Shown here one piece after another: positions 1 to 64,000 of a DNA stretch of 64,000 nucleotides. The translations under genes were made by a program, and so were the position numbers. The notes beneath the pieces are model-generated. The model did no database searches, was not told the DNA's origin, and saw nothing but the letters and a program-made list of their open reading frames with translations. Source of the DNA: Ancylobacter gelatini. Lineage in GTDB: Bacteria; Pseudomonadota; Alphaproteobacteria; Rhizobiales; Xanthobacteraceae. The stretch lies in NCBI RefSeq assembly GCF_022601675.1, contig NZ_JAKVIL010000003.1, positions 186,001 to 250,000 on the forward strand, written 5' to 3'. Each line of letters starts with the position of its first letter. Within the stretch, counting starts at the first letter, position 1.

Positions 1-7
1 CGCGTCC

Positions 8-781
8 TCACTTCTCGACGAATGCCTTCTCGATCACGAAGTCGCCCGGCTCGGTGGTCGAGCCTTCCTCGAAGCCGCGATCCTTGAGGATCACGCGCAT
101 GTCGTCGAGCAGTTGCGGGCTTCCGCACAGCATCACGCGGTCGTCTTCCTTGGCCAGGGGCGGCAGGCCGAGATCGGCGAACAGCTTGCCCGAGGTGATC
201 AGGTCGGTGATGCGGCCCTGATTGTGAAATTCCTCGCGGGTCACGGTCGGGTAATAGATCAGCTTTTCCAGCACCAGCTCGCCGAAGAACTCGTTGCTCG
301 GCAGCTCTTCCTCGATCAGTTCGCGATAGGCGAGTTCGCCCACCGTCCGCACGCCGTGGACCAGGATGACCTTCTCGTAATTCTCGTAGGTCTCGGGGTC
401 CTTGATCAGGCTGAGGAAGGGCGCCAGCCCGGTTCCCGTGGCGAGCAGGTAGAGGCGGCGGCCGGGGACGAGATAGTCCACCAGCAGCGTACCCGTCGGC
501 TTGCGCCCGACGATCACCTCGTCGCCGACCTTGAGGTGCTGAAGCTTGGATGTCAGCGGGCCGTTCGCCACCTTGATCGAGAAGAACTCCAGCGTTTCCT
601 CGTAATTGGCGCTGGCGATGGAATAGGCGCGCAGCAGCGGCTTGCCCTCCACCTCCAGCCCGATCATCACGAACTGGCCGTTCTTGAACCGCAGCGCGGG
701 GTCGCGCGTGGTGGTGAAGGTGAAGAGATTGTCCGTCCAGTGATGGACGGAAAGAACCCGTTCGCGATGCAGATTGCTCAT
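8..781 (-). CDS. fpr: Ferredoxin--NADP(+) reductase
   Basis: A 257-residue flavoprotein that moves electrons between NADPH and ferredoxin/flavodoxin in the cytoplasm. The FAD-binding RAYSIAS motif is at residues 51-57, the NADP-binding GTGLAPF motif near 116-122, and the protein ends in the short aromatic-containing tail (AFVEK) typical of bacterial Fpr. Length and layout match the family with no missing part. It is divergent from the VOC gene across a leader of about 160 nt. No strong ribosome-binding site is visible before the ATG. FprA-type enzymes commonly serve oxidative-stress defence and Fe-S supply; that role is inferred here. Confidence 0.95.
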   Translation of the reverse strand: MSNLHRERVLSVHHWTDNLFTFTTTRDPALRFKNGQFVMIGLEVEGKPLLRAYSIASANYEETLEFFSIKVANGPLTSKLQHLKVGDEVIVGRKPTGTLLVDYLVPGRRLYLLATGTGLAPFLSLIKDPETYENYEKVILVHGVRTVGELAYRELIEEELPSNEFFGELVLEKLIYYPTVTREEFHNQGRITDLITSGKLFADLGLPPLAKEDDRVMLCGSPQLLDDMRVILKDRGFEEGSTTEPGDFVIEKAFVEK

Positions 782-945
782 TTACAAACCGTCTAAGTGG
801 AAACCCAGCGAAGAACTGAGGGTGCATGTAAATCGTGGCTCGGGTTTAATCCGCAAATGGGCGGTTGTCGACCCTTGTCGACGCCGGGCAGCCATGGTCT
901 TTCGCGTGCGGGACGGCATCGGGCCGGCGGCGCGGGGAGGGTGTC

Positions 946-1368
946 ATGTTCAGCCATATCATCGTCGGGGCCCGCGATCTGGAGCGGATGACGGCGTTCT
1001 ACGCGGCGGTGCTGGCGCCGCTCGGGCTGGTGCGCGACTTCACCTATGAGGATACCGGGGCGGCCGGCGCGACCTGGATCGTGCCCGGCAAGCCGTGGCA
1101 GCAGTTCTTCGTGCAACTGCCGTTCAACGGTCTGCCCGCGACCTGGGGCAATGGCACGCAGGTGAGCTTTGCCGCGCCCACGCCGGCGGCGGCAGCAGCG
1201 GCCTGGCAGGCGGCGATCGATCAGGGCGGCCGCGACGAAGGCGCGCCCGGCCTGCGCCCGCATTATGGGCCGGATTATTACGCCGCCTATTGCCGGGATC
1301 CCGAAGGCAACAAGCTGTGCTTCGTGCACACGGCGGAACTGGCGCGCTGGGGAATCACGGCCGACTGA
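946..1368 (+). CDS. VOC family (glyoxalase/bleomycin-resistance fold) protein
   Basis: A 140-residue single-domain vicinal oxygen chelate protein. It opens with the usual HIIVGARDLERM strand-helix pattern and closes with YCRDPEGNKLCFVH, the position where metal-ligand or substrate-contact residues sit in this superfamily. The start is set by a purine-rich GGGAGG sequence a few bases before the ATG; an upstream in-frame start exists but has no such site. Substrate cannot be predicted; relatives include lactoylglutathione lyase-like and antibiotic-binding proteins. It is monocistronic and converges on the diguanylate cyclase gene. Confidence 0.85.
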   Translation: MFSHIIVGARDLERMTAFYAAVLAPLGLVRDFTYEDTGAAGATWIVPGKPWQQFFVQLPFNGLPATWGNGTQVSFAAPTPAAAAAAWQAAIDQGGRDEGAPGLRPHYGPDYYAAYCRDPEGNKLCFVHTAELARWGITAD

Positions 1369-1388
1369 CGCCCTTGCCGTCCCGCGCC

Positions 1389-2864
1389 CTAGCTGCGGGC
1401 AAGCGAGGCGGCCGGCTGGGTGCGCTTGTCCCGGTACATCTCGAAATCCGCCCGCTTGACCACCATCTCCAGCCGCTCGCCGGGCACGCTGGTCGCCATG
1501 CCGGCCGACACGGAGAGGGTCGAGGCGGAGTAGAACTGGTTGTTCAGCGCGATCAGCTTCTCGATATTCTCCATCACCGCGAGACCGCCCTCGGCATCGA
1601 CGCCCGGCAGCAGCAGCGCGAACTCGTCGCCGCCGATGCGCGCAGCGCAATTCGGCTTGTCCACGGCCTTGGCCAGCACCTCGCCGGTACGCCGCAGCAG
1701 CGCGTCGCCGGCGGCGTGGCCGAGTTGGTCGTTGACCTGCTTCAGGTCGTCGAGATCCAGCATGATGATGGTGACCGGGAACGGTCCCTTACGCTCCAGT
1801 CGGTTCAACTCGTCGACATAGAAGGATCGGTTGTATAGCTTGGTCAGCACGTCGTGCTTGCCGAGATATTCGAGATAGGCCTCAGCCTTCTTGCGCGCGG
1901 TAATGTCGGTCAGGGCGATCTGCACCAGCGACCAGTCGTGTTCATGGCCCGGCAGCACCGAAAACTGAAGATGGACGTGCAACTCGTCGCCGTTCAGCGA
2001 ATAGTTCACCACCTCGCGGCTGTGGAAGAGCTTGTCGTTCCACAGATCGACGAGCTGCTCGCGGAAATGCCGGTGCATGTCCTCGCGGAATACGTCGCCG
2101 ATACGGGAGATCAGCGTGGCCTTGTCGGGGGCGGCGAACATCTCCAGCGTGTGCTGGTTGACGTCGATGACGCGGATTTCGCTCAGGCAGCGGTGCACGA
2201 ATTCCGCATGCACGTCGGTAAAGACCCGGAAATCCACGATGCCGCGCAGGCGCACTTCGTCGATGAGCTGCTTGACGCTGGAAAAATCCTCGACCCACAG
2301 CGAAACCGGCGAATGCTCGAACAGGCCGCGGGCATATTCCTCGGCGCGGCTTGCCTGGCGCCGCATTGTCTCGCGCTCGGTCACGTCCTCGATCGAGAGC
2401 AGCACGCGCCCGAGCGTGGTCTCGTAGCCCGGCAGCACGGTGCCCTTGAGCTGGATGTCGAGCCGCTGGCCGCCCAGCGTGTAGTTCACGGTGTGGCTGC
2501 TGAAGCTGGTGGCACCGTCCCAGAGCTGGCACAGCTCGTCCACGAAGGTCTTCAGCATGTCGGCCCGGAACACGCGGCCGAGATTGGCGACGAGGTGGTC
2601 GAGGCTGTCGGCCTCATAGAGCGCGAGGGTGCGCCGGTTCACCTTCAGAACGCGGATCTGCTCGGAGCATTCCTGCACCTTGGCCGGGTTCTCTCGCAGG
2701 AAGTCGCGCAGCGAGACCACGCCGATTCGTCGCCAGGCGTCGAACAGGGCCTTCAGCCCGGCGTAGTCCTCAAGCCAGAGCGAGATCGGCGCCAGCTCGA
2801 ACATTTCCGCGTCGTCGCCCCGGGTGCTTCCCAAGCCGTCTGTGCTGTCTTGCAAATGCAACAT
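1389..2864 (-). CDS. Diguanylate cyclase with two tandem PAS-like sensor domains
   Basis: A 491-residue soluble protein predicted to make cyclic di-GMP from two GTP. Two related PAS-type modules occupy about residues 21-165 and 181-325; each begins with a (S)P(V/I)SLW(V/L)ED signature and contains an IRV(L/I)(K/D)VN core. The GGDEF domain follows at about 335-480 with an intact GGDEF motif at 411-415. The inhibitory I-site is not conserved: the RxxD expected just upstream reads DKPN. No EAL domain or membrane helix is visible, so the sensed signal is probably cytosolic. Start is the first ATG; M21 is an alternative. Confidence 0.93.
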   Translation of the reverse strand: MLHLQDSTDGLGSTRGDDAEMFELAPISLWLEDYAGLKALFDAWRRIGVVSLRDFLRENPAKVQECSEQIRVLKVNRRTLALYEADSLDHLVANLGRVFRADMLKTFVDELCQLWDGATSFSSHTVNYTLGGQRLDIQLKGTVLPGYETTLGRVLLSIEDVTERETMRRQASRAEEYARGLFEHSPVSLWVEDFSSVKQLIDEVRLRGIVDFRVFTDVHAEFVHRCLSEIRVIDVNQHTLEMFAAPDKATLISRIGDVFREDMHRHFREQLVDLWNDKLFHSREVVNYSLNGDELHVHLQFSVLPGHEHDWSLVQIALTDITARKKAEAYLEYLGKHDVLTKLYNRSFYVDELNRLERKGPFPVTIIMLDLDDLKQVNDQLGHAAGDALLRRTGEVLAKAVDKPNCAARIGGDEFALLLPGVDAEGGLAVMENIEKLIALNNQFYSASTLSVSAGMATSVPGERLEMVVKRADFEMYRDKRTQPAASLARS

Positions 2865-3152
2865 CTCAATCAGTCCGCCATCCGCAACCGGCGCCTATCA
2901 CTCTTACGCCTCGTCTGTCGTCCGTAGTGGTACTCAAATCCGTCCAGTCATCGGTCCTGCTGTTTTTGCATGCTGCACCGCATGCGCTCCACCCCGCCGG
3001 GCGTTTTCCGAGTGTCGGCATGGGGTGGCCCGAGCGTAAACCGCCGCCAACTCCGCCAGCCTGTCGCGGCGTGGCGGCCTCACTCATAGCGCGTCGGATG
3101 GACGCCCGCACGCGTGGCGCGCTATATCCGGATCCGGGTTCGAGGAGGCGTC

Positions 3153-4538
3153 ATGAGCGACATCATCTGCATTTCCCCAGTGGACGGTTCGGAGCTGGCG
3201 CGCCGGCCGGCGGCCTCCGGCGAGGCCATCGCCGCGGCGCTGACGAGCGCGCGCGCGGCACAGGCCGACTGGGCCCGGGTGCCGGTGCGCGAGCGCGCCG
3301 CTCATGTGCTGCGCTTTCTCGACGCCATGTTGTCGATGAGCGCGGAAATCGTGCCGGAGCTTGCCTGGCAGATGGGCCGCCCGGTGCGCTATGGCGGCGA
3401 GTTCGGCGGCTTTGAGGAGCGGGTGCGCTATGTCGTCGACATGGCCGAGGACGCGCTGAAGCCGGTGATCCCGCACGATGCGCGCGAAGGCTTCACCCGC
3501 TATGTCCGCCGCGACCCGCTCGGCATCGTCTTTGTGGTCGCGCCGTGGAACTACCCGTATCTCACCGCCGTCAACACCATCGCGCCGGCGCTGATCGCCG
3601 GCAATGCCGTGCTGCTGAAGCACGCGGCACAGACCATCCTGGTCGGCGAGCGCTTCCAGGCCGCGATGGACAAGGCTGGCCTGCCGAAGGGCCTGTTCGC
3701 CAACCTCGTGCTGAGCCATGAGCAGACCTCGCAGATCCTCGCCTCCGGCAGCGTCGATTTCGTGAACTTCACCGGCTCGGTCGAGGGCGGCAAGGCGATC
3801 GAGCGCGCCGCGGCCGGCAGCTTCACGCCGATGGGGCTGGAGCTTGGTGGCAAGGACCCGGCCTATGTGCGCGCCGACGCCGATTTCGACTTCACGGTCG
3901 AGAATCTCGTCGACGGCGCCTTCTACAATGCCGGCCAGTGCTGCTGCGGGATCGAGCGCATCTATGTGCACGAGGCGCTCTATGACCGCTTCATTGACGC
4001 CTTCTCGGCACTCACCGGCAAATATGTGCTCGGCAATCCGCTGGACGAGGGCACCACGCTCGGCCCGATGGCGCAGAAGCGCTTCGCCGAACTGATCCGC
4101 CGCCAGACGGCCGAGGCGCTGGCCAAGGGCGCGAAGGCGCACATCGATGCGGGCGCCTTCCCGATGAACCGCGAGGGCACACCCTATCTCGCCCCGCAGG
4201 TGCTGACCGGGGTGGACCATTCCATGTCGGTGATGCGCGAGGAGAGCTTCGGCCCGGTGGTCGGCATCATGAAGGTGAAGGATGACGCCGAGGCCGTGGC
4301 GTTGATGAACGACAGCATTTACGGGCTCACCGCCTCGATCTGGACCGCCGATCGCGCGGCGGCGGAGGAATTGGGTGGTCAGGTCGAGACCGGAACCGTG
4401 TTCATGAATCGCTGCGACTATCTGGATCCGGGCCTTGCCTGGACCGGGGTGAAGGAGACCGGCCGCGGCGCCTCGCTGTCGCGCATCGGCTTCGAGATGC
4501 TGACCCGTCCGAAGTCGTTCCACCTGCGCCACGGGTAA
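3153..4538 (+). CDS. NAD(P)-dependent aldehyde dehydrogenase
   Basis: A 461-residue enzyme of the ALDH superfamily that oxidises an aldehyde to the acid. The cofactor loop APWNYP is near residue 130, the general base lies in LELGGKDP (E230) and the nucleophile in the NAGQCCCG segment (C264). The start is placed at an ATG preceded by GAGGAGG; an upstream in-frame ATG would add 13 residues without a comparable site. It is close in length to succinate-semialdehyde/lactaldehyde-type enzymes, but the true substrate is not evident. A stem-loop separates it from the convergent Hsp70 gene. Confidence 0.93.
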   Translation: MSDIICISPVDGSELARRPAASGEAIAAALTSARAAQADWARVPVRERAAHVLRFLDAMLSMSAEIVPELAWQMGRPVRYGGEFGGFEERVRYVVDMAEDALKPVIPHDAREGFTRYVRRDPLGIVFVVAPWNYPYLTAVNTIAPALIAGNAVLLKHAAQTILVGERFQAAMDKAGLPKGLFANLVLSHEQTSQILASGSVDFVNFTGSVEGGKAIERAAAGSFTPMGLELGGKDPAYVRADADFDFTVENLVDGAFYNAGQCCCGIERIYVHEALYDRFIDAFSALTGKYVLGNPLDEGTTLGPMAQKRFAELIRRQTAEALAKGAKAHIDAGAFPMNREGTPYLAPQVLTGVDHSMSVMREESFGPVVGIMKVKDDAEAVALMNDSIYGLTASIWTADRAAAEELGGQVETGTVFMNRCDYLDPGLAWTGVKETGRGASLSRIGFEMLTRPKSFHLRHG

Positions 4539-4561
4539 GGGGCACGCGTTCAGGGGGCGCG

Positions 4562-4583
4562 CCCTCTCCTGCCGCGGAGAGGG
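4562..4583. repeat. GC-rich palindrome between convergent genes
   Basis: Perfect 8-bp inverted repeat CCCTCTCC / GGAGAGGG around a 6-nt loop, located between the convergent ALDH and Hsp70 stop codons. It lacks a T-tract, so it may serve as a bidirectional RNA-end stabiliser or be a dispersed palindromic element. A related CCCCTTCTCCC / GGGGAAGGGG palindrome occurs near 15.25 kb. Confidence 0.6.
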
Positions 4584-4606
4584 AGCCGCCGCGTCGCGAC
4601 GTCCGC

Positions 4607-5869
4607 TCACGCCGCCATGACGTTCCCGTAGCGCCGGGCGGCCTCGATGGCGAGGCCGGTGCCGACCGAGCCGAAGGTGTCGCCCTCCACCACGCGCGCG
4701 CCGGGGAGCGCGGCAAGGATGGCGGCGCGCACATGTTTGAGCCGGGTCGAGCCGCCGGTGAGGAACAGCGCATCGACATCGCCGGCCTTCAGTCCGGCCT
4801 GATCGAGACAATTGGCGATGCGTGCGGCGATGCGCTCGGCCAGCGCCCGTGTGTGGTGCACCAATTCGTCCGCCGTGATGCCGACCGAAAGCCCCGCCTC
4901 CAGCCACCCGAGATCGACGCTGACCTGCGGCTCTCCCGCCAGAGCGATCTTGGCCTCTTCCGCCTGCATGGCGAGGGTGTGGCCGCGCTGCTCCTCGATC
5001 ACCCGCACGAGGCGGCTCACCAGCTCCGGCTGCGCGGCCTCGCGGCGAACCTCGTGCAGTTCGCGCACGGTCTTGGCGTTGTAGAGCCGGTTGATGCTCG
5101 ACCAGGTGGCGAGGTCGTGGAAATAGCCGCTCGGCACATCGCGGCCGGGCTTCTTCATCGGGCTGCGATAACCCAGCAGCGGCATCAGCGTGCCGAGGCT
5201 CAGATGGCGGTCGAAATCGGTGCCGCCGATGCGCACGCCGTCATTGGCCAGAATGTCGTCGGCCCGCTCGGTGCGGCGGTGGCGTTCGGCACTGAGCCGT
5301 ACGATGGAGAAATCGGAGGTGCCGCCGCCGATGTCGGCGATCAACGCGGTCTCTTCCGCGCGCACCTGCTGCTCATAGTCCAGCGCGGCGGCGATCGGCT
5401 CGAACTGGCACGACACCTCGGCAAAGCCGGCCTTGAGCGCGATGGCGCGCAGTGCATCCTCGGCACGGGCATTGGCTGCGATGTCGTCATCTACGAAGAA
5501 CACCGGGCGCCCGAGCACAGCCTTGTTCAGCTGTGCCCCGGCATCCGCCTCGGCGCGCTGCTTCACCTGGCGGACGAAATCGCCGATCACCTCGCGAAAG
5601 GCGACGCGGTGCTTGCCGATCTGGGTTTTCTCGTCGATCAGCGCGCTGCCGAGCACCGATTTCAGGCTGCGCATCAGTCGGCCGTCAGTGCCCCCGACAT
5701 AGAGCGCCATCGCCGCGCGGCCGATGGTGAGCGCGCCGTCGCGCCCGTAGAACACCGCGCTGGGCACGGTGTCCTTGCCGTCTTCGAGGCGCGCGAGGCA
5801 GGGTGCCTCGCCGCCATAATAGCCCAGCGTCGTGTTGGACGTGCCGAAATCGAGGCCGCAAAAAGCCAT
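4607..5869 (-). CDS. YegD-like Hsp70 family protein (nucleotide-binding domain only)
   Basis: A 420-residue actin/Hsp70-fold ATPase. Visible are phosphate-1 GLDFGTSNTT at the N terminus, IADIGGGTSDFS (phosphate-2) and FLTGGSTRLK (adenosine loop). The protein ends shortly after the nucleotide-binding domain, with no peptide-binding beta-sandwich or lid as in DnaK, so it matches the YegD group rather than a canonical chaperone. Client and partners are unknown; no DnaJ or GrpE gene is adjacent. It is divergent from a small membrane-protein gene. Confidence 0.9.
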   Translation of the reverse strand: MAFCGLDFGTSNTTLGYYGGEAPCLARLEDGKDTVPSAVFYGRDGALTIGRAAMALYVGGTDGRLMRSLKSVLGSALIDEKTQIGKHRVAFREVIGDFVRQVKQRAEADAGAQLNKAVLGRPVFFVDDDIAANARAEDALRAIALKAGFAEVSCQFEPIAAALDYEQQVRAEETALIADIGGGTSDFSIVRLSAERHRRTERADDILANDGVRIGGTDFDRHLSLGTLMPLLGYRSPMKKPGRDVPSGYFHDLATWSSINRLYNAKTVRELHEVRREAAQPELVSRLVRVIEEQRGHTLAMQAEEAKIALAGEPQVSVDLGWLEAGLSVGITADELVHHTRALAERIAARIANCLDQAGLKAGDVDALFLTGGSTRLKHVRAAILAALPGARVVEGDTFGSVGTGLAIEAARRYGNVMAA

Positions 5870-6015
5870 GGGTCGAGACCTCCTTTTCGGGAAAAGGGGG
5901 CTTGGTTAGAGGCTTTGCGCGAATTGATCAACCAAGGACGGACACGCGAGTTGACGGGCGCGCCCGGAACGGGGAAACCCTTGGGGAGCCGCCCTAGCGG
6001 AAGAACCGACCTCGA

Positions 6016-6174
6016 ATGCGAGAATGCGCCGTGGCCCAGCACAAGAAGCCGACCGAACCCGTCCAGCCGCACGGCGCCATCAATTCCATGCGCTCCTGGG
6101 AAACCAAGCACTGGGTCGTCGCGCTGCTGATCCTGCTGATCGCGATCGGCGCCTTCCTCGCCAGCTGGGACTGA
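6016..6174 (+). CDS. Small single-pass membrane protein
   Basis: A short reading frame of 52 codons from ATG (or 47 from the in-frame GTG at 6031). The protein has a polar, Lys/Pro-rich N-terminal half (AQHKKPTEPVQPHG) and a hydrophobic segment of about 18 residues (WVVALLILLIAIGAFLASW) right up to the C terminus, consistent with an N-in or tail-anchored membrane microprotein. A GGAAG sequence lies about 12 nt before the ATG. No family is recognised. It sits between divergent Hsp70 and co-directional exoD, with 92 nt to the latter. Confidence 0.55.
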   Translation: MRECAVAQHKKPTEPVQPHGAINSMRSWETKHWVVALLILLIAIGAFLASWD

Positions 6175-6266
6175 TCGCCGCGGCTTTGGCGGATTTGCGC
6201 GCCGGCTTCTGGCGACCGTCACATTGTGATCCTATCTAAAAGGCTAAGGTCGCCCCGCCGGCCGCG

Positions 6267-6959
6267 ATGAGCAATGCTGCCGTAGGAGTTACGCCGACCG
6301 TGTCCCTTGATACTCCGTCGAACGAGGCCGCCGGCAGCGAGGCCGAGTTGGATGAGGCGGCTGTCCGCCTTTCCGATGTTCTGAACGGCATTGCCAATGA
6401 CGAAGGGCGCGAGCGCGTCGGCGTCGGAGATCTGCTCGGCGTGATGAAGGAGCGTGCCTTCGGGCCGCTGATGCTGATCTTCGCGCTGCCCAATGTGCTG
6501 CCGACCCCGCCCGGCACCTCGGCCGTGCTCGGCGCGCCGCTGATCTTCCTGACGCTTCAACTCGCTCTGGGGCGCGATCCCTGGCTGCCGCGGGTGATCG
6601 CGAACCGTTCCATCGCTCGCAAGGACTTTGCCGCCCTGGTCGGGCGTGCCACGCCGTGGCTGGCGCGGGCGGAGGGGTTGCTGCGCCCGCGTTTCGGCGT
6701 GCTGGCACATCCGCCATCCGAATATGTGGTCGGTGTGCTGTGCTTCGTGCTGGCGGTGGTGCTGGTATTGCCGATCCCGCTCGGCAACATGCTGCCGGCG
6801 CTGGCGATCTGCGTGTTCGCGCTCGGCATATTGGAGCGTGACGGGCTGTGGATCCTGGCCGGCATCGCGCTGGCCATCGGCTCTCTGGTCGTGGTGTCCG
6901 GCGTGATCTGGGCCTTCGTGAAGGCCGGGCTTTATCTGCTGCACAGCCTTCTGATGTAG
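6267..6959 (+). CDS. ExoD family exopolysaccharide synthesis protein
   Basis: A 230-residue integral membrane protein of the ExoD family, named from rhizobial exopolysaccharide/alkaline-sensitive mutants. After an N-terminal polar stretch of about 55 residues it shows the family pattern GPLMLIFALPNVLPTPPGTS, then LALGRDPWLPR, and a C-terminal pair of hydrophobic segments (about 150-195 and 200-228). The molecular function of ExoD is not established. It is likely monocistronic and converges on a small hypothetical gene. An ATG a few codons upstream is not available, so the start seems fixed. Confidence 0.88.
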   Translation: MSNAAVGVTPTVSLDTPSNEAAGSEAELDEAAVRLSDVLNGIANDEGRERVGVGDLLGVMKERAFGPLMLIFALPNVLPTPPGTSAVLGAPLIFLTLQLALGRDPWLPRVIANRSIARKDFAALVGRATPWLARAEGLLRPRFGVLAHPPSEYVVGVLCFVLAVVLVLPIPLGNMLPALAICVFALGILERDGLWILAGIALAIGSLVVVSGVIWAFVKAGLYLLHSLLM

Positions 6960-6974
6960 GCCCGCCCGGCCGGT

Positions 6975-7181
6975 TCAGCCATAGGCGCGGGCATTGTCGA
7001 GCGCGCGTTCGAGCATCAACAGACATTCCTTCGCCTGCTCATGACCGGCCGAATCGGCGCGCAGGCGCTCGGCCAGGTCGCGCAGGTCGCGGATCGCGAC
7101 GTCGACGGCGGTCTCGAGATCGATGTCGAGATCGCTCTCGTCCTGCCGGGGCCGCGCGGGGAAGGGAATGACGTTACTCAT
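6975..7181 (-). CDS. Small hypothetical protein with N-terminal VIPFPARPR motif
   Basis: About 68 residues if started at the ATG giving MSNVIPFPARPRQ; in-frame ATGs at 7193 and 7232 would lengthen it to 72 or 85 residues, and no clear ribosome site decides between them. The body is acidic then helical (DLDIDLETAVDVAIRDL..., with a second helix containing KECLLMLERALDNA). No catalytic motif or membrane segment is seen. Short proteins opening with a VIPFP-R-P stretch are common in Rhizobiales, but their function is unknown to me. Confidence 0.6.
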   Translation of the reverse strand: MSNVIPFPARPRQDESDLDIDLETAVDVAIRDLRDLAERLRADSAGHEQAKECLLMLERALDNARAYG

Positions 7182-7312
7182 CACGGAACTCATGCTCGTA
7201 GAATCGCCTCGTGTGTTCGCTGACAGCACCATGCCGGGAAATGGTTAACGCCATCCTCCCGGTACCGCACCGGAACCGACGGCGGGGCCTCCATGCATTG
7301 CAGTGAGTTGTC

Positions 7313-7345
7313 CATACAATTCGCTGCAATCATTGACATTGTATG
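7313..7345. promoter_or_regulatory. Candidate operator: CATACAAT-N17-ATTGTATG
   Basis: A perfect 8-bp inverted repeat with a 17-nt spacer in the divergent region between the small hypothetical gene and the DUF983 gene. AT-rich arms stand out from the high-GC surroundings. The cognate regulator is unknown; the centre lies about 80 nt before the DUF983 start. Confidence 0.4.
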
Positions 7346-7409
7346 CATCAAGGCCCACCTCAGCGATGTCGCGGGCGTGGCCCGCCGGCACCTGTAGGAG
7401 GAGGCCGAC

Positions 7410-7817
7410 ATGTCCGAACCGCAATGGCCCACATTGACGCCCTTCCAGTGCGGCATTCGCGGCTGCTGTCCACGCTGCGGCGAGGGCCGGCTGTTTGACG
7501 GCTTCCTCAAGCTGAGGCCGCGCTGCGAGGCCTGCGGGCTGGATTTCTCCTTCGCCGATCCGGCGGACGGCCCGGCGTTCTTCGTCATCTGCTTCGGGTG
7601 CATTCCCTCGGTGATGTTCGGCCTGTGGCTGGAGATGGCGTTTCAGGCGCCGTACTGGGTTCATCTGGTGACCACCCTGCCGGTGATGCTGCTGACCTGC
7701 ATCCCGCCGCTGCGCCCGCTCAAGGGTTGGCTGGTGGCGAGCCAGTATTACTACAAGGCCGAAGAGGGCCGGCTGATCCCGATCGAGCGCAGCCCGGAGC
7801 CGGCCGCCAAACCCTGA
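7410..7817 (+). CDS. DUF983 family zinc-ribbon membrane protein
   Basis: A 135-residue protein of the DUF983 family. The N-terminal third is a zinc-ribbon-like CPRCGEGRLFDGFLKL...RCEACG, followed by GLDFSFADPADGPAFFV, the hallmark of the family, and two transmembrane segments at about residues 50-75 and 82-100. It is preceded by a good AGGAGG ribosome site. In some alphaproteobacteria such genes lie near cytochrome oxidase genes, but here it stands alone, so no role is assigned. It converges on the MocR gene. Confidence 0.9.
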   Translation: MSEPQWPTLTPFQCGIRGCCPRCGEGRLFDGFLKLRPRCEACGLDFSFADPADGPAFFVICFGCIPSVMFGLWLEMAFQAPYWVHLVTTLPVMLLTCIPPLRPLKGWLVASQYYYKAEEGRLIPIERSPEPAAKP

Positions 7818-7829
7818 GTCGTCCCCGCT

Positions 7830-9212
7830 TCAGTCCGCCGTACCGCCGATCAGAGCGGCAAGCGCGGCCAGCGCCTCGCCGAGGCGTGCCCGGTCGGCCA
7901 CCGCGCCGAGCGAGAGCCGGAGCGCGGGGCTCGGCGTCCCTTCCACGCAGAACGCGTCTGCCGGCGTCACCGCGAGCCCGCGCCGTCGTGCCGCCGCGGT
8001 GAGCCTCCCCCGGTCCCAGTGCGCCGGCAGCTTCTGCCAGACATGCAGCCCCTCGGGCGCGGCGATTGCGCCCTCCGGCAGCAGCGCGCGCGCCATCTCC
8101 TGCCGCGCCCGCGCCTCATGGCGGATTGCGCCGAGCAGGTGGGTCGCCGTCCCGGTGCTGATCCAGCGCGTGGCTAGCGCGGTCATCAGCGGTGCCGGCA
8201 TCAGGGCAAGCGCGCGCATCGCCTGCGCCAGCGCGTCCGTGGTCTGGCCTTCCGGCACGGCGACATAGGCGGTCCGCAGCCCCGGTGTCAGCGTCTTCGC
8301 CAGTGTGGCGACATGGTAGGTCGCCTCAGGCAGCAGCGTCGCGAAGGCGGCCAGCGGCGCGTCCATCAGCCGGCTGTAGGGATCGTCTTCGATCATTGTG
8401 AGGTTTCGGGCGCGCGCGATGCGGGCGATCTCCGCGCGCCGCTGCGCGCCCATGGTGGCGGTGGTCGGGTTCTGCAGCGCCGGCTGAAGATAGAGCAGCC
8501 GCGCCGTCCCCGCATGACAGGCGGCGAGCAGGGCGTCGGGCCGCAGCCCCTCGCCATCGCACGCGACACCCGCCACCTTCACGCCCAGCCTGGCCGCCGC
8601 CGCGATCAGGCCGGGATAGGTTTCGCGCTCGGCCAGCAGCGTGTCGCCGGGCCGCGTCAGCAGCGAGAGCAGGCTCGCGAGCGCGCCTTGTGCGCCGGGC
8701 AGCACCATCAGCCGCGACGTGGAGACCGGCCCGAGCGTCGGCTCCAGCCAGCGGGCGGCGGCCAGCCGGTCCTGCGGAGCGCCGGGGCCGACATGATAGG
8801 CCATCAGCACATCGGCATTGCTGCGCGCCAACAGCCCGCTGAGCCCGCGCTCGATCAGCTCGCCGAGTTTCATGCCGTGCGGCGGCGGCGGCATGTTCAT
8901 GGAGAGATCCATGGCCGGGGCGGAGAATGCCGCGCCGCCGGCGATGAAGCTGCCGCGCCCGGTCACCGCGTCGATCAGGCCGCGATGGCGCGCCTCGTTA
9001 TAGGCGCGGGTCACGGTGGTGAGATCGACGCCGAGCCGCCCGGCCAGCGCGCGCTGGGTCGGCAGCCGCTCGCCGGGCCGCAGCACGCCGCGCGCCACCG
9101 CATCCTCCAGCGCCGCGACGATCCGGGCATGGATCGGCCCGCCGGTGCGGTCCGCGCGGTCGAGCGGGCCGATCCAGTCGTCCGGCGGGGGCGCGGTCAG
9201 GCGGGGTTCCAT
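7830..9212 (-). CDS. MocR-family regulator (GntR HTH fused to aminotransferase domain)
   Basis: A 460-residue PLP-dependent transcription factor. A GntR-type winged helix fills residues 20-90 (RPGERLPTQRALAGRLGVD, then TVTRAYNEARHRGLI), and a fold-type I aminotransferase-like domain follows, with the PLP-lysine in the THVATLAKTLTPG-like segment (ATLAKTLTPGLR). Members such as PdxR and GabR sense PLP or amino compounds and bind direct repeats. Three 17-nt direct repeats lie immediately before its start codon, suggesting autoregulation. No PLP-biosynthesis or GABA gene is adjacent, so its target is open. Confidence 0.9.
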   Translation of the reverse strand: MEPRLTAPPPDDWIGPLDRADRTGGPIHARIVAALEDAVARGVLRPGERLPTQRALAGRLGVDLTTVTRAYNEARHRGLIDAVTGRGSFIAGGAAFSAPAMDLSMNMPPPPHGMKLGELIERGLSGLLARSNADVLMAYHVGPGAPQDRLAAARWLEPTLGPVSTSRLMVLPGAQGALASLLSLLTRPGDTLLAERETYPGLIAAAARLGVKVAGVACDGEGLRPDALLAACHAGTARLLYLQPALQNPTTATMGAQRRAEIARIARARNLTMIEDDPYSRLMDAPLAAFATLLPEATYHVATLAKTLTPGLRTAYVAVPEGQTTDALAQAMRALALMPAPLMTALATRWISTGTATHLLGAIRHEARARQEMARALLPEGAIAAPEGLHVWQKLPAHWDRGRLTAAARRRGLAVTPADAFCVEGTPSPALRLSLGAVADRARLGEALAALAALIGGTAD

Positions 9213-9213
9213 G

Positions 9214-9264
9214 CTGCAAGCCTTTTCCTGCTGCCAGCCTTATCCTTCTGCCAGCCTTGGCCCG
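9214..9264. promoter_or_regulatory. Three 17-nt direct repeats before the MocR gene
   Basis: The 11-mer CTGC(A/C)AGCCTT occurs at 9214, 9231 and 9248, exactly 17 nt apart, so the copies lie on nearly one face of the helix. The copy nearest the gene overlaps its purine-rich ribosome site on the minus strand. MocR regulators are known to bind direct repeats, so this is a candidate autoregulatory operator. Confidence 0.6.
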
Positions 9265-9542
9265 TCCGCGCCGGGAACGCAACGGTCAACACCGCGTGGT
9301 GACGGCCTTGACGCTGCCGCCCCGCGGGAGGTCTCGGGATGCTCTCACCGGCCTTTGCCAGGGTGTGACCATCGAGGCCATCGGCCAGACGAAACCGTCG
9401 GGGGAAATGCTCCGGCGGCGTCCGCGAGGCGCCGGGGATGCGCATCGCCCACGGTGTATCCGGCATGCCAAGGCGCGCCGGCAATGCTATGGATCGGTCA
9501 ACCCGCGTGGTTCGCCGCGCGCAGCCAATGAGGAGAACGCCG
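9265..9542. other. Non-coding region between the MocR gene and a small hypothetical gene
   Basis: No gene with coding character is visible; the short frames here lack ribosome sites and family features. A GGAAC followed 16 nt later by CGTG (9274-9298) resembles an EcfG promoter imperfectly but is far from the next gene. The last 12 nt hold the AGGAGA ribosome site of the downstream gene. Confidence 0.5.
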
Positions 9543-9842
9543 ATGACCGATCCGATCCGCAAGGGTGTGTTCGACGACTGGGAGAAGGATGCCAACGGCC
9601 ATCTCAAAGTATGGCCGATGAACGCCTTCACCACCGCGCTGTTCGGTGCGGAGGCGGTGGGCCTGCGCCTTGAGATCGGCGCCGCGCCCAAGCCCGGCGA
9701 GCCGGTTTCCGCGCTTCAGCTTGTGCTGCGCCCGGAGCAGGTCCGCCAGCTTTCGCACGCGCTTGCGGAAGCCGAGGCGCGCCTCGCCGATGCCCATTTC
9801 ACCAGCCTCGCCAGCCCCGGCGCCGGCTCAGGGAACGCGTGA
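9543..9842 (+). CDS. Conserved-looking hypothetical protein, 99 aa
   Basis: A 99-residue soluble protein opening MTDPIRKGVFDDWEKD, with a core that reads like a small alpha/beta domain (ALQLVLRPEQVRQLSHALAEAEARL). The start is chosen by an AGGAGA site about 8 nt upstream; an in-frame ATG at 9438 lacks one. No motif identifies a function. It stands alone between the MocR regulator and the SAF-domain oxidoreductase. Confidence 0.65.
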   Translation: MTDPIRKGVFDDWEKDANGHLKVWPMNAFTTALFGAEAVGLRLEIGAAPKPGEPVSALQLVLRPEQVRQLSHALAEAEARLADAHFTSLASPGAGSGNA

Positions 9843-9974
9843 GGGCGTCGCCGCCCGCCTCCCGTCACGCTGGCGCTTCGACGGTGTGACGGGGATCACG
9901 CGGGCGGCTTGAGGCATGTGCGGCGTGGACTTCAGCGTCCGCGCCGCGGGCCCGTCCCTCGTCCGCCGGCGTTC

Positions 9975-11339
9975 TCACGCCGCCAGATATTGCGCGTCGG
10001 CCTGGTCGAGGCGGCGGCGCATCTGGGTGACGATCAGCGCCTCGTCGGGTGCGCAGTTCTCATAGGTCAGCGGCTCGCCCGCCTTCACCGGCTTCAGCAC
10101 CCGCGCCTTCTCGGCGAGGCCGAGGGGCAAGGCGAAGCTGTCGCGCGCGTCGCGCCAACCCATGGTGTAGCCGCGATAGTCATATTCGCCGATCTTGCCG
10201 AGCACATCGCCCGGCCTCAGGTCGCGCTTGGCCACCGCCGTACACTCGGCCACGGGATGGTCCAGCACCTCCATGTCCGGGCGCTTGTGCAGCACCGCGC
10301 GCACCGCCGAGAGCGGCACTTCGAGGCTGGTGAGGTGATAGGGGCGGATCAGCGCGAAGCAGGGGCCGGGGCCGACCTTGAGGTCCGCCATGCGCTCGAG
10401 CACGCGCGGGTGGCGCGGCTTGACGATGCAGAACACGCCGGGCGCCACTCCCTTGCCGAGGGTGAAGTCGACCACGCCGGAGCGCGAGAGGATGCCACCG
10501 TCCTCCTTGGTGCACAGCACCTGGGCGAGGTCGTCGCGGTCGGCCTTCGGCCCGTGCATGCCCGGCACGTCCGGCACGAGGCCGGTGGCGTTGGCAAGCG
10601 CGGTCATCTCCACCATGGTCTTGGAGCCGTCGACGAACTCGACCAGCATGCGCGGGTTCATGTTGCGCGCCTTCGCCTCCTCGGCGAACTCGTCGGGCAC
10701 GGCGTCAGGCTTGAAGGCGTTGTTCTTGGCCTTGCCGGCGCAGACGATCTCGAAACCGAGCGACTGGGCGAAGCCGATCAGTTCCACGGTCGCGGCCGGC
10801 TCGTCCCCGGCGGCGCCGGTCAGCACCACGCCGGCCTTGCGGGCCTCCTGCTTGAGGAAGCGGCCAATCGTGATGTCGGCCTCGACGCTGAGCAGGACGA
10901 CATGCTTGCCGTTCCGCATCGCCTCCAGCGACACCAGCGTGCCGATGTTCGGCGAGCCGGTGGCGTCGATCACCACGTCGATATGGCCGCTGGCGCACAG
11001 CGCGTGATAATCCTCGGTGACGGCGATCTTGCCGGCCTCGATGGCGCGGTCGATGGCTTGGGCGGTCGAGGCTGAGACGATGGAATCGCGCGCGTGGCCG
11101 GCCATCAGCGCGGCGTCGATGGCGAGCTGCGGGTCGATCTCGGATACCGCGCCGATGCGCACGCCCGGCATCAGCGCCACCTGCACCACGAGGTCGGTGC
11201 CCATCTGCCCGGCGCCTGCCAGCCCGATCGTGACCGGGCCGTGCTGTGCGGTCCAGCGCTCCAGCTCGGCGGCGAGGCCCGTCGTCACCAGTCCGTTGCC
11301 GCCGAATCCGACCGCTGAAATGCCGCTTGCCCCGCGCAT
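9975..11339 (-). CDS. Homoserine-dehydrogenase-like oxidoreductase with C-terminal SAF domain
   Basis: A 454-residue protein. After a short extension there is a Rossmann fold with VTIGLAGAGQMG, a homoserine-dehydrogenase/Gfo-like middle (DVVIDATGSPNIG, then VLTGAAGDEPAATVEL), and a C-terminal SAF domain beginning near ECTAVAKRDLRPGDVLG. Relatives are found beside polyol and tetrose catabolism genes; the substrate is not known to me. The start is the ATG with GGAAGG eight nt upstream; an upstream in-frame start would add 34 residues. It follows the EryD/SorC-like regulator gene on the same strand, 127 nt apart, so they probably form a regulatory pair. Confidence 0.82.
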   Translation of the reverse strand: MRGASGISAVGFGGNGLVTTGLAAELERWTAQHGPVTIGLAGAGQMGTDLVVQVALMPGVRIGAVSEIDPQLAIDAALMAGHARDSIVSASTAQAIDRAIEAGKIAVTEDYHALCASGHIDVVIDATGSPNIGTLVSLEAMRNGKHVVLLSVEADITIGRFLKQEARKAGVVLTGAAGDEPAATVELIGFAQSLGFEIVCAGKAKNNAFKPDAVPDEFAEEAKARNMNPRMLVEFVDGSKTMVEMTALANATGLVPDVPGMHGPKADRDDLAQVLCTKEDGGILSRSGVVDFTLGKGVAPGVFCIVKPRHPRVLERMADLKVGPGPCFALIRPYHLTSLEVPLSAVRAVLHKRPDMEVLDHPVAECTAVAKRDLRPGDVLGKIGEYDYRGYTMGWRDARDSFALPLGLAEKARVLKPVKAGEPLTYENCAPDEALIVTQMRRRLDQADAQYLAA

Positions 11340-11466
11340 GAACTCAACCCTTCCGCCGATTCCGGGGCGACCGGCCGCCCTTGCGCGGTCCCCCCTGTCC
11401 TTCGGTACTCGACATTTGGCGCCACGCAAAGAGCCAAGCACGTCGGCCGGGCGACAGATGTTCCGG

Positions 11467-12483
11467 TCAATAGGTCGCGCCGACCGCCTTCAGCACCGCG
11501 CCGGCCGTCACCTCGTCGGTGATGAAGGCCGTTGGTCGCAGCATGCGCAGCGCGCCGATGATCGCCTGCGTCTTGCCGGGCCCGCCCGAGGTGAGGATAC
11601 GCTCGGGCGCAGCCTGCAGCGTCTCGATCGGGATCGACATCACCCGGCTGTTGATCGGGTGGTCGATGAGGCGGCCCTCTATGTCGACGAAATTATAGAT
11701 CACGTCGCCCACCGCGCCGGCCGCCACCAGCGAATCCCAGTCCGCATCCGAGAAGAAGCCGAAGCGCAGCGACGTGCTGTCCCCGGTCATCTCGCCGACG
11801 CTGAGCACCACCGCGTCCATCTCGCGGGCGAGATTGTAGACCGGGGCGAGGCCGCAGCGCTCGATCAGCGCGCGCTTGGTCTCCAGGCTGTCGACGATGG
11901 CGGGGGCGGCGATCAAATGGCAGTCGGCCTGGAACAGGCGCGAGAGCTGCCAGGCGAATTCGGACGGGTTGTACTGCTTGGCCTTGGTGATGCCGCCCAG
12001 CAGCGACACCACGGAGAGATTGGCGACCGCCTTCTCGTCGATGAAGCCGAGCGCGCGCATCAGCGTGCGGCCCCAGCCGAAGCCGATCTTCATGTCGGGG
12101 CGAATCAGGTCGGAGATGAACTGCCCGGTGGCGGCGCCGATGGCGGCGGTCGGGTCGGCGGCGGGATCGGAGAGCGGGGCGACCACCGCCTCGCGCAGGC
12201 CGAACGCCTTCTGCAATCCCATTTCGAGGCGCGGCAACTCGGCGATCTCGCGCGAGAGCGAAATCTTGACCTCGTTGAACTGGCGGGCATCGGCCAGCAT
12301 GCGCACCACGGTGACGCGACCGATGCCGAGTGCCTCGGCGATGGCGCTCTGCGTCAGCCCCTCGACATAATACATCCAGGCGGCACGCAGCCTCAGGCGC
12401 GTGGAGCGCCGGCCGGTCGCGCTCATGTCGGAATGCGCCCCGGCCGGGCTTTCCGGCTTCGTGGTCACGGTTGCCTCGGGCAT
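11467..12483 (-). CDS. SorC-family (EryD-like) sugar-binding transcriptional regulator
   Basis: A 338-residue regulator. The N-terminal HTH is at about residues 33-75 (AWMYYVEGLTQSAIAEALGIGRVTVVRML), and the rest is the SorC effector domain of NagB/RpiA-type fold with GFGWGRTL and GEMTGDSTSLR near the phosphosugar site. It resembles EryD, the erythritol-operon repressor of Brucella and rhizobia, but no eryABC genes are present here. The SAF-domain oxidoreductase directly downstream is the likely target. It is divergent from ohrR across 207 nt. Confidence 0.87.
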   Translation of the reverse strand: MPEATVTTKPESPAGAHSDMSATGRRSTRLRLRAAWMYYVEGLTQSAIAEALGIGRVTVVRMLADARQFNEVKISLSREIAELPRLEMGLQKAFGLREAVVAPLSDPAADPTAAIGAATGQFISDLIRPDMKIGFGWGRTLMRALGFIDEKAVANLSVVSLLGGITKAKQYNPSEFAWQLSRLFQADCHLIAAPAIVDSLETKRALIERCGLAPVYNLAREMDAVVLSVGEMTGDSTSLRFGFFSDADWDSLVAAGAVGDVIYNFVDIEGRLIDHPINSRVMSIPIETLQAAPERILTSGGPGKTQAIIGALRMLRPTAFITDEVTAGAVLKAVGATY

Positions 12484-12690
12484 CGCTACGTCTTCCCCCA
12501 GCCCCTGCGCGCGGTCGAGGCGCGCAACATGTTGCTGTTGCTATAAATGAGCCGTGCCCCATCTTCAAATAGCGCGCAGCGGCGGTGCCCGACTGCCGGT
12601 TACGCATAATCCCGCTTGTCGATGGGTCGCGAGCGATGCAAACCTCTCCCAGGTGCGGTGGCGGTTTGCTGGAAAAGTCAGAGGTTCTTT

Positions 12691-13152
12691 ATGTCCGACC
12701 AGGACGGCGCCGACGATATCGCGTTCAGGCTCGAGAATTTTCTCTGCTTCGCGGTCTATTCGACCAATCACGCCTTTAATCGCGTCTACAAACCGATGCT
12801 CGACCGGCTTGGGCTGACCTATCCGCAATATGTCGCGATGGTCGCGCTGTGGAGCGGCGACGGGCTGACCGTCGGCCAGCTCGGCGAGCGGGTGCTGCTG
12901 GAGACCAACACGCTCACCCCGCTGCTCAAGCGCATGGAGGTCGCGGGCCTGGTGCGCCGCGTGCGCGACTCGCTCGATGAACGCCAGGTCCGCATCTTCC
13001 TGACGGATCACGGGCAGGCGCTGCGCAAGCAGGCGGAGTGCCTGCCGGGCGCGATGGGAACCTGCATCGAGAAGGAGGGCGCCGACCTGCACGCCCTGAC
13101 GCTCGACCTGATCGCCGTGCGCGACAAGCTGCTGGCGAAGATCAAGCCCTAG
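12691..13152 (+). CDS. ohrR: OhrR-type MarR family redox regulator
   Basis: A 153-residue MarR protein with the OhrR fingerprint: FLCFAVYSTNHAFNRVYKPML around the peroxide-sensing cysteine C19, then LGLTYPQY and a winged HTH. Further cysteines C117 and C125 near the C terminus could form the resolving disulfide of two-Cys OhrR proteins. The start is set by a GAGG site; the preceding 55 nt contain a GCAAACC / GGTTTGC inverted repeat (12638-12669). No ohr peroxiredoxin gene lies next to it in this window, which is unusual for the family. It could instead serve the nearby MhqO/MhqD genes. Confidence 0.88.
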   Translation: MSDQDGADDIAFRLENFLCFAVYSTNHAFNRVYKPMLDRLGLTYPQYVAMVALWSGDGLTVGQLGERVLLETNTLTPLLKRMEVAGLVRRVRDSLDERQVRIFLTDHGQALRKQAECLPGAMGTCIEKEGADLHALTLDLIAVRDKLLAKIKP

Positions 13153-13161
13153 AGCCATTTC

Positions 13162-13186
13162 CGATCAGTGTGGCATCACCTGATCG
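13162..13186. repeat. Palindromic element between ohrR and the LysR gene
   Basis: Inverted repeat CGATCAG / CTGATCG with a weakly paired centre, embedded in a GAGCCATTTCCGATCAG context. Very similar palindromes are scattered through many Rhizobiales genomes. It lies between convergent genes and may also act as a bidirectional terminator hairpin. Confidence 0.55.
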
Positions 13187-13204
13187 ACACGACGTTCGGC
13201 CTCG

Positions 13205-14143
13205 TCACTGCGCCGGAGCCGCCTCGCCGAGCCCGCCCGTGCCCTCTATGAAGCGCCGGTGCCGGGCGATCTCGGCGGCGAGGAAATCGAGGAAGGCGCG
13301 CACGCGTGGCGAGTGCCGCAGATCCGGGTGGGTGAGAAGCCACAGATCGGCGGCGAACTCGCTCACCGGCGGGGCAAGGCGCACCAGCGCGGGACGGGCG
13401 TCGCCCATGAGGCAGGGTATGTGCCCGATGCCGAGCCCGGCCTCGATCGCCTCGCCGAGCCCCAGCACCGAGTTGACCTTGAACACCACCTTCTCCGGCG
13501 CGATGTGGTCCTGCACGTATTTCACCGCCTGAAGCGCGCCCATGCCGTCGCCCAGCGAAATCCAGTTGTGGGTCTTCAGCGCCTCGCTGTCGACCTCGCC
13601 GGGATTGGGAAAGTCGCTCCCGCGCCCGTAGAGCGCCCAGTTGATGCGGGCGACACGCCGGCCCACGAGGTTCTCCGGCGGGCTGTCGGTGGCGCGGATC
13701 GCGACATCGGCATCGCGCTTGGACAGGTTGAGCGGCTGGTTGCTCAGCACGATGTCGAGCCGCACTTCCGGGTAGCGCTCGCGGAACGCGGCCAGCATCG
13801 GCATCAGCATCTCGATCAGCAGCGAGTCCGGCGTGGTCACGCGCAACTCGCCCGAAGGGGCCGGCTCGCGTCCGGCGAGCTTGCGCCCGACCGTGGTGAT
13901 CTCCTCGTCCAGCCGGTTGGCCAGCGCCACCAGTTCCTCGCCGGCGGGGGTGAGCGCATAGCCGGTGCGGTGGCGTTCGAACAGCGGATTGCCGAGCGCG
14001 TCCTCGATCTGCTTGAGCCGGCGGAACACGGTGGAATGGTTGACGCCGATCTGCGCGGCCGCGGCGGGCAGGCCCTTGGCATCGGCCACGGCCTTGATCA
14101 GGCGGAAGTCGTCCCACGCCAGCGATTTGAACGGTTCGGCCAT
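13205..14143 (-). CDS. LysR-family transcriptional regulator
   Basis: A 312-residue LTTR. The winged HTH covers about residues 7-65 (FRLIKAVADAKGLPAAAAQIGVNHSTVFRRLKQIE), followed by the periplasmic-binding-protein-like effector domain. The start is the ATG preceded by GGAGG; an upstream ATG would add nine residues. It is divergent from the MhqO-like dioxygenase gene, with an ATTGC-N6-GCAAT palindrome and a repeat half-site between them, the typical arrangement for a LysR activator of its neighbour. Confidence 0.92.
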   Translation of the reverse strand: MAEPFKSLAWDDFRLIKAVADAKGLPAAAAQIGVNHSTVFRRLKQIEDALGNPLFERHRTGYALTPAGEELVALANRLDEEITTVGRKLAGREPAPSGELRVTTPDSLLIEMLMPMLAAFRERYPEVRLDIVLSNQPLNLSKRDADVAIRATDSPPENLVGRRVARINWALYGRGSDFPNPGEVDSEALKTHNWISLGDGMGALQAVKYVQDHIAPEKVVFKVNSVLGLGEAIEAGLGIGHIPCLMGDARPALVRLAPPVSEFAADLWLLTHPDLRHSPRVRAFLDFLAAEIARHRRFIEGTGGLGEAAPAQ

Positions 14144-14204
14144 GCTGTCCTCCCGCGTCGCCGGAAGCACCGGCGCCCTGTCACGTCATAGCAGCACGGC
14201 AGAC

Positions 14205-14240
14205 ATTGCGTCAATGCAATAGAAACTTGATGGCATTGCG
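14205..14240. promoter_or_regulatory. Candidate LysR binding region
   Basis: ATTGC-N6-GCAAT (14205-14220) fits the LysR T-N11-A rule, and a second ATTGCG half-site begins 30 bp downstream (14235-14240). This resembles a recognition site plus activation site. It lies between the LysR gene and the divergent dioxygenase gene. Confidence 0.55.
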
Positions 14241-14304
14241 TTCGTGCCGGTCTATCTATGGCTCATGCAAGAGCGCAGCGACCGCTCCATCGGAGGGCTA
14301 CACC

Positions 14305-15237
14305 ATGAACCGCAACGGCATTCATCATGTGACGGCGATCGCCGGCAATGCGCGCCGCAACGTCGAGTTCTATTCCCGCACGCTCGGCCTGCGGCTGGTC
14401 AAGAAGACCGTGAACTTCGACGATCCCGGCACCTATCATTTCTATTATGGCGACGAGGCGGGTTCGCCCGGCACCATCCTCACCTTCTTCCCGTGGGATC
14501 ACGTGGCGCCCGGCCGTCTCGGCATCGGCGAGACGCAGGAGACCGCGTTCCGCGTGCCGGCCAATTCGATCGGCTACTGGACGCACCGCTTTGTCGAGAA
14601 AGGCGTGCCCCATGAAGCCATCGTGCGCCGCTTCGGCGAGACCGTGCTCTCCTTCAAGGACCCGCACGGCATGCGCCTCGCCCTTGTCGGCGTGGCGGGT
14701 GCCGAGAACGAGCCGGCCTGGCTCGGCACGGACGTGCCGGCCGAGCATGGCATTCGCGGCTTCCACTCGGTGAATTTGCTGCTGGCCGATGCCGCGCCCA
14801 CCGGCGCCATCCTGACCGACATTTTCGGCTTCACCGAGATCGGCCGCGAGGGTTCGCTGGTGCGCTTCAAGGTCGAGGGCAACGAGGTCGGATCCATCGT
14901 CGACATCCATGTCGCCGGCGGCTTCCTGCCGGCCCGCATGGGCGGCGGCTCGGTGCACCACATCGCCTTCCGCGCGGCGGACGATGCCGGGCAGGAGGAG
15001 ATGGTGAGGAAGCTCGTGGAAAATCATGGCATCCGCACCACGGAGCAGAAGGACCGCAATTACTTCCGGTCGGTCTATTTCCGCGAGCCCGGCCATGTCC
15101 TGTTCGAGATCGCAACCGACGTTCCCGGCTTCGCCGCTGACGAACTGCCGGCCGAACTCGGCCGGGCGCTGAAGCTGCCGTCCTTCCTTGAGCCGCGCCG
15201 CACCGACATCGAGGCGGTGCTGCCGGAAATCGCCTGA
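14305..15237 (+). CDS. Ring-cleaving (VOC) dioxygenase, MhqO-like
   Basis: A 310-residue two-domain VOC protein. The first repeat starts GIHHVTAIAGNARRNVEFYSRTLGLRLVKKTVNFDDP, the second FHSVNLLLADAAPTGAILTDIFGFTE, with metal-ligand candidates H8, H213-H214 (SVHHIAF) and E near GHVLFEIATD. MhqO/MhqA-type enzymes are thought to detoxify hydroquinones or catechols by ring cleavage. The start has a GGAGGG site. It is followed by an MhqD-like hydrolase 65 nt downstream, separated by a palindrome, and is probably controlled by the divergent LysR regulator. Confidence 0.9.
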   Translation: MNRNGIHHVTAIAGNARRNVEFYSRTLGLRLVKKTVNFDDPGTYHFYYGDEAGSPGTILTFFPWDHVAPGRLGIGETQETAFRVPANSIGYWTHRFVEKGVPHEAIVRRFGETVLSFKDPHGMRLALVGVAGAENEPAWLGTDVPAEHGIRGFHSVNLLLADAAPTGAILTDIFGFTEIGREGSLVRFKVEGNEVGSIVDIHVAGGFLPARMGGGSVHHIAFRAADDAGQEEMVRKLVENHGIRTTEQKDRNYFRSVYFREPGHVLFEIATDVPGFAADELPAELGRALKLPSFLEPRRTDIEAVLPEIA

Positions 15238-15244
15238 ACCTGTC

Positions 15245-15273
15245 CGCCCCTTCTCCCGCGTGGGGAAGGGGCG
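15245..15273. repeat. Intercistronic palindrome
   Basis: A 12-bp near-perfect stem (CGCCCCTTCTCC pairing with GGGGAAGGGGCG, one G-T pair) with a 5-nt loop in the 65-nt gap between mhqO-like and mhqD-like genes. It resembles the CCCTCTCC palindrome near 4.57 kb and may modulate expression between the two genes. Confidence 0.55.
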
Positions 15274-15302
15274 CCCGTTCTCAAATGGATCAGGAGGCTG
15301 TC

Positions 15303-15935
15303 ATGGCCAATAACGAGCTTTCCTTCGTGCATCGCTTCGAGCCCTCGACCGTGCCGAACCTGGCGCCGCTCCTGCTGCTCCACGGCACCGGCGGCGACGA
15401 GAACGATCTTCTCGGTCTCGGCCGCATGGTGGCCCCGGGCGCGGCCCTGCTGTCGCCGCGCGGCAAGGTTCTGGAAGGCGGCATGCCGCGCTTCTTCCGC
15501 CGTCTCGCCGAGGGCGTGTTCGACGAGGATGACGTGCGGGCGCGCGTCGACGAACTCGCCGATTTCATTGCCGAGGCCCGCGCGGCCTATGGCCTGCCGG
15601 CCCCGGTCGCGCTCGGCTTCTCCAACGGCGCCAACATCGCCGCCGCGATGCTGCTGCGCCGCCCCGAAGCGCTGGCCGGCGCCGTGCTGCTGCGCGCCAT
15701 GGTGCCGTTCAAGGTGCCGCCGAAGGCCGATGCCTCCGGCCGCCGGGTGCTGCTGCTCTCGGGCAGCGCCGATCCGATCGTGCCGGCCGACAACGCCGCC
15801 CGTCTCGCCGCGCAGCTCAGCGAGGCCGGCGCCGAGGTCACCCATCGCGTTCTTCCCGTCGGCCACGGTCTGTCACAGGCCGATGTGAACCTCGCCCGGC
15901 AGTGGCTCGGCGAGGCCGGCGTCATCGCCGCTTGA
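15303..15935 (+). CDS. Alpha/beta hydrolase, phospholipase/carboxylesterase (MhqD-like)
   Basis: A 210-residue serine hydrolase. The oxyanion region LLLLHGTGGDEND is near residue 25, the nucleophile S107 lies in GFSNGA, the acid in SGSADPIVP and the base in VGHGLS. This is the layout of the MhqD/YodD group, which accompanies ring-cleaving dioxygenases in quinone resistance loci. The ATG at this position has AGGAGG upstream, so the earlier ATG at 15285 is rejected as start. It likely acts on the product of the upstream dioxygenase; this is an inference from context. Confidence 0.9.
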   Translation: MANNELSFVHRFEPSTVPNLAPLLLLHGTGGDENDLLGLGRMVAPGAALLSPRGKVLEGGMPRFFRRLAEGVFDEDDVRARVDELADFIAEARAAYGLPAPVALGFSNGANIAAAMLLRRPEALAGAVLLRAMVPFKVPPKADASGRRVLLLSGSADPIVPADNAARLAAQLSEAGAEVTHRVLPVGHGLSQADVNLARQWLGEAGVIAA

Positions 15936-16052
15936 CAGCGGGCGTCGGGAACCGGATGCCTCCCACGGCATTGCCGCCATGGCGCGCGTCGCGCGGATTT
16001 GCCATGGTGGCGTTCGGCCTTGCCGAAATGCCGGCGGCTTGGGGAGGTGACT

Positions 16053-16940
16053 ATGCGGTGGGAGGATTTCCGGCGCAGCGGTAATGTCGAGGATCGCCGG
16101 GGCGGCGGTGGTGGTGGCGGACGGCTGCCGGGCGGCCGTGGCGGACTCGGCATTGGCGGGCTGATCGTGGTCGGGCTGATCGCCTGGGCGACGGGCATCA
16201 ATCCCGCGGTGCTGATCGGCGGCGCGGAAATCCTGATGGGCGACGGCGGCTCCTCGCAGAGCCAGTCGCAGGCCCCGTCCGGCAAGACCGGCGCCCCGCA
16301 GGACCAGATGGGCCAGTTCGCCGCCACCGTCCTCGCCCAGACCGAGGATGTGTGGGCGCCGATCTTCAAGGCGCAGGGCAAGACCTATCAGGACCCCGGC
16401 ATGGTGCTGTTCTCCGGCGCCACCCGCTCGGCCTGCGGCGCGGCACAGTCCGCCATGGGGCCGTTCTATTGCCCGGCCGACGAGAAGGTCTATCTCGACC
16501 TCAGCTTCTTCGAAGAGATGAAACGCCGCTTCAAGGCGCCGGGCGATTTCGCCGCCGCCTATGTCATCGCCCACGAGGTCGGCCACCATGTCGAGAACCA
16601 GATGGGCATTCTCGCCAAGGTGCAGCAGATGCAGCGGCAGGTTTCGCGCACCGAGGCCAACCAGCTCTCCGTCAGCGTCGAGCTGATGGCCGACTGCCTC
16701 GCCGGCGTCTGGGCGCATCATGCCGATGCGCAATGGCAGATTCTGGAGGATGGCGATATCGAGGAGGCGCTGAATGCCGCCTCCGCCATCGGTGACGACC
16801 GGCTCCAGAAGCAGTCGCAGGGCTATGTCGTGCCGGACAGCTTCACGCACGGCAGCTCGGCGCAGCGCATGCGCTGGTTCAAGCGCGGGCTGGACAGCGG
16901 TGACATGCGCCAGTGCAACACCTTCCAGGGTAACATCTGA
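16053..16940 (+). CDS. YpfJ-family neutral zinc metallopeptidase
   Basis: A 295-residue membrane-anchored protein. The N terminus MRWEDFRRSGNVEDRRG plus a Gly-rich stretch is a hallmark of the family, followed by one transmembrane segment (31-48) and a zincin domain with HEVGH at 174-178 and a downstream glutamate in SVELMADCLAGVWAHH. Most of the protein should face the periplasm. Substrates are unknown. The start has a GGGGAGG site. Its stop codon overlaps the moaB start by one base (TGATG), indicating translational coupling. Confidence 0.9.
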   Translation: MRWEDFRRSGNVEDRRGGGGGGGRLPGGRGGLGIGGLIVVGLIAWATGINPAVLIGGAEILMGDGGSSQSQSQAPSGKTGAPQDQMGQFAATVLAQTEDVWAPIFKAQGKTYQDPGMVLFSGATRSACGAAQSAMGPFYCPADEKVYLDLSFFEEMKRRFKAPGDFAAAYVIAHEVGHHVENQMGILAKVQQMQRQVSRTEANQLSVSVELMADCLAGVWAHHADAQWQILEDGDIEEALNAASAIGDDRLQKQSQGYVVPDSFTHGSSAQRMRWFKRGLDSGDMRQCNTFQGNI

Positions 16941-17503
16941 TGAGCCTTCCCATCGCCGAGCGCCCTTTCGTCGCGCTCTCCATCGCCGTGCTCACCGTCT
17001 CCGACACCCGCACGCCGGCGGATGACCGCTCCGGAAACACGCTGGCCGAGCGCGTGATTGCGGCCGGCCACCGGCTGGCCGCGCGCGACATCGTGCCCGA
17101 CGATATCGAGGCGCTACGGGGGAAGGTCGGCGCGTGGATCGCCGATCCCGCGATTGATGTCGTGATCACCACCGGCGGCACCGGCTTTACCGGGCGCGAC
17201 GTGACGCCCGAAGCGCTGGAGCCGCTGTTCGAGAAGCGCATGGAAGGCTTCTCGACCGTGTTTCACATGGTGTCGTTCGGCAAGATCGGCACCTCGACCC
17301 TGCAGAGCCGCGCCACGGCCGGCGTGGCCAACGCCACCTATATCTTCTGCCTGCCCGGCTCTCCGGGCGCCTGTCGCGACGGCTGGGACGAGATCCTCGT
17401 CCACCAGCTCGACATCCGGCATCGGCCCTGCAACTTCGTGGAAATCCTGCCGCGCCTCGACGAGCACCTGAAGCGCGAAAAGGCCAAGGGCGCGAGCGTC
17501 TGA
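16940..17503 (+). CDS. moaB: Molybdenum cofactor biosynthesis protein B
   Basis: A 187-residue MoaB/Mog-fold protein involved in adenylylating molybdopterin before molybdate insertion. Family motifs are LTVSDTRTPADDRSG, VVITTGGTGFTGRDVTPEA and CLPGSPGACRDGWDEIL. It overlaps the preceding metallopeptidase gene by one base, a coupling whose biological meaning is unclear. It converges on the glycosyltransferase gene. Confidence 0.94.
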   Translation: MSLPIAERPFVALSIAVLTVSDTRTPADDRSGNTLAERVIAAGHRLAARDIVPDDIEALRGKVGAWIADPAIDVVITTGGTGFTGRDVTPEALEPLFEKRMEGFSTVFHMVSFGKIGTSTLQSRATAGVANATYIFCLPGSPGACRDGWDEILVHQLDIRHRPCNFVEILPRLDEHLKREKAKGASV

Positions 17504-17512
17504 ACGGCGTCC

Positions 17513-18103
17513 TCAGCCCTCCGGCAGCAGCATTTGCGAGCGCAGAAGCACCAGCCGGCCGCGCCCGACACGGGCGACCAGCCGGCGGGCGGCATGGGCA
17601 CCGGCCTCGTGGCCGCCGAGCGCCTCATAGAACTGGCGGTGGATCAGCAGGCCCTGCTCGGGCTTGGAGCGGCCGATCAGCGCGTGGCGCGCCACCGCCG
17701 TGGCTTCGCGCAGCCGCGGCTTGACGCCGAACCCGTCCAGCGCCAGCCGGAATGTCGCCGCGCGCCGGCTGACGCTCGCGGTGCGCTCGGCCTGATCGGT
17801 GAAGCCGCGCACCTCGCGCGCCCAGCCCTCCTGAAGCAGGCCTGCCGGGCTGATGAACAGCAGCCAGTGCGCCCGCGCCGCGCCGGCTCCCAGCCGCAGC
17901 CGCGCGCCGATATCAGCCGGGCCGTGCAGATATTCGCAGCCGGCGGCGTCGGCGATCTCGGAAATGCGTGAATTCGCCGGCGCCTCGGAATCGACCAGAA
18001 GCACTTCGCGGACAATGCCCGCGGCGGCGCCGGGAACCAGGGAAGCCAGGACCGGAATCAGGAGATTGTCGCTCTCGCGCGTGGGAATCACCACAGAGAT
18101 CAC
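17513..18103 (-). CDS. Family 2-like glycosyltransferase
   Basis: About 196 residues from a GTG giving VISVVIPTRESDNLL; this is where the GT-A fold begins, and the upstream reading frame (to 18223) lacks domain character. A nucleotide-sugar motif VLLVDSEAPANS replaces the usual DDGS and LLFISPAGLLQEGW sits where the DxD motif normally is, so catalytic acids are poorly conserved and activity is uncertain. The C-terminal half is Arg-rich. The acceptor cannot be guessed. It is divergent from the LexA-boxed radical SAM gene. Confidence 0.65.
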   Translation of the reverse strand: MISVVIPTRESDNLLIPVLASLVPGAAAGIVREVLLVDSEAPANSRISEIADAAGCEYLHGPADIGARLRLGAGAARAHWLLFISPAGLLQEGWAREVRGFTDQAERTASVSRRAATFRLALDGFGVKPRLREATAVARHALIGRSKPEQGLLIHRQFYEALGGHEAGAHAARRLVARVGRGRLVLLRSQMLLPEG

Positions 18104-18225
18104 GCGTTCAGCCACCCCTCGATATCCGGCCGTCCAGCGCCCGGAAAGCCGTTTCCCCTGACCTGAAACCTGCCTATCGCACAGGTTCCGCGACGTATAG
18201 CGGGCTGTGCCGCATTTCGACATAT

Positions 18226-18240
18226 GTTCTTGATATGTTC
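18226..18240 (+). promoter_or_regulatory. LexA (SOS) box of alphaproteobacterial type
   Basis: Exact GTTC-N7-GTTC, inside a longer 11-nt-spaced direct repeat of ATATGTTCT. This is the recognised LexA operator form in alphaproteobacteria. It ends 24 nt before the start codon of the radical SAM gene, so bound LexA would block its promoter or early elongation. Confidence 0.75.
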
Positions 18241-18264
18241 TCGTGTGCGGATTAAAAATGGCCG

Positions 18265-19521
18265 ATGGAACGACGCAGCCCCACTCTCACCGCCCATGAA
18301 CCCGGCGCTCCCGTGCCGCCCCGGCATCTCGGCCGGCTGGCACAGGAGCGGCGCGAGAGCCGCGAGCGCGAGGCCATGGAGGCCAGGCGGGCCGCCGAGC
18401 CGGACCCGCATCTCGAGGGCGAGATGGCGGTGAGCCTGCCCGTCATCGAGGCGGAACGCCGGCGCGGGCGCGGGGCGCTCTCCAATGCGCCTGGCCGCTT
18501 CGAGCCGCATGCGCGCGAAAGCTTCGACGATGGCTGGCAGAGCCTTGAGGACCTGCCGCCGTTCAGTGCCAGCGTGACGGTGGAGCGCGCCCGCACCATC
18601 ATCAATCGCAACCAGTCGCCGGATGTCGGCTTCGACCGCTCGATCAATCCCTATCGCGGCTGCGAGCATGGCTGCGTGTATTGCTTCGCGCGGCCGACCC
18701 ATTCCTATCAGGGGCTGTCGGCGGGGCTGGATTTCGAGACCCGGCTGTTCGCCAAGCCCGATGCCCCGGAGCTTCTGGCCAAGGAACTGTCCAAGGCGAG
18801 CTATGAGCCGCGCACCATCGCGCTCGGCATCAATACCGACGCCTACCAGCCCATCGAGAAGGAATGGCGGCTGACGCGGCGCATTCTGGAAGTGCTGCGC
18901 GATTTCGGTCATCCGGTCGGCATCGTCACCAAATCGTCGCTGGTGCTGCGCGACCTCGACATTCTCGCGCCCATGGCCGAGCGGGGCCTCGTCAAGGTGG
19001 CGCTCTCGGTCACCACGCTCGACCACAAGCTGGCGCGGCTGATGGAGCCGCGTGCGGCCACCCCCATGCGCCGCATCGACACGCTGCGTCGCCTGTCGGA
19101 AGCCGGCGTGCCGGCGGCGGTGCTGGTGGCGCCGGTGATTCCCGCCGTGACCGATGCGGAGATGGAGCGCATTCTCGACGCGGCGGCGAGCGCGGGGGCG
19201 AGCGAGGCCGGCTATGTCATGCTGCGCCTGCCGCTGGAAATCCGCGATCTGTTCAAGGAATGGCTGCTGGCGCATTTCCCGGACCGCTACCGGCATGTAC
19301 TGTCGCTGGTGAAGGAACTGCACGGCGGCAAGGAATATGACGCCGCCTTCGGCCAGCGCATGACCGGCTCGGGTCCCTATGCCTGGACCATGGCGCGGCG
19401 TTTCGAAATCGCCGTGGAGCGGCTCAGCTTCAACAAGCGCGCCCATCGGCTGACCACGCGCCATTTCCGCCGCCCCGCCCAGCCGGGGCAGCAATTATCG
19501 CTTTTCGGAGAGGAAGCCTGA
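18265..19521 (+). CDS. PA0069/SplB-like radical SAM protein with terminal clamp-binding-like motif
   Basis: A 418-residue radical SAM protein of the group related to spore photoproduct lyase (COG1533 type). The cluster motif CEHGCVYC (CxxxCxxC) is near residues 133-140, followed by GLDFETRLFAK and GINTDAYQPIEKEWRLTR typical of PA0069 relatives. A charged extension of about 100 residues precedes the core. The C terminus ends QLSLFGEEA, which matches the beta sliding-clamp consensus QL(S/D)LF. A LexA box lies directly upstream. Together these suggest a DNA-damage-induced repair or tolerance enzyme; the reaction is unknown. It overlaps the next gene by one base. Confidence 0.88.
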   Translation: MERRSPTLTAHEPGAPVPPRHLGRLAQERRESREREAMEARRAAEPDPHLEGEMAVSLPVIEAERRRGRGALSNAPGRFEPHARESFDDGWQSLEDLPPFSASVTVERARTIINRNQSPDVGFDRSINPYRGCEHGCVYCFARPTHSYQGLSAGLDFETRLFAKPDAPELLAKELSKASYEPRTIALGINTDAYQPIEKEWRLTRRILEVLRDFGHPVGIVTKSSLVLRDLDILAPMAERGLVKVALSVTTLDHKLARLMEPRAATPMRRIDTLRRLSEAGVPAAVLVAPVIPAVTDAEMERILDAAASAGASEAGYVMLRLPLEIRDLFKEWLLAHFPDRYRHVLSLVKELHGGKEYDAAFGQRMTGSGPYAWTMARRFEIAVERLSFNKRAHRLTTRHFRRPAQPGQQLSLFGEEA

Positions 19522-20006
19522 TGTCGTCAACCACCGAGGCGAAACAGCCCGGCACCGCGCCCGCCGTGCGGGCTTTGGCGCCCCTCCACCTCTCGCTGGT
19601 CACGCTGGGCGTGAGCGATCTTGCGCGCGCGGTCGCCTTCTACGAGGCGCTGGGGCTGGAGCGGAAGGTCAAGGGCGCGACCGGTGCCGCGTTCTTCATG
19701 GCGGGTGGCGTCGTGCTCTCGCTCTATCCGCGCCATGAACTGGCCGCCGATGCCGGGGTGCTGGACGGCCGGCCCGGCGCCTTTGGCGGCATAGCGCTCG
19801 CCTGCAACCGCGCCAGCCGTGCCGAGGTAGACACCACGCTGATCCGCGCGGTGGCTGCCGGAGGCCGCGCGCTGCGCCCGGCGCAACCGACCTTCTGGGG
19901 CGGCTATTCCGGCTATGTCGCCGACCTGGACGGCCATGCCTGGGAAATCGCGCACAATCCCGGCTTCGCGCTCGGCGCCGACGGACGCATCAGCCTGCCG
20001 GACTGA
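19521..20006 (+). CDS. VOC family protein, coupled to the radical SAM gene
   Basis: A 161-residue glyoxalase-fold protein. A flexible N-terminal extension of about 20 residues is followed by HLSLVTLGVSDLARAVAFYEALGLE and a C-terminal WGGYSGYVADLDGHAWEIAHNP, the arrangement of single-domain VOC proteins. Start and upstream stop share one base (TGATG), so it is probably translated with the LexA-boxed radical SAM gene. Whether it has a part in damage response or is only co-transcribed is unknown. Confidence 0.87.
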   Translation: MSSTTEAKQPGTAPAVRALAPLHLSLVTLGVSDLARAVAFYEALGLERKVKGATGAAFFMAGGVVLSLYPRHELAADAGVLDGRPGAFGGIALACNRASRAEVDTTLIRAVAAGGRALRPAQPTFWGGYSGYVADLDGHAWEIAHNPGFALGADGRISLPD

Positions 20007-20074
20007 GGCCGGGGAGGGGTGACGGGGCCCGGCGCAAGCTGCGACCCACGGCCCGCGCACGCCAGAAACGACAT

Positions 20075-20104
20075 GGGCGCGCCGGCCTTTCGGCCTGCGC
20101 GCCC
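20075..20104. terminator. Hairpin between convergent genes
   Basis: Stem of 13 positions with a single C-T mismatch (GGGCGCGC... pairing to ...GCGCGCCC) and a TTTC loop, located between the convergent VOC and DsbA-like stop codons. No T-tract follows, so it may be a bidirectional or Rho-assisted terminator. Confidence 0.5.
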
Positions 20105-20147
20105 GGCATCGTCATCGCCTCCCCGATGATCCGGGGCGGCCGCGCCG

Positions 20148-20831
20148 TCAGTTCGCCAGCAGCGGGGCGAGTTCCTTGTCGAGGTCCTCGGGGCTCATGG
20201 CACCGGGAATCTTCTTGCCGTTGATAAAGAAGGTCGGGGTGGAATCGACGCCGAAATCCTGCGCGCCGCGCTTGGCGCTCTCGTCGATCTCGCCGGCGAG
20301 CTTGGTGTCGCTCAGGCAGGCATTGAACTGCTGCTCGGTCATGCCGCTCTGCTTGGCGATCGCCATCAGTGCCTGTGCCGGATTGTTGCTGAACGCCCAG
20401 TTCTTCTGGTTCTCGAACAGCGTGGTCACCATCGGGTAATATTTGTCGTCGCCCGCGCAGCGCGCCAGCATGAAGGCGGCCTTGGCCACGATGTCGAGCG
20501 GGAACTCGCGCAGGATCAGCTTCACCTTGCCGGTGTCGATGTATTTTTCCTTCAGCACCGGATAGGTCGTGGTGTGGAAATGCGCGCAGTGGCCGCAGGT
20601 CATCGAGGCATATTCGACGATGGTCACCGGGGCGTCGGCCTTGCCGAGCACGATGTCCGGCAGCGGGCCGGGGGACATCAGCTTGGCGGCGTCCACGGTC
20701 TGGGCTTCCGCCTGACCGATGAAGGACAGCCGGTCGAGGCCGAGACCGCCCGGGCCGGCAAGCGCCACCAGCGCGGCGGCCGTGAGGGCGGCGGCGCCCA
20801 TCCCTTCGAGGAAGCGGCGGCGATCGATCAT
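20148..20831 (-). CDS. DsbA-family thiol:disulfide oxidoreductase (CGHC active site)
   Basis: A 227-residue exported thioredoxin-fold protein. The N terminus DRRRFLEG followed by a hydrophobic run looks like a twin-arginine signal peptide, with a likely cleavage after AEA near residue 43. The active site is C79-G-H-C82 in YASMTCGHCAHFH, and the cis-Pro loop reads VDSTPTFFINGK. CGHC differs from the CPHC of E. coli DsbA. It likely forms or isomerises disulfides in periplasmic proteins. It sits downstream of the DUF721 gene on the same strand, an arrangement common in alphaproteobacteria. Confidence 0.92.
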   Translation of the reverse strand: MIDRRRFLEGMGAAALTAAALVALAGPGGLGLDRLSFIGQAEAQTVDAAKLMSPGPLPDIVLGKADAPVTIVEYASMTCGHCAHFHTTTYPVLKEKYIDTGKVKLILREFPLDIVAKAAFMLARCAGDDKYYPMVTTLFENQKNWAFSNNPAQALMAIAKQSGMTEQQFNACLSDTKLAGEIDESAKRGAQDFGVDSTPTFFINGKKIPGAMSPEDLDKELAPLLAN

Positions 20832-20937
20832 GGACAGTCTCCAATTAAGGGCCGGTCGATCATCGCTGCCGGCATTCGCGTCTAGCGCGTACAGGCACCG
20901 CGCGAACATGGCAACGGTAGGGCATGGCGAACCATTG

Positions 20938-21498
20938 TCACCGCTGCGTGAAGTCGCCGCGCCCCGGCATGCGGGTCTGGCCGGTGGCGGGAGGCTCGTC
21001 GCGCACCTTGCGGCGCTCACGCGCCACCAGCGCGCCGAGCCGTGCAAGCGCGGCGGCGAGCTCGGCATTCTCGAAGTCGCCGAGCCGGTCTGCCACCTGC
21101 GCGCATTCGCCGGCGTCCGGTTCGATGAAGCGGCGGGTCTTGGTGCGGATCGCTGCCACCGGGCCCTGCCGGAGCGCCAGCCGCCCGATGCAGCGCCAGC
21201 CGAAATACTGGTTGACCCGCTCGATGACCAGCGGCGCCTCGTGCTGGAGCTCGATGGCATAGCCGCCCTCGACCCGCACATGCAGCACGCCCGGCTCCTC
21301 GGCCTGCGCGCGCGCCGGCCAGGCCAGCTTGATCGGCAGCGCCCGCGCCGCCAGCGTCTCGCCCACGATGTCGGCCCAGCGTGTCACGATCTCCACGGAG
21401 GCGATGCCGCGCTGCCGGCAGCTCTCGGCGATCGCGCCGTCGATCAGGTCGGCGAGCGGCCGGGGCGTGGAGCGGCGGGAGGCCGGGCGTTGGCTCAT
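20938..21498 (-). CDS. DUF721 domain protein
   Basis: A 186-residue protein with the DUF721 (DciA-related) domain in the first two thirds (PLADLIDGAIAESCRQRG, IVTRWADIVGETLAARALPIKL, then GVLHVRVEGGYAIELQHEAPLVIERVNQYFGW). DUF721/DciA proteins load the replicative helicase in many bacteria lacking DnaC, but in alphaproteobacteria this specific role is an inference. The start is chosen at the ATG of MSQRPASRRS. It is divergent from mutY across 89 nt. Confidence 0.88.
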   Translation of the reverse strand: MSQRPASRRSTPRPLADLIDGAIAESCRQRGIASVEIVTRWADIVGETLAARALPIKLAWPARAQAEEPGVLHVRVEGGYAIELQHEAPLVIERVNQYFGWRCIGRLALRQGPVAAIRTKTRRFIEPDAGECAQVADRLGDFENAELAAALARLGALVARERRKVRDEPPATGQTRMPGRGDFTQR

Positions 21499-21587
21499 GT
21501 CGTGGACAGTCCCTTGAAGCGGCCGGCGCACCCTTGCCCCCAGCCGGTCCCGCGCACAGGTTAGGCGCCGGAAAAGCGAGGATCGAC

Positions 21588-22700
21588 ATGCCTGCCGCCG
21601 CCAGACTAGCAGCACGGGGCCGCCGGCGCGAGCGCGCGCCGGTCGCGGTGCCGGAGTCCGTTCTGCCGGCGCCGCGAGCGGCCGACCTGCTGGCCTGGTA
21701 CGACCGGCACCGGCGCACGCTGCCGTGGCGCGCCGCGCCGGGCGAGCGGCAGCACCCCTATCGCGTGTTCCTGTCGGAAATCATGCTCCAGCAGACCACG
21801 GTGGTGACGGTCCAGCCCTATTATGCCGCCTTCCTCGCGCGCTGGCCGAGCGTGGAGGCGCTGGCGGCGGCGCCGCTGGAAGAGGTGCTCTCGGCCTGGG
21901 CCGGGCTCGGTTATTACGCCCGCGCTCGCAACCTGCACGCCTGCGCCCGCGCCGTGGTGGAGCGTCATGGCGGGCAGTTCCCGCGCGAGGAGGCGGCGCT
22001 GCTCGCCTTGCCGGGCATCGGGCCCTACACCGCGGCGGCGATCGCCTCGATCGCCTTCGACCAGCGCGCCGCGCCGGTGGACGGCAATTGGGAGCGCGTG
22101 GTCTCGCGGCTGTTCGCGGTGGAGGAGCCGCTGCCCAAGGCGCGCCCGGTCCTGCGGGCGCTGGCGCAGACCCTGCTGCCCTCGGCGCGCCATGGCGATT
22201 TCGCGCAGGCCATGATGGATCTCGGCGCCACGGTCTGCACCCCGCGCAAGCCGGCCTGCATCCTGTGCCCGTTCCGCGACAGCTGCGCCGCCCACGCCGC
22301 AGGCCGGACGGACGGTTATCCGGTGAAGGCCGCGAAGACGGCGCGCCCGACCCGGCACGGCGTGGCGTTTCTCGCGGTGCGTGCCGATGGCGCCGTGCTG
22401 GTGCGCACGCGCGCTCTGTCCGGCCTGCTCGGCGGCATGAGCGAGGTGCCGTCCACGCCTTGGGAGAGCGAGCGGCCGGGCGACCCGGCGGCCCATGTCC
22501 CGCTGCCGGCAAGCTGGCGCGCGCTCAACAGCACGGTGCGCCACGTGTTCAGCCATTTCGCGCTGGAACTGTCGGTATGGCGGGCGGATGTGCCGGCCAC
22601 GACGCCGGCCCCGGCCGGCACGCGCTGGGTGGCGCGGAACGGATTCGCGGCCGAGGCGTTTCCGAGCGTCATGGTCAAGGTATTGGAGTATCTGGAATAA
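21588..22700 (+). CDS. mutY: A/G-specific adenine glycosylase MutY
   Basis: A 370-residue base-excision repair glycosylase that removes adenine mispaired with 8-oxoguanine. Catalytic residues are visible as E64 in SEIMLQQT and D165 in PVDGNWERV, with the helix-hairpin-helix LPGIGPYTAAAI before it. The iron-sulfur cluster loop C-x6-C-x2-C-x5-C is complete (CTPRKPACILCPFRDSC). A C-terminal NUDIX-like domain that recognises 8-oxoG ends with HVFSHFALELSVW. The N terminus carries a basic extension. The start has a GCGAGG site. It forms a divergent pair with the DUF721 gene. Confidence 0.96.
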   Translation: MPAAARLAARGRRRERAPVAVPESVLPAPRAADLLAWYDRHRRTLPWRAAPGERQHPYRVFLSEIMLQQTTVVTVQPYYAAFLARWPSVEALAAAPLEEVLSAWAGLGYYARARNLHACARAVVERHGGQFPREEAALLALPGIGPYTAAAIASIAFDQRAAPVDGNWERVVSRLFAVEEPLPKARPVLRALAQTLLPSARHGDFAQAMMDLGATVCTPRKPACILCPFRDSCAAHAAGRTDGYPVKAAKTARPTRHGVAFLAVRADGAVLVRTRALSGLLGGMSEVPSTPWESERPGDPAAHVPLPASWRALNSTVRHVFSHFALELSVWRADVPATTPAPAGTRWVARNGFAAEAFPSVMVKVLEYLE

Positions 22701-22715
22701 ATTCCGCCTCGCGGT

Positions 22716-22740
22716 CGAACCGCCCGCCGCTCTGCGCGTT
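22716..22740 (+). promoter_or_regulatory. EcfG-like general-stress promoter before csbD
   Basis: CGAAC, a 16-nt spacer, then CGTT. The alphaproteobacterial EcfG consensus is GGAAC-N16/17-CGTT, so only the first base deviates. It lies 47 nt before a CsbD gene, a class of gene often under general-stress control. Confidence 0.45.
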
Positions 22741-22787
22741 ATCCCGGCAACCCCGCGTGTCGCGGGTTGATACGGAGAACAATCACG

Positions 22788-22976
22788 ATGGGTAGCGCAG
22801 CGGATAAGGCCAAGGGCCTCGCCAACGAGGCGGCCGGCAACGTGAAGCAGGGCGTCGGCAAGATGACCGGCTCCAAGAAGATGGAAGCCGAAGGCAAGGT
22901 CCAGGAGCTGAAGGGCGAAGCCCAGCAGGCCAAGGGCGAAGCCAAGGACGCGGTCAAGAAGGCCGCCAATCTCTGA
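22788..22976 (+). CDS. CsbD family stress protein
   Basis: A 62-residue highly charged, Lys/Glu/Ala-rich helical protein (DKAKGLANEAAGNVKQGVGKMTG, then KKMEAEGKVQELKGEAQQAKGEAKD). CsbD proteins accumulate under general stress; their biochemical role is not defined. The start with a GGAGA site is preferred over the in-frame ATG at 22767. The gene is framed by an EcfG-like promoter upstream and a strong Rho-independent terminator downstream, so it is a stand-alone transcript. Confidence 0.93.
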   Translation: MGSAADKAKGLANEAAGNVKQGVGKMTGSKKMEAEGKVQELKGEAQQAKGEAKDAVKKAANL

Positions 22977-22999
22977 TCGTCCATGATCCGACTTCGGCG

Positions 23000-23027
23000 A
23001 AGGCCGCTCCTTTTGGGGCGGCCTTTT
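23000..23027 (+). terminator. Rho-independent terminator after csbD
   Basis: An 11-bp stem (AAGGCCGCTCC with GGGGCGGCCTT, one wobble pair) with a TTTT loop, followed by a TTTT run. Because the arms begin with AA and end with TT, it could also terminate the convergent GST gene. Confidence 0.85.
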
Positions 23028-23043
23028 CGTTGCTCCGGCGCGG

Positions 23044-23664
23044 TCAGTCCGTCAGCGCCACATGGCCGGGCTGCGCTGCCATCCGGCTGAGCCAGGCCGT
23101 GATTCCCGTGTAGCCGCCAAGATCGTAGCCGCCTTCCTCCGCCGTGTGGGTGTAGGCGTAGAGCGCGATATCGGCGAGGCTCAACGCGTCTCCCGCCAGC
23201 CAGTCATGGGCAGATAGCCGGCTCTCCATCACGGTCAACGCCCGGTTTCCCGCGTCCAGAAGCTGCACCAGCCGCTCCGGCGTCGCCAGCGCGCGGCGCT
23301 CCTCATAGATGAACAGCGCCCGGCGCACGGCGATGGCCGGCTCGTGGCTGTACTGTTCGAAGAACAGCCATTCATACATCTTGGCGCGATCATAGCTGTC
23401 GGCCGGCATCAGCCGTATGCCCGCCTCATCGCGGCCCTCGGCGAGGAACAGCATGATGGCGTTGGATTCGGCGAGGTAGCGGCCATCCTCCAGCCCGAGT
23501 GTCGGCAGCTTGCCGATCGGGTTGCGGGCGAGGAAGTCGGGCGCGCGGGTCGAGCCGTCGCGCGAGGACATGGTGACGCGCATCAGCGGCACGCCCAGAT
23601 GGGCGGCGGCGAGGCGCACCTTGTAGCTGTTGCCGGAGTCCGGCATGTCGAACAGTGTGAGCAT
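23044..23664 (-). CDS. Glutathione S-transferase family protein
   Basis: A 206-residue GST. The N-terminal thioredoxin-like domain opens MLTLFDMPDSGNSYKVRLAAAHLG, with the cis-Pro/glutathione motif IGKLPTLGLEDGRYLAESNAI at about residues 49-70, and an all-helical C-terminal domain carries DWLAGDALSLADIALYAYTH. Substrate is not predictable. It lies 5 nt downstream of ccrM on the same strand, so the two genes are probably co-transcribed. Confidence 0.9.
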   Translation of the reverse strand: MLTLFDMPDSGNSYKVRLAAAHLGVPLMRVTMSSRDGSTRAPDFLARNPIGKLPTLGLEDGRYLAESNAIMLFLAEGRDEAGIRLMPADSYDRAKMYEWLFFEQYSHEPAIAVRRALFIYEERRALATPERLVQLLDAGNRALTVMESRLSAHDWLAGDALSLADIALYAYTHTAEEGGYDLGGYTGITAWLSRMAAQPGHVALTD

Positions 23665-23669
23665 GGTGC

Positions 23670-24965
<1,296 letters not shown>

Positions 24966-25007
24966 TCAGCGGGAAACGCGCGATTGGCGGAAACCACCTC
25001 TTCATGG

Positions 25008-26015
25008 ATGCGCGGGCGCTGGCACGGCGACGACCTCGCCGCGCGCTCGATCCGTTTCGCGCTGACCGTCATGGCGCCGATCCTGGTGGGGCTGACGATC
25101 GGCATCGACTATTGGCTGATCTACGCCATGGTCACCTGCATCCTCGCCTTCGCCATGGATACCGGCGGGCCGGCCCTGCAGCGCCTCGGCGCCTTCTCGG
25201 CGGCCGGGGCGGTGATCGTGCTGGGCACCGGGCTCGGGACGGTGCTGGCGGGGCACACCGGCCTTGTCGTCGTCGGTTTCGCCGTGGTCGGTGCGGTCTA
25301 TGCGCTGGTGGAGAGCCTGCACCCCGCTGCCGCCGCCGGTGCGCGCTTCCTGTGCCTGACGCTGGCGGTCGGGGCGATCTATGCGCCCCTGGAGCCGAAG
25401 GATGTCGGCGTGGTGGCCGGATTTGCCGCCTATGCCTATCTCGTCTCGCTGGGCTGGGACTGGCTGACCGGAATGGCCCGTCCGTCGACCGCGCTCTCGC
25501 TGCCGGAACTGTTCGCCCGGCTACGCGACACGGAGCGCACGCGCTGGGTGTTCGCTGGCGCGGTGGCGATCGCGGTGCCGCTCGCCTTTGTCACCTGCCT
25601 CGCGCTCGGCCTGCATCGTCCTTACTGGGCACTCATCGCCATCGTGATCGTTCTGCGGGCCGATGCGCTGTCGAGCCGGCGGTTGATGGCGCAGATGCTG
25701 CTCGGCACGCTGCTTGGCATCGTGCTGGCGGTGGCCTACGGGCTGGCGCTGCCCTCCCATGCCGGGCTGCTGGTCGGCATGGCGTTGGCGGCGCTGCTGC
25801 GCTGGCCGGCGGAGCGCCGCAGCGGCGCGCTGGGCACGGCGGCGCTCACCGCCTTCATCATGCTGCTGCTGGAACTGGTGGCCGGCACGCTCGGCCGCGC
25901 CCAGCACGACATTGCCGAGCGCCTGATCGACGTGATGGTCGGCTGCGGCTTCGCGCTGGTGGCGCTGTGGCTCGACCGGCTGGGTCAATATGCGCTGCGG
26001 CGATACAGCCCTTAG
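25008..26015 (+). CDS. FUSC family inner-membrane protein
   Basis: About 335 residues with two clusters of transmembrane segments (roughly residues 18-130 and 185-320) separated by a short cytosolic linker, the arrangement of FUSC/aromatic-acid-exporter-like proteins. The second cluster has the family signature LGLHRPYWALIAIVIVLRAD. The start is uncertain; a TTG 33 nt upstream has a slightly better purine tract. Substrate unknown; relatives are linked with export of aromatic acids and resistance. It is divergent from ccrM and overlaps the next gene tail-to-tail by 4 nt. Confidence 0.8.
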   Translation: MRGRWHGDDLAARSIRFALTVMAPILVGLTIGIDYWLIYAMVTCILAFAMDTGGPALQRLGAFSAAGAVIVLGTGLGTVLAGHTGLVVVGFAVVGAVYALVESLHPAAAAGARFLCLTLAVGAIYAPLEPKDVGVVAGFAAYAYLVSLGWDWLTGMARPSTALSLPELFARLRDTERTRWVFAGAVAIAVPLAFVTCLALGLHRPYWALIAIVIVLRADALSSRRLMAQMLLGTLLGIVLAVAYGLALPSHAGLLVGMALAALLRWPAERRSGALGTAALTAFIMLLLELVAGTLGRAQHDIAERLIDVMVGCGFALVALWLDRLGQYALRRYSP

Positions 26016-26659
26016 GGCAGCATCCACAGCACCGGCAGCACCGCGTGGCGCTGCGCCATCTCGATGCCCTCGGCGAGCGGAATCGCGGCGAGGAACACGC
26101 AGGCATCGACGAAGGTGCGCACCACGAGCTGAGGGCGGATTTCCAGTGTCGTCGTGTTGCGCCACAGCCGGACGTTCGGGACGAAGCGCGGCACCCGCGC
26201 CTTGTAGGCGAGATAGGCCTCGCCGAAGCGCTCGGTGAGGAAGCGTTCCTCCTTGCGCACCACGATGGCGAACACCAATACGGTGATGATCGCCGCAGCG
26301 AGCGCCGCCGTCATGCTGCCGAACTGCGCGCCGGCACCGGCCGCGCCGATGAAGGAGAACACATAGAGCGGGTTGCGGCAGATCGAATAGGGGCCGAGGT
26401 CCACCACCTCCGCCTTCTTGCGCCCGCCGATATAGAGAGAGCACCAGGTGCGCCCGAGGATCGCCAGCACGATCAGCGCGCGGCCGATGGTCTCGATGAT
26501 TTCATGCAGGCTGGCCTCGCCGCCATCCGGCCATAGCGAGGCGCCGAACAGAAGCGCCGAGACCGCCAGCGCCCCGAGGACGAACAGCACGCTCTTGCGC
26601 AGGCTCTGCACGGCGGCGATGTCGAAGCTTGCGGCTGTGGTGTTCGGCGCGTCGTTCAT
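26012..26659 (-). CDS. Isoprenylcysteine carboxyl methyltransferase (ICMT/PEMT) family membrane protein
   Basis: A 215-residue polytopic protein of the PEMT/ICMT type. The SAM-binding signature is SICRNPLYVFSFIGAAG, followed by a C-terminal FGEAYLAYKARVPRFVPN that corresponds to the conserved E-R/E-YxxY region. The hydrophobic segments lie at about 28-45, 60-80, 115-145 and 190-210. In bacteria such enzymes methylate lipids or unknown small molecules. The start is chosen at MNDAPN with a GCGGA site. A second family member occurs near 40.6 kb. Confidence 0.82.
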   Translation of the reverse strand: MNDAPNTTAASFDIAAVQSLRKSVLFVLGALAVSALLFGASLWPDGGEASLHEIIETIGRALIVLAILGRTWCSLYIGGRKKAEVVDLGPYSICRNPLYVFSFIGAAGAGAQFGSMTAALAAAIITVLVFAIVVRKEERFLTERFGEAYLAYKARVPRFVPNVRLWRNTTTLEIRPQLVVRTFVDACVFLAAIPLAEGIEMAQRHAVLPVLWMLP

Positions 26660-26710
26660 GGGGCATCCGCTGGTAAGATGCACCCATCAAAGGCCCGCTT
26701 GCGGTTTTTT

Positions 26711-27676
26711 TCAGGCGGCGCCGGCGATGCGCCGGTCGCGCAGGCCGAGCCCGGCCATCACCAGCGCCAGCCCCATCGCATGGTAGAGGTGCAACTCCTC
26801 GCCGAGCAGGCCGACCGCGAGAGCGGCGCCGAACACCGGCATGAGCTGGAGGAACTGGCCGGCGCGCAGCGGGCCGAGCACGGAGACGCCGCGCGCCCAC
26901 AGAATGAAGCCGAGCGTCGGCAGCGTCGCGACATAAAGCACCAGCAGCGCCGCATTGCCGTCAGGAACCGTCCCGGTGGCGGCGATTTCCCACGCCGCGA
27001 ACGGTGCCAGCGCCACCAGCCCGAACGGAATGCTCACCGTGAGCGCGGCCGCCGGCGAGAGGCTGGAGGGATAGCGCTTCAGCACCACGGCGTAGAGCGC
27101 GAAGGCGGCGATGCCGAGGAACAGCACCAGGTCGCCGGGCTGGAAGGCGAGGCCGAGCAGATTGCCGATATCGCCGCGCAGCACGATCAGCCCGACGCCG
27201 GCGGTGGACACCGCGAGAGCGATCCGCGAGCGCAGGCTGGTGCGCTCGCCCAGCACCAGCCAGCCGAGCAGGCCGACCAGGATCGGGGCGCTGGAGCCGA
27301 TCAGCGAGCCGTTGACCAGGCTGGTATGGGCGAGGCCGGCATAGATCAGCACGGTGAACACCGCGATGTTCAGGACGCCCATTGCCACCCAGAGCGGCCA
27401 GCGGCGGATGAGTTCGTCCTTTTTGGCGCCGATCTCGCGGACGGTGAAGGGCAGCAGCACGAGGAAGGCGAGCAGCCAGCGCGCGGCCGAGAAGGTCGCC
27501 GGCGGCACCAGATCGGCGGCAAGTCGGCCGGCGAGGAAATTGCCGGACCACAGCAGCGCCGCCCCGGTGAGCGCCAGCGCGGCCAGCGTCGCCGGGGAGC
27601 CGGCAAGGCCCACGCGCCGACGCAGTGCGGCGGTGCCGGAAGTGAGCGGAATCAAGGTGTCTGCCACGAATGCCAT
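26711..27676 (-). CDS. EamA/DMT superfamily transporter
   Basis: A 321-residue protein with about ten transmembrane segments in two EamA repeats (first ends near LVLGERTSL, second near GLLGEELHLYHAMG, both with the conserved Gly-Glu loop). DMT proteins export metabolites such as amino acids. The start has GGAGG at the proper distance. The gene lies downstream of an Lrp-family regulator on the same strand, with an inverted repeat 41 nt before its start, so amino-acid-responsive export is plausible. Confidence 0.92.
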   Translation of the reverse strand: MAFVADTLIPLTSGTAALRRRVGLAGSPATLAALALTGAALLWSGNFLAGRLAADLVPPATFSAARWLLAFLVLLPFTVREIGAKKDELIRRWPLWVAMGVLNIAVFTVLIYAGLAHTSLVNGSLIGSSAPILVGLLGWLVLGERTSLRSRIALAVSTAGVGLIVLRGDIGNLLGLAFQPGDLVLFLGIAAFALYAVVLKRYPSSLSPAAALTVSIPFGLVALAPFAAWEIAATGTVPDGNAALLVLYVATLPTLGFILWARGVSVLGPLRAGQFLQLMPVFGAALAVGLLGEELHLYHAMGLALVMAGLGLRDRRIAGAA

Positions 27677-27716
27677 GACGTCGCCTCCCAAGGTTCACGC
27701 GCTGCGGAATGTCGAT

Positions 27717-27739
27717 ATAGGTCAGTATGAATGACCTAT
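27717..27739. promoter_or_regulatory. Inverted repeat ATAGGTCA-N7-TGACCTAT
   Basis: A perfect 8-bp palindrome with a 7-nt spacer, in the 194-nt space between the Lrp-family gene and the DMT transporter gene. Size and symmetry fit an Lrp/AsnC operator. It lies 41-63 nt upstream of the transporter start. Confidence 0.6.
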
Positions 27740-27870
27740 TGCGGCATGTCCTTGCGATGTTGGGACGGCGACGCGGCTGTTTTGGCAGAATCTGCCGCTC
27801 AGCCGGGGATTCTGGTGGCTCGCATGTCGTTGCCTGCTTTTTCGGCAGCGGATTCGGGCGCGCGATCCCG

Positions 27871-28395
27871 TCAATCGGATCGCTTCGATCCGCTTGCATT
27901 TGGCTCCAAAGGCGCGGCGCGCAGATGATCCAGCGGCAGCGTGCCGCTCTCCTTCACCCGCTTGAGCGCCAGCGAGGAGCGCACGCCGCGCACGCCGGGC
28001 AGGCCCATCAGCCGGTCATGGGCGAAGCGGGCGAAACCATCGAGGTCCTCGCACACCACATGCAGCATGTAATCGCTGTCGCCGGTGACGCTGTAGCAGG
28101 CGATGACCTGCGGCAGCGCCTTCACCGCCGCCTCGAAATCGCGCGCCGCCTCCTCCACCTGCCGCTCCAGATGGACATGGATGAAGGCGAGCACGCCGAG
28201 GCCGAGATGGCTGGCGTCGAGCCGGGCGCGATAGCCGGTGATCAGCCCTTCCTCCTCCAGCCGCCGCGTGCGCCTGAGGCACGGCGAGGGCGAGAGGCCG
28301 ATGCGCTCGGAGAGTTCGGCATTGGTCAGCCGCCCATCCTCCTGCAATTCGCGCAGGATGCGCAGGTCGAACATGTCGAGCACCGGCGGGCGCAT
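27871..28395 (-). CDS. Lrp/AsnC family transcriptional regulator
   Basis: A 174-residue regulator. The N-terminal HTH spans residues 7-55 (FDLRILRELQEDGRLTNAELSERIGLSPSPCLRRTRRLE), then a RAM effector domain with FIHVHLERQ and CYSVTGDSDYMLHVVCEDL. SPSPC in the recognition helix is characteristic of the family. The C-terminal tail of about 20 residues (LRAAPLEPNASGSKRSD) is unusual in length. It likely controls the adjacent DMT exporter in response to an amino acid. Confidence 0.93.
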   Translation of the reverse strand: MRPPVLDMFDLRILRELQEDGRLTNAELSERIGLSPSPCLRRTRRLEEEGLITGYRARLDASHLGLGVLAFIHVHLERQVEEAARDFEAAVKALPQVIACYSVTGDSDYMLHVVCEDLDGFARFAHDRLMGLPGVRGVRSSLALKRVKESGTLPLDHLRAAPLEPNASGSKRSD

Positions 28396-28719
28396 GGCTC
28401 TGTCTCCGTGACGGCGTATCGCGGCAGGATCCGCTGCTTTGAGTGAGTTTGCCGGCAGAGCGTGCCGCTTCGCAATGCGGCTTTCGGGGAGGGGTGTGCG
28501 GCCTGCATCCTCCAACCGCGTGATGGCCGACTTGTCCCGGTCATCCACGCCTTGCCGTCGGCATCGCGTTGCCCCTGCGAACGGATCCCCGGGCCTTGGC
28601 TTTGGGGATGGTGTCGGACGGGCGGATCCCCGCCAGACACCGCAAAATCCCCAACATGTCGTGGATCGAGCCCGCGCGCCCACTTGAACTTGTGTGTCCA
28701 AGGCCTCACGCTCAGGGCC
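28396..28719. other. Non-coding stretch upstream of smc
   Basis: 324 nt with no credible gene on either strand. Two GGATCCCCG(G/C) words (about 28582 and 28622) are the only repeated feature noticed. It must contain the divergent promoters of the Lrp gene and smc, but I cannot point to clear -35/-10 boxes. Confidence 0.5.
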
Positions 28720-31700
28720 ATGAGGTTCACCCGCCTGCGCCTTGTCGGCTTCAAGACCTTCGTCGAGCCGACCGACATGCTGATCGAGCCCGGCCTCACC
28801 GGCGTGGTCGGGCCGAATGGCTGCGGCAAGTCGAATCTCGTCGAGGCGCTGCGCTGGGTGATGGGCGAAAGCTCCTACAAGGCGATGCGCGCGGAGGGGA
28901 TGGACGACGTCATCTTCGGCGGCTCCACCACGCGGCCGGCGCGCAACACCGCCGAGGTGGTGCTCACCATCGACAATGCCCAGCGCGACGCCCCCGCCCT
29001 GTTCAACGATGCCGACGTGCTGGAAGTCTCGCGCCGCATCGAGCGCGAGGCCGGCTCTTCCTACCGCATCAATGGCCGCGAGGTGCGCGCGCGCGACGTG
29101 CAGATCCTGTTCGCCGACGCCTCCTCCGGCTCGCGCTCGCCGGCCATGGTGCGGCAGGGGCAGATCGGCGAGTTGATCGGCGCCAAGCCCTCCGCGCGCC
29201 GGCGCATCCTTGAGGAAGCCGCCGGCGTTGCCGGCCTGCACGCCCGCCGCCACGAGGCGGAGATGCGGCTGCGCGCCGCCGAGACCAATCTCACCCGGCT
29301 GGAGGACGTGATCGGCCAGATCACCGGCCAACTCGATGCGCTGCGCCGCCAGTCGCGGCAGGCCAGCCGCTACCGTTCGGTCTCCGGCGATATCCGCCGG
29401 CTGGAGGCGAGCCTCTTATGGCTGCGCTGGCTGGAGACCACGTCTGCGGTCTCGGAGGCGGCCCGCGCGTTCGATCTTGCGGTGCGCGACGTCGCCGCCC
29501 GCACGCAGGCGCAGGGCGAGAGCGCGCGCAATGCCGCCGTTGCCGCCCATGGGCTTCCGGCGCTGCGCGAGGCGGATGCGGCGAAGGCGGCCGCCTTGCA
29601 GCGCCTGACGCTGGCGCGCGGCGAACTCGACCGCGACGAGGCCCGCGCCGGCTCCCGCCGCGAGGAACTCGACCGTCGGCTCGCCCAGCTTGGGGGCGAC
29701 ATGGAGCGCGAGCATGCGCTGGCCCGCGATGCCGACGAGGTGCTGGAGCGCCTTGCCGAGGAGGACGAGGAACTGCGCATCGCGCAGGAAGAGGCACTCA
29801 GCGCCGGGGAAGAGGCGGCAAACGCCCGCGAGGCGATCGCCGAGGCTCTGGCGGAGGCCGAACGGGTGTTCGCGCAGGCCACCGCCGCCAATGCCGAGGC
29901 GCTGGCCCGGCGCGGCGCGCTGGAGCGCGCGGTTCGCGAGCAGTCCGATCGCCTCGCCCGGCTGGAGCGCGAGCTTATTCAGTTCGCCGAGCAGGCCCGC
30001 GCGCTGGAAGCGGGGCTGGACGCCAGCCGGCTCGACACGCTTCGCGAGCGGGCGGAGATGGCGCAGGACGCCTTCGCGGAGGCTGAAACCCGCGCCGTCG
30101 AGGCCGAGGATGCCCATGGTCTGGCCCGCGCCGGGCTCGACCAGTCCCGCCGTCCGCTGTCCGAGGCCGAGCGCGCGATGCAGCGGCTCGACGCCGAGAG
30201 TCGCGCGCTGATGAAGCTCTTGGACATCGGCACGCCCAAGCGCTGGGCGCCGGTTCTGGATGCGGTGCGGGTGGCGCGGGGCTTCGAGGCCGCGCTGGGC
30301 GCCGCGCTCGGTGACGATCTCGACGCCCCGGCCGATGCCGGCGCGCCGGTGCACTGGGCGCTGACCGACGGGGGGGCCGACGCCGCGCTTCCGGCCGGAG
30401 CCGTGTCGCTCGCGGCCCATGTCGAGGCCCCCGCCGTCCTCGCGCGTCGCCTCGCGCAGATCGGGGTGGTGGTGCGCGAGGACGGGCCACGCCTTGCCGC
30501 CTCGCTTTCCCCCGGCCAGCGTCTGGTCTCTGTCGAGGGCGACCTCTGGCGCTGGGACGGCTTTACCGCCGCCGCCGAGGCCCCCACCGCCGCCGCCCGC
30601 CGCCTTGCCGAACGCAACCGTCTCGCCGATCTCGAAGATCAGCTCGGCACCGCGCGCGCCGATGTCGCCCGGCTCCGGCAGGGCGTGGAAGCCGCCGAGG
30701 CCGCCCTGCGCGCCGCCGGTAGCCGTGAGAATGCGGCCCGTGAGGCCCGCCGCGCCGCGCTGCGCGCCATGGAGACCGCCCGCGAGGAATTCGCCCGGGC
30801 CGAGCGTGTCACAGCCGAACAGGCCGCCCGGCTGGCGGCGCTGGCCTCGTCGCGTGAGCGTGTCGAATTCGATCGCGAAACCGCGATCGCAGCGCTCGAC
30901 GAGGCGCGCGAGCAGCTTGTCTGCCTCGCGCCTACCGCGCAGGGCGAGGCGCTGCTGCTGGAGGCGCGGGCCCGCGTGGCTCAGGAGCGGGCCGCCCTGG
31001 CCGAGGCCCGCGCCCGGGCGGACGCCTTTGCCCGTGAGCGCGAGCAGCGCGCCCGGCGCCTTGCCGTCATCGTCTCGGAGGCCGCCTCCTGGCGCCAGCG
31101 GGCCGGTGGCACCGGCGAGCGGCTGTCCGCGCTGGAGGCGCGCCTGTCCGAGGCCAGGACTGAGCGCGAGGAGCTGGAGGATGCCCCGGCCGTTTTCGCG
31201 GCCCGCCGCCGTGCGCTGCTGGACGAGACCGCGAAGGCCGAGACAGCCCGGCGCGAGGCCGCCGACGCGCTGGTCGCCGCCGAGCGGGCGCAAGGCGAGG
31301 CCGAGCATACCGCCCGCGCAGCGCTGGAGGCGCTGTCCTCCGCCCGCGAGGAGAGCGCCCGCGCCGAGGCAAGGGCGGACGCCGCCCGCCAGCGCCGCGA
31401 GGACCTGATTCGCGAGATCGCCGACATGCTGGACGGCCCGCCGGAAAGCGCGCGCGACATCGCCGCCTTCGAGGAAGGGGCGAGCCTGCCGGAGGTGGCG
31501 GGGGTTGAGGCCGAACTCGACCGCCTGAAGCGCGACCGCGAGCGGCTGGGTGCGGTGAACCTGCGCGCGGAGGAAGAGCTTGCCGAGGTCGAGGGCCGCC
31601 AGCAGGGGCTTGCCGCCGAGCGCGACGATCTCACCGAGGCGATCAAGCGGCTGCGCCATGGCATTGCCGGGCTGAACCGCGAGGCGCGCGAGCGGCTCCA

Positions 31701-32172
31701 GTCCTCCTTCGTGGTGGTGGACGGCCATTTCCGCCAGCTCTTTTCCACGCTGTTCGGCGGCGGTGAGGCCCAGCTGGTCCTCACCGATTCGGACGATCCG
31801 CTGGAGGCCGGGCTGGACATCATCGCCAAGCCGCCCGGCAAGAAGCCGCAATCCCTGTCGCTGCTGTCCGGCGGCGAGCAGGCGCTGACCGCGATGGCGC
31901 TGATCTTCGCGGTGTTCCTCACCAATCCGGCGCCGATCTGCGTGCTGGACGAGGTCGACGCGCCGCTGGACGACGCCAATGTCGAGCGCTTCTGCAATCT
32001 GCTCGACGAGATGCGCCGGCTTACGCAGACCCGTTTCGTGACCATCACCCACAACCCGATCACCATGAGCCGGATGAGCCGGCTGTTCGGCGTGACCATG
32101 GCCGAGCGCGGCGTCTCCAAGCTGGTGTCGGTCGACCTCACCACCGCCGAGGCCTTCCGCGAGGTCGGCTGA
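28720..32172 (+). CDS. smc: Chromosome segregation protein SMC
   Basis: A 1150-residue condensin ATPase. The N-terminal Walker A GPNGCGKSN is at residues 31-39. Two Ala/Arg/Glu-rich coiled-coil arms (about 170-500 and 650-960) flank the hinge (about 520-640). The C-terminal signature LSLLSGGEQALTAMAL is followed by Walker B CVLDEVDAPLDD. SMC dimers with ScpAB organise and separate chromosomes. The first plausible start is the ATG of MRFTRLRLVGFK; in-frame sequence upstream lacks domain character. It is transcribed toward the ATP synthase operon, with a separate promoter in between. Confidence 0.97.
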   Translation: MRFTRLRLVGFKTFVEPTDMLIEPGLTGVVGPNGCGKSNLVEALRWVMGESSYKAMRAEGMDDVIFGGSTTRPARNTAEVVLTIDNAQRDAPALFNDADVLEVSRRIEREAGSSYRINGREVRARDVQILFADASSGSRSPAMVRQGQIGELIGAKPSARRRILEEAAGVAGLHARRHEAEMRLRAAETNLTRLEDVIGQITGQLDALRRQSRQASRYRSVSGDIRRLEASLLWLRWLETTSAVSEAARAFDLAVRDVAARTQAQGESARNAAVAAHGLPALREADAAKAAALQRLTLARGELDRDEARAGSRREELDRRLAQLGGDMEREHALARDADEVLERLAEEDEELRIAQEEALSAGEEAANAREAIAEALAEAERVFAQATAANAEALARRGALERAVREQSDRLARLERELIQFAEQARALEAGLDASRLDTLRERAEMAQDAFAEAETRAVEAEDAHGLARAGLDQSRRPLSEAERAMQRLDAESRALMKLLDIGTPKRWAPVLDAVRVARGFEAALGAALGDDLDAPADAGAPVHWALTDGGADAALPAGAVSLAAHVEAPAVLARRLAQIGVVVREDGPRLAASLSPGQRLVSVEGDLWRWDGFTAAAEAPTAAARRLAERNRLADLEDQLGTARADVARLRQGVEAAEAALRAAGSRENAAREARRAALRAMETAREEFARAERVTAEQAARLAALASSRERVEFDRETAIAALDEAREQLVCLAPTAQGEALLLEARARVAQERAALAEARARADAFAREREQRARRLAVIVSEAASWRQRAGGTGERLSALEARLSEARTEREELEDAPAVFAARRRALLDETAKAETARREAADALVAAERAQGEAEHTARAALEALSSAREESARAEARADAARQRREDLIREIADMLDGPPESARDIAAFEEGASLPEVAGVEAELDRLKRDRERLGAVNLRAEEELAEVEGRQQGLAAERDDLTEAIKRLRHGIAGLNREARERLQSSFVVVDGHFRQLFSTLFGGGEAQLVLTDSDDPLEAGLDIIAKPPGKKPQSLSLLSGGEQALTAMALIFAVFLTNPAPICVLDEVDAPLDDANVERFCNLLDEMRRLTQTRFVTITHNPITMSRMSRLFGVTMAERGVSKLVSVDLTTAEAFREVG

Positions 32173-32331
32173 ACGCCCGCTCATGGGGGAGCGTTCAGGG
32201 AATCTGGTATGCCAAAAGCGGCGGCCGGAGCTTCCCTTGGTGCCGCCGGGCGCGAAAACCCCCTGCGACAGAGCGTCCACCCCCTGTTTTTTATAAGACA
32301 TTACAATGACTTAAAAGATGTGATCGCGTCC

Positions 32332-32360
32332 TTGACACCCTTTTGGGTGAACACTATGGT
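32332..32360 (+). promoter_or_regulatory. Sigma70-type promoter of the atp (Fo) operon
   Basis: TTGACA at 32332-32337, a 17-nt spacer, and TATGGT at 32355-32360. Preceding bases are AT-rich in an otherwise GC-rich region. Predicted transcription start is near 32367, about 45 nt before atpI. Confidence 0.8.
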
Positions 32361-32411
32361 GCGCCCGGTTTCGGGGGTTGGGAAACCTTCTCCGACAAAG
32401 GCCGGGCACAG

Positions 32412-32798
32412 ATGATGGGCGACCGAGGCAAGGCGGACGACCAACATGGCAAGGACGGGTCGGAACTCTCCGATTCCGAACTTTCGGGCAGGCTTCGCGG
32501 GCTTGAGCATGCGCTGGACAAGGTGCGGGCCGAGCGCAAGGGGGAGGCGGCGGCTTCGTCCAAGGTGGACAGGACGTCGGCTTCCGCCGGCATGACGCTT
32601 GCTTTCCGCTTGGGGAGCGAGTTCGTCGCGGGGGTTCTGGTCGGTGCCGGCCTGGGCTGGGGTCTCGATTATCTGCTCGGCACGGCGCCGTGGGGGATGA
32701 TCGTGTTCCTGCTGCTCGGCTTCGTCGCCAGCGTGCTCAACATGATGCGCGCGGCCGGCGAGACCGGAAAGACCAAGGTCCCGCCCGGCGGGGCGTGA
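32412..32798 (+). CDS. atpI: ATP synthase protein I (AtpI)
   Basis: About 128 residues. A polar, charged N-terminal half (LSGRLRGLEHALDKVRAERKG) precedes two transmembrane segments (LGSEFVAGVLVGAGLGWGLDYLL and GMIVFLLLGFVASVLNMMR), as in AtpI/AtpQ proteins that help assemble the c-ring and may carry magnesium. Two adjacent ATG codons are possible starts. A TTG at 32343 is in frame but overlaps the promoter -10 region, so it is rejected. First gene of the Fo operon. Confidence 0.9.
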   Translation: MMGDRGKADDQHGKDGSELSDSELSGRLRGLEHALDKVRAERKGEAAASSKVDRTSASAGMTLAFRLGSEFVAGVLVGAGLGWGLDYLLGTAPWGMIVFLLLGFVASVLNMMRAAGETGKTKVPPGGA

Positions 32799-32892
32799 TG
32801 TGATGTTGAAAGCGGCGCGGCCTGCCGGCGGCGTCAGGGCAATGGGGATGAGCGCCCGCACGGGTGGCTCATGTTGAGGGCAGCGACCGGCG

Positions 32893-33651
32893 ATGGCGAC
32901 TGAGATCGATCCGATCCACCAGTTCCAGATCTTCAAGATCGTGGATTTGGGGACGCCGGGCGGCATTGAGCTGGCCTTCACCAATTCCGCCGCCTTCATG
33001 TTCGGCATTGTTGCGCTGGTCTTCTTCTTCCTCACCTTCGCGACGCGCGGCCGCACCCTGGTGCCGAGCCGCCTGCAGTCGCTGGCGGAGATGTCCTACG
33101 AGTTCGTGGCCTCCAATATCCGGTCCACGGCCGGCAATGAGGGCATGAAGTTCTTCCCGCTGGTGTTCTCGCTGTTCATCTTCGTGCTGGTGGCGAACTT
33201 CGTCGGCATGATCCCCTACGCCTTCACCGTTACCAGCCATCTCGTCGTCACCGCCGCGCTGGCGGTGCTGGTGATCGGCACCGTGATCGTCTACGGCTTC
33301 ATCCGCCACGGCACCCACTTCCTGCACCTGTTCGTTCCGTCGGGCGTGCCGGCTTTCCTGCTGCCCTTCATGGTCGTGATCGAGGTCATCTCGTTCCTCT
33401 CGCGCCCCATCAGCCTCTCGCTGCGTCTGTTCGCCAACATGCTCGCCGGCCACATCGCCATGAAGGTGTTCGCGGGCTTCATCGTGATGATGACCGCCGG
33501 CGGTGCCGTCGGCTGGCTCGGCGCGGTGCTTCCTCTCACCATGGTCGTGGCGCTCACCGCGCTCGAATTCCTGGTTGCCTTCCTGCAGGCCTACGTCTTC
33601 GCGGTGCTGACCTGCATCTATCTCAACGACGCGCTGCATCCGGGTCACTGA
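32893..33651 (+). CDS. atpB: ATP synthase Fo subunit a
   Basis: A 252-residue integral membrane protein forming the proton half-channels next to the c-ring. The essential arginine is in [14 protein letters not shown], and the last helix has [20 protein letters not shown] with the conserved Gln. Five to six transmembrane segments are evident. It is the second gene of the operon, 94 nt after atpI and 66 nt before atpE. Confidence 0.97.
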
Positions 33652-33717
33652 TCGGCGCGCTCGCGGGAACTTTATCCAAGTCCTTAACTCAATTAGCGAA
33701 TTCAATAGGAGAAGACC

Positions 33718-33945
33718 ATGGATCCGATTGCCGCCAAGTTCCTCGGCGCCGGTCTCGCTTGTCTCGGCATGGGCCTTGCCGCTATCGGCGTGGGTAACAT
33801 CTTCGGCAACTTCCTCTCGGGCGCCCTGCGCAATCCGTCGGCGGCCGATGGCCAGTTCGCCCGTGCGTTCATCGGCGCGGCGCTCGCCGAAGGTCTGGGC
33901 ATCTTCGCGCTCGTCGTCGCGCTCGTCCTGCTCTTCGTGGTCTGA
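33718..33945 (+). CDS. atpE: ATP synthase Fo subunit c
   Basis: A 75-residue hairpin proteolipid. The first helix is Gly/Ala-rich, the polar loop reads GALRNPSA, and the second helix contains the proton-carrying glutamate in [20 protein letters not shown] strong AGGAGA site precedes the ATG, matching the need for many copies per complex. Confidence 0.97.
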
Positions 33946-34022
33946 CGTTCCGGCGGAATTCGGGCGGTGCGCGGCGAGGAGCCGACGCCGCCCGTCCTGC
34001 TTTGATCGAGGAAGCCTGAACC

Positions 34023-34646
34023 ATGTCTGAGACCCTGGGTCCGGCGATTATCGTCGTCGCCTCGACGGAAACTGCGCAGGCCACGCCGCATGCCGGTGGT
34101 GCCGCTGTTGCTGACGGCGTCGTGATTGCCGTTCCTCCCGGCGAGGCGCATGGCAGCTCCTTCCCGCCCTTCGACGTCACCACCTTCCCCTCCCAGCTCA
34201 TCTGGCTGGTGATCGCCTTCGCGGCGCTCTACCTGCTGATGAGCCGCATCGCGCTGCCGCGCATCGCCAACATCCTCGAAGAGCGCCACGATCGTATCGC
34301 GGACGATCTTGAGGAAGCCGGCAAGATGCGGGCGGAGAGCGAGGCGGCGGCCAAGGCCTATGAGGCGGCGCTGTCCAGCGCGCGCGGCAAGGCTCACGGC
34401 ATCGCCACCGAGACCCGCGACAAGCTCTCGGCGGAAGCCGAGGCGAGCCGCAAAGCGCTGGAAGCCGGGCTTGCGGACAAGCTGTCCACGGCCGAGGCCC
34501 AGATCGCGTCCACCAAGACGGCGGCCATGGCCAATGTCCGCGGCATTGCCGTGGATGCGGCCGGCACCATCGTCAGCACGCTGATCGGCACCGCTCCCGC
34601 CTCCCAGGCGGTCGAGGCGGCAGTCGATCAGGCCATCGAGAACTGA
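34023..34646 (+). CDS. atpX: ATP synthase Fo subunit b'
   Basis: A 207-residue peripheral-stalk subunit. About 55 N-terminal residues precede the membrane anchor (FPSQLIWLVIAFAALYLLMSRIALPRI), then a long coiled coil (EERHDRIADDLEEAGKM... to the C terminus). Longer than the co-encoded b, it matches the b' form that pairs with b in alphaproteobacteria and photosynthetic bacteria. Fourth gene of the operon. Confidence 0.93.
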   Translation: MSETLGPAIIVVASTETAQATPHAGGAAVADGVVIAVPPGEAHGSSFPPFDVTTFPSQLIWLVIAFAALYLLMSRIALPRIANILEERHDRIADDLEEAGKMRAESEAAAKAYEAALSSARGKAHGIATETRDKLSAEAEASRKALEAGLADKLSTAEAQIASTKTAAMANVRGIAVDAAGTIVSTLIGTAPASQAVEAAVDQAIEN

Positions 34647-34656
34647 GGGAACGGCC

Positions 34657-35139
34657 ATGGGTAGCGATACTTTCTGGGTTGCCGTCGCCTTCGTGATCTT
34701 CATGGGGATCGTGATCAAGGCCGGCGCCTTTTCAAGGATGGGCGCGGCGCTCGACCAGCGTGGCGAGCGCATCCGCACCGAGCTGGAAGAAGCCCGCCGG
34801 CTGAAGGAAGAGGCGCAGAAGCTGGTCGCCGAATATAAGCGTCGCCAGCACGAGGCCGAGGAAGAGGCGGAGACCATCATCTCCACCGCCCGCGCCGAGG
34901 CCGAGCGTCTCGCGGCCGAGACCAAGACCAAGCTGGAAGAGCTGATTGCCCGCCGCACCAAGATGGCGGAGCAGAAGATCGCCCAGGCCGAAGCGCAGGC
35001 GCTGGCCGACGTGAAGGCTGCGGCGGCCGACGCGGCGGTGAAGGCGGCGGAAACGCTGCTGGCGGCCAATGTCGTCGGTCAGACTGCCGACCGCCTGCTC
35101 GACGATGCGGTGGCCGAGGTGAAGAACAAGCTCAACTGA
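34657..35139 (+). CDS. atpF: ATP synthase Fo subunit b
   Basis: A 160-residue stator subunit with a membrane anchor right at the N terminus (TFWVAVAFVIFMGIVIKAGAF) followed by a charged coiled coil (ERIRTELEEARRLKEEAQKLVAEYKRRQ...). It starts 10 nt after the b' gene and is the last gene of the operon, followed by a hairpin terminator. F1 genes are not here, as usual for this group, where they form a separate operon. Confidence 0.95.
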   Translation: MGSDTFWVAVAFVIFMGIVIKAGAFSRMGAALDQRGERIRTELEEARRLKEEAQKLVAEYKRRQHEAEEEAETIISTARAEAERLAAETKTKLEELIARRTKMAEQKIAQAEAQALADVKAAAADAAVKAAETLLAANVVGQTADRLLDDAVAEVKNKLN

Positions 35140-35166
35140 GCGGCGGTTTCCCGATACATCTACCTT

Positions 35167-35199
35167 GAACGCCCGGCCTCGCGCCGGGCGTTCTGCTTT
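35167..35199 (+). terminator. Terminator of the Fo operon
   Basis: Perfect 11-bp stem GAACGCCCGGC / GCCGGGCGTTC with a 5-nt loop, followed by TGCTTT. It starts 28 nt after the atpF stop. Confidence 0.75.
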
Positions 35200-35235
35200 G
35201 GGCGGTGCCTGGCCGTGCTCCGGGCCGCTCACGCT

Positions 35236-35811
35236 CTAATTCACGCTTACCGACAGCGTGTAGCGGCAGCTCTGGCCTTCGAGGATCGCCGCGCGCATCT
35301 GGAACACCGAGAGCTGATAGGCGGCATCGGCCGGCAGCGTGCCGGTGAAGGCGCTGCTCCCGTCCGTACCGTTGAACAGGATCGAGCCGTCCGGCTTCGC
35401 GACATCGAAGACGCAGGCATCGCTGCCTTGGCTCGCCAGCACCACCGTCAGGGTCTGCCCGGCGCGGGCCTTCAGCGTGTAAAGCGCGGTGTCCGACCCG
35501 CTCACCGTGCCGGAGACGCTCGCGGAGCTGGTGCCGGGCGCGAAATGCAGGGCCTGCTGGCTGTCAGCGGCGTGCGCCGGCGAGACAAGCGCGGGCAGGA
35601 CAAGCGTGGGCAGGACAAGCATAGGTAGGCCAAGCGCGGGCAGCGCAAGCATCGCGCGGCCAAGCGCGGCGACGGCAATTGCCGACGGGACCCTGGCGCG
35701 GAGCGGCGCGGCGCGCGTGGGGACGGTCTGTCCCCCATGATCGTGAGCTGTGGCGGGGCGGGGCGGGCGCCGGCCGTCGTGGTTGCCGGGAAAGACCGCG
35801 ATCTCGGTCAT
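35236..35811 (-). CDS. Exported PliG-like (g-type lysozyme inhibitor) domain protein
   Basis: About 191 residues. A long N-terminal region of some 40 residues precedes a stretch of near-repeated LPxL(V/G)LP units (about 50-85) ending in AHA, a probable signal-peptidase site. The mature part has the domain seen in g-type lysozyme inhibitors: FAPGTSSASVSGTVSGSDTALYTLKARAGQTLTVVL, FNGTDG, and a terminal YTLSVSVN. Two cysteines may pair. A role in protecting peptidoglycan from host or rival lysozymes is inferred. The start has GGAAGG. The signal-peptide repeats reflect a 15-nt DNA repeat. Confidence 0.8.
   Translation of the reverse strand: MTEIAVFPGNHDGRRPPRPATAHDHGGQTVPTRAAPLRARVPSAIAVAALGRAMLALPALGLPMLVLPTLVLPALVSPAHAADSQQALHFAPGTSSASVSGTVSGSDTALYTLKARAGQTLTVVLASQGSDACVFDVAKPDGSILFNGTDGSSAFTGTLPADAAYQLSVFQMRAAILEGQSCRYTLSVSVN
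35584..35673. repeat. 15-nt tandem repeats inside the signal-peptide coding region
   Basis: Six consecutive 15-nt units related to GACAAGCGCGGGCAG (plus strand), degenerating toward 35673. They lie in frame in the PliG-like gene and encode the hydrophobic LPxLx repeats of its signal peptide, so unit gain or loss changes signal-peptide length without a frameshift. Confidence 0.8.
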
Positions 35812-35915
35812 GGTCGCGCCTTCCTGGCGGTTTCGCCGGTGATCGGGAGCCTCCAACAAGGATAGGCCGCGCGCGTCAGGCGTCGAGGGGGTGGGCGTCG
35901 AGGGGGCGGCCCCGC

Positions 35916-37196
35916 TCAGCTCGTCCAGCGCCGGGGGCGGTAGAAGGTGTGCTCACCGATGCGGTCGAGCTTACGCATCTCGCGGATCCAGTTCGGCCGC
36001 ACCGAACGGGCGTGGTAATGCGTGGCACGGCCCACCTGCTCGTCCCAGATCCTGCCGTCCAGCATGTCGTCGGCGATGCGCTGCGCCTGCTGCCAGAGCT
36101 TGGGCTCGGTCACCACGTCGCGGATGTTGTCGCAGGCGAATGTGAACTGGCAGGCCAGCTTGCGATGGGCGTTCTGGTAGACCGCGCGGCAGATATCGGC
36201 CGGGTAATAGCCGGAGAAGACGCGGTTCATCACCACCTGCGCCACCGCGATCTGGCCGCGTTCCGGCTCGCCCCGGCTCTCGAAATACACCGCTTCCGCG
36301 AGGCATTTCAGCGAGCGTTCAAGGCGCTTGCCGGAAAGGCCGAGCCGCTCCGCCGGGCTCGGGCCGCCGAGCGCATGGGGGCGACCGTCCGGCTCGCCGG
36401 ACTTGGCGGCGAGGGTGGTGCCGCTATCGGGCAGCGGCGCCTCGACATGCAGGAAGGGCTGCGGCGGCAGCGCGTCGCGGTTCGAGGAGAAGATGAGCGC
36501 GCTCTCGCGATAGATCGGCGTCGCGGCGCTGAAGGAAACCGCCCGCGTTTCCGCGCCTGTCGCGGCGCCATCGGCCCGGTCGCCGCTCTCGTCGGCGCCG
36601 AGTGTGATCGCCTCCGCCTCAAGCTCGGCGGGGTCGCCAGTAGGGTCGCCGGCCGAGATCGAATCGACGCCGCCCAAGGCCAGCGCGGTGCGGTCCGTGC
36701 CTTCCGCGACATCGTCGGCTTCGTGCGGATCGGTGCCGATCCCCGCATCGGCGAGGAAGATGCCGGTGCCGGTGGTGCCGCCGGCTGCCGTCGCGCGACT
36801 CTCGCCGCCGGTCCCGGTGCCGGAGCCCGCGACGCTCTCGGGCGTCTGCTGGCCGGCGCGGTCTTCCGGCTCGATGGTCTGTTCCTCGTTTGCCGCCAGC
36901 CGGTCGGCCTTGGGCGCGCGGTTCACCTCATTGAGGCTGCCGCCGATCCGGGGCGGCTCGTCGATCGAGGTGCCGAGCAGCGGAGAGCGCGTGGAGGGCC
37001 AGGCGAAGGTCGCGGCCTTGAGGGTGTGGAAGGCGCCGGAATAGACCGAGAGCCGCGCCCGCTCGGCAATGCCGGGCTGGTGGGCGAGCAGGCCCGCAAT
37101 ATCCTGCCGGCCGATGCCGGTGCTGGCGCCGCAGGTCCCCGCGACCAGCAGGGCCGCCCACAGGCCGAGACGCCGAGATCGAGTGATAGCCCCCAT
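35916..37196 (-). CDS. SleB-type cell wall hydrolase
   Basis: A 426-residue exported protein. An N-terminal signal-like segment (SRRLGLWAALLVAGTCGAS) is followed by a low-complexity acidic/Gly-Thr-rich linker (about 90-260) and a C-terminal Hydrolase_2/SleB domain (about 300-420) with LAEAVYFESRGEPERGQIAVAQVVMNRVFSGYYP and a terminal ATHYHARSVRPNW. The catalytic glutamate is in AEAVYFESRGE. Family members are peptidoglycan lytic or amidase-like enzymes. The ATG is preferred to an upstream in-frame TTG. It lies beside a lysozyme-inhibitor-like gene, in the same orientation. Confidence 0.9.
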   Translation of the reverse strand: MGAITRSRRLGLWAALLVAGTCGASTGIGRQDIAGLLAHQPGIAERARLSVYSGAFHTLKAATFAWPSTRSPLLGTSIDEPPRIGGSLNEVNRAPKADRLAANEEQTIEPEDRAGQQTPESVAGSGTGTGGESRATAAGGTTGTGIFLADAGIGTDPHEADDVAEGTDRTALALGGVDSISAGDPTGDPAELEAEAITLGADESGDRADGAATGAETRAVSFSAATPIYRESALIFSSNRDALPPQPFLHVEAPLPDSGTTLAAKSGEPDGRPHALGGPSPAERLGLSGKRLERSLKCLAEAVYFESRGEPERGQIAVAQVVMNRVFSGYYPADICRAVYQNAHRKLACQFTFACDNIRDVVTEPKLWQQAQRIADDMLDGRIWDEQVGRATHYHARSVRPNWIREMRKLDRIGEHTFYRPRRWTS

Positions 37197-37370
37197 GCGA
37201 CAACGCCTACGCAACAAACCGCCCGCAACAATCCCGTTGCCGGCCGTGTCGCTCCTGCCACAGGCAAGGCATCGCGTGCCGACAAATATGGTTGTCGCAG
37301 ATTAACCTTGCGGGGCGGTTAATGACCTCGCGGAATCCAGCATCGGCACCGATCGGCGGCCGGGCGTCGT

Positions 37371-38393
37371 TCAGCGCGGCGCGGCCGCGCGCTCCAGCCG
37401 GTCGCGAATGCCCTCGCCGAGCCCCTCGCGCGGCAGCGGCACCACGGCGATGCCGGCGGCGCCGGTGGTGTCGAGCGCGCGCAGATGGGCGAACAGGTTG
37501 GCGGCGGCCTCGATCAGGTCGGCCCCCGGGCTGAGATCGAGAATCGCGGCGGCGTGCGCGCTGCCCGGCGGCCGTGCGCCGGCGTAGGTCAGCAGCGCCT
37601 CACCGGGGCGCACCTCGCGCGCGTCGAGCCGCACCGGCACCGAGGGCGCGTAATGCGAGGCCATCATGCCCGGCGCAATCAGCTCGTCGGCCGTGCTCCG
37701 CGGCGTGGCGTGGCGGGCGAGCCTCGCACCGAGCGCGCGCTCGATCTCCGCCCGCGCGAGCCCGCCGGGGCGCAGCAGGGCGGGGGGCGCAACGGTGGCG
37801 TCGAGAATGGTGGATTCGATGCCCACGGCGCAGGGGCCGGCATCGAGGATCAGGTCGATCGCGCCGTCGAGATCGGCGAGCACATGCTCGGCCGTGGTGG
37901 GCGAGACATGGCCGGAACGGTTCGCGCTCGGCGCGGCGATCGGCCGGCCGGCCGCGCGCAGCACGGCGAGGGCCACCTCATGGGCGGGCACACGGATGGC
38001 GACGCTGGAATGGCCGGCGCGGGCTAGCTCGCTCGTCGCCTCCGGCTTGGCCGGCACCACCAGCGTCAGCGGGCCGGGCCAGAACCGCGTCGCCAGCGCG
38101 AGCGCCTCGGCCGGAAAATGGCCGACGCGGCGGGCGGCGTCGAGGTCCGGCACATGGGCGATCAGCGGGTTGAAGGAGGGGCGCCCCTTGGCGGCATAGA
38201 GCCGGGCCACCGCCACCGGATCGGTGGCGTCGCAGGCGAGGCCGTAGACGGTCTCGGTGGGCAGCGCGACCAGCCCGCCGGCGCGCAGCACGCGGGCGGC
38301 TTCCTCGATGCCGGCGCGGTCCGCCGCCAGCCGCCGCGTGGTTGGCGGGTGGGCCGCGGGCCGATAGGATGCAGGCTCGCTCAACGCGCTCAT
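37371..38393 (-). CDS. L-threonylcarbamoyladenylate synthase (Sua5-type)
   Basis: A 340-residue enzyme that makes threonylcarbamoyl-AMP for the t6A37 modification of tRNAs reading ANN codons. The YrdC domain (about residues 25-215) includes GLVALPTETVYGLACDATD, KGRPSFNPLIAHV and SVAIRVPAH, and the C-terminal Sua5 domain (about 230-335) has APGMMASHYAPSVPVRL. Length fits the long Sua5 form rather than short TsaC. The ribosome site is poorly placed before this ATG, so the start could be wrong by a few codons. Confidence 0.93.
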   Translation of the reverse strand: MSALSEPASYRPAAHPPTTRRLAADRAGIEEAARVLRAGGLVALPTETVYGLACDATDPVAVARLYAAKGRPSFNPLIAHVPDLDAARRVGHFPAEALALATRFWPGPLTLVVPAKPEATSELARAGHSSVAIRVPAHEVALAVLRAAGRPIAAPSANRSGHVSPTTAEHVLADLDGAIDLILDAGPCAVGIESTILDATVAPPALLRPGGLARAEIERALGARLARHATPRSTADELIAPGMMASHYAPSVPVRLDAREVRPGEALLTYAGARPPGSAHAAAILDLSPGADLIEAAANLFAHLRALDTTGAAGIAVVPLPREGLGEGIRDRLERAAAPR

Positions 38394-38617
38394 TCCTTCC
38401 GCCGCGCGGCCCCTGCCGCACGGCTCTGCAAAAGCCGGCTCGATAAGGGTTTGCCGGGGCAGGGTCAACCGCCGAGGGGCGGCGCGAAAAAACCGTGCGA
38501 CCCTCGGCCGCCCGGTGGCACGGCCATCGTGCGTGGCATATCGTCCACCACTGCCTATATCTGGATCAAGACCAAACACGCCTGCCGCCAGAACCGACAA
38601 GGGTCCAAGGAACGCCA

Positions 38618-39547
38618 ATGACCACCCTGCTCATCCAGCACGACGCCTGCCTCGACCATCTCACGCCCTCCGGCCACCCGGAGCGGCCGGACCGCGTGCG
38701 CGTGCTCAATCGCGTGTTCGAGGCGGAGAATTTCGCCATGCTCGCCCGTGAGCAGGCCCCGGTCGGCGCGCGCGAGGACATTGTGCGGGTGCACCCGGAG
38801 GATTTCGTCGCGGCGCTGGAGGAGGCGATGCCTACCGAGGGTCTGGTGCGGATCGACGGCGACACGGTGATGTCGCCCGGCACCGGGGAAGCGATCTGGC
38901 GCGGGGTCGGCGGCGCGGTGCTCGGCGTCGACGAGGTGATGACCGGTAAGGTGACGAATGCCTTCGTCTCGATGCGCCCGCCCGGCCACCATGCCGAGAC
39001 GCGCACGCCCATGGGCTTCTGCCTGTTCAACAATGTCGCCATCGCCGCGCGCCATGCCCAGAAGACCTACGGCATCCACCGCGTGGCGATCGTCGATTTC
39101 GATGTGCATCACGGCAATGGCACGCAGGAAATCTTCTGGTCCGATCCGTCCGTCATGTACGCCTCGACCCACCAGATGCCGCTGTTCCCGGGCACCGGCG
39201 CGGTGGGCGAGCGCGGCACGTCGGACAATATCGTCAACGCGCCGCTGCGCTCGGGCGATGGCGGCGAGCAGTTCAAGGAGGCGTTCGAGAGCCGCATCCT
39301 GCCGCGGCTCAATGCCTTCGGCCCGGAACTGGTGATCATCTCCGCCGGCTTCGACGCCCATACACGCGACCCGCTCGCCACGCTCAACCTGCTGGAAGAC
39401 GATTTCGCCTGGGTCACCAAGAAGCTGATGGACGTCGCCGACAAGCATTGCGGCGGCAAGATCGTCTCGGTGCTGGAAGGCGGCTACGACCTTGAGGGCC
39501 TCGCACGCTCCGCTTCCGCACATGTGACGGCGCTCATGCGCGGGTGA
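38618..39547 (+). CDS. Histone deacetylase family (acetylpolyamine amidohydrolase-like) protein
   Basis: A 309-residue zinc hydrolase of the HDAC superfamily. Catalytic histidines are H124-H125 in RPPGHHAE; zinc ligands D160/D162 and H164 are in IVDFDVHHGNG, with the third acid in SAGFDAHTRDPL. Bacterial relatives deacetylate polyamines, acetoin-pathway proteins or other acyl-lysines; the substrate is not evident. The start has AAGGA. It is followed 49 nt later by xseB. Confidence 0.93.
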   Translation: MTTLLIQHDACLDHLTPSGHPERPDRVRVLNRVFEAENFAMLAREQAPVGAREDIVRVHPEDFVAALEEAMPTEGLVRIDGDTVMSPGTGEAIWRGVGGAVLGVDEVMTGKVTNAFVSMRPPGHHAETRTPMGFCLFNNVAIAARHAQKTYGIHRVAIVDFDVHHGNGTQEIFWSDPSVMYASTHQMPLFPGTGAVGERGTSDNIVNAPLRSGDGGEQFKEAFESRILPRLNAFGPELVIISAGFDAHTRDPLATLNLLEDDFAWVTKKLMDVADKHCGGKIVSVLEGGYDLEGLARSASAHVTALMRG

Positions 39548-39596
39548 TCCTGTATAAGCGGGGCCGGAAACGGATTCGCGAATGAGGGAGAGCGCC

Positions 39597-39839
39597 ATGA
39601 CCGATGCGGCGGATGTTGTCGGCCTGAGCTTCGAGAAAGCGCTGGCCGAGCTGGAGACGATTGTCGGCAAGCTGGAAGCCGGCAATGTCCCGCTTGAGGA
39701 ATCGATCGCGCTCTATGCCCGCGGCGAGGCGCTCAAAGCGCGTTGCGACGCGCTGCTGAAGGACGCCGAGGCGCGGGTGGAAAAGATCACGCTCGGCGCC
39801 GACGGCCGGCCGGGCGTGCAGCCGCTCGACCCGCATTAA
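39597..39839 (+). CDS. xseB: Exodeoxyribonuclease VII small subunit
   Basis: An 80-residue helical subunit of the nuclease that degrades single-stranded DNA from both ends, used in mismatch and crosslink repair. The family core is [42 protein letters not shown]. The start with GGGAG is preferred to the in-frame ATG five codons upstream. The large subunit XseA is not in this window. Confidence 0.95.
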
Positions 39840-39849
39840 GCGGCGCGCC

Positions 39850-40323
39850 ATGACGGTGCGCCTGCGCGCCCATCATCTGCTGTGCCTGCTGACCTATGTC
39901 GGCAAGGGCTACACCCCGGCCTTCGTCGCCCATTACGACCGCGTGGTGGCGCGGCTGGAGGCGGGGGAGGCGGCGGAACTTGTGGAGGGGCCGGACGAGA
40001 TCTGTGCCCCGATGCTGGCAGACGGCCATCACTGCTTCAATGCCAGCATAAAAGAGCGCGACGCGCAGGCGCGCGAGGCGCTCAGCCTCCATCTCGGCCG
40101 GTCGCTGGAGGCGGGCGCGAGCCTCGCGCTCGACGCCGCGACCATCGCCCGGCTGCGCGCGGGCTTTGCCGAAGGGACGATCCGCGCCGCGTGCCTGGGC
40201 TGCCAATGGGCGGCGCTCTGCGACGATATCGCCGCCTCCGGCTTCCGCGCCGTGCGGCTGCATGGCGAAGCAGGCGTGCCCGCTCTCAGCTCGCCTTCGC
40301 CTTGCGGCATCCGTCCGGATTGA
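39850..40323 (+). CDS. DUF1284 domain protein
   Basis: A 157-residue cysteine-containing protein that opens MTVRLRAHHLLCLLTYVGKGYTPAFV, the signature of DUF1284. Later cysteines in ADGHHCF and CLGCQWAALC could bind metal or an iron-sulfur cluster. Function is unknown. It follows xseB by 10 nt and overlaps the end of the convergent DUF1272 gene by 38 nt. Confidence 0.87.
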   Translation: MTVRLRAHHLLCLLTYVGKGYTPAFVAHYDRVVARLEAGEAAELVEGPDEICAPMLADGHHCFNASIKERDAQAREALSLHLGRSLEAGASLALDAATIARLRAGFAEGTIRAACLGCQWAALCDDIAASGFRAVRLHGEAGVPALSSPSPCGIRPD

Positions 40324-40540
40324 ACACCCGCACCCGTGAGGGCGGGTTGGCTGCGAGCTTGGCCGCCGGGCGCACCGGACGGCGCACCAGTTCGCCCCCG
40401 CAATTGGGGCAGGCGCCGCCGAGCACATTTTCCGCGCAGTCCGCGCAATAGGTGCACTCGAAGGAGCAGATGAAGGCGTCGCGCGCGCCGGGTGGCAGGT
40501 CGCGGTCGCAGCACTCGCAGCCCGGTCGCAGTTCCAGCAT
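40286..40540 (-). CDS. DUF1272 zinc-ribbon protein
   Basis: An 84-residue small protein with eight cysteines in a double zinc-finger pattern: CECC, then FICSFECTYCADCAENVLGGACPNCGGELVRRP. This is the DUF1272 family; function is unknown. It shares its last 38 nt with the end of the DUF1284 gene in antisense, and lies 9 nt after a membrane methyltransferase gene. Confidence 0.88.
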   Translation of the reverse strand: MLELRPGCECCDRDLPPGARDAFICSFECTYCADCAENVLGGACPNCGGELVRRPVRPAAKLAANPPSRVRVFNPDGCRKAKAS

Positions 40541-40549
40541 CGTCGCCCC

Positions 40550-41137
40550 TCAGTAGATGCCCGGCACCACCCGTGCGGTGCGCGCCATGTAATCCTGATA
40601 TTCCTTGCCGAACGTGTCCAGCATCATCGCTTCTTCGCGACCGACGCGGAAGGCGAACAGGATGCCGAAGCCGATGAAGCCGGCCGGGCCGGCGATCCAG
40701 TTCGGGATCAGGATGAGCTGCGCCAGCGCCCACAGGAAGAAGGCGGAATACATGGGGTGGCGCACATGGCGGTAGACACCGCCGGTGATCAGCTTGTGGC
40801 TGTCCTTGATCTCCAGCGTCACCGACCAGTTCTTGCCGAGGTCCTTGTGGGTGCGGCGGAACAGCCAGAGGCTGAAGATGAACACGGCGGTGCCGAGCGC
40901 GAACTGCACCCAGGAATAGGGATAGTTCGCGAAATTGAACACGCGGGAGGTGGCCCAGAGCAGCGGCACGATACCGAGCCCGCAGGTCGAGCACATCAGC
41001 AGCACGGTCTCGCGCAGCCGGTCGCGCACGTCGACCACGCGCTCGCGCTTCACCTTGCGCTCGAACGGGATGCGGATGAGATACCAGCCGATGACCCCGG
41101 AGGCCCAGACGATCTTGGCGGCGAGAAGGAGGTTCAT
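40550..41137 (-). CDS. ICMT/PEMT-family membrane methyltransferase
   Basis: A 195-residue membrane protein with about five hydrophobic segments. The C-terminal SAM-binding signature reads GGVYRHVRHPMYSAFFLWALA, with the conserved acid/aromatic pair in EEAMMLDTFGKEYQDYMARTARVVPGIY. This is the second such protein in the window. It begins 10 nt after the alpha/beta hydrolase gene, so hydrolase, methyltransferase and DUF1272 probably form one transcript. Substrate unknown; lipid or quinone-like molecules are candidates. Confidence 0.88.
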   Translation of the reverse strand: MNLLLAAKIVWASGVIGWYLIRIPFERKVKRERVVDVRDRLRETVLLMCSTCGLGIVPLLWATSRVFNFANYPYSWVQFALGTAVFIFSLWLFRRTHKDLGKNWSVTLEIKDSHKLITGGVYRHVRHPMYSAFFLWALAQLILIPNWIAGPAGFIGFGILFAFRVGREEAMMLDTFGKEYQDYMARTARVVPGIY

Positions 41138-41147
41138 GAAAGGTCCG

Positions 41148-42425
41148 TCAGTTGGGCGCGTCGCGACGCGAGCCGTCCGGCGCGAAATGGCCGATCGGTC
41201 CGTCCGGGCTGTAGGTGAGGTCGGAAAAGCGGATCGGGCCGAGCGCGAACATGAAATAGTCGTAGGAGGCCGGGCGCTCATTGGCCAGCATGAACTGGTA
41301 ATGGATGCGCATGGTTGACCAGCGCAGCTTCCGGAGTTTTTCCGGCGTCAGCATGGTCTTGATATTGGCGTTGCGCAGTACCGGAGCGCCGAGGTTTTCC
41401 ATGTCGAACTCGCTGCGCGTCAGCGTGACCGGATGGAACTTGTAGAAATTGATGGCGTCGTGCCGGGCCTGGTACTCCACCCAGTGGATGCCCTTCGCGC
41501 CCGCCACCCGCGCCGCCTGCCGGCGGACGCGCTCGCCCTGCGGGTGCAGGGCCAGCTTGGGGATGGTCGCCCCGCAGGTCAGAAGGCTCAGCCGCACCGG
41601 ACCAGCGGCCAGCGAGGGCTCGCGGTCGAGCACCCGGTCGAGCACGCCGAGCATCAGCGTCGCGCCCAGGCTATGGCCGACCAGCAGGATTTCGCCATAG
41701 GCGCCCGAGCGCAGCTTCTCGATGACGATGTCGGCGAAGCGGTCGAGCCGTTTGTCGAGGATCGCCACCTCGCCGCGCAGATACTGGCGCGCGACATCCC
41801 AGTCGTCGAGCGCCTGATGCAGCCGCCAGCGCCGGCCGGGCTGGTGGAACAGCCCCATGAACACGCCGGCCGCGACGAGGGCGCCGAGCAGCACCGCCGC
41901 GATTGTCGGCACGAAGGGCGCAGCCAGTGCGGCCGCGATCCCGCCGGCCAGCGCGCCAGCCGCCGCGAACAGGGCGATGATGACGAAGGGAAAGAAGAAA
42001 AACCCGCCATAGCGCGGGCTCGCCTTCACATAGCGCCCGGCAGTGCCGTTGATCAGGAATTCGATGAGCGCGGCAAAGCCCCGCCACAGCCGCACATGAT
42101 TGGGCCGGTCGTCGAGTTCGACGACGATATCCTCCCAGCGCAGGATGCCGTATTCGGTCTCCTGCCGCCAGTTCGGCCCATGGGTGCGCACGTCCCAGCG
42201 CGCGAGCGGCGCCGCGCCGTCATCGATGCGGCCGGACACCTCCACCCCGAACGACCACAGGCTTGCGAAGCGCTGCGCCTGATGGGCGAAGCGGCCGTGG
42301 TGATAGTCCATATCGGTGGGGTCGTGGCCCGGGAGGAACAGCACCAGCCGGCGGGGTGTGGCCTCGCCGGTCGACTGCTGGCCCTCGACGGCCGATTCCG
42401 CGCTCACCGGCGCTGCCTCATTCAT
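41148..42425 (-). CDS. Membrane-anchored alpha/beta hydrolase
   Basis: A 425-residue protein with a split hydrolase fold: VLFLPGHDPTD near residue 28, a pair of transmembrane segments at about 141-163 and 171-193, then the nucleophile elbow VGHSLGATL (S252). The helical hairpin inserted within the hydrolase domain would tether it to the inner membrane with catalysis in the cytoplasm. The catalytic acid and histidine are not certain. No named family is recognised. It heads the presumed hydrolase-methyltransferase-DUF1272 operon. Confidence 0.8.
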   Translation of the reverse strand: MNEAAPVSAESAVEGQQSTGEATPRRLVLFLPGHDPTDMDYHHGRFAHQAQRFASLWSFGVEVSGRIDDGAAPLARWDVRTHGPNWRQETEYGILRWEDIVVELDDRPNHVRLWRGFAALIEFLINGTAGRYVKASPRYGGFFFFPFVIIALFAAAGALAGGIAAALAAPFVPTIAAVLLGALVAAGVFMGLFHQPGRRWRLHQALDDWDVARQYLRGEVAILDKRLDRFADIVIEKLRSGAYGEILLVGHSLGATLMLGVLDRVLDREPSLAAGPVRLSLLTCGATIPKLALHPQGERVRRQAARVAGAKGIHWVEYQARHDAINFYKFHPVTLTRSEFDMENLGAPVLRNANIKTMLTPEKLRKLRWSTMRIHYQFMLANERPASYDYFMFALGPIRFSDLTYSPDGPIGHFAPDGSRRDAPN

Positions 42426-42651
42426 GAAGCGGTTCTAACGGAAGCTCGGGCGCGATGCCAATCTTTGCGCCGCTGCCGGCGCCGGTCTCCACATGCGGTT
42501 TAGTGCAAGGCGGCTGCTGACGGTATCGCGCACCGGCACGCCGGGGTGCGCCCGCGCGTTGCGCGGCGGGGACGCATTGTGTATGCCGTTGACCTTCGCC
42601 CAAAGGCCCCCATCTTGCTTTATGGGGTTGGGTGATAGACCGGAGACATAC

Positions 42652-44610
42652 TTGACCCGTCCCTCGACGCCGCTCCTCGACACGATCCGTGAGCCGGCCG
42701 ACCTTCGTCGGCTGTCCGACGAGAAGCTGCCGCAACTCGCGGCCGAGCTTCGCGAGGAGACCATCGACGCGGTGTCCGTCACCGGCGGGCATCTGGGCGC
42801 CGGGCTTGGCGTGGTGGAGCTTACCGTCGCGCTGCACCACGTCTTTGATACGCCTCATGACCGGTTGATCTGGGATGTCGGCCATCAGTGCTACCCGCAC
42901 AAGATACTGACCGGCCGCCGCGAGCGCATCCGCACGCTGCGCATGGGCGCGGGGCTTTCCGGCTTCACCAACCGCACCGAGAGCACCTACGACCCGTTCG
43001 GCGCCGGCCATTCCTCGACCTCGATCTCTGCCGGGCTCGGCATGGCGGTCGCGCGCGATCTCCAGGCCGCGCTCGACCCGGAGGCGGGCCGGCGCAACGT
43101 GGTCTGCGTCATCGGCGACGGCGCGATGTCGGCGGGCATGGCCTATGAGGCGATGAACAATGCCGGCGCGATGGATTCGCGCCTCATCGTCATCCTCAAC
43201 GACAACGACATGTCGATCGCCCCGCCCGTGGGCGCGATGTCGGCCTATCTCGCCCGTCTCCTGTCCGGGCGCACCTACCGCTCCCTGCGCGAGACCGCAA
43301 AGCAGCTCGCCGGCAATCTGCCGAAGTTCTTCGGCCGGCAGGCGGCGCGGGCGGAAGAGTTCGCGCGCGGCTTCTGGACCGGCGGCACGCTGTTCGAGGA
43401 ACTCGGCTTCTATTATGTCGGCCCGATCGACGGGCATAATCTCGACCATCTGCTCCCGGTTCTGCGCAATGTGCGCGATTCCGAGGCGGGGCCGATCCTG
43501 GTCCATGTCGTCACCCAGAAGGGCAAGGGTTATCCGCCGGCGGAGGCGTCGGCCGACAAATATCACGGCGTGCAGCGCTTCGACGTCGCCACCGGCACGC
43601 AGAAGAAAGCGGTTTCCAACGCCCCGAGCTACACCTCCGTCTTCGCCGAGAGCCTCATCGACGAGGCGCGGCGCGACGACAAGATCGTCGCCATCAACGC
43701 CGCCATGCCGGCCGGCACCGGGCTCGACCTGTTCGCCCGCGAATTCCCCGAGCGCAGCTTCGATGTCGGCATCGCCGAGCAGCACGCCGTGACCTTCGCC
43801 GCCGGGCTGGCGACCGAGGGCTACAAGCCGTTCTGCGCGCTCTATTCCACCTTCCTGCAGCGCGCCTATGACCAGATCGTGCATGACGTGGTGATCCAGC
43901 GCCTGCCGGTGCGCTTCGCCATCGACCGCGCCGGGCTGGTCGGTGCGGATGGCGCGACCCATGTCGGGGCGTTCGACGTGCCGATGCTGGCCTGTCTGCC
44001 GGGCATGGTGGTGATGGCGGCGGCCGACGAGGCCGAACTGGTCCATATGGTCGCCACCGCGAGCGCCTATGACGAGGGTCCGATCGCCTTCCGCTATCCG
44101 CGCGGCGAGGGCGTTGGCGCCGAACGTCCCGCCCATGGCGTTCCGCTGGAGATCGGGCGCGGGCGCATCGTGCGCGAGGGCACCAAAGTCGCGCTGCTGT
44201 CGCTCGGCACCCGGCTCGCCCCCTGCCTTGCGGCGGCCGAGCAACTGGGCGGCTTCGGCCTCTCGACCACCGTCGCCGATGCCCGCTTCGCCCGCCCGCT
44301 CGACCGCGAACTGATCCTGCGGCTCGCCCGCGAGCACGAGGTGCTGGTCACGGTGGAGGAGGGCGCCATTGGCGGCTTCGGCAGCCATGTTCTCACCCTG
44401 CTGGCGGAAGAGGGCGCGCTGGCGCGCGGGCTCAAGGTGCGCACGCTGCACCTGCCGGACCGCTTCCTCGATCACGACACCCCCGCCGCGCAGCTCAAGG
44501 CCGCCGGCCTCGATACGGATGGTATCGTGCGCGGCGTGCTCGGCACGCTCGGTCTCGGCGCGGGCGGAGTAAACGCCGGCTCGGCGGTGCCCGCCGCCCT
44601 GCTGGGCTGA
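42652..44610 (+). CDS. dxs: 1-Deoxy-D-xylulose-5-phosphate synthase
   Basis: A 652-residue TPP enzyme that condenses pyruvate and glyceraldehyde-3-phosphate, the first step of the MEP isoprenoid pathway. TPP/Mg binding is at [18 protein letters not shown] (about 155-172), and the transketolase pyrimidine domain has [17 protein letters not shown]. The start is a TTG ([12 protein letters not shown]) with GGAGA upstream; an ATG 30 nt earlier has no ribosome site and other upstream sequence lacks homology character. First gene of dxs-tlyA-rlmD. Confidence 0.96.
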
Positions 44611-44619
44611 CGGCCGGTC

Positions 44620-45366
44620 GTGGCGGCGCAGGACAGTCCGGCACGCGAGCGCGCCGATCGCGTGCTGGTGGCGCGCGGCCTGTTCGACAGCCGCGCCCGC
44701 GCGCAGGCCGCGATCAATGCCGGGCTGGTGCGCGTCGCCGGCCGGCCTTTGGTCAAGCCCTCCGACATGATCGACCCCGCCGCCAATATCGAGGCGCGCG
44801 AGGCCTATGAATGGGTGTCCCGCGCCGGCCTCAAGCTGGAAGCCGCGCTCGATGCCGCCGGGCTCGACGTCACCGGTCTTGAGGCGCTCGATGTCGGCGC
44901 CTCCACTGGCGGCTTTACGCAGGTGCTGCTGGCGCGCGGCGCCGTCCGGGTCCACGCCGTGGATGTCGGGCGCGACCAGCTCCACGCCCGGCTGCGCGGC
45001 GATCCGCGCGTCGTGTCGCTGGAGGAGACCGACATCCGCACGCTGGCGCCCGGCGCCGTGCCGGCGGCCGATATCGTCACCATCGATGTCAGCTTCATTG
45101 GCCTCGCCGCCGTGCTGCCGGCCGCGCTCGCCCATGCCGCGCCCTCGGGCCGGCTGGTGGCGCTGGTGAAGCCGCAATTCGAGGTCGGCCGCGCTCATCT
45201 CTCCAAGGGCGGCATCGTGAAGGACGCCCGCGCGCGCCTCGACGTGGTCGACCGCATCGTCGCCCGGCTCGCCGAACTCGGCTGGGTGGTCTCGCATCGG
45301 CTCGCCTCGCCGATCGCGGGTGGCGACGGCAATGAGGAATTCCTGCTGGTGGCGGCGCGGAGCTGA
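44620..45366 (+). CDS. tlyA: TlyA-family rRNA 2'-O-methyltransferase
   Basis: A 248-residue protein with an N-terminal S4 RNA-binding domain ([34 protein letters not shown]) and a FtsJ-like methyltransferase domain ([21 protein letters not shown], then IVTIDVSFI and KPQFEVGR). TlyA methylates rRNA cytidines. It uses a GTG start nine nt after dxs, so translation is probably coupled. Other hemolysin names for this family are historical. Confidence 0.93.
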
Positions 45367-45371
45367 ACGAC

Positions 45372-46637
45372 ATGTCCCTCACCTCGCTCGTCACCCTGAC
45401 CATCGACCGGCTCGGCCATCGCGGCGACGCCATTGCCGACACGCCGGAGGGGCCGGTCTATGTGCCGCTGGCCCTGCCCGGCGAGCGGGTCGAGGTCGAG
45501 CGCGAGGGCGATCGCGCCCGCCTCGTCTCGGTGCTTGAGCCGAGCGCGGAGCGCGTCGAGCCCATCTGCCGCCATGTCGGCCTGTGCGGCGGCTGCACCT
45601 TCCAGCATTGGCAGGCCGAGCCCTACCGGCAGTGGAAGCGCGCTCTGGTGGTCGATGCGCTGGCCCGCGAGCGACTGGAGGCGCCGGTTGGCGAGCTGGT
45701 CGCCGCCCATGGCGAGGGCCGGCGCCGCGCCACCTTCCATGCGCGCGGCACCGCCGGCAGCGCCCGGCCGGGGCAGGATGTGCTGGCGGTCGGTTTTGCC
45801 GGCCGGCGCAGCCATGCCGTGGTCGCCATCGATGCCTGCCCGATCCTCGCATCCTCGCTGGACGGGGCGCTGCCGGCCGCCTGGGCGGTGGCGCAGGTGC
45901 TGGCGCCGCTGGCCAAGCCACTCGACATTCAGGTCACCGCCACGGAGACCGGGCTCGACATGGATGTGCGCGGCTCCGGCCCGCTCAAGCCCGCGCGCGT
46001 CGCGATGCTGGCGCGGCTGGCGGGCGAGCATCGGCTGGCGCGCCTCACGCGCCATGGCGAGCTGGTGCTGCAGCGCGAGCCGCCGATGCTGACCATGGGC
46101 CGTGCCCGCGTCGCGCTGCCGCCGGGTTCGTTCCTTCAGGCCACCGCCGAGGGCGAGGCGGTGCTGGCGCAGGCCGTGCTCGCGGCGGTGACAGCGGCGA
46201 AGGCGAAGCATGTCGCGGATCTGTTCTGCGGCGTCGGCACCTTCGCGCTGCGCCTCGCCGAGATCGCCCGCGTCGGCGCGTTCGAATCCCATGCCGGCGC
46301 TGTCGAGGCACTGGGGAAGGCGGCGCGCTTTACCGCCGGCCTCAAGCCCATTGCCGCCGAGGCGCGCGACCTGTTCCGCCGCCCGCTGCTGCCGATGGAG
46401 CTGAAAGCCTACGACGCCGTGGTGTTCGACCCCCCGCGCCAGGGCGCGGAGGCGCAGGCCCGCCAGTTGGCGGCGTCAAAGGTGCCGCTGGTGATCGGTG
46501 TGTCCTGCGATCCGGCGACCTTCGCCCGCGACGCCCGGCTGCTGGTCGATGGCGGCTACCGGCTGGAGAGCGTGACGCCGGTCGACCAGTTCCTCTATTC
46601 CACCCATGTCGAGCTGATTGGCGTGTTCCGGCGCTAG
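45372..46637 (+). CDS. rlmD: TrmA/RlmD-family RNA uracil-C5 methyltransferase
   Basis: A 421-residue enzyme. A TRAM-like N terminus ([13 protein letters not shown]) leads to iron-sulfur ligands [10 protein letters not shown] plus a later CPIL, then a SAM domain with [13 protein letters not shown] and the nucleophile cysteine in [12 protein letters not shown], with the base in the C-terminal [14 protein letters not shown]. It likely methylates 23S rRNA U1939, but paralogues with other targets exist, so the gene symbol is tentative. It starts six nt after tlyA. Confidence 0.88.
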
Positions 46638-46669
46638 CGGGCTTGGATGCGGCCCCGTCGTCCCGCGTC

Positions 46670-47503
46670 TCAGTTCCCCCAGCGCTCCATCCACATGCGC
46701 TCGCCTATGGTGCACGAGACCCGCTTCTCGTCGCTGGCGTAATGGACGATCTGCTCCGGCGGTGGCTTCACGCCGGCGATTTCCAGCACCAGCTTGGTCT
46801 TGATCGCGGTGGCGAATTCGTGCGTGCCGCGCACCGGGATGACGAAGGCGCCCGGCCCGCCGATCACGCAGTCCTCGTAATAGATGTCGAGCTGGGGGAT
46901 ATCGAGCATCGAGCCGGCCGGTTCCTTCAGGATCAGCGGCAGCCCGTTGATGGTGATGCCGCGCTTCACGAGATCGTCGCGGGTCATGTCGACCATCGGG
47001 CCCTGATTGTTGGTGCCGTCGCCGGAAATGTCGATGACGCGCCGCAGCCCTTTGAAGGCATTGCCCTCGATCAGCGTGGCGCTGAACTCCATCGCCCCCG
47101 AGATCGAGGTGCGGTACACCCGCCGCAGCGGCGCCTGTCGGATGGCGTCGGCGAAGCCGGCGGCGTCGTCGGCATTGCCGATCACGGTCCAGTCCACCAC
47201 CAGCTTCTGCTCGTCCGAGCCCGCCCATTCCACATAGGCCATGGCGACGCGCCCGTTCGGCCCGAGCTTCAGCGCGTTGAGAAATTCCTCGGAGGTGACG
47301 GCGGAGATGTAGCCGTCGCGCTGCAGCGCCAGTTCGTCGAGGTCCATGGAGTAGGAGACGTCGACCGCCAGCACCAGCTCGACATCCACCTGTCCGGCAT
47401 CCCGCGGCTCGGCCGCCTGCGCACGGGTTGTCCATGCGCCGGAAGCCGTCCACGACGCGGACAGCATCGCCAACAGGAGCAGCCACGAACGCACATACGG
47501 CAT
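46670..47503 (-). CDS. DUF1194 von Willebrand factor A-like exported protein
   Basis: A 277-residue protein with an N-terminal signal peptide (SWLLLLAMLSASWTASG) and a VWA-type domain: the MIDAS DxSxS site is DVSYSM, with further metal-contact positions in SISGAMEFS and DISGDGTNNQG. DUF1194 proteins are periplasmic and of unknown function; the MIDAS implies divalent-metal-dependent protein binding. The start has GGAGG. It is transcribed alone, convergent with rlmD. Confidence 0.87.
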   Translation of the reverse strand: MPYVRSWLLLLAMLSASWTASGAWTTRAQAAEPRDAGQVDVELVLAVDVSYSMDLDELALQRDGYISAVTSEEFLNALKLGPNGRVAMAYVEWAGSDEQKLVVDWTVIGNADDAAGFADAIRQAPLRRVYRTSISGAMEFSATLIEGNAFKGLRRVIDISGDGTNNQGPMVDMTRDDLVKRGITINGLPLILKEPAGSMLDIPQLDIYYEDCVIGGPGAFVIPVRGTHEFATAIKTKLVLEIAGVKPPPEQIVHYASDEKRVSCTIGERMWMERWGN

Positions 47504-47652
47504 CGCCACCTCCATCGGTGACGGGCTCCCGACATGTCAGGAAACCGTCACGAAGGATGGTGACACGGCCGGCAGGTCGCCAGAAGCCGAAATTGCGGGC
47601 AGGGTGGCGCGGTTTATGCCATTCGCGTGAGCGACGGTGCCGGGGTGCGCGC

Positions 47653-48957
47653 TCAGCCGTCCAGCGTTTCGGTGCCGGTGATCTCGATGCCGAAGCCGGC
47701 CACGCCGACATAGGTGCGATGGCGCGAGGCCAGCAGGCGAATCGACGAGATGCCGAGGTCCCGGAGAATCTGCGCGCCGAGCCCGATCTCGCGCCATTGC
47801 TCGTCACGCAGCCGCGAGGAATCCATCTTGTCGGTCTCGCCGACGCTGGTGACCGGCACGCCGGAGGTGCCGTCGCGCAGATAGACCAGCACGCCGCGCC
47901 CCTCGGCCTTGATGCGCTCCAGCGAGGCGCGGATCGCCTTGCCGCCGGTGAACACGTCGCCGATCGGGTCGGCGCGGTGCAGGCGCACCAGCACGTCGCG
48001 CCCGTCGCCGATCCGGCCATGCACCAAAGCGAGGTGGTTCACCGGCTCGAACGGGGTGACATAGGAAATGCCGTGCATCTCGCCGACCGCCGTGGGGGCG
48101 GTGAACTCGGCGGCGCGCGTCACCAGCTTCTCGCGCACCTGGCGATAGGCGATGAGGTCGGCGACCGAAATGCGCGTGAGCCCGTGCGCGCCGGCGAAAT
48201 CGGTAACCTTCGGCCCGCGCATCACCGTGCCGTCGTCATTGACCAGCTCGCAGATCACGCCGACCGGCTCCAGCCCGGCGAGCTTGCACAGATCGACCGC
48301 CGCTTCGGTATGACCCGAACGCATCAGCACGCCGCCCTCGCGGGCGATCAGCGGGAAGATGTGGCCGGGGCGCACGAAATCGGCGGCGCCGGCATTGGAA
48401 TTGGCGAGCCCGCGCACGGTGGCGGTGCGGTCCTCGGCAGAAATGCCGGTGGTGGTGCCGTGCTTGTAGTCGACGGAAATGGTGAAGGCGGTGGAGTGCG
48501 GCGCGTCGTTGTCGCTCACCATGGGCGACAGGCGCAGCCGCTTGGCGTGCTCGGCGGTGAGCGGCGTGCACACGATGCCGGAGGTGTGGCGCACGATGAA
48601 CGCCATCTTCTCCGGGGTGGCGAACTGCGCGGCGACGATCAGGTCGCCCTCGTTCTCGCGGTCATCGTCATCGGTGACCACCAGCATCTCGCCGCGCTTG
48701 AAGGCTTCGATCGCGGCCTCGACGCGGCTCGCCAGATTGTCGCTCATGTCCGTCACCTCACCGATATCGAGCCCGAGGAAGTCGTTCGGCGTCACGGCGC
48801 CGCCCGTGGCGGCGGCGATGCGCGCGCCCGCTTCCCGCGAGACCCAGGCCTGCTGGTCCTTGCACAGCGCGGTGATGCTGGCGGGCGACAGGCCGACCGC
48901 GCGCGCAAAGGCGCTGCGTGTCGTGCCGGTGGTCTGGAGCCAGTCCGCGAGTTTCAT
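47653..48957 (-). CDS. ribB: XRE-HTH / RibB / degenerate RibA fusion (3,4-dihydroxy-2-butanone-4-phosphate synthase)
   Basis: A 434-residue protein with three parts. Residues 1-62 form a Cro/CI-type HTH (KLADWLQTTGTTRSAFARAVGLSPASITALCK). Residues 71-280 are DHBP synthase, the riboflavin-pathway enzyme acting on ribulose-5-phosphate, with DDDDRENEGDL and GHTEAAVDL intact. Residues about 285-425 resemble GTP cyclohydrolase II but lack its zinc cysteines (HRAD replaces HSEC; no CDCG), so this part is probably not catalytic. A second start (M71) with its own GAGGTG site would give a canonical RibB form. Palindromes lie upstream. Confidence 0.92.
   Translation of the reverse strand: MKLADWLQTTGTTRSAFARAVGLSPASITALCKDQQAWVSREAGARIAAATGGAVTPNDFLGLDIGEVTDMSDNLASRVEAAIEAFKRGEMLVVTDDDDRENEGDLIVAAQFATPEKMAFIVRHTSGIVCTPLTAEHAKRLRLSPMVSDNDAPHSTAFTISVDYKHGTTTGISAEDRTATVRGLANSNAGAADFVRPGHIFPLIAREGGVLMRSGHTEAAVDLCKLAGLEPVGVICELVNDDGTVMRGPKVTDFAGAHGLTRISVADLIAYRQVREKLVTRAAEFTAPTAVGEMHGISYVTPFEPVNHLALVHGRIGDGRDVLVRLHRADPIGDVFTGGKAIRASLERIKAEGRGVLVYLRDGTSGVPVTSVGETDKMDSSRLRDEQWREIGLGAQILRDLGISSIRLLASRHRTYVGVAGFGIEITGTETLDG
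48754..48759 (-). promoter_or_regulatory. Internal ribosome-binding site before RibB Met71
   Basis: GAGGTG on the minus strand, six nt before an in-frame ATG (48747) that begins MSDNLASRVEAAIEAFKRGEM, the usual N terminus of RibB. It could allow a shorter protein without the HTH. Confidence 0.45.
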
Positions 48958-48981
48958 GCCGGCAACATATGCCCGGCGAGG

Positions 48982-49025
48982 TTCAGTAGCAATGAAGGTG
49001 GCGGATGTTTTCAGCAATACTGAAA
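48982..49025. promoter_or_regulatory. Operator-like palindromes upstream of the XRE-RibB gene
   Basis: TTTCAG-N5-CTGAAA (49009-49025) is a perfect 6-bp inverted repeat; a related imperfect copy TTCAG-N6-TGAA (48982-48996) lies closer to the gene. Centres are about 28 nt apart, nearly three helical turns. The fused HTH makes autoregulation a plausible use. Confidence 0.45.
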
Positions 49026-49049
49026 TTGCGGTGCGGCACAGTCGCCGTG

Positions 49050-49634
49050 TCAGGCCAATCCGGTGAGGGCGTCGAGCACCCGCGCCACCAGATCGTCGAG
49101 GGCGTCGGCGCCGTCGGCACGCAGCACGGGCGCCCGCTGCCGCGCCAGCCACGCCTCGTGGCGCGCGCGGTTGCGGCCGTCGAAGCCGGGCGTGTCGTAG
49201 CCCTCCGCCCAGCGCCGGAAGGCGAGGTGCGCCGCGTGCATGTCGCCGCCGGGATCGATCCGCGCGCCGTGCCGCTGGCGCTCGCGCGCTGCCAGCCGCT
49301 CCATGCGCAGGGCGGTATCGGTCGCGACGAAGACAATCAGATCGACGTCGGCGATCAGCGCGTCGCCCCAGCCGTCGAACGCGCCGGTCAGCACCCAGCC
49401 GTCGGCGCCCAGCGCGCCGGCGATCCCCGCCACGCGCTGTTCGGGCGAGTTCTTCACCGTGTAGGGCGGATCAGTCGGCGCCCAATAGAACGCGTCGACA
49501 TCGACATGGCGCAGGCCGAGCCGCCGGGCGACGGCCCGCCCGAGCGTGGTCACGCCGGCGCAGGAGGCGCCTGTGAAATAGAGCCGCGTCGCCCGCGCGC
49601 CCGTCGATGGCGTCGTCAGCGCGGGAAGGGCCAT
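49050..49634 (-). CDS. P-loop nucleoside kinase-like protein
   Basis: A 194-residue P-loop protein (AAA/adenylate-kinase-like small NTPase). The Walker A reads GASCAGVTT, a variant lacking the canonical lysine (GxxCxGVTT versus GxxGxGKT), so ATP binding may be altered; a Walker B-like LIVFVATD follows, with charged helices after it. It starts 19 nt inside the end of aroC, suggesting coupled expression. The substrate is unknown. No clear ribosome site precedes the ATG. Confidence 0.75.
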
Positions 49635-50728
49635 TGCGGCGGGGTGCCGACCTGCGCGCGGTTGCGCAGGAAATGGTCGGCCAGCACGCAGGCGACCATG
49701 GCCTCGCCCACCGGCACCGCGCGGATGCCGACGCACGGGTCGTGGCGGCCCTTGGTCACGATGTCGGCGTTCTCGCCATGGCGGGTCACGGTCTGGCGCG
49801 GGGTGAGGATCGAGGAGGTCGGCTTCACCGCGAAACGCGCCACCACCGGCTGCCCGGTGGAGATGCCGCCGAGAATGCCGCCGGCATGGTTGGCGAGGAA
49901 CACCGGGCGCCCGTCATTGCCCATGCGCATCTCGTCGGCATTGTTCTCGCCGGTCAGCGCGGCGGAGGCGAAGCCCTCGCCAATCTCCACGCCCTTCACC
50001 GCGTTGATGCTCATCAGCGCGCCGGCCAGATCCGCGTCGAGCTTGCCGTAGATCGGGGCGCCGAGGCCCGGCGGCACGCCTTCGGCCACGATCTCGATCA
50101 CCGCGCCGACCGAGGAACCGGATTTGCGGATGCCGTCGAGATAGCTCTCCATCCGCGCCGCCGCCTCGGCATCCGGGCAGAAGAACGGGTTGCGGCCGAT
50201 CTCCGCGTCGTCCCAGTTGGCGCGGTCGATGCTGATCTCGCCCATCTGCACCAGCGCGCCGCGCACGGTCATGCCGGGCAGCACGAGGCGGGCGATCGCC
50301 CCCGCCGCGACGCGCACCGCGGTCTCGCGCGCGGAGGAGCGCCCGCCGCCGCGATGGTCGCGCAGGCCGTATTTCACGTCATAGGCGTAATCGGCATGGC
50401 CGGGGCGGTAGCTCTCGGAAATCGCCGAATAGTCCTTGGAGCGTTGGTCGACATTCTCGATCAGGAAGCCGATCGGCGTGCCGGTGGAGGTCAGCGTGCC
50501 GTCCTCGCTCGTGAGCACGCCGGAGAGGATCTTCACCTCGTCCGGCTCGCGGCGCTGGGTGGTGAATCGCGATGTGCCGGGCCGGCGCCGGTCCAGCGCC
50601 GCCTGCACGTCCTCCAGTCGGAAAGTGAGGCCGGGGGGGCAGCCGTCGATCACGCCGCCGATCGCCACGCCGTGGCTCTCGCCGAAGGTGGTGACGCGGA
50701 AAAGCTGGCCGAAGGTGTTGAAGGACAT
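49616..50728 (-). CDS. aroC: Chorismate synthase
   Basis: A 370-residue FMN-dependent enzyme that converts EPSP to chorismate, the last shikimate-pathway step. Motifs are [46 protein letters not shown] and [18 protein letters not shown]. Complete and of usual length. It is followed by, and overlaps, the P-loop kinase gene. A compact CACTT-AAA-AAGTG palindrome occurs in its leader. Confidence 0.97.
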
Positions 50729-50884
50729 GGGCCACAAACACTTAAAAAGTGACGGATATCGGGCTTCTAGGCGGCTTGGGCACGGGCGTCAAACCGCTGC
50801 GCGCGTCCGCCGCGCCGACCGATTGTGGCGAAGCCGCGCATCCGTGCTACATAGAGAGGATACGAGGCTGCCTCATCATACCAT

Positions 50885-52204
50885 ATGCCCTTATTTGAAA
50901 TCGCTGTCGTCCTTCTGCTCGTGCTGATCAACGGCGTTCTCGCCATGGCCGAGCTTTCCGTCGTGTCCTCGCGCCCGGCGCGTCTGCGCTCCATGGCGGA
51001 TAACGGATCGGCGGGCGCGCGCATCGCGCTGCAACTCGCCGCCGACCCCGGCCGCTTCCTGTCCACCGTGCAGATCGGCATCACGCTGATCGGCATTCTG
51101 GCGGGCGCGTTCTCCGGCGCCACGCTGGGCGACATGCTCAGCGCCTGGCTCAAGGAGCAGGGCATGGCCGGGCGGCTCGCCGATGGCCTGGGCTATACGC
51201 TGGTCGTGGCGGCCATCACCTATGTGTCGCTGATCATCGGCGAACTGATCCCCAAGCGCCTCGCGCTGCAGAACCCGGAAAAGCTCGCCAGCCTAGTGGC
51301 CCCGCTGATGCTGCTGCTGTCGCGGGTCTCCGCCCCGGCGGTGTGGACGCTCGACATCTCGTCGCGCCTCGTGCTGCGCCTGCTGGGCGAGCACGGCAAG
51401 GCCGGCGAGAACAACGTCACGGACGAGGAAATCCGCGCCATCGTCGCCGAGGCCGAGACCGCCGGCATCATCGACCCCGAGGAACGGCGCATGATCGCGG
51501 GCGTGATGCGCCTCGCCGATCGTCCGGTCCGTGCGGTGATGACGCCGCGTACCGATGTCGAATGGATCGACCTGACGGACGATCCCGACACGGTGCGCAA
51601 GACCATTCGCGAGACGCGCTACACCCGCATGCCGGCCTGCGAGGGCACGCCGGACGAGAGTGTCGGTGTCATCGACAGCCGCGACCTGCTGGAAGCCTAT
51701 ATGGACGGCCGCACGCCCGATCCGCGCGAATTCGTCAAGCCGGCCGCCGTGCTGGTCGAGACCGCCGGCGCCCTCGACGCGATGAAGGTGCTGCGCCACA
51801 CCCAGACGCCGCTGGCGCTGGTGGTCGACGAATATGGCTCGCTTGTGGGCGTGCTGACCCCGGCGGACCTGCTCGACGCCATTGCCGGAACCGTGGTGAC
51901 CGACGATGCCGGCCATTCCAGCCCGCATGTGGTGGAGCGCGCCGATGGCAGCTTCCTCATCGCCGGCGCGACGCCGATCGACGAACTGGCCGACCAGCTC
52001 GGCATCCGCATTCCGCAGGATGCCGGCTTCCATACCGCGGCGGGCTACGCGCTCTACGAGCTGAAGGCGATGCCGCAGGAAGGGGTCAGCTTCGAGGCCA
52101 AGGGCTGGCGCTTCGAGGTGGTGGATATGGACGGGCGGCGCATCGACAAGCTGCTGGTCTCGCGGGCGGTCTCCCCCCGCCGCCGCGCGCCGCTCGCCGG
52201 CTGA
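50885..52204 (+). CDS. Hemolysin-family/CNNM-CorC-like transporter-associated protein
   Basis: A 439-residue protein of DUF21 (CNNM)-CBS-CorC_HlyC type. A membrane domain with about four helices (to about residue 145) contains IIGELIPKRLALQNPE, two CBS domains follow (about 200-330, with TPRTDVEWID, and LVVDEYGSLVGVLTPADLLDAI), and a C-terminal CorC_HlyC domain ends the protein. Relatives influence magnesium/cobalt export; hemolysis is a historical label. It is divergent from aroC across about 155 nt. Confidence 0.92.
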   Translation: MPLFEIAVVLLLVLINGVLAMAELSVVSSRPARLRSMADNGSAGARIALQLAADPGRFLSTVQIGITLIGILAGAFSGATLGDMLSAWLKEQGMAGRLADGLGYTLVVAAITYVSLIIGELIPKRLALQNPEKLASLVAPLMLLLSRVSAPAVWTLDISSRLVLRLLGEHGKAGENNVTDEEIRAIVAEAETAGIIDPEERRMIAGVMRLADRPVRAVMTPRTDVEWIDLTDDPDTVRKTIRETRYTRMPACEGTPDESVGVIDSRDLLEAYMDGRTPDPREFVKPAAVLVETAGALDAMKVLRHTQTPLALVVDEYGSLVGVLTPADLLDAIAGTVVTDDAGHSSPHVVERADGSFLIAGATPIDELADQLGIRIPQDAGFHTAAGYALYELKAMPQEGVSFEAKGWRFEVVDMDGRRIDKLLVSRAVSPRRRAPLAG

Positions 52205-52211
52205 GCGCGGT

Positions 52212-52412
52212 TCAGCGCAGGTTGCGCTCGATGGACGTGCCCGCGCGGCTGTCGGCGAGGCCGTAGCGGGCGCTGAGGCCGGCGACAACGGTGACGATGG
52301 CCACGGCGAGCGCGGCGGCGATCAGGCCGTATTCCAGCCCGGTGCCGTGGGGACGGCGGACGGCGGCGCTACGCCGACGCTGAGACAGGTCCCTGTCCAC
52401 CCAGTTGCTCAT
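52212..52412 (-). CDS. Flp-type (type IVb) pilin-like protein
   Basis: A 66-residue protein with a basic leader and a hydrophobic segment beginning GTGLEYGLIAAALAVAIVTVVAGL. The G-x3-EY pattern is the prepilin processing site of Flp/Fap pilins. No tad/cpa secretion genes or prepilin peptidase are present nearby, so it is an isolated pilin or pseudopilin. It converges on the hemolysin-family gene seven nt away. Confidence 0.85.
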   Translation of the reverse strand: MSNWVDRDLSQRRRSAAVRRPHGTGLEYGLIAAALAVAIVTVVAGLSARYGLADSRAGTSIERNLR

Positions 52413-52643
52413 CGCGATACTCTGCTTGCGCTCGACTGTTAAAACGCCTGCTTGAGACAGGTTTTATTATGCGAGCACCCTGAGCCCGAGACGTTGATCG
52501 GGCGTTAAAACGCTGCCGTGCGCGGAAAGCTCTTTGTCCGTGGTTAATGTTTTGCAGCCGGCTCCGGCCGAATGCTTCGGCGCTGTTCGCCGGGCGTTAA
52601 CCATGAATGCGGGGCCGCTGGTGGCCGGCGCGCGGGCCGATCC

Positions 52644-55136
52644 TCACGTGCCCCGGGGCTTGGCCCGGCGGGTTGGCTCGGCGTTGGCCGGGTCTTCCGG
52701 CCAGGGATGGCGCGGGTAGCGCCCGCGCATCTCGGCCCGCACATCGCGCCAGGAGCCGGACCAGAAGGCCGGCAGGTCGCGCGTCATCTGGATCGGCCGG
52801 TGCGCGGGGGAGAGCAGCGCCAGCGTCAGCGGCACGCGGCCCTGCGCGATGGCGGGGTGGGTGCCCAGCCCGAACAGTTCCTGCACCCGCACGGCGAGCA
52901 GCGGCCCGCCCTCGGCGGCATAGTCGATCGGCAGGCGCGAGCCGGTCGGCACCTCGAAATGGGTCGGCGCCTCTTCCTCCAGCCGGCGCGACAATTCCCA
53001 GGGCAGCAGGCCGGCGAGCGCGCGGCCCAGCACTTGCGCGTCGATCTGGCCGAGCGCGGTCAGCCCCGTTAGCTCCGGCGCCAGCCAGTCTTCGGCGCTT
53101 TCCGCAAGCCGGTCGTCGGACAGGTCCGGCCAGATGCCGGGCGCCCTGGCATGGAGGAAGCGCCCGCGATCCAGCCATTGCCGCTGCGCGTCGGAGAAGC
53201 CCAGCCGGGCGATGCCCTGCGCCGCCGCCGCGCGGGCCAGCGCCGCCGCCGCCTGCGGCCCGGCTTCGACACGGGCGGTGCGCTCGGCCAGCACCAGCGC
53301 GCCGAGCCGGCGGACATGGCGCGCGCGGAGCGCCCCGGCGGCGGGGTCGAAGCTCGTCTCCGTGCCCTCGGTGATCCGGTCGCCGAATTCGGCCTCGATA
53401 TCGGCCTCGCTCAATTCGGCGGCGAGCACGATGCGCGCTTCCTCCGCCGTGCCGGTCAGTTCCGCCACCGCGAGAAAGCGCGCGCGGGCGAGCGGGGAGG
53501 CGGGGTCGATCGCCGCGCCGCGCCCATTGGCCAGCACGAAACGCCGCCCGTCACCGCGCCCGCGCGCCAGCCGGTCCGGAAAGGCGAGCGCCAGCAGGCC
53601 TGCGGGCGAACCGGACAGCGCGGGCGCCGCCCCGGCACCGCGCGCCGCCCGCGCGGCCTCTTCCGCCCAGCGCCCCGCCAGCCGGCGCGCCTCTTCCGCC
53701 CGGCGCAAGCGGTCGCGCGCCAGCCCGTCGAGCCGGTGGGCGAGGTCGAGCCCGTCGCCGCCCAGCCCGCGCTCGGACACCAGCGCGGCGATCAGCGCGG
53801 CGTCCTCGCCCGCCCCGCGCCGCGCGCCCTCGATCACCATGCGCGCAAGGCGCGGCTCCAGCGGCAGCCGGGCCATGGCGCGGCCGAGCGCGCTCACCTG
53901 GCCCTGCGCGTCGAAGGCGCCGAGCAGGCGCAGCAGCGCCCGCGCCTCCTTCACCGCCGCCTCTGGCGGGGGATCGAGGAAGGCGAGGCCAGCGGGGTCG
54001 CTCACGCCCCAGATCGCGAGGTCGAGCACGAGGCGTGACAGGTCGGCGGAAAGAATTTCCGGCGTGGCATAGGCCGGCAGGCTCATCGTCTCCGCCTCGT
54101 TCCACAGCCGCCAGCAAATGCCCGGCGCGGTGCGGCCGGCGCGCCCGCGCCGCTGGTCGGCCGCCGCCCGCGAGACGCGCACCGTCTCCAGCCGCGTCAG
54201 CCCCACGCCCGGCTCGAAGCGCGGCACCCGTGCCAGCCCGCTGTCGACCACGATCCGCACATCCTCGATGGTGAGGCTGGTCTCGGCGATCGAGGTGGCC
54301 AGCACCACCTTGCGCCGGCCCTTGGGCGCGGGCGAGATCGCGCGGTCCTGCTCGGCCGGGGAGAGCGCGCCATAGAGCGGAGCGATGTCGATGGCGGGGT
54401 CGGAAAGCAGCTCACGCAGCGCCCGCTCGGTGCGGCGGATCTCTGCCGTGCCGGGAAGAAACGCCAGCACGGACCCGGCGTCCGCGCGCAGAGCGCGGGC
54501 GATGAGGTCCGCCATCTGCCGGTCGATCGGCGTGCGCGGGTCGCGCCCCGCATGGCGGGTCTCGACCGGAAAGGCCCGGCCCTCGCTCTCGATCACCGGC
54601 GCCGGACCTTGCTGTCCATCGTCCAGAAGCCGTGCCACCCGCGCGCCGTCCAGCGTCGCCGACATCACCAGCACGCGCAGATCCTCGCGCAGCGCCGACT
54701 GCGCTTCCAGTGCGAGGGCGAGGCCGAGATCGGCGTCGAGGCTGCGCTCGTGGAACTCGTCGAACAGCACGGCGGCGACGCCGGACAGTTCGGGATCGTC
54801 GACGATCATGCGGGTGAAGATGCCCTCGGTGATCACCTCGATCCGCGTGGCGCGGCCGATTCTGGAGCCGAAGCGCGCGCGGTAGCCCACGCGTTGCCCC
54901 GCCGTCTCGCCGAGCGTGGTCGCCATGCGCTCGGCGGCCGCGCGCGCGGCGATGCGGCGCGGCTCCAGCACGAGGATCTTGCCCCCCTGAACCCATGGCT
55001 CATCCAGCAGGGCCAGCGGCACCCGCGTTGTCTTGCCCGCCCCCGGCGGGGCGACAAGCACCGCGCGCGACCCCTGCCGCAAGGCGGCGGTGAGCGCGGG
55101 CAGGGCGTCGTCGATGGGGAGGGGAGGGAGGGCCAT
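52644..55136 (-). CDS. hrpB: ATP-dependent helicase HrpB
   Basis: An 830-residue DEAH-box (DExH) helicase of the HrpA/HrpB group. Walker A GAGKTT is at residues 32-37, the DEFH box is in LFDEFHERS, motif III is MSATLD, and ATSIAETSLTIEDV plus QRRGRAGRTAPG follow as motifs V and VI. The C-terminal HrpB-specific domain extends to the end. RNA remodelling is its probable role. The ATG of MALPPLPIDD is chosen as start; an upstream in-frame one adds 17 residues. Confidence 0.94.
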   Translation of the reverse strand: MALPPLPIDDALPALTAALRQGSRAVLVAPPGAGKTTRVPLALLDEPWVQGGKILVLEPRRIAARAAAERMATTLGETAGQRVGYRARFGSRIGRATRIEVITEGIFTRMIVDDPELSGVAAVLFDEFHERSLDADLGLALALEAQSALREDLRVLVMSATLDGARVARLLDDGQQGPAPVIESEGRAFPVETRHAGRDPRTPIDRQMADLIARALRADAGSVLAFLPGTAEIRRTERALRELLSDPAIDIAPLYGALSPAEQDRAISPAPKGRRKVVLATSIAETSLTIEDVRIVVDSGLARVPRFEPGVGLTRLETVRVSRAAADQRRGRAGRTAPGICWRLWNEAETMSLPAYATPEILSADLSRLVLDLAIWGVSDPAGLAFLDPPPEAAVKEARALLRLLGAFDAQGQVSALGRAMARLPLEPRLARMVIEGARRGAGEDAALIAALVSERGLGGDGLDLAHRLDGLARDRLRRAEEARRLAGRWAEEAARAARGAGAAPALSGSPAGLLALAFPDRLARGRGDGRRFVLANGRGAAIDPASPLARARFLAVAELTGTAEEARIVLAAELSEADIEAEFGDRITEGTETSFDPAAGALRARHVRRLGALVLAERTARVEAGPQAAAALARAAAAQGIARLGFSDAQRQWLDRGRFLHARAPGIWPDLSDDRLAESAEDWLAPELTGLTALGQIDAQVLGRALAGLLPWELSRRLEEEAPTHFEVPTGSRLPIDYAAEGGPLLAVRVQELFGLGTHPAIAQGRVPLTLALLSPAHRPIQMTRDLPAFWSGSWRDVRAEMRGRYPRHPWPEDPANAEPTRRAKPRGT

Positions 55137-55274
55137 GCCTGCAGGATTTAGAGCGCTTCGGCTCGTAAGGGAATTCGGTCGTGACACGAGATTTGAACAG
55201 TTACATCTATAGATTGTTTCAACTTAAAATTGCATCCTAACGTTGCGGCATCCCGCCGCTAACAGGGGCATTCG

Positions 55275-56927
55275 ATGAAGCGGCACAGCAGGGATAATTT
55301 CTTCATCGTCGGCGAAGGTATCGCCACTCACGACACGCACCACCAGCCGGTGACCCTTCCCGCATCGACCGAAGCGGAGATGCGCAAGTTCCGGTTCTCG
55401 CGGCTGGGACCGAAGGGCGGGCTTGGCTCGCCGGCTTTACTGGCGGCGCTGGCCCGGGCCATGGTCGCAGGGCCGCAGCAGAATGCGCGCCCGACCATAC
55501 CGGCGGGCTTCACCTATCTCGGCCAGTTCATCGATCATGATCTCACCTTCGATCGCACGGCCGCCAAGCTGGGTGACAACGTATTGGTCGCCGATCTGGT
55601 TCAGGGGCGCTCACCGGCGCTCGATCTGGACTGCCTGTATGGCGGCGGCCCGAACGACCCGGACAGCCGCGCCTTCTATGTCGACGGCATCCGCTTCAGG
55701 ATGGGCAGGACGGCCGCCGACGCCAACTTCGCGGGCACCAATGTCGATCGTGAAGGCTTTGACCTGCCGCGCAGCGGGTTCGGCTCGTCGAAATCCGCGC
55801 GGCGCAAGGCAGCGATCGCCGATCCGCGCAATGACGAGAACCTGATCGTCGCACAGTTTCATCTCGCCATGCTGCGGTTTCACAACCGTGTCGTCGACCG
55901 CCTCGCCGGCGAGGGCACGCCCAGCGCCGTGCTGTTCGAGCGGGCGCGGGAGGTCGTCGTGCGCCACTACCAGTGGATCGTGCAGCACGAATTCCTTCCG
56001 CTCATCGTCGATCAGGCGATCCTCGACGACGTGGCGCAGAACGGCCGGCGCTTCTTCGAGCCCAATCCGCTTCCCGGCGATTTCCCGACGATGCCGATCG
56101 AGTTCTCGGTCGCTGCCTATCGCACGGGCCACAGCATGATCCGCGGCGGCTACCAGTGGAACCGCATCTTCAACAGCGCGGGAATTCCCGCCACGCTCGG
56201 GCTGCTGTTCCTGTTTTCCGGCACCAGCGGCACGCTTTCGGCCGATTCCACGCCGGGCGATCCCGAGAGCGGCAGCTTCGAGCGCCTGCCGACCAGTTGG
56301 ATCGCCGACTTCCGGCGCCTGTTCGACTTCGCGGCGGCCGGGCGGCCGGATCTCGCGCTCGACGCGGCGCAGTTCAACGTCACGCGGCGCATCGACACCT
56401 CGCTGGTCGATCCCCTCGCCACGCTGCCTCCGGGGTCTTTCGGCCACGAGCCGATCGCCGATCCGATCGAACTCAACCTCGCCTTCCGCAACCTGGCGCG
56501 CGCCAACATGGTCGAACTCGCGAGCGGTCAGCAGATGGCGGCATTCTTCGGCCTGCCGCCGCTCTCCGCCGACGCCCTTCTTGTCGGCAGCGAAGGGGCG
56601 GATCTGACCGGGCTGCCATCGGCGGAGAAGGACGAACTGCTCGCGGCGACGCCGCTGTGGTTCTATGTCCTGCGCGAAGCGGAGCTGAACGGCGGCAAGC
56701 TCACCGGGGTCGGCGGGCGCATCGTCGCCGAGGTGTTCCACCGGGCGGCCGAGGCCAGCACGGTGTCCAATCTGCGCATGGTCGGCTGGCAGCCGAGCCT
56801 GGTCGAGGCGGGCAAGGTGTTCGGAATCGCCGACCTGCTGCTTTTCGCCTTCGAGGGCCGCGAGGACCTGCTCAACCCGCTGGGCGACATCGCCCCGCCG
56901 GCGCCGGTGCCCGGCCCGACGAACTGA
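55275..56927 (+). CDS. Haem peroxidase of the animal-peroxidase superfamily
   Basis: A 550-residue peroxidase related to mammalian-type haem peroxidases. The distal histidine H88 is in YLGQFIDHDLTFD, the catalytic Arg R185 in DPRNDENL, and the proximal histidine H286 in AYRTGHSMIRGGYQW. The next features are helical core elements (LPTSWIADFRRLFDF, ARANMVELASGQQ). No signal peptide is apparent, so the location is uncertain: cytosolic or exported without a classical signal. Substrate unknown; bacterial members may oxidise halides or phenolics. It stands alone in its transcription unit. Confidence 0.9.
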   Translation: MKRHSRDNFFIVGEGIATHDTHHQPVTLPASTEAEMRKFRFSRLGPKGGLGSPALLAALARAMVAGPQQNARPTIPAGFTYLGQFIDHDLTFDRTAAKLGDNVLVADLVQGRSPALDLDCLYGGGPNDPDSRAFYVDGIRFRMGRTAADANFAGTNVDREGFDLPRSGFGSSKSARRKAAIADPRNDENLIVAQFHLAMLRFHNRVVDRLAGEGTPSAVLFERAREVVVRHYQWIVQHEFLPLIVDQAILDDVAQNGRRFFEPNPLPGDFPTMPIEFSVAAYRTGHSMIRGGYQWNRIFNSAGIPATLGLLFLFSGTSGTLSADSTPGDPESGSFERLPTSWIADFRRLFDFAAAGRPDLALDAAQFNVTRRIDTSLVDPLATLPPGSFGHEPIADPIELNLAFRNLARANMVELASGQQMAAFFGLPPLSADALLVGSEGADLTGLPSAEKDELLAATPLWFYVLREAELNGGKLTGVGGRIVAEVFHRAAEASTVSNLRMVGWQPSLVEAGKVFGIADLLLFAFEGREDLLNPLGDIAPPAPVPGPTN

Positions 56928-56934
56928 CGTCGAG

Positions 56935-56967
56935 GGGAGGGCGTCCGGCGCGTGCCGGCGCCCTCCC
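56935..56967. terminator. Bidirectional hairpin between peroxidase and aminotransferase genes
   Basis: A 9-bp GC stem (GGGAGGGCG / CGCCCTCCC) continued by a 5-bp stem after one bulged base and a 4-nt loop. It lies between convergent stop codons. No T-tract, so strength is uncertain. Confidence 0.55.
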
Positions 56968-56972
56968 GCGTC

Positions 56973-58322
56973 TCACATCACCGAATCGATCGTCTTCCCG
57001 ATCTTCTCCACCAGTTCGCCGATCTGGGCCTCGTTGATGATCAGCGGCGGGCTCACCGCCAGCGTGTCGCCGGTGCCGCGCAGCATCAGGTCGTGGTCGT
57101 GGAAGGCGTTCACCATCGCGGTGTAGCCGCGCTTGCCGGGGGCGTCGGGCAGCGGGGCGAGGTCGAAGGCGCCGACCAGGCCGACCTGCCGGATGTCCAG
57201 CACGCCCGGCTTGCCCTTCAGGCTCATCACCGCATCGGCCCAGATCGGCTCGATGGCGCGGGCGCGCTCGAACAGCGCCTCGTCGCGATAGAGGTCGAGC
57301 GTCGCCAGCGAGGCGGCGCAGGCGAGCGGATGGCCGGAATAGGTGTAGCCGTGGAACAGCTCGATCATGTGTTCCGGGCCGTTCATGAAGGCGTCGTAGA
57401 TGCCCTTGCGCACGATCACGCCGCCCATCGGCACCGAGCCGGAGGTCACGCCCTTGGCGAAGGTGATCATGTCCGGCACCACGCCATAGCGCTCGGCGGC
57501 GAAGGGGAAGCCGAGGCGGCCGAAGCCGGTGATCACTTCGTCGAAGATCAGCAGGATGCCGTATTTGTCGCAGATCTCGCGCAGGCGCTTGAGGTAGCCC
57601 TTGGGCGCGGGCAGGCCGCCGGTGGAGCCGGCCATCGGCTCGACGATGACGGCGGCGATGGTCTGAGCGTCGTGCAGGGCGACGATGCCCTCCAGCGCGT
57701 CGGCGCGCTCGGCGCCCCATTCCGGCTCGCCCTTGGAGAAGGCCTGCTTCTCGCGGTCATAGGTGTGCGGCAGGTGGTCGGCGCCGGCCAGCAGGCTGCC
57801 GAAGAAGCGGCGATTGGGGGAGATGCCGCCGACGGTGATGCCGCCGAAGCCGACGCCATGATAGCCGCGCTCGCGGCCGATCAGCCTCGTGCGCGTGCCC
57901 TTGCCGGTCACGGCATGGTAGGCGAGCGCGATCTTGAGCGCGGTGTCGCCGGCCTCCGAGCCGGAATTGCAGAAGAACACATGGTCGAGATCGCCCGGCG
58001 CCAGCTCGGCGATGCGCGAGGCGACCTTGAACGCCAGCGGATGGCCGAACTGGAAGGTCGGCGCGAAGTCCATCTCCTCCGCCTGCTTCTTGATCGCCTC
58101 GACGATCGGCTGGCGGTTGTGGCCGGCATTGGCGCACCACAGGCCGGCGGAGCCGTCGAGGATCGCGCGGCCTTCCGGCGTGAAATAGTGCATGTCCTTG
58201 GAGCGCGACACCATGCGCGGGCGCGCCTTGAAGGCGCGGTTGGCGGTGAAGCCCATCCAGAAGGCGTCGAGATCGTTGGGGGTGGCGACGCTCACGGCAT
58301 CGACATCATAGGAAACAGACAT
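56973..58322 (-). CDS. Omega-amino acid:pyruvate aminotransferase-like class III PLP enzyme
   Basis: A 449-residue class III aminotransferase. The N-terminal DLDAFWMGFTANRAFKARPR and TPEGRAILDGSAGLWCANAGH fit the beta-alanine-pyruvate transaminase group. PLP contacts are NSGSEAGDTALK, the acid in LLIFDEVITGFGR (D261) and the Schiff-base lysine K290 in MITFAKGVTSG. Substrate preference (beta-alanine, other omega-amines) is inferred. A nearby phosphonate module uses related amino-substrates, but the opposite orientation and distance do not show a functional link. Confidence 0.9.
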   Translation of the reverse strand: MSVSYDVDAVSVATPNDLDAFWMGFTANRAFKARPRMVSRSKDMHYFTPEGRAILDGSAGLWCANAGHNRQPIVEAIKKQAEEMDFAPTFQFGHPLAFKVASRIAELAPGDLDHVFFCNSGSEAGDTALKIALAYHAVTGKGTRTRLIGRERGYHGVGFGGITVGGISPNRRFFGSLLAGADHLPHTYDREKQAFSKGEPEWGAERADALEGIVALHDAQTIAAVIVEPMAGSTGGLPAPKGYLKRLREICDKYGILLIFDEVITGFGRLGFPFAAERYGVVPDMITFAKGVTSGSVPMGGVIVRKGIYDAFMNGPEHMIELFHGYTYSGHPLACAASLATLDLYRDEALFERARAIEPIWADAVMSLKGKPGVLDIRQVGLVGAFDLAPLPDAPGKRGYTAMVNAFHDHDLMLRGTGDTLAVSPPLIINEAQIGELVEKIGKTIDSVM

Positions 58323-58587
58323 GGCACAGGCTCCGATCGTTGGTCCGGCCGCCGGAAACAGGTCGTGGGGCCGCGCTTTTGATCATGTATAATGCGTGAG
58401 CACCGGCGCGCTCACGAGAAAATATGATGATGTGATCACTTTCTTTTCTGAGGCTTCACGCCCGCTTGACCGCGCGGCGGTAACGCGGCCATGAACTCGC
58501 CCAAAGCCGTGCTACAGTCACCTAACGTCATGTTTTTCCCGGCCTGCGCGCCCTGCTCGCGCGTGCCGGCCGCGTGGGACCGTCCAA

Positions 58588-60513
58588 GTGCCTGAAAGCA
58601 CGACAATCGATGCCTCGGAGCTGGAGCCGCCGCCGGTGGATGCGGGGCTGGCCGCCCTGCCTCCCGAGGCGGCGCGCGCGGCGCTGGCGCGCGTGCTGAT
58701 GTCGGAGGAGCTGAGCTCCTCGCCGCAATTGTCGAATATTCTGCGTTTTGTGGTCGAGGCGACGCTGGAGGGCCGGCGCGACGCCATCAAGGGCTACACC
58801 ATCGCGGTCGAGGCGCTCGGGCGCGATGCCTCCTTCGATCCGCAGGCCGACCCCATCGTCCGCGTCGAGGCCACGCGGCTGCGCCGGGCGCTGGAGCGCT
58901 ATTATGCCGGCGCCGGCGCGCAGGACGAGATCGAGATCGTGGTGCCGCGCGGCAGCTATGTGCCGCAATTCGTGCCGCGCCGTGCGGGCACGCGCGAGGG
59001 CACGGAGGCTGGCGAGCGGCTGCCGGTGCCCGGCGCCGAGCCGGCCGATCTGCTGGAGCCGGGCGAGGTTGCCCCCGTTCCCGCCGTGGTGGCCGTCCCG
59101 GTGCGCCGCGGGCTGGCGCGGGGATGGGCGGGGCTGCTGCTGCTCCTGCTGGTGGTGGCTTCAGTCGTTGCGCTGTTCGGCGTTCTCTATCCCGGCGGCT
59201 GGCGCTCGGCGATGTCCGACGTGGCGTTCCGGCCGATCGAGCGCTTCAACCGCCTCGGCATTCCGATGATCGAGGTCCGGTCCTTCGACGAGACCGGCGC
59301 CAGCCAGCCGGGCGTGACGCAGGCCGATGCGAGCGGCGGCGCGTCCCCCTCCGCCGACTTCCCGGCCCGCGCCATCGAAGTGCGCGTGCGCGACGCGCTG
59401 GCGCGCTTCGACCTGCTGGACGTGCTGTCCAGCCCCGATGCCCGCCCCTCGCTGGGCTGCGCTTCCACCGCAAACGCCCCCCATTCCGCCTTCGCGCTGG
59501 GCGGGCTGGTGGAACATCACGAGGACGGCGCGATTTCCGTGCTGCTGCGGCTGACCGACCTGTGCGACGGCACCATCGTCTGGTCCCGCGAGTTCGACGG
59601 GTTGAGGCCCGGCAGCGATTCGTCGGCGGCCGAGGTCGCGCTGGTGCGCGAGATCATGGCGGCCATCGCCGAGCCCTATGGCGTGATCCAGGCCCGCGCG
59701 CGCTCCCGTGTGGTCGCGGCGGGCGGCACCGCCACTGCCGGCCCCTATGGCTGCGTGCTGGAGGCCTATGGCTATTGGCGCAGCTATGCGGCGCCCGATC
59801 ACGAGCGTGCGCGCGCCTGTCTGGAAAAGGCCGTGCAGAATGACGGCACCTTCGCTCTCGGCTATGCGCTGCTGGCCGAGCTTTATCTCGACGAGCTGCG
59901 CAACGGGGTCAATCCGCGTCCCGGCCCGCCCTCGCTCAACCGCGCGCTGGCGGCGGCCGAGCAGGCGGTGGAACTGGCGCCGACCAGCGCCTATGTCCGC
60001 CGCGTGCTCATGGATGTGCATTTCTTCCGGGGCGCGCGCGGCTCGGCGATCGCCGCGGGCGAGGCGGCCCTGGCGCTCAATCCCTATGATGTCGACGTGC
60101 TGGCCGATGTCGGCGGCCGGCTGGTGGCGCTCGGCCAGCCCGAACGCGGCGAGGCGCTGTTGTCCAGCGCCTCGCTCTCGGCGCTCGGCATGCCGCCCTG
60201 GGTGGATTTTCACCGCGTCATCGCCGCCTATGCGCGCGGCGACATTCCCGCGGCCGCGGCCGCCGCCGATCATCTGATGGGTGACGGCTATGCGCCCGGC
60301 CTGCTGGCCCGCGCCTTGGCGAGCGCCAGCGCCGGCGAGATGGCCGCCGCCCGCGCGGATGTGCAGAAGCTGACCGAGATCGCACCGGAATGGGCCTCCC
60401 AGCCCGATGTCATGGTCTCGCGCTTCTTCCCCGATCCGGCGCTCGCCCAGCGGGTGCGGGAGGATCTGGCCGGCGCCGGCCTTCGGGGCTTCAAGGCCGC
60501 CGCCGCGAATTGA
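58588..60513 (+). CDS. Membrane TPR protein with alphaproteobacterial N-terminal regulatory domain
   Basis: A 641-residue protein. Residues 40-130 carry a conserved pattern common at the N terminus of alphaproteobacterial adenylate cyclase-like and TPR proteins (SPQLSNILRFVVEATLEGR..., DPIVRVEATRLRRALERYY). A single membrane segment is at 179-202; the C-terminal periplasmic part has TPR-like helical repeats (about 390-620). No cyclase domain is visible, so a signalling or scaffolding role is inferred. The start is GTG with GGGAC upstream. No neighbour suggests a partner. Confidence 0.8.
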   Translation: MPESTTIDASELEPPPVDAGLAALPPEAARAALARVLMSEELSSSPQLSNILRFVVEATLEGRRDAIKGYTIAVEALGRDASFDPQADPIVRVEATRLRRALERYYAGAGAQDEIEIVVPRGSYVPQFVPRRAGTREGTEAGERLPVPGAEPADLLEPGEVAPVPAVVAVPVRRGLARGWAGLLLLLLVVASVVALFGVLYPGGWRSAMSDVAFRPIERFNRLGIPMIEVRSFDETGASQPGVTQADASGGASPSADFPARAIEVRVRDALARFDLLDVLSSPDARPSLGCASTANAPHSAFALGGLVEHHEDGAISVLLRLTDLCDGTIVWSREFDGLRPGSDSSAAEVALVREIMAAIAEPYGVIQARARSRVVAAGGTATAGPYGCVLEAYGYWRSYAAPDHERARACLEKAVQNDGTFALGYALLAELYLDELRNGVNPRPGPPSLNRALAAAEQAVELAPTSAYVRRVLMDVHFFRGARGSAIAAGEAALALNPYDVDVLADVGGRLVALGQPERGEALLSSASLSALGMPPWVDFHRVIAAYARGDIPAAAAAADHLMGDGYAPGLLARALASASAGEMAAARADVQKLTEIAPEWASQPDVMVSRFFPDPALAQRVREDLAGAGLRGFKAAAAN

Positions 60514-60619
60514 AGGCGGCTGCCGGCTCCACCTTTCGGCCGATGGCGCCGCGACGCATGGCGCCTCCAGCCCGAACGCGCTATGAGCGGACACCCCCTG
60601 CTGCACGGCGGAACCTGCC

Positions 60620-61738
60620 ATGTCGGAAAAATACGATCTCGCCATTGTCGGTGCCGGTGTCGTCGGACTGGGCCATGCCATCAGCGCGCTCAAGCGCGGG
60701 CTGAAGACCGTGGTGATCGACCGTGACGTGCGGGCCAACGGCGCCTCGGTGCGCAATTTCGGCTTCGTCACCGTCACCGGCCAGCAGCGCGGCGAATGCT
60801 GGCACCGGGCGATGCGCTCGCGCGATATCTGGGCAGAGATCGCGCCGCTCGCCGGCATCGAGGTGGTGCATCGCGGGCTCGTGGTTACCGCGCGCCGGCC
60901 CGAGGCGCTGGCGGTGCTCGAGGCCTTCGAGCGCACGGAGATGGGGCTGGGCTGCGAGCTGCTTGGGCCGCTGGCCGCCCGTGAGCGCTACCCCGCGCTT
61001 CAGGGCGAACTGGTCGGGGCGATGTGGAGCCCCCATGATCTGCGCGTCGAATCCCGCTTCGCCATCCCGAAGCTCGCCCAATGGCTGGCCGGCGAGGGCA
61101 TCGCGTTCCGCCGCGAGCGCGCGGTGATCGGCGTCGAGCCCGGCCGCGTCCACACCTCCGCCGGCGAGATCGCCGCCGAGCGCATCGTGGTGGCGCCGGG
61201 CGACGACTTCCACACCCTGTTCGAGGACCGCTTCAAAGCTTACGGCCTCACGCGCTGCAAGCTGCACATGATGCGCGTCAGCGATCCCGCCATCGGCACG
61301 CTGCCCGGCTCGATCATGACCGACCTCTCGCTCGGCCGCTATCTCGGCTATGCCGAACTGCCCGAGGCCGCCCCGCTGATCGCGCGGCTCAAGGAGGAGC
61401 AGGCCGAGCACCTCGCCCACGGCGTTCATCTCATCGTCGTGCAGTCGGCCGATGGTTCGCTGGTGGTCGGCGACAGCCATCATTACGATGCGACGCCCGA
61501 CCCCTTCGCCCCGGAATTCGTCGACGACCTCATCCTCGACGAATATGCCCGGGTGTTCGATCATGCGCCCGAGCGGGTGCTGGAGCGCTGGATCGGCACC
61601 TATGCCTCCGCGCCCGACCGGCTCGCCTTCATCGACACGCCGGCCGAGGGCGTCCGGCTGGTGGTGGTCACCAGCGGCACCGGCGCCTCCACGGGCTTTG
61701 CCATCGCGGAAGAAGCGATGGCGCAGCTTTTCGACTGA
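60620..61738 (+). CDS. FAD-dependent oxidoreductase associated with phosphonate catabolism (TIGR03364 type)
   Basis: A 372-residue flavoenzyme of the DAO/glycine-oxidase-like superfamily. The dinucleotide motif GAGVVG is at residues 11-16, with FGFVTVTGQQRGECWHRA and a substrate region with KLHMMRVSDP, and VVTSGTGASTGFAIAEE near the C terminus. Members of this family are recognised by linkage to phosphonatase-like genes; they likely oxidise an amino-phosphonate to phosphonoacetaldehyde. It lies 19 nt before phnX, so the two enzymes probably act in sequence. A 106-nt upstream gap could hold the promoter. Confidence 0.85.
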   Translation: MSEKYDLAIVGAGVVGLGHAISALKRGLKTVVIDRDVRANGASVRNFGFVTVTGQQRGECWHRAMRSRDIWAEIAPLAGIEVVHRGLVVTARRPEALAVLEAFERTEMGLGCELLGPLAARERYPALQGELVGAMWSPHDLRVESRFAIPKLAQWLAGEGIAFRRERAVIGVEPGRVHTSAGEIAAERIVVAPGDDFHTLFEDRFKAYGLTRCKLHMMRVSDPAIGTLPGSIMTDLSLGRYLGYAELPEAAPLIARLKEEQAEHLAHGVHLIVVQSADGSLVVGDSHHYDATPDPFAPEFVDDLILDEYARVFDHAPERVLERWIGTYASAPDRLAFIDTPAEGVRLVVVTSGTGASTGFAIAEEAMAQLFD

Positions 61739-61757
61739 CAGGCGGAAAGGGACGTTC

Positions 61758-62558
61758 ATGGCACTCAAGGCGCTGATTCTCGACTGGGCCGGTACGGCGG
61801 TGGATTTCGGCTCGCGCGCGCCGATGGGCGCTTTCGTCGAGGCGTTCTCCCGCGTGGGCGTGACGATCTCGATCGACGAGGCGCGCGGGCCGATGGGCCT
61901 GCCCAAGCGCGACCATGTCGCCGCCCTGCTCTACACCCACATCATCGGCCAGCGCTGGGAGGCGGTCCATGGCCGGCTGCCGGACGAGGCCGATGTCGAC
62001 CGCGTGCTGGCGATCTTCGAGCCGCTGAATGTCGAGGTGATCCCGCGCCACGCCGACCTCATCCCCGGCCTGCTGGACGTGGTGGCCTTCGCCCGCGGCA
62101 AGGGGATGAAGATCGGCTCCACCACCGGCTACACCCGGCCGATCATGGAAAAGCTGATGCCGCTCGCCGCCGAGGCCGGCTATGCGCCGGACAATGTGGT
62201 GTGCGCCGGCGACCTTGCCGCCGGCCGGCCAAGCCCGCTCATGATGTACCGCACCTTCGCCGATATCGGCGTGTGGCCGCCGTCCGCCTGCGTGAAGCTC
62301 GACGACACCGAGCCCGGCATTGCCGAGGGCCTCGCCGCCGGCACCTGGACCGTGGGCCTCGCGCTTTCGGGCAACGCGGCCGGCCTGTCCAAGGCCGAAC
62401 TCGACTCGCTCTCCCCCGCCGACCGCGCCATGGTCCGCGCGCGGGCGAATGATCGTCTGTCCCGCGCGGGCGCGCATTTCGTCATCGACACCGTGGCGGA
62501 CCTGCTCCCGGTGCTCGACGCCATCGAAGCCCGCCTCGCGGCGGGGCTTCGACCCTAG
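61758..62558 (+). CDS. phnX: Phosphonoacetaldehyde hydrolase
   Basis: A 266-residue HAD-superfamily enzyme that splits phosphonoacetaldehyde into acetaldehyde and phosphate. The nucleophile D9 is in ILDWAGT (A-G-T replacing the usual DxD/T), the Schiff-base lysine K50 in [11 protein letters not shown], the motif II/III region has GSTTGYTRP and [14 protein letters not shown]. The AAGGGA site fixes the start. The last residues (RLAAGLRP) and the stop are encoded by the first unit of a 39-nt tandem repeat. Confidence 0.93.
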
Positions 62559-62670
62559 GGATTTTGGGCCCGCCTCGCGGCGGGGCTTCGACCCTAGGGA
62601 TTTCCGGCCCGCCTGGCGGCGGGGCTTCGACCCTGGGGATTTTGGCCCGCCTGGCGGCGGGGCTGCGCCC
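62530..62670. repeat. 39-nt tandem repeats spanning the phnX 3' end
   Basis: Three full units (39, 39 and 38 nt) and one partial unit of 25 nt, each starting CCCGCCT(C/G)GCGGCGGGG and ending in (GATTT/GG-like) filler. Each unit contains a GC-rich inverted repeat CCCGCC-N4-GGCGGG. The first unit lies within phnX and supplies its terminal codons. The spacer then leads to hisS. Confidence 0.85.
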
Positions 62671-62787
62671 ATAAAACGAGGCCGGCCCGCGCCGGGCTTC
62701 GGCCGCGCGCGGGCGCCACACCATTGCGAGCCCGCCCCCCATCCTCTAAACCCGCGCGCAACGGGACTTTTGAGGAACGGCGCCACC

Positions 62788-64000
62788 ATGGCCAAGGACA
62801 AACCCACGAAGCTCAAGGCGCGCCTGCCGCGCGGCCTCGCTGATCGCGGCCCCGCAGAACTCGCCGGCACGCGGGCCATGCTCGACACCATCCGCCGCGT
62901 CTATGAGCTTTACGGCTTCGAGGCGCTGGAGACCCCGTTCATCGAATATACCGACGCGCTGGGCAAGTTCCTGCCGGATCAGGACCGCCCGAACGAGGGC
63001 GTGTTCTCGTTCCAGGACGATGACGACCAGTGGCTGAGCCTGCGCTACGACCTCACCGCGCCGCTCGCCCGCCATGTCGCGGAGAATTTTCAGGACATCG
63101 CCAAGCCGTTCCGCTCCTACCGGCAGGGCTGGGTGTTCCGCAACGAGAAGCCCGGCCCCGGCCGCTTCCGCCAGTTCATGCAGTTCGACGCCGACACGGT
63201 GGGCGCGCCCACCGTCGCCGCCGATGCCGAGATCTGCATGATGGCCGCTGACACGCTGGAAGCACTCGGCATCGCGCGCGGCGATTACGTCATCAAGGTC
63301 AATAACCGCAAGGTGCTGGACGGCGTGCTGGAGGCCATCGGCCTCGGCGGGGATGACAATGCCGGCCGCCGCCTCACCGTGCTGCGCGCCATCGACAAGT
63401 TCGACAAGGTCGGCATCGAGGGCGTGCGCGATCTGCTCGGCGAGGGCCGCTGGGAGAACCCGGCCGCCAAGAGCGGCGACTTCACCAAGGGTGCGGGGCT
63501 GGATGAGTATGAAATTGATACTGTCATCAGCTTCGTCACTCTTCAGTCCGGCGACGTCACACCTCTGGAGGATATTACTGGCCTTGCCGCTGGCGCTCGC
63601 GCAAATGGTCATGAAGTTAATAATTACGGTTCCGGCCAGTTCGTGGAGAGTAATAAGGGTGTCGTGAATCACCTTCGGGCCATGTTCGGCAATTACGCGA
63701 CATCTGCCGAAGGCATCGAAGAGCTGGCGGAGATCGCCGATCTGGCAGAAGCTGCTGGCTATAGTCGTGACCGTATCCGCATTGATCCCTCCGTCGTCCG
63801 CGGCCTCGAATATTACACCGGCCCGGTCTTCGAGGCCGAGCTGACCTTCGAGGTCAAGGACGAAAAGGGCCGCCCGGTGCGCTTCGGCTCGGTCGGCGGC
63901 GGCGGGCGCTATGATGGGCTGGTCGGCCGCTTCCGGGGCGAAGCTGTGCCGGCTACGGGTTTTTCCATCGGCGTCTCGCGCTTGGCTGCCGCGCTTTCCG
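62788..64000 (+). CDS. hisS: Histidyl-tRNA synthetase (3' end beyond the window)
   Basis: At least 404 residues of a class II synthetase; the window ends inside the gene. Motif 2 region [31 protein letters not shown] and the histidine motif [18 protein letters not shown] are clear, followed by [14 protein letters not shown] (motif 3 lead). The extended form and motif 2 resemble the rhizobial alphaproteobacterial type, known for altered recognition of tRNA-His identity. The start with GAGGA is well placed. Codon use between about 63500 and 63780 differs sharply from the rest. Confidence 0.95.
63500..63780. other. Low-GC patch within hisS
   Basis: Codons such as GAT ATT ACT, AAT AAT TAC and AGT AAT AAG appear in a run, unlike the rest of the window. 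Hand count for 63601-63660 gives 26 G/C of 60, against 43 of 60 for 63121-63180. The reading frame stays open through the patch. Confidence 0.8.

Follow-up and report, generated by a model that had tools for sequence, protein, structure and literature searches.

Several described systems stand close to the locus analysed here (the papers behind them are cited by PMC number). Spore photoproduct lyase (SPL) of Bacillus subtilis is a radical SAM enzyme that depends on two residues, C141 to donate hydrogen and Y99 for its radical relay (PMC3742179). In multi-chromosome alpha- and betaproteobacteria, namely in Rhizobiaceae, Brucellaceae, Rhodobacteraceae and betaproteobacteria, LexA boxes have been predicted on a gene named splB; its product was read as a spore photoproduct photolyase and presented as the first SOS-controlled enzyme of photoreactivation (PMC3323433). 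The same gene name, with COG1533, appears among the well-documented SOS genes in PMC8565304, where SOS control of rSAM_link_UDG (TIGR03916, COG4277) has also been published; the latter is a separate family, described as sharing a two-gene operon with a uracil-DNA glycosylase. The SOS proteins ImuB and Pol IV bind the beta clamp, as shown experimentally, and the binding residues of Pol IV are C-terminal (PMC3901139). The Caulobacter protein MmcA is an SOS-regulated, probable detoxifying enzyme (PMC9578287). SplB-like radical SAM genes are widespread in the SOS regulons of non-spore-forming bacteria.

The locus lies in a 64-kb stretch of the Ancylobacter gelatini genome, the whole of which is referred to below as the window. 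The radical SAM gene was assigned to the PA0069 type in a preliminary description of this DNA, and the assignment is borne out by a match to NF033668 (rSAM_PA0069) of 558.9 bits against a curated cut-off of 360, covering protein residues 67-414 and profile positions 1-348 of 348. The following features were recognized:

17513-18223, minus strand: divergent gene with a weak TIGR04283 glycosyltransferase match (58.3 bits, cut-off 182)
18226-18240, plus strand: LexA operator (SOS box) GTTC-N7-GTTC, GTTCTTGATATGTTC; exact match, conserved in orthologous promoters
18230-18235, plus strand: predicted -35 element TTGATA within the operator (sigma70-like scan)
18253-18259, plus strand: predicted -10 region, TAAAAA 17 nt or AAAAAT 18 nt 3' of the -35 element
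18265-19521, plus strand: PA0069-family radical SAM gene (NF033668), 418 aa, predicted leaderless
18661-18684, plus strand: codons of the CxxxCxxC [4Fe-4S] motif, C133, C137 and C140, the sole cysteines of the protein
19492-19506, plus strand: codons of QLSLF, residues 410-414, conserved tail motif and putative binding motif for the beta sliding clamp (DnaN)
19521-20006, plus strand: VOC/glyoxalase-fold gene (PF00903), second gene of the operon, its first base being the last one of the radical SAM stop codon

The divergent gene and the radical SAM gene have one intergenic region in common.

LexA box and promoter geometry

The GTTC-N7-GTTC box was said to end 24 nt before the radical SAM start and to be the only exact one in the intergenic parts of the window. 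Both statements hold: the spacer between the box and the ATG at 18265 occupies 18241-18264 (24 nt), and a scan of both strands gave a single exact match in the window. Since 100 shuffles of the window contained 1.20 exact matches on average, this single count is not significant in itself; it is position and conservation which place the box above chance. The whole genome holds 101 exact matches versus 34 for the pattern read backwards, from which it follows that the majority of them are no operators. Within a chosen subset of the genome (20 stretches with an AT-rich spacer of at most three G or C, and 30 loci), the box also occurs near lexA, ssb, ruvC, an SRAP gene, rSAM_link_UDG, a DnaE-type polymerase gene and an N6-methyltransferase gene, as well as near an ImuA-like gene (35.9 bits, cut-off 150). 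LexA itself is encoded in the genome (TIGR00498, 186.2 bits), with a box of the same type nearby.

A PA0069-family gene is present in 144 of the 149 genomes of the GTDB family. The promoter set comprised 127 promoters from 126 of these 144 genomes, 126 of them with upstream sequence, including that of a diverged second copy in one genome; two loci at the same contig end, with 23 nt upstream, were excluded from the counts. The box is found on the same strand in all 126. The second copy, with 51% identity, likewise carries it (GTTCTTGTTTTGTTC). Of the 144 genomes sampled from the class, 78 exceeded the family cut-off, and promoters were taken from over-cut-off matches only, three partial or broken loci giving none. 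The exact box occurs in 67 of these 78 promoters (own genome counted) and the reverse-read control in 1/78; the 11 misses consist of six boxes with one mismatch and an AT-rich spacer, one exact box on the opposite strand and four promoters with nothing. Named genomes carry it in 79 of 80 cases, the single miss being a contig end.

A different pattern was obtained for the other classes of the phylum (n=32 promoters), where GTTC-N7-GTTC is absent (0/32) and the E. coli-type patterns, tabulated in PMC9578287, take its place: CTGT-N8-ACAG in 23/32 and CTG-N10-CAG in 27/32, against 1/78 and 16/78, respectively, of the alphaproteobacterial promoters. Judged by these promoters, LexA control of the PA0069 gene is retained across the classes although the LexA motif has changed. 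The preliminary description had staked LexA control on the presence of the box in orthologous promoters, and with 126/126, 67/78 and 79/80 the claim is supported; sequence data could hardly make the control more certain. It is also already known in kind and not new, because it was predicted for splB (PMC3323433). Sinorhizobium meliloti and Paracoccus denitrificans, both named in a figure legend of that paper, possess PA0069-family genes, and we infer that the published splB is the PA0069 gene. A literature search for PA0069 combined with LexA or radical SAM returned no paper. PA0069 of P. aeruginosa is reportedly touched on in a study by Cirz from 2006.

The geometry of the promoter is equally regular within the family. 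The TTG at the -35 place inside the box is kept in at least 68 of 69 promoters (column frequencies 1.00/1.00/0.99), 124/126 show 'TA' at box offset 26 or 27, and an in-frame ATG follows 23-25 nt 3' of the box in 112/126; SD-like sequence was found in 3/113. Because of the spacing of the 'TA' and the ATG from the box, the transcript start is predicted on or adjoining the ATG. The operator overlies the predicted -35 element of what is apparently a leaderless promoter, and the leaderless mRNA would begin at 18265. Class promoters have the ATG 20-28 nt from the box in 51/66, and the geometry fails in 15/66 (the A. gelatini locus was left out of the class sets for geometry and tail). A leaderless start as a family-wide rule was rejected, since 32 of 79 named loci, for the most part in Rhizobiaceae, have no in-frame start within 60 nt of the box.

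C-terminal motif and a second SOS radical SAM family

The window protein ends in ...PGQQLSLFGEEA, a tail including the pentapeptide QLSLF, which we take to be the consensus beta-clamp-binding pentapeptide (QL[SD]LF-type). The strict form Q[LM]x[LM][FL] is present in the last 20 residues of 144 out of 157 distinct alphaproteobacterial proteins and of 16/30 proteins from other classes, and the relaxed form in 157/157 and 30/30, respectively; the background, ORF segments of the same loci, gave 2/1915 (strict) and 50/1915 (relaxed). For this set, duplicates over the last 200 aa were merged and one 11-residue fragment with an in-frame stop was dropped. The tail in other classes often reads QGxLF or QQxLF, a weaker match, so that 14/30 fail the strict form. 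Behind a variable linker, Q410 is present in all sequences (43/43) and L413 in almost all (40/42). A pentapeptide of the presumed QL[SD]LF type thus sits in a flexible, conserved tail, which places the protein among the candidate clamp binders; the tail motif occurs in none of the five true SPLs (PF20903 matches), and DnaN is encoded in the A. gelatini genome. Its putative binding of the clamp would set the PA0069 protein beside ImuB and Pol IV, which are likewise SOS proteins. In contrast to the PA0069 protein, these two belong to a polymerase family and not to the radical SAM enzymes, and their docking is experimental.

Analysis of the whole genome revealed 13 radical SAM ORFs (14 Pfam matches). 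Box and motif occur together only in the PA0069 gene and in rSAM_link_UDG, and the other 11 ORFs have neither the LexA box nor the tail motif. The rSAM_link_UDG gene of this genome (C13:550300-553400) carries a GTTC-N7-GTTC box and a C-terminal QMELF. All eight class members of this family over the cut-off possess both box and motif, seven in the strict form and one as the hexapeptide QLSLAF. Although separate, the two families have in common (i) an SOS box; (ii) a radical SAM repair candidate; (iii) a clamp-type motif at the C-terminus. A second SOS radical SAM family with the same ending suggests a general design and makes an accident less likely. The two families may form a class of clamp-docked radical SAM DNA-repair enzymes, opened by LexA upon damage and carried by the clamp to stalled forks or gaps, where a base lesion would be reversed or tailored through the 5'-deoxyadenosyl radical, with a chemistry other than that of SPL; we regard the odds of this wider proposal as even.

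Proposed mechanism and the VOC-fold neighbour

The leading explanation, with a probability of about 0.68, is that the gene encodes a radical SAM enzyme of DNA repair that is induced by the SOS response and docked on the sliding clamp, and that is not a classical photoproduct lyase. It starts from features directly present in the sequences (the box and its conservation, the promoter geometry, the operon, the absent SPL residues and the conserved tail motif), from which we infer LexA binding, induction, the leaderless start, docking on the clamp and action on DNA. LexA bound to GTTC-N7-GTTC over the -35 element would keep the promoter shut. After DNA damage, RecA would trigger the self-cleavage of LexA and the operon would be transcribed, probably as a leaderless mRNA. 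The first product would be a radical SAM enzyme with an SPL-like barrel whose QLSLF tail docks on the beta sliding clamp, and which would therefore act where clamps remain on damaged DNA. Its 5'-deoxyadenosyl radical would be directed at a DNA lesion or a modified base without the Cys/Tyr hydrogen relay of SPL. The second product, the VOC-fold protein, may detoxify an agent that damages DNA.

What is new is this mechanism, an SOS-induced and putatively clamp-docked radical SAM enzyme without the SPL hydrogen relay. For the clamp, the comparison covers the text of PMC3765255, PMC3323433 and PMC8565304, in which the word 'clamp' does not occur. Sections 7-8 of PMC3323433 make no mention of missing SPL residues, of a VOC partner or of a leaderless promoter, and the words clamp, glyoxalase and leaderless are absent from its text. 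A docking tail, if true, would tell where the enzyme works, set it apart from spore photoproduct lyase and make its place of action testable at the scale of one residue.

The VOC gene follows the radical SAM gene in 26 of the 30 closest family loci and adjoins it in 9 of the 28 best loci of the phylum set (one genome being also in the family set). In the class set it adjoins in the own genome only (1/30; 0/29 for the others), and an ancestral operon membership of the VOC partner, with the own locus as the one case among 30 class loci, is unsupported. Elsewhere in the class, 3 of 27 VOC homologues have a GTTC-N7-GTTC of their own; these three lie apart from the radical SAM gene, with the box 40-54 nt 5' of the match. 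The nearest named case is Caulobacter MmcA, a standalone gene whose product belongs to the glyoxalase superfamily; for the VOC gene of the window, the comparison with MmcA goes as far as membership of the PF00903 superfamily. The mmcA gene is said to have been studied by Lopes-Kulishev in 2015.

The presence of this partner bears on an alternative in which LexA does bind the box, yet what the enzyme modifies under stress is tRNA, a protein or a small molecule, and the VOC protein assists it in detoxification. Such substrates are common among radical SAM enzymes, the frequent VOC neighbour among the closest loci suggests small-molecule chemistry, and a nucleic-acid-binding domain beyond the barrel was not seen. 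The restriction of the clamp-type tail to the two SOS radical SAM families, with none in the other 11 ORFs, and the SPL-like fold argue against it, and we consider a substrate other than DNA unlikely.

Relationship to spore photoproduct lyase

The preferred reading, a clamp-docked repair enzyme, differs from a conventional, SOS-regulated spore photoproduct lyase (SplB), which would repair thymine dimers as the 2012 paper reads the gene (PMC3323433). The structural comparison favours the lyase. An AlphaFold2 model of middling quality (37 sequences, pLDDT 66.5, pTM 0.66) was searched with Foldseek, and the top five entries, with E-values between 1.3e-7 and 9.1e-7 and TM-scores of 0.50-0.51 relative to query length, were all structures of spore photoproduct lyase; SkfB came next (1.5e-5). 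The nearest solved fold, SPL (PDB 4FHC and others; PMC3742179), has in common with the PA0069 protein the radical SAM barrel, the CxxxCxxC motif and the tyrosine preceding the third cluster cysteine, and the gene goes by the name splB in PMC3323433 and PMC8565304. At the sequence level, however, searches of the PDB with phmmer and with a 43-row profile retrieved no SPL chain (E <= 10), and Pfam SPL (PF20903) matches neither the window protein nor anything in its genome.

The residues on which SPL chemistry depends are also lacking. The three cysteines of the window protein are the cluster ligands C133, C137 and C140, and no fourth conserved cysteine was found in the 37- and 43-row alignments. 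When the SPL segment FEAACTSD is aligned by eye to IALGINTD, Ile189 takes the place of the cysteine. The place of the relay tyrosine (Y99 of B. subtilis SPL) is occupied by F141, with Phe in 36/43 and Tyr in 7/43 of the rows. A non-conserved cysteine at position 182 is present in 14/43 relatives, 42 residues past the third cluster cysteine as compared with 43 in SPL, and may serve as donor in those 14 proteins. True SPLs, which do not have the clamp-type tail, coexist with PA0069 proteins in two genomes (G314 and G419); the box is found at none of two true SPL genes (PF20903) and at all three PA0069 genes of G314, G419 and G413. The label 'SplB-like' of the preliminary description consequently holds for the predicted fold only, and fails for the hydrogen-donor cysteine, the relay tyrosine and the Pfam SPL match. 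Set back by these residue tests and by the Pfam mismatch, a classical SPL is an improbable identity for the enzyme.

That the GTTC-N7-GTTC match is due to chance or is the site of another regulator is scarcely credible: the shuffled-window average and the 101 genome-wide matches would permit it, but conservation in place (126/126 and 67/78), the switch of LexA-box type in the other classes and the same box at lexA speak strongly against it.

Two further identities were rejected. A defence gene was dismissed as PADLOC gave no match. A horizontally acquired or phage gene was dismissed as the 10 phage or virus records found match only 35-60% of the protein with identity below 40%. The distant virus-encoded relatives of the PA0069 protein include Dulem virus 36 and Acidianus bicaudaviruses, and phrog_13321, a PHROG of unknown function, is matched at 4.7e-49. 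Elsewhere in the A. gelatini genome (C14:412900-416100), the box GTTCATTCTATGTTC lies 45 nt 5' of an ORF matching N6-adenine methyltransferase and Eco57I-type domains, a possible SOS-linked DNA modification gene.
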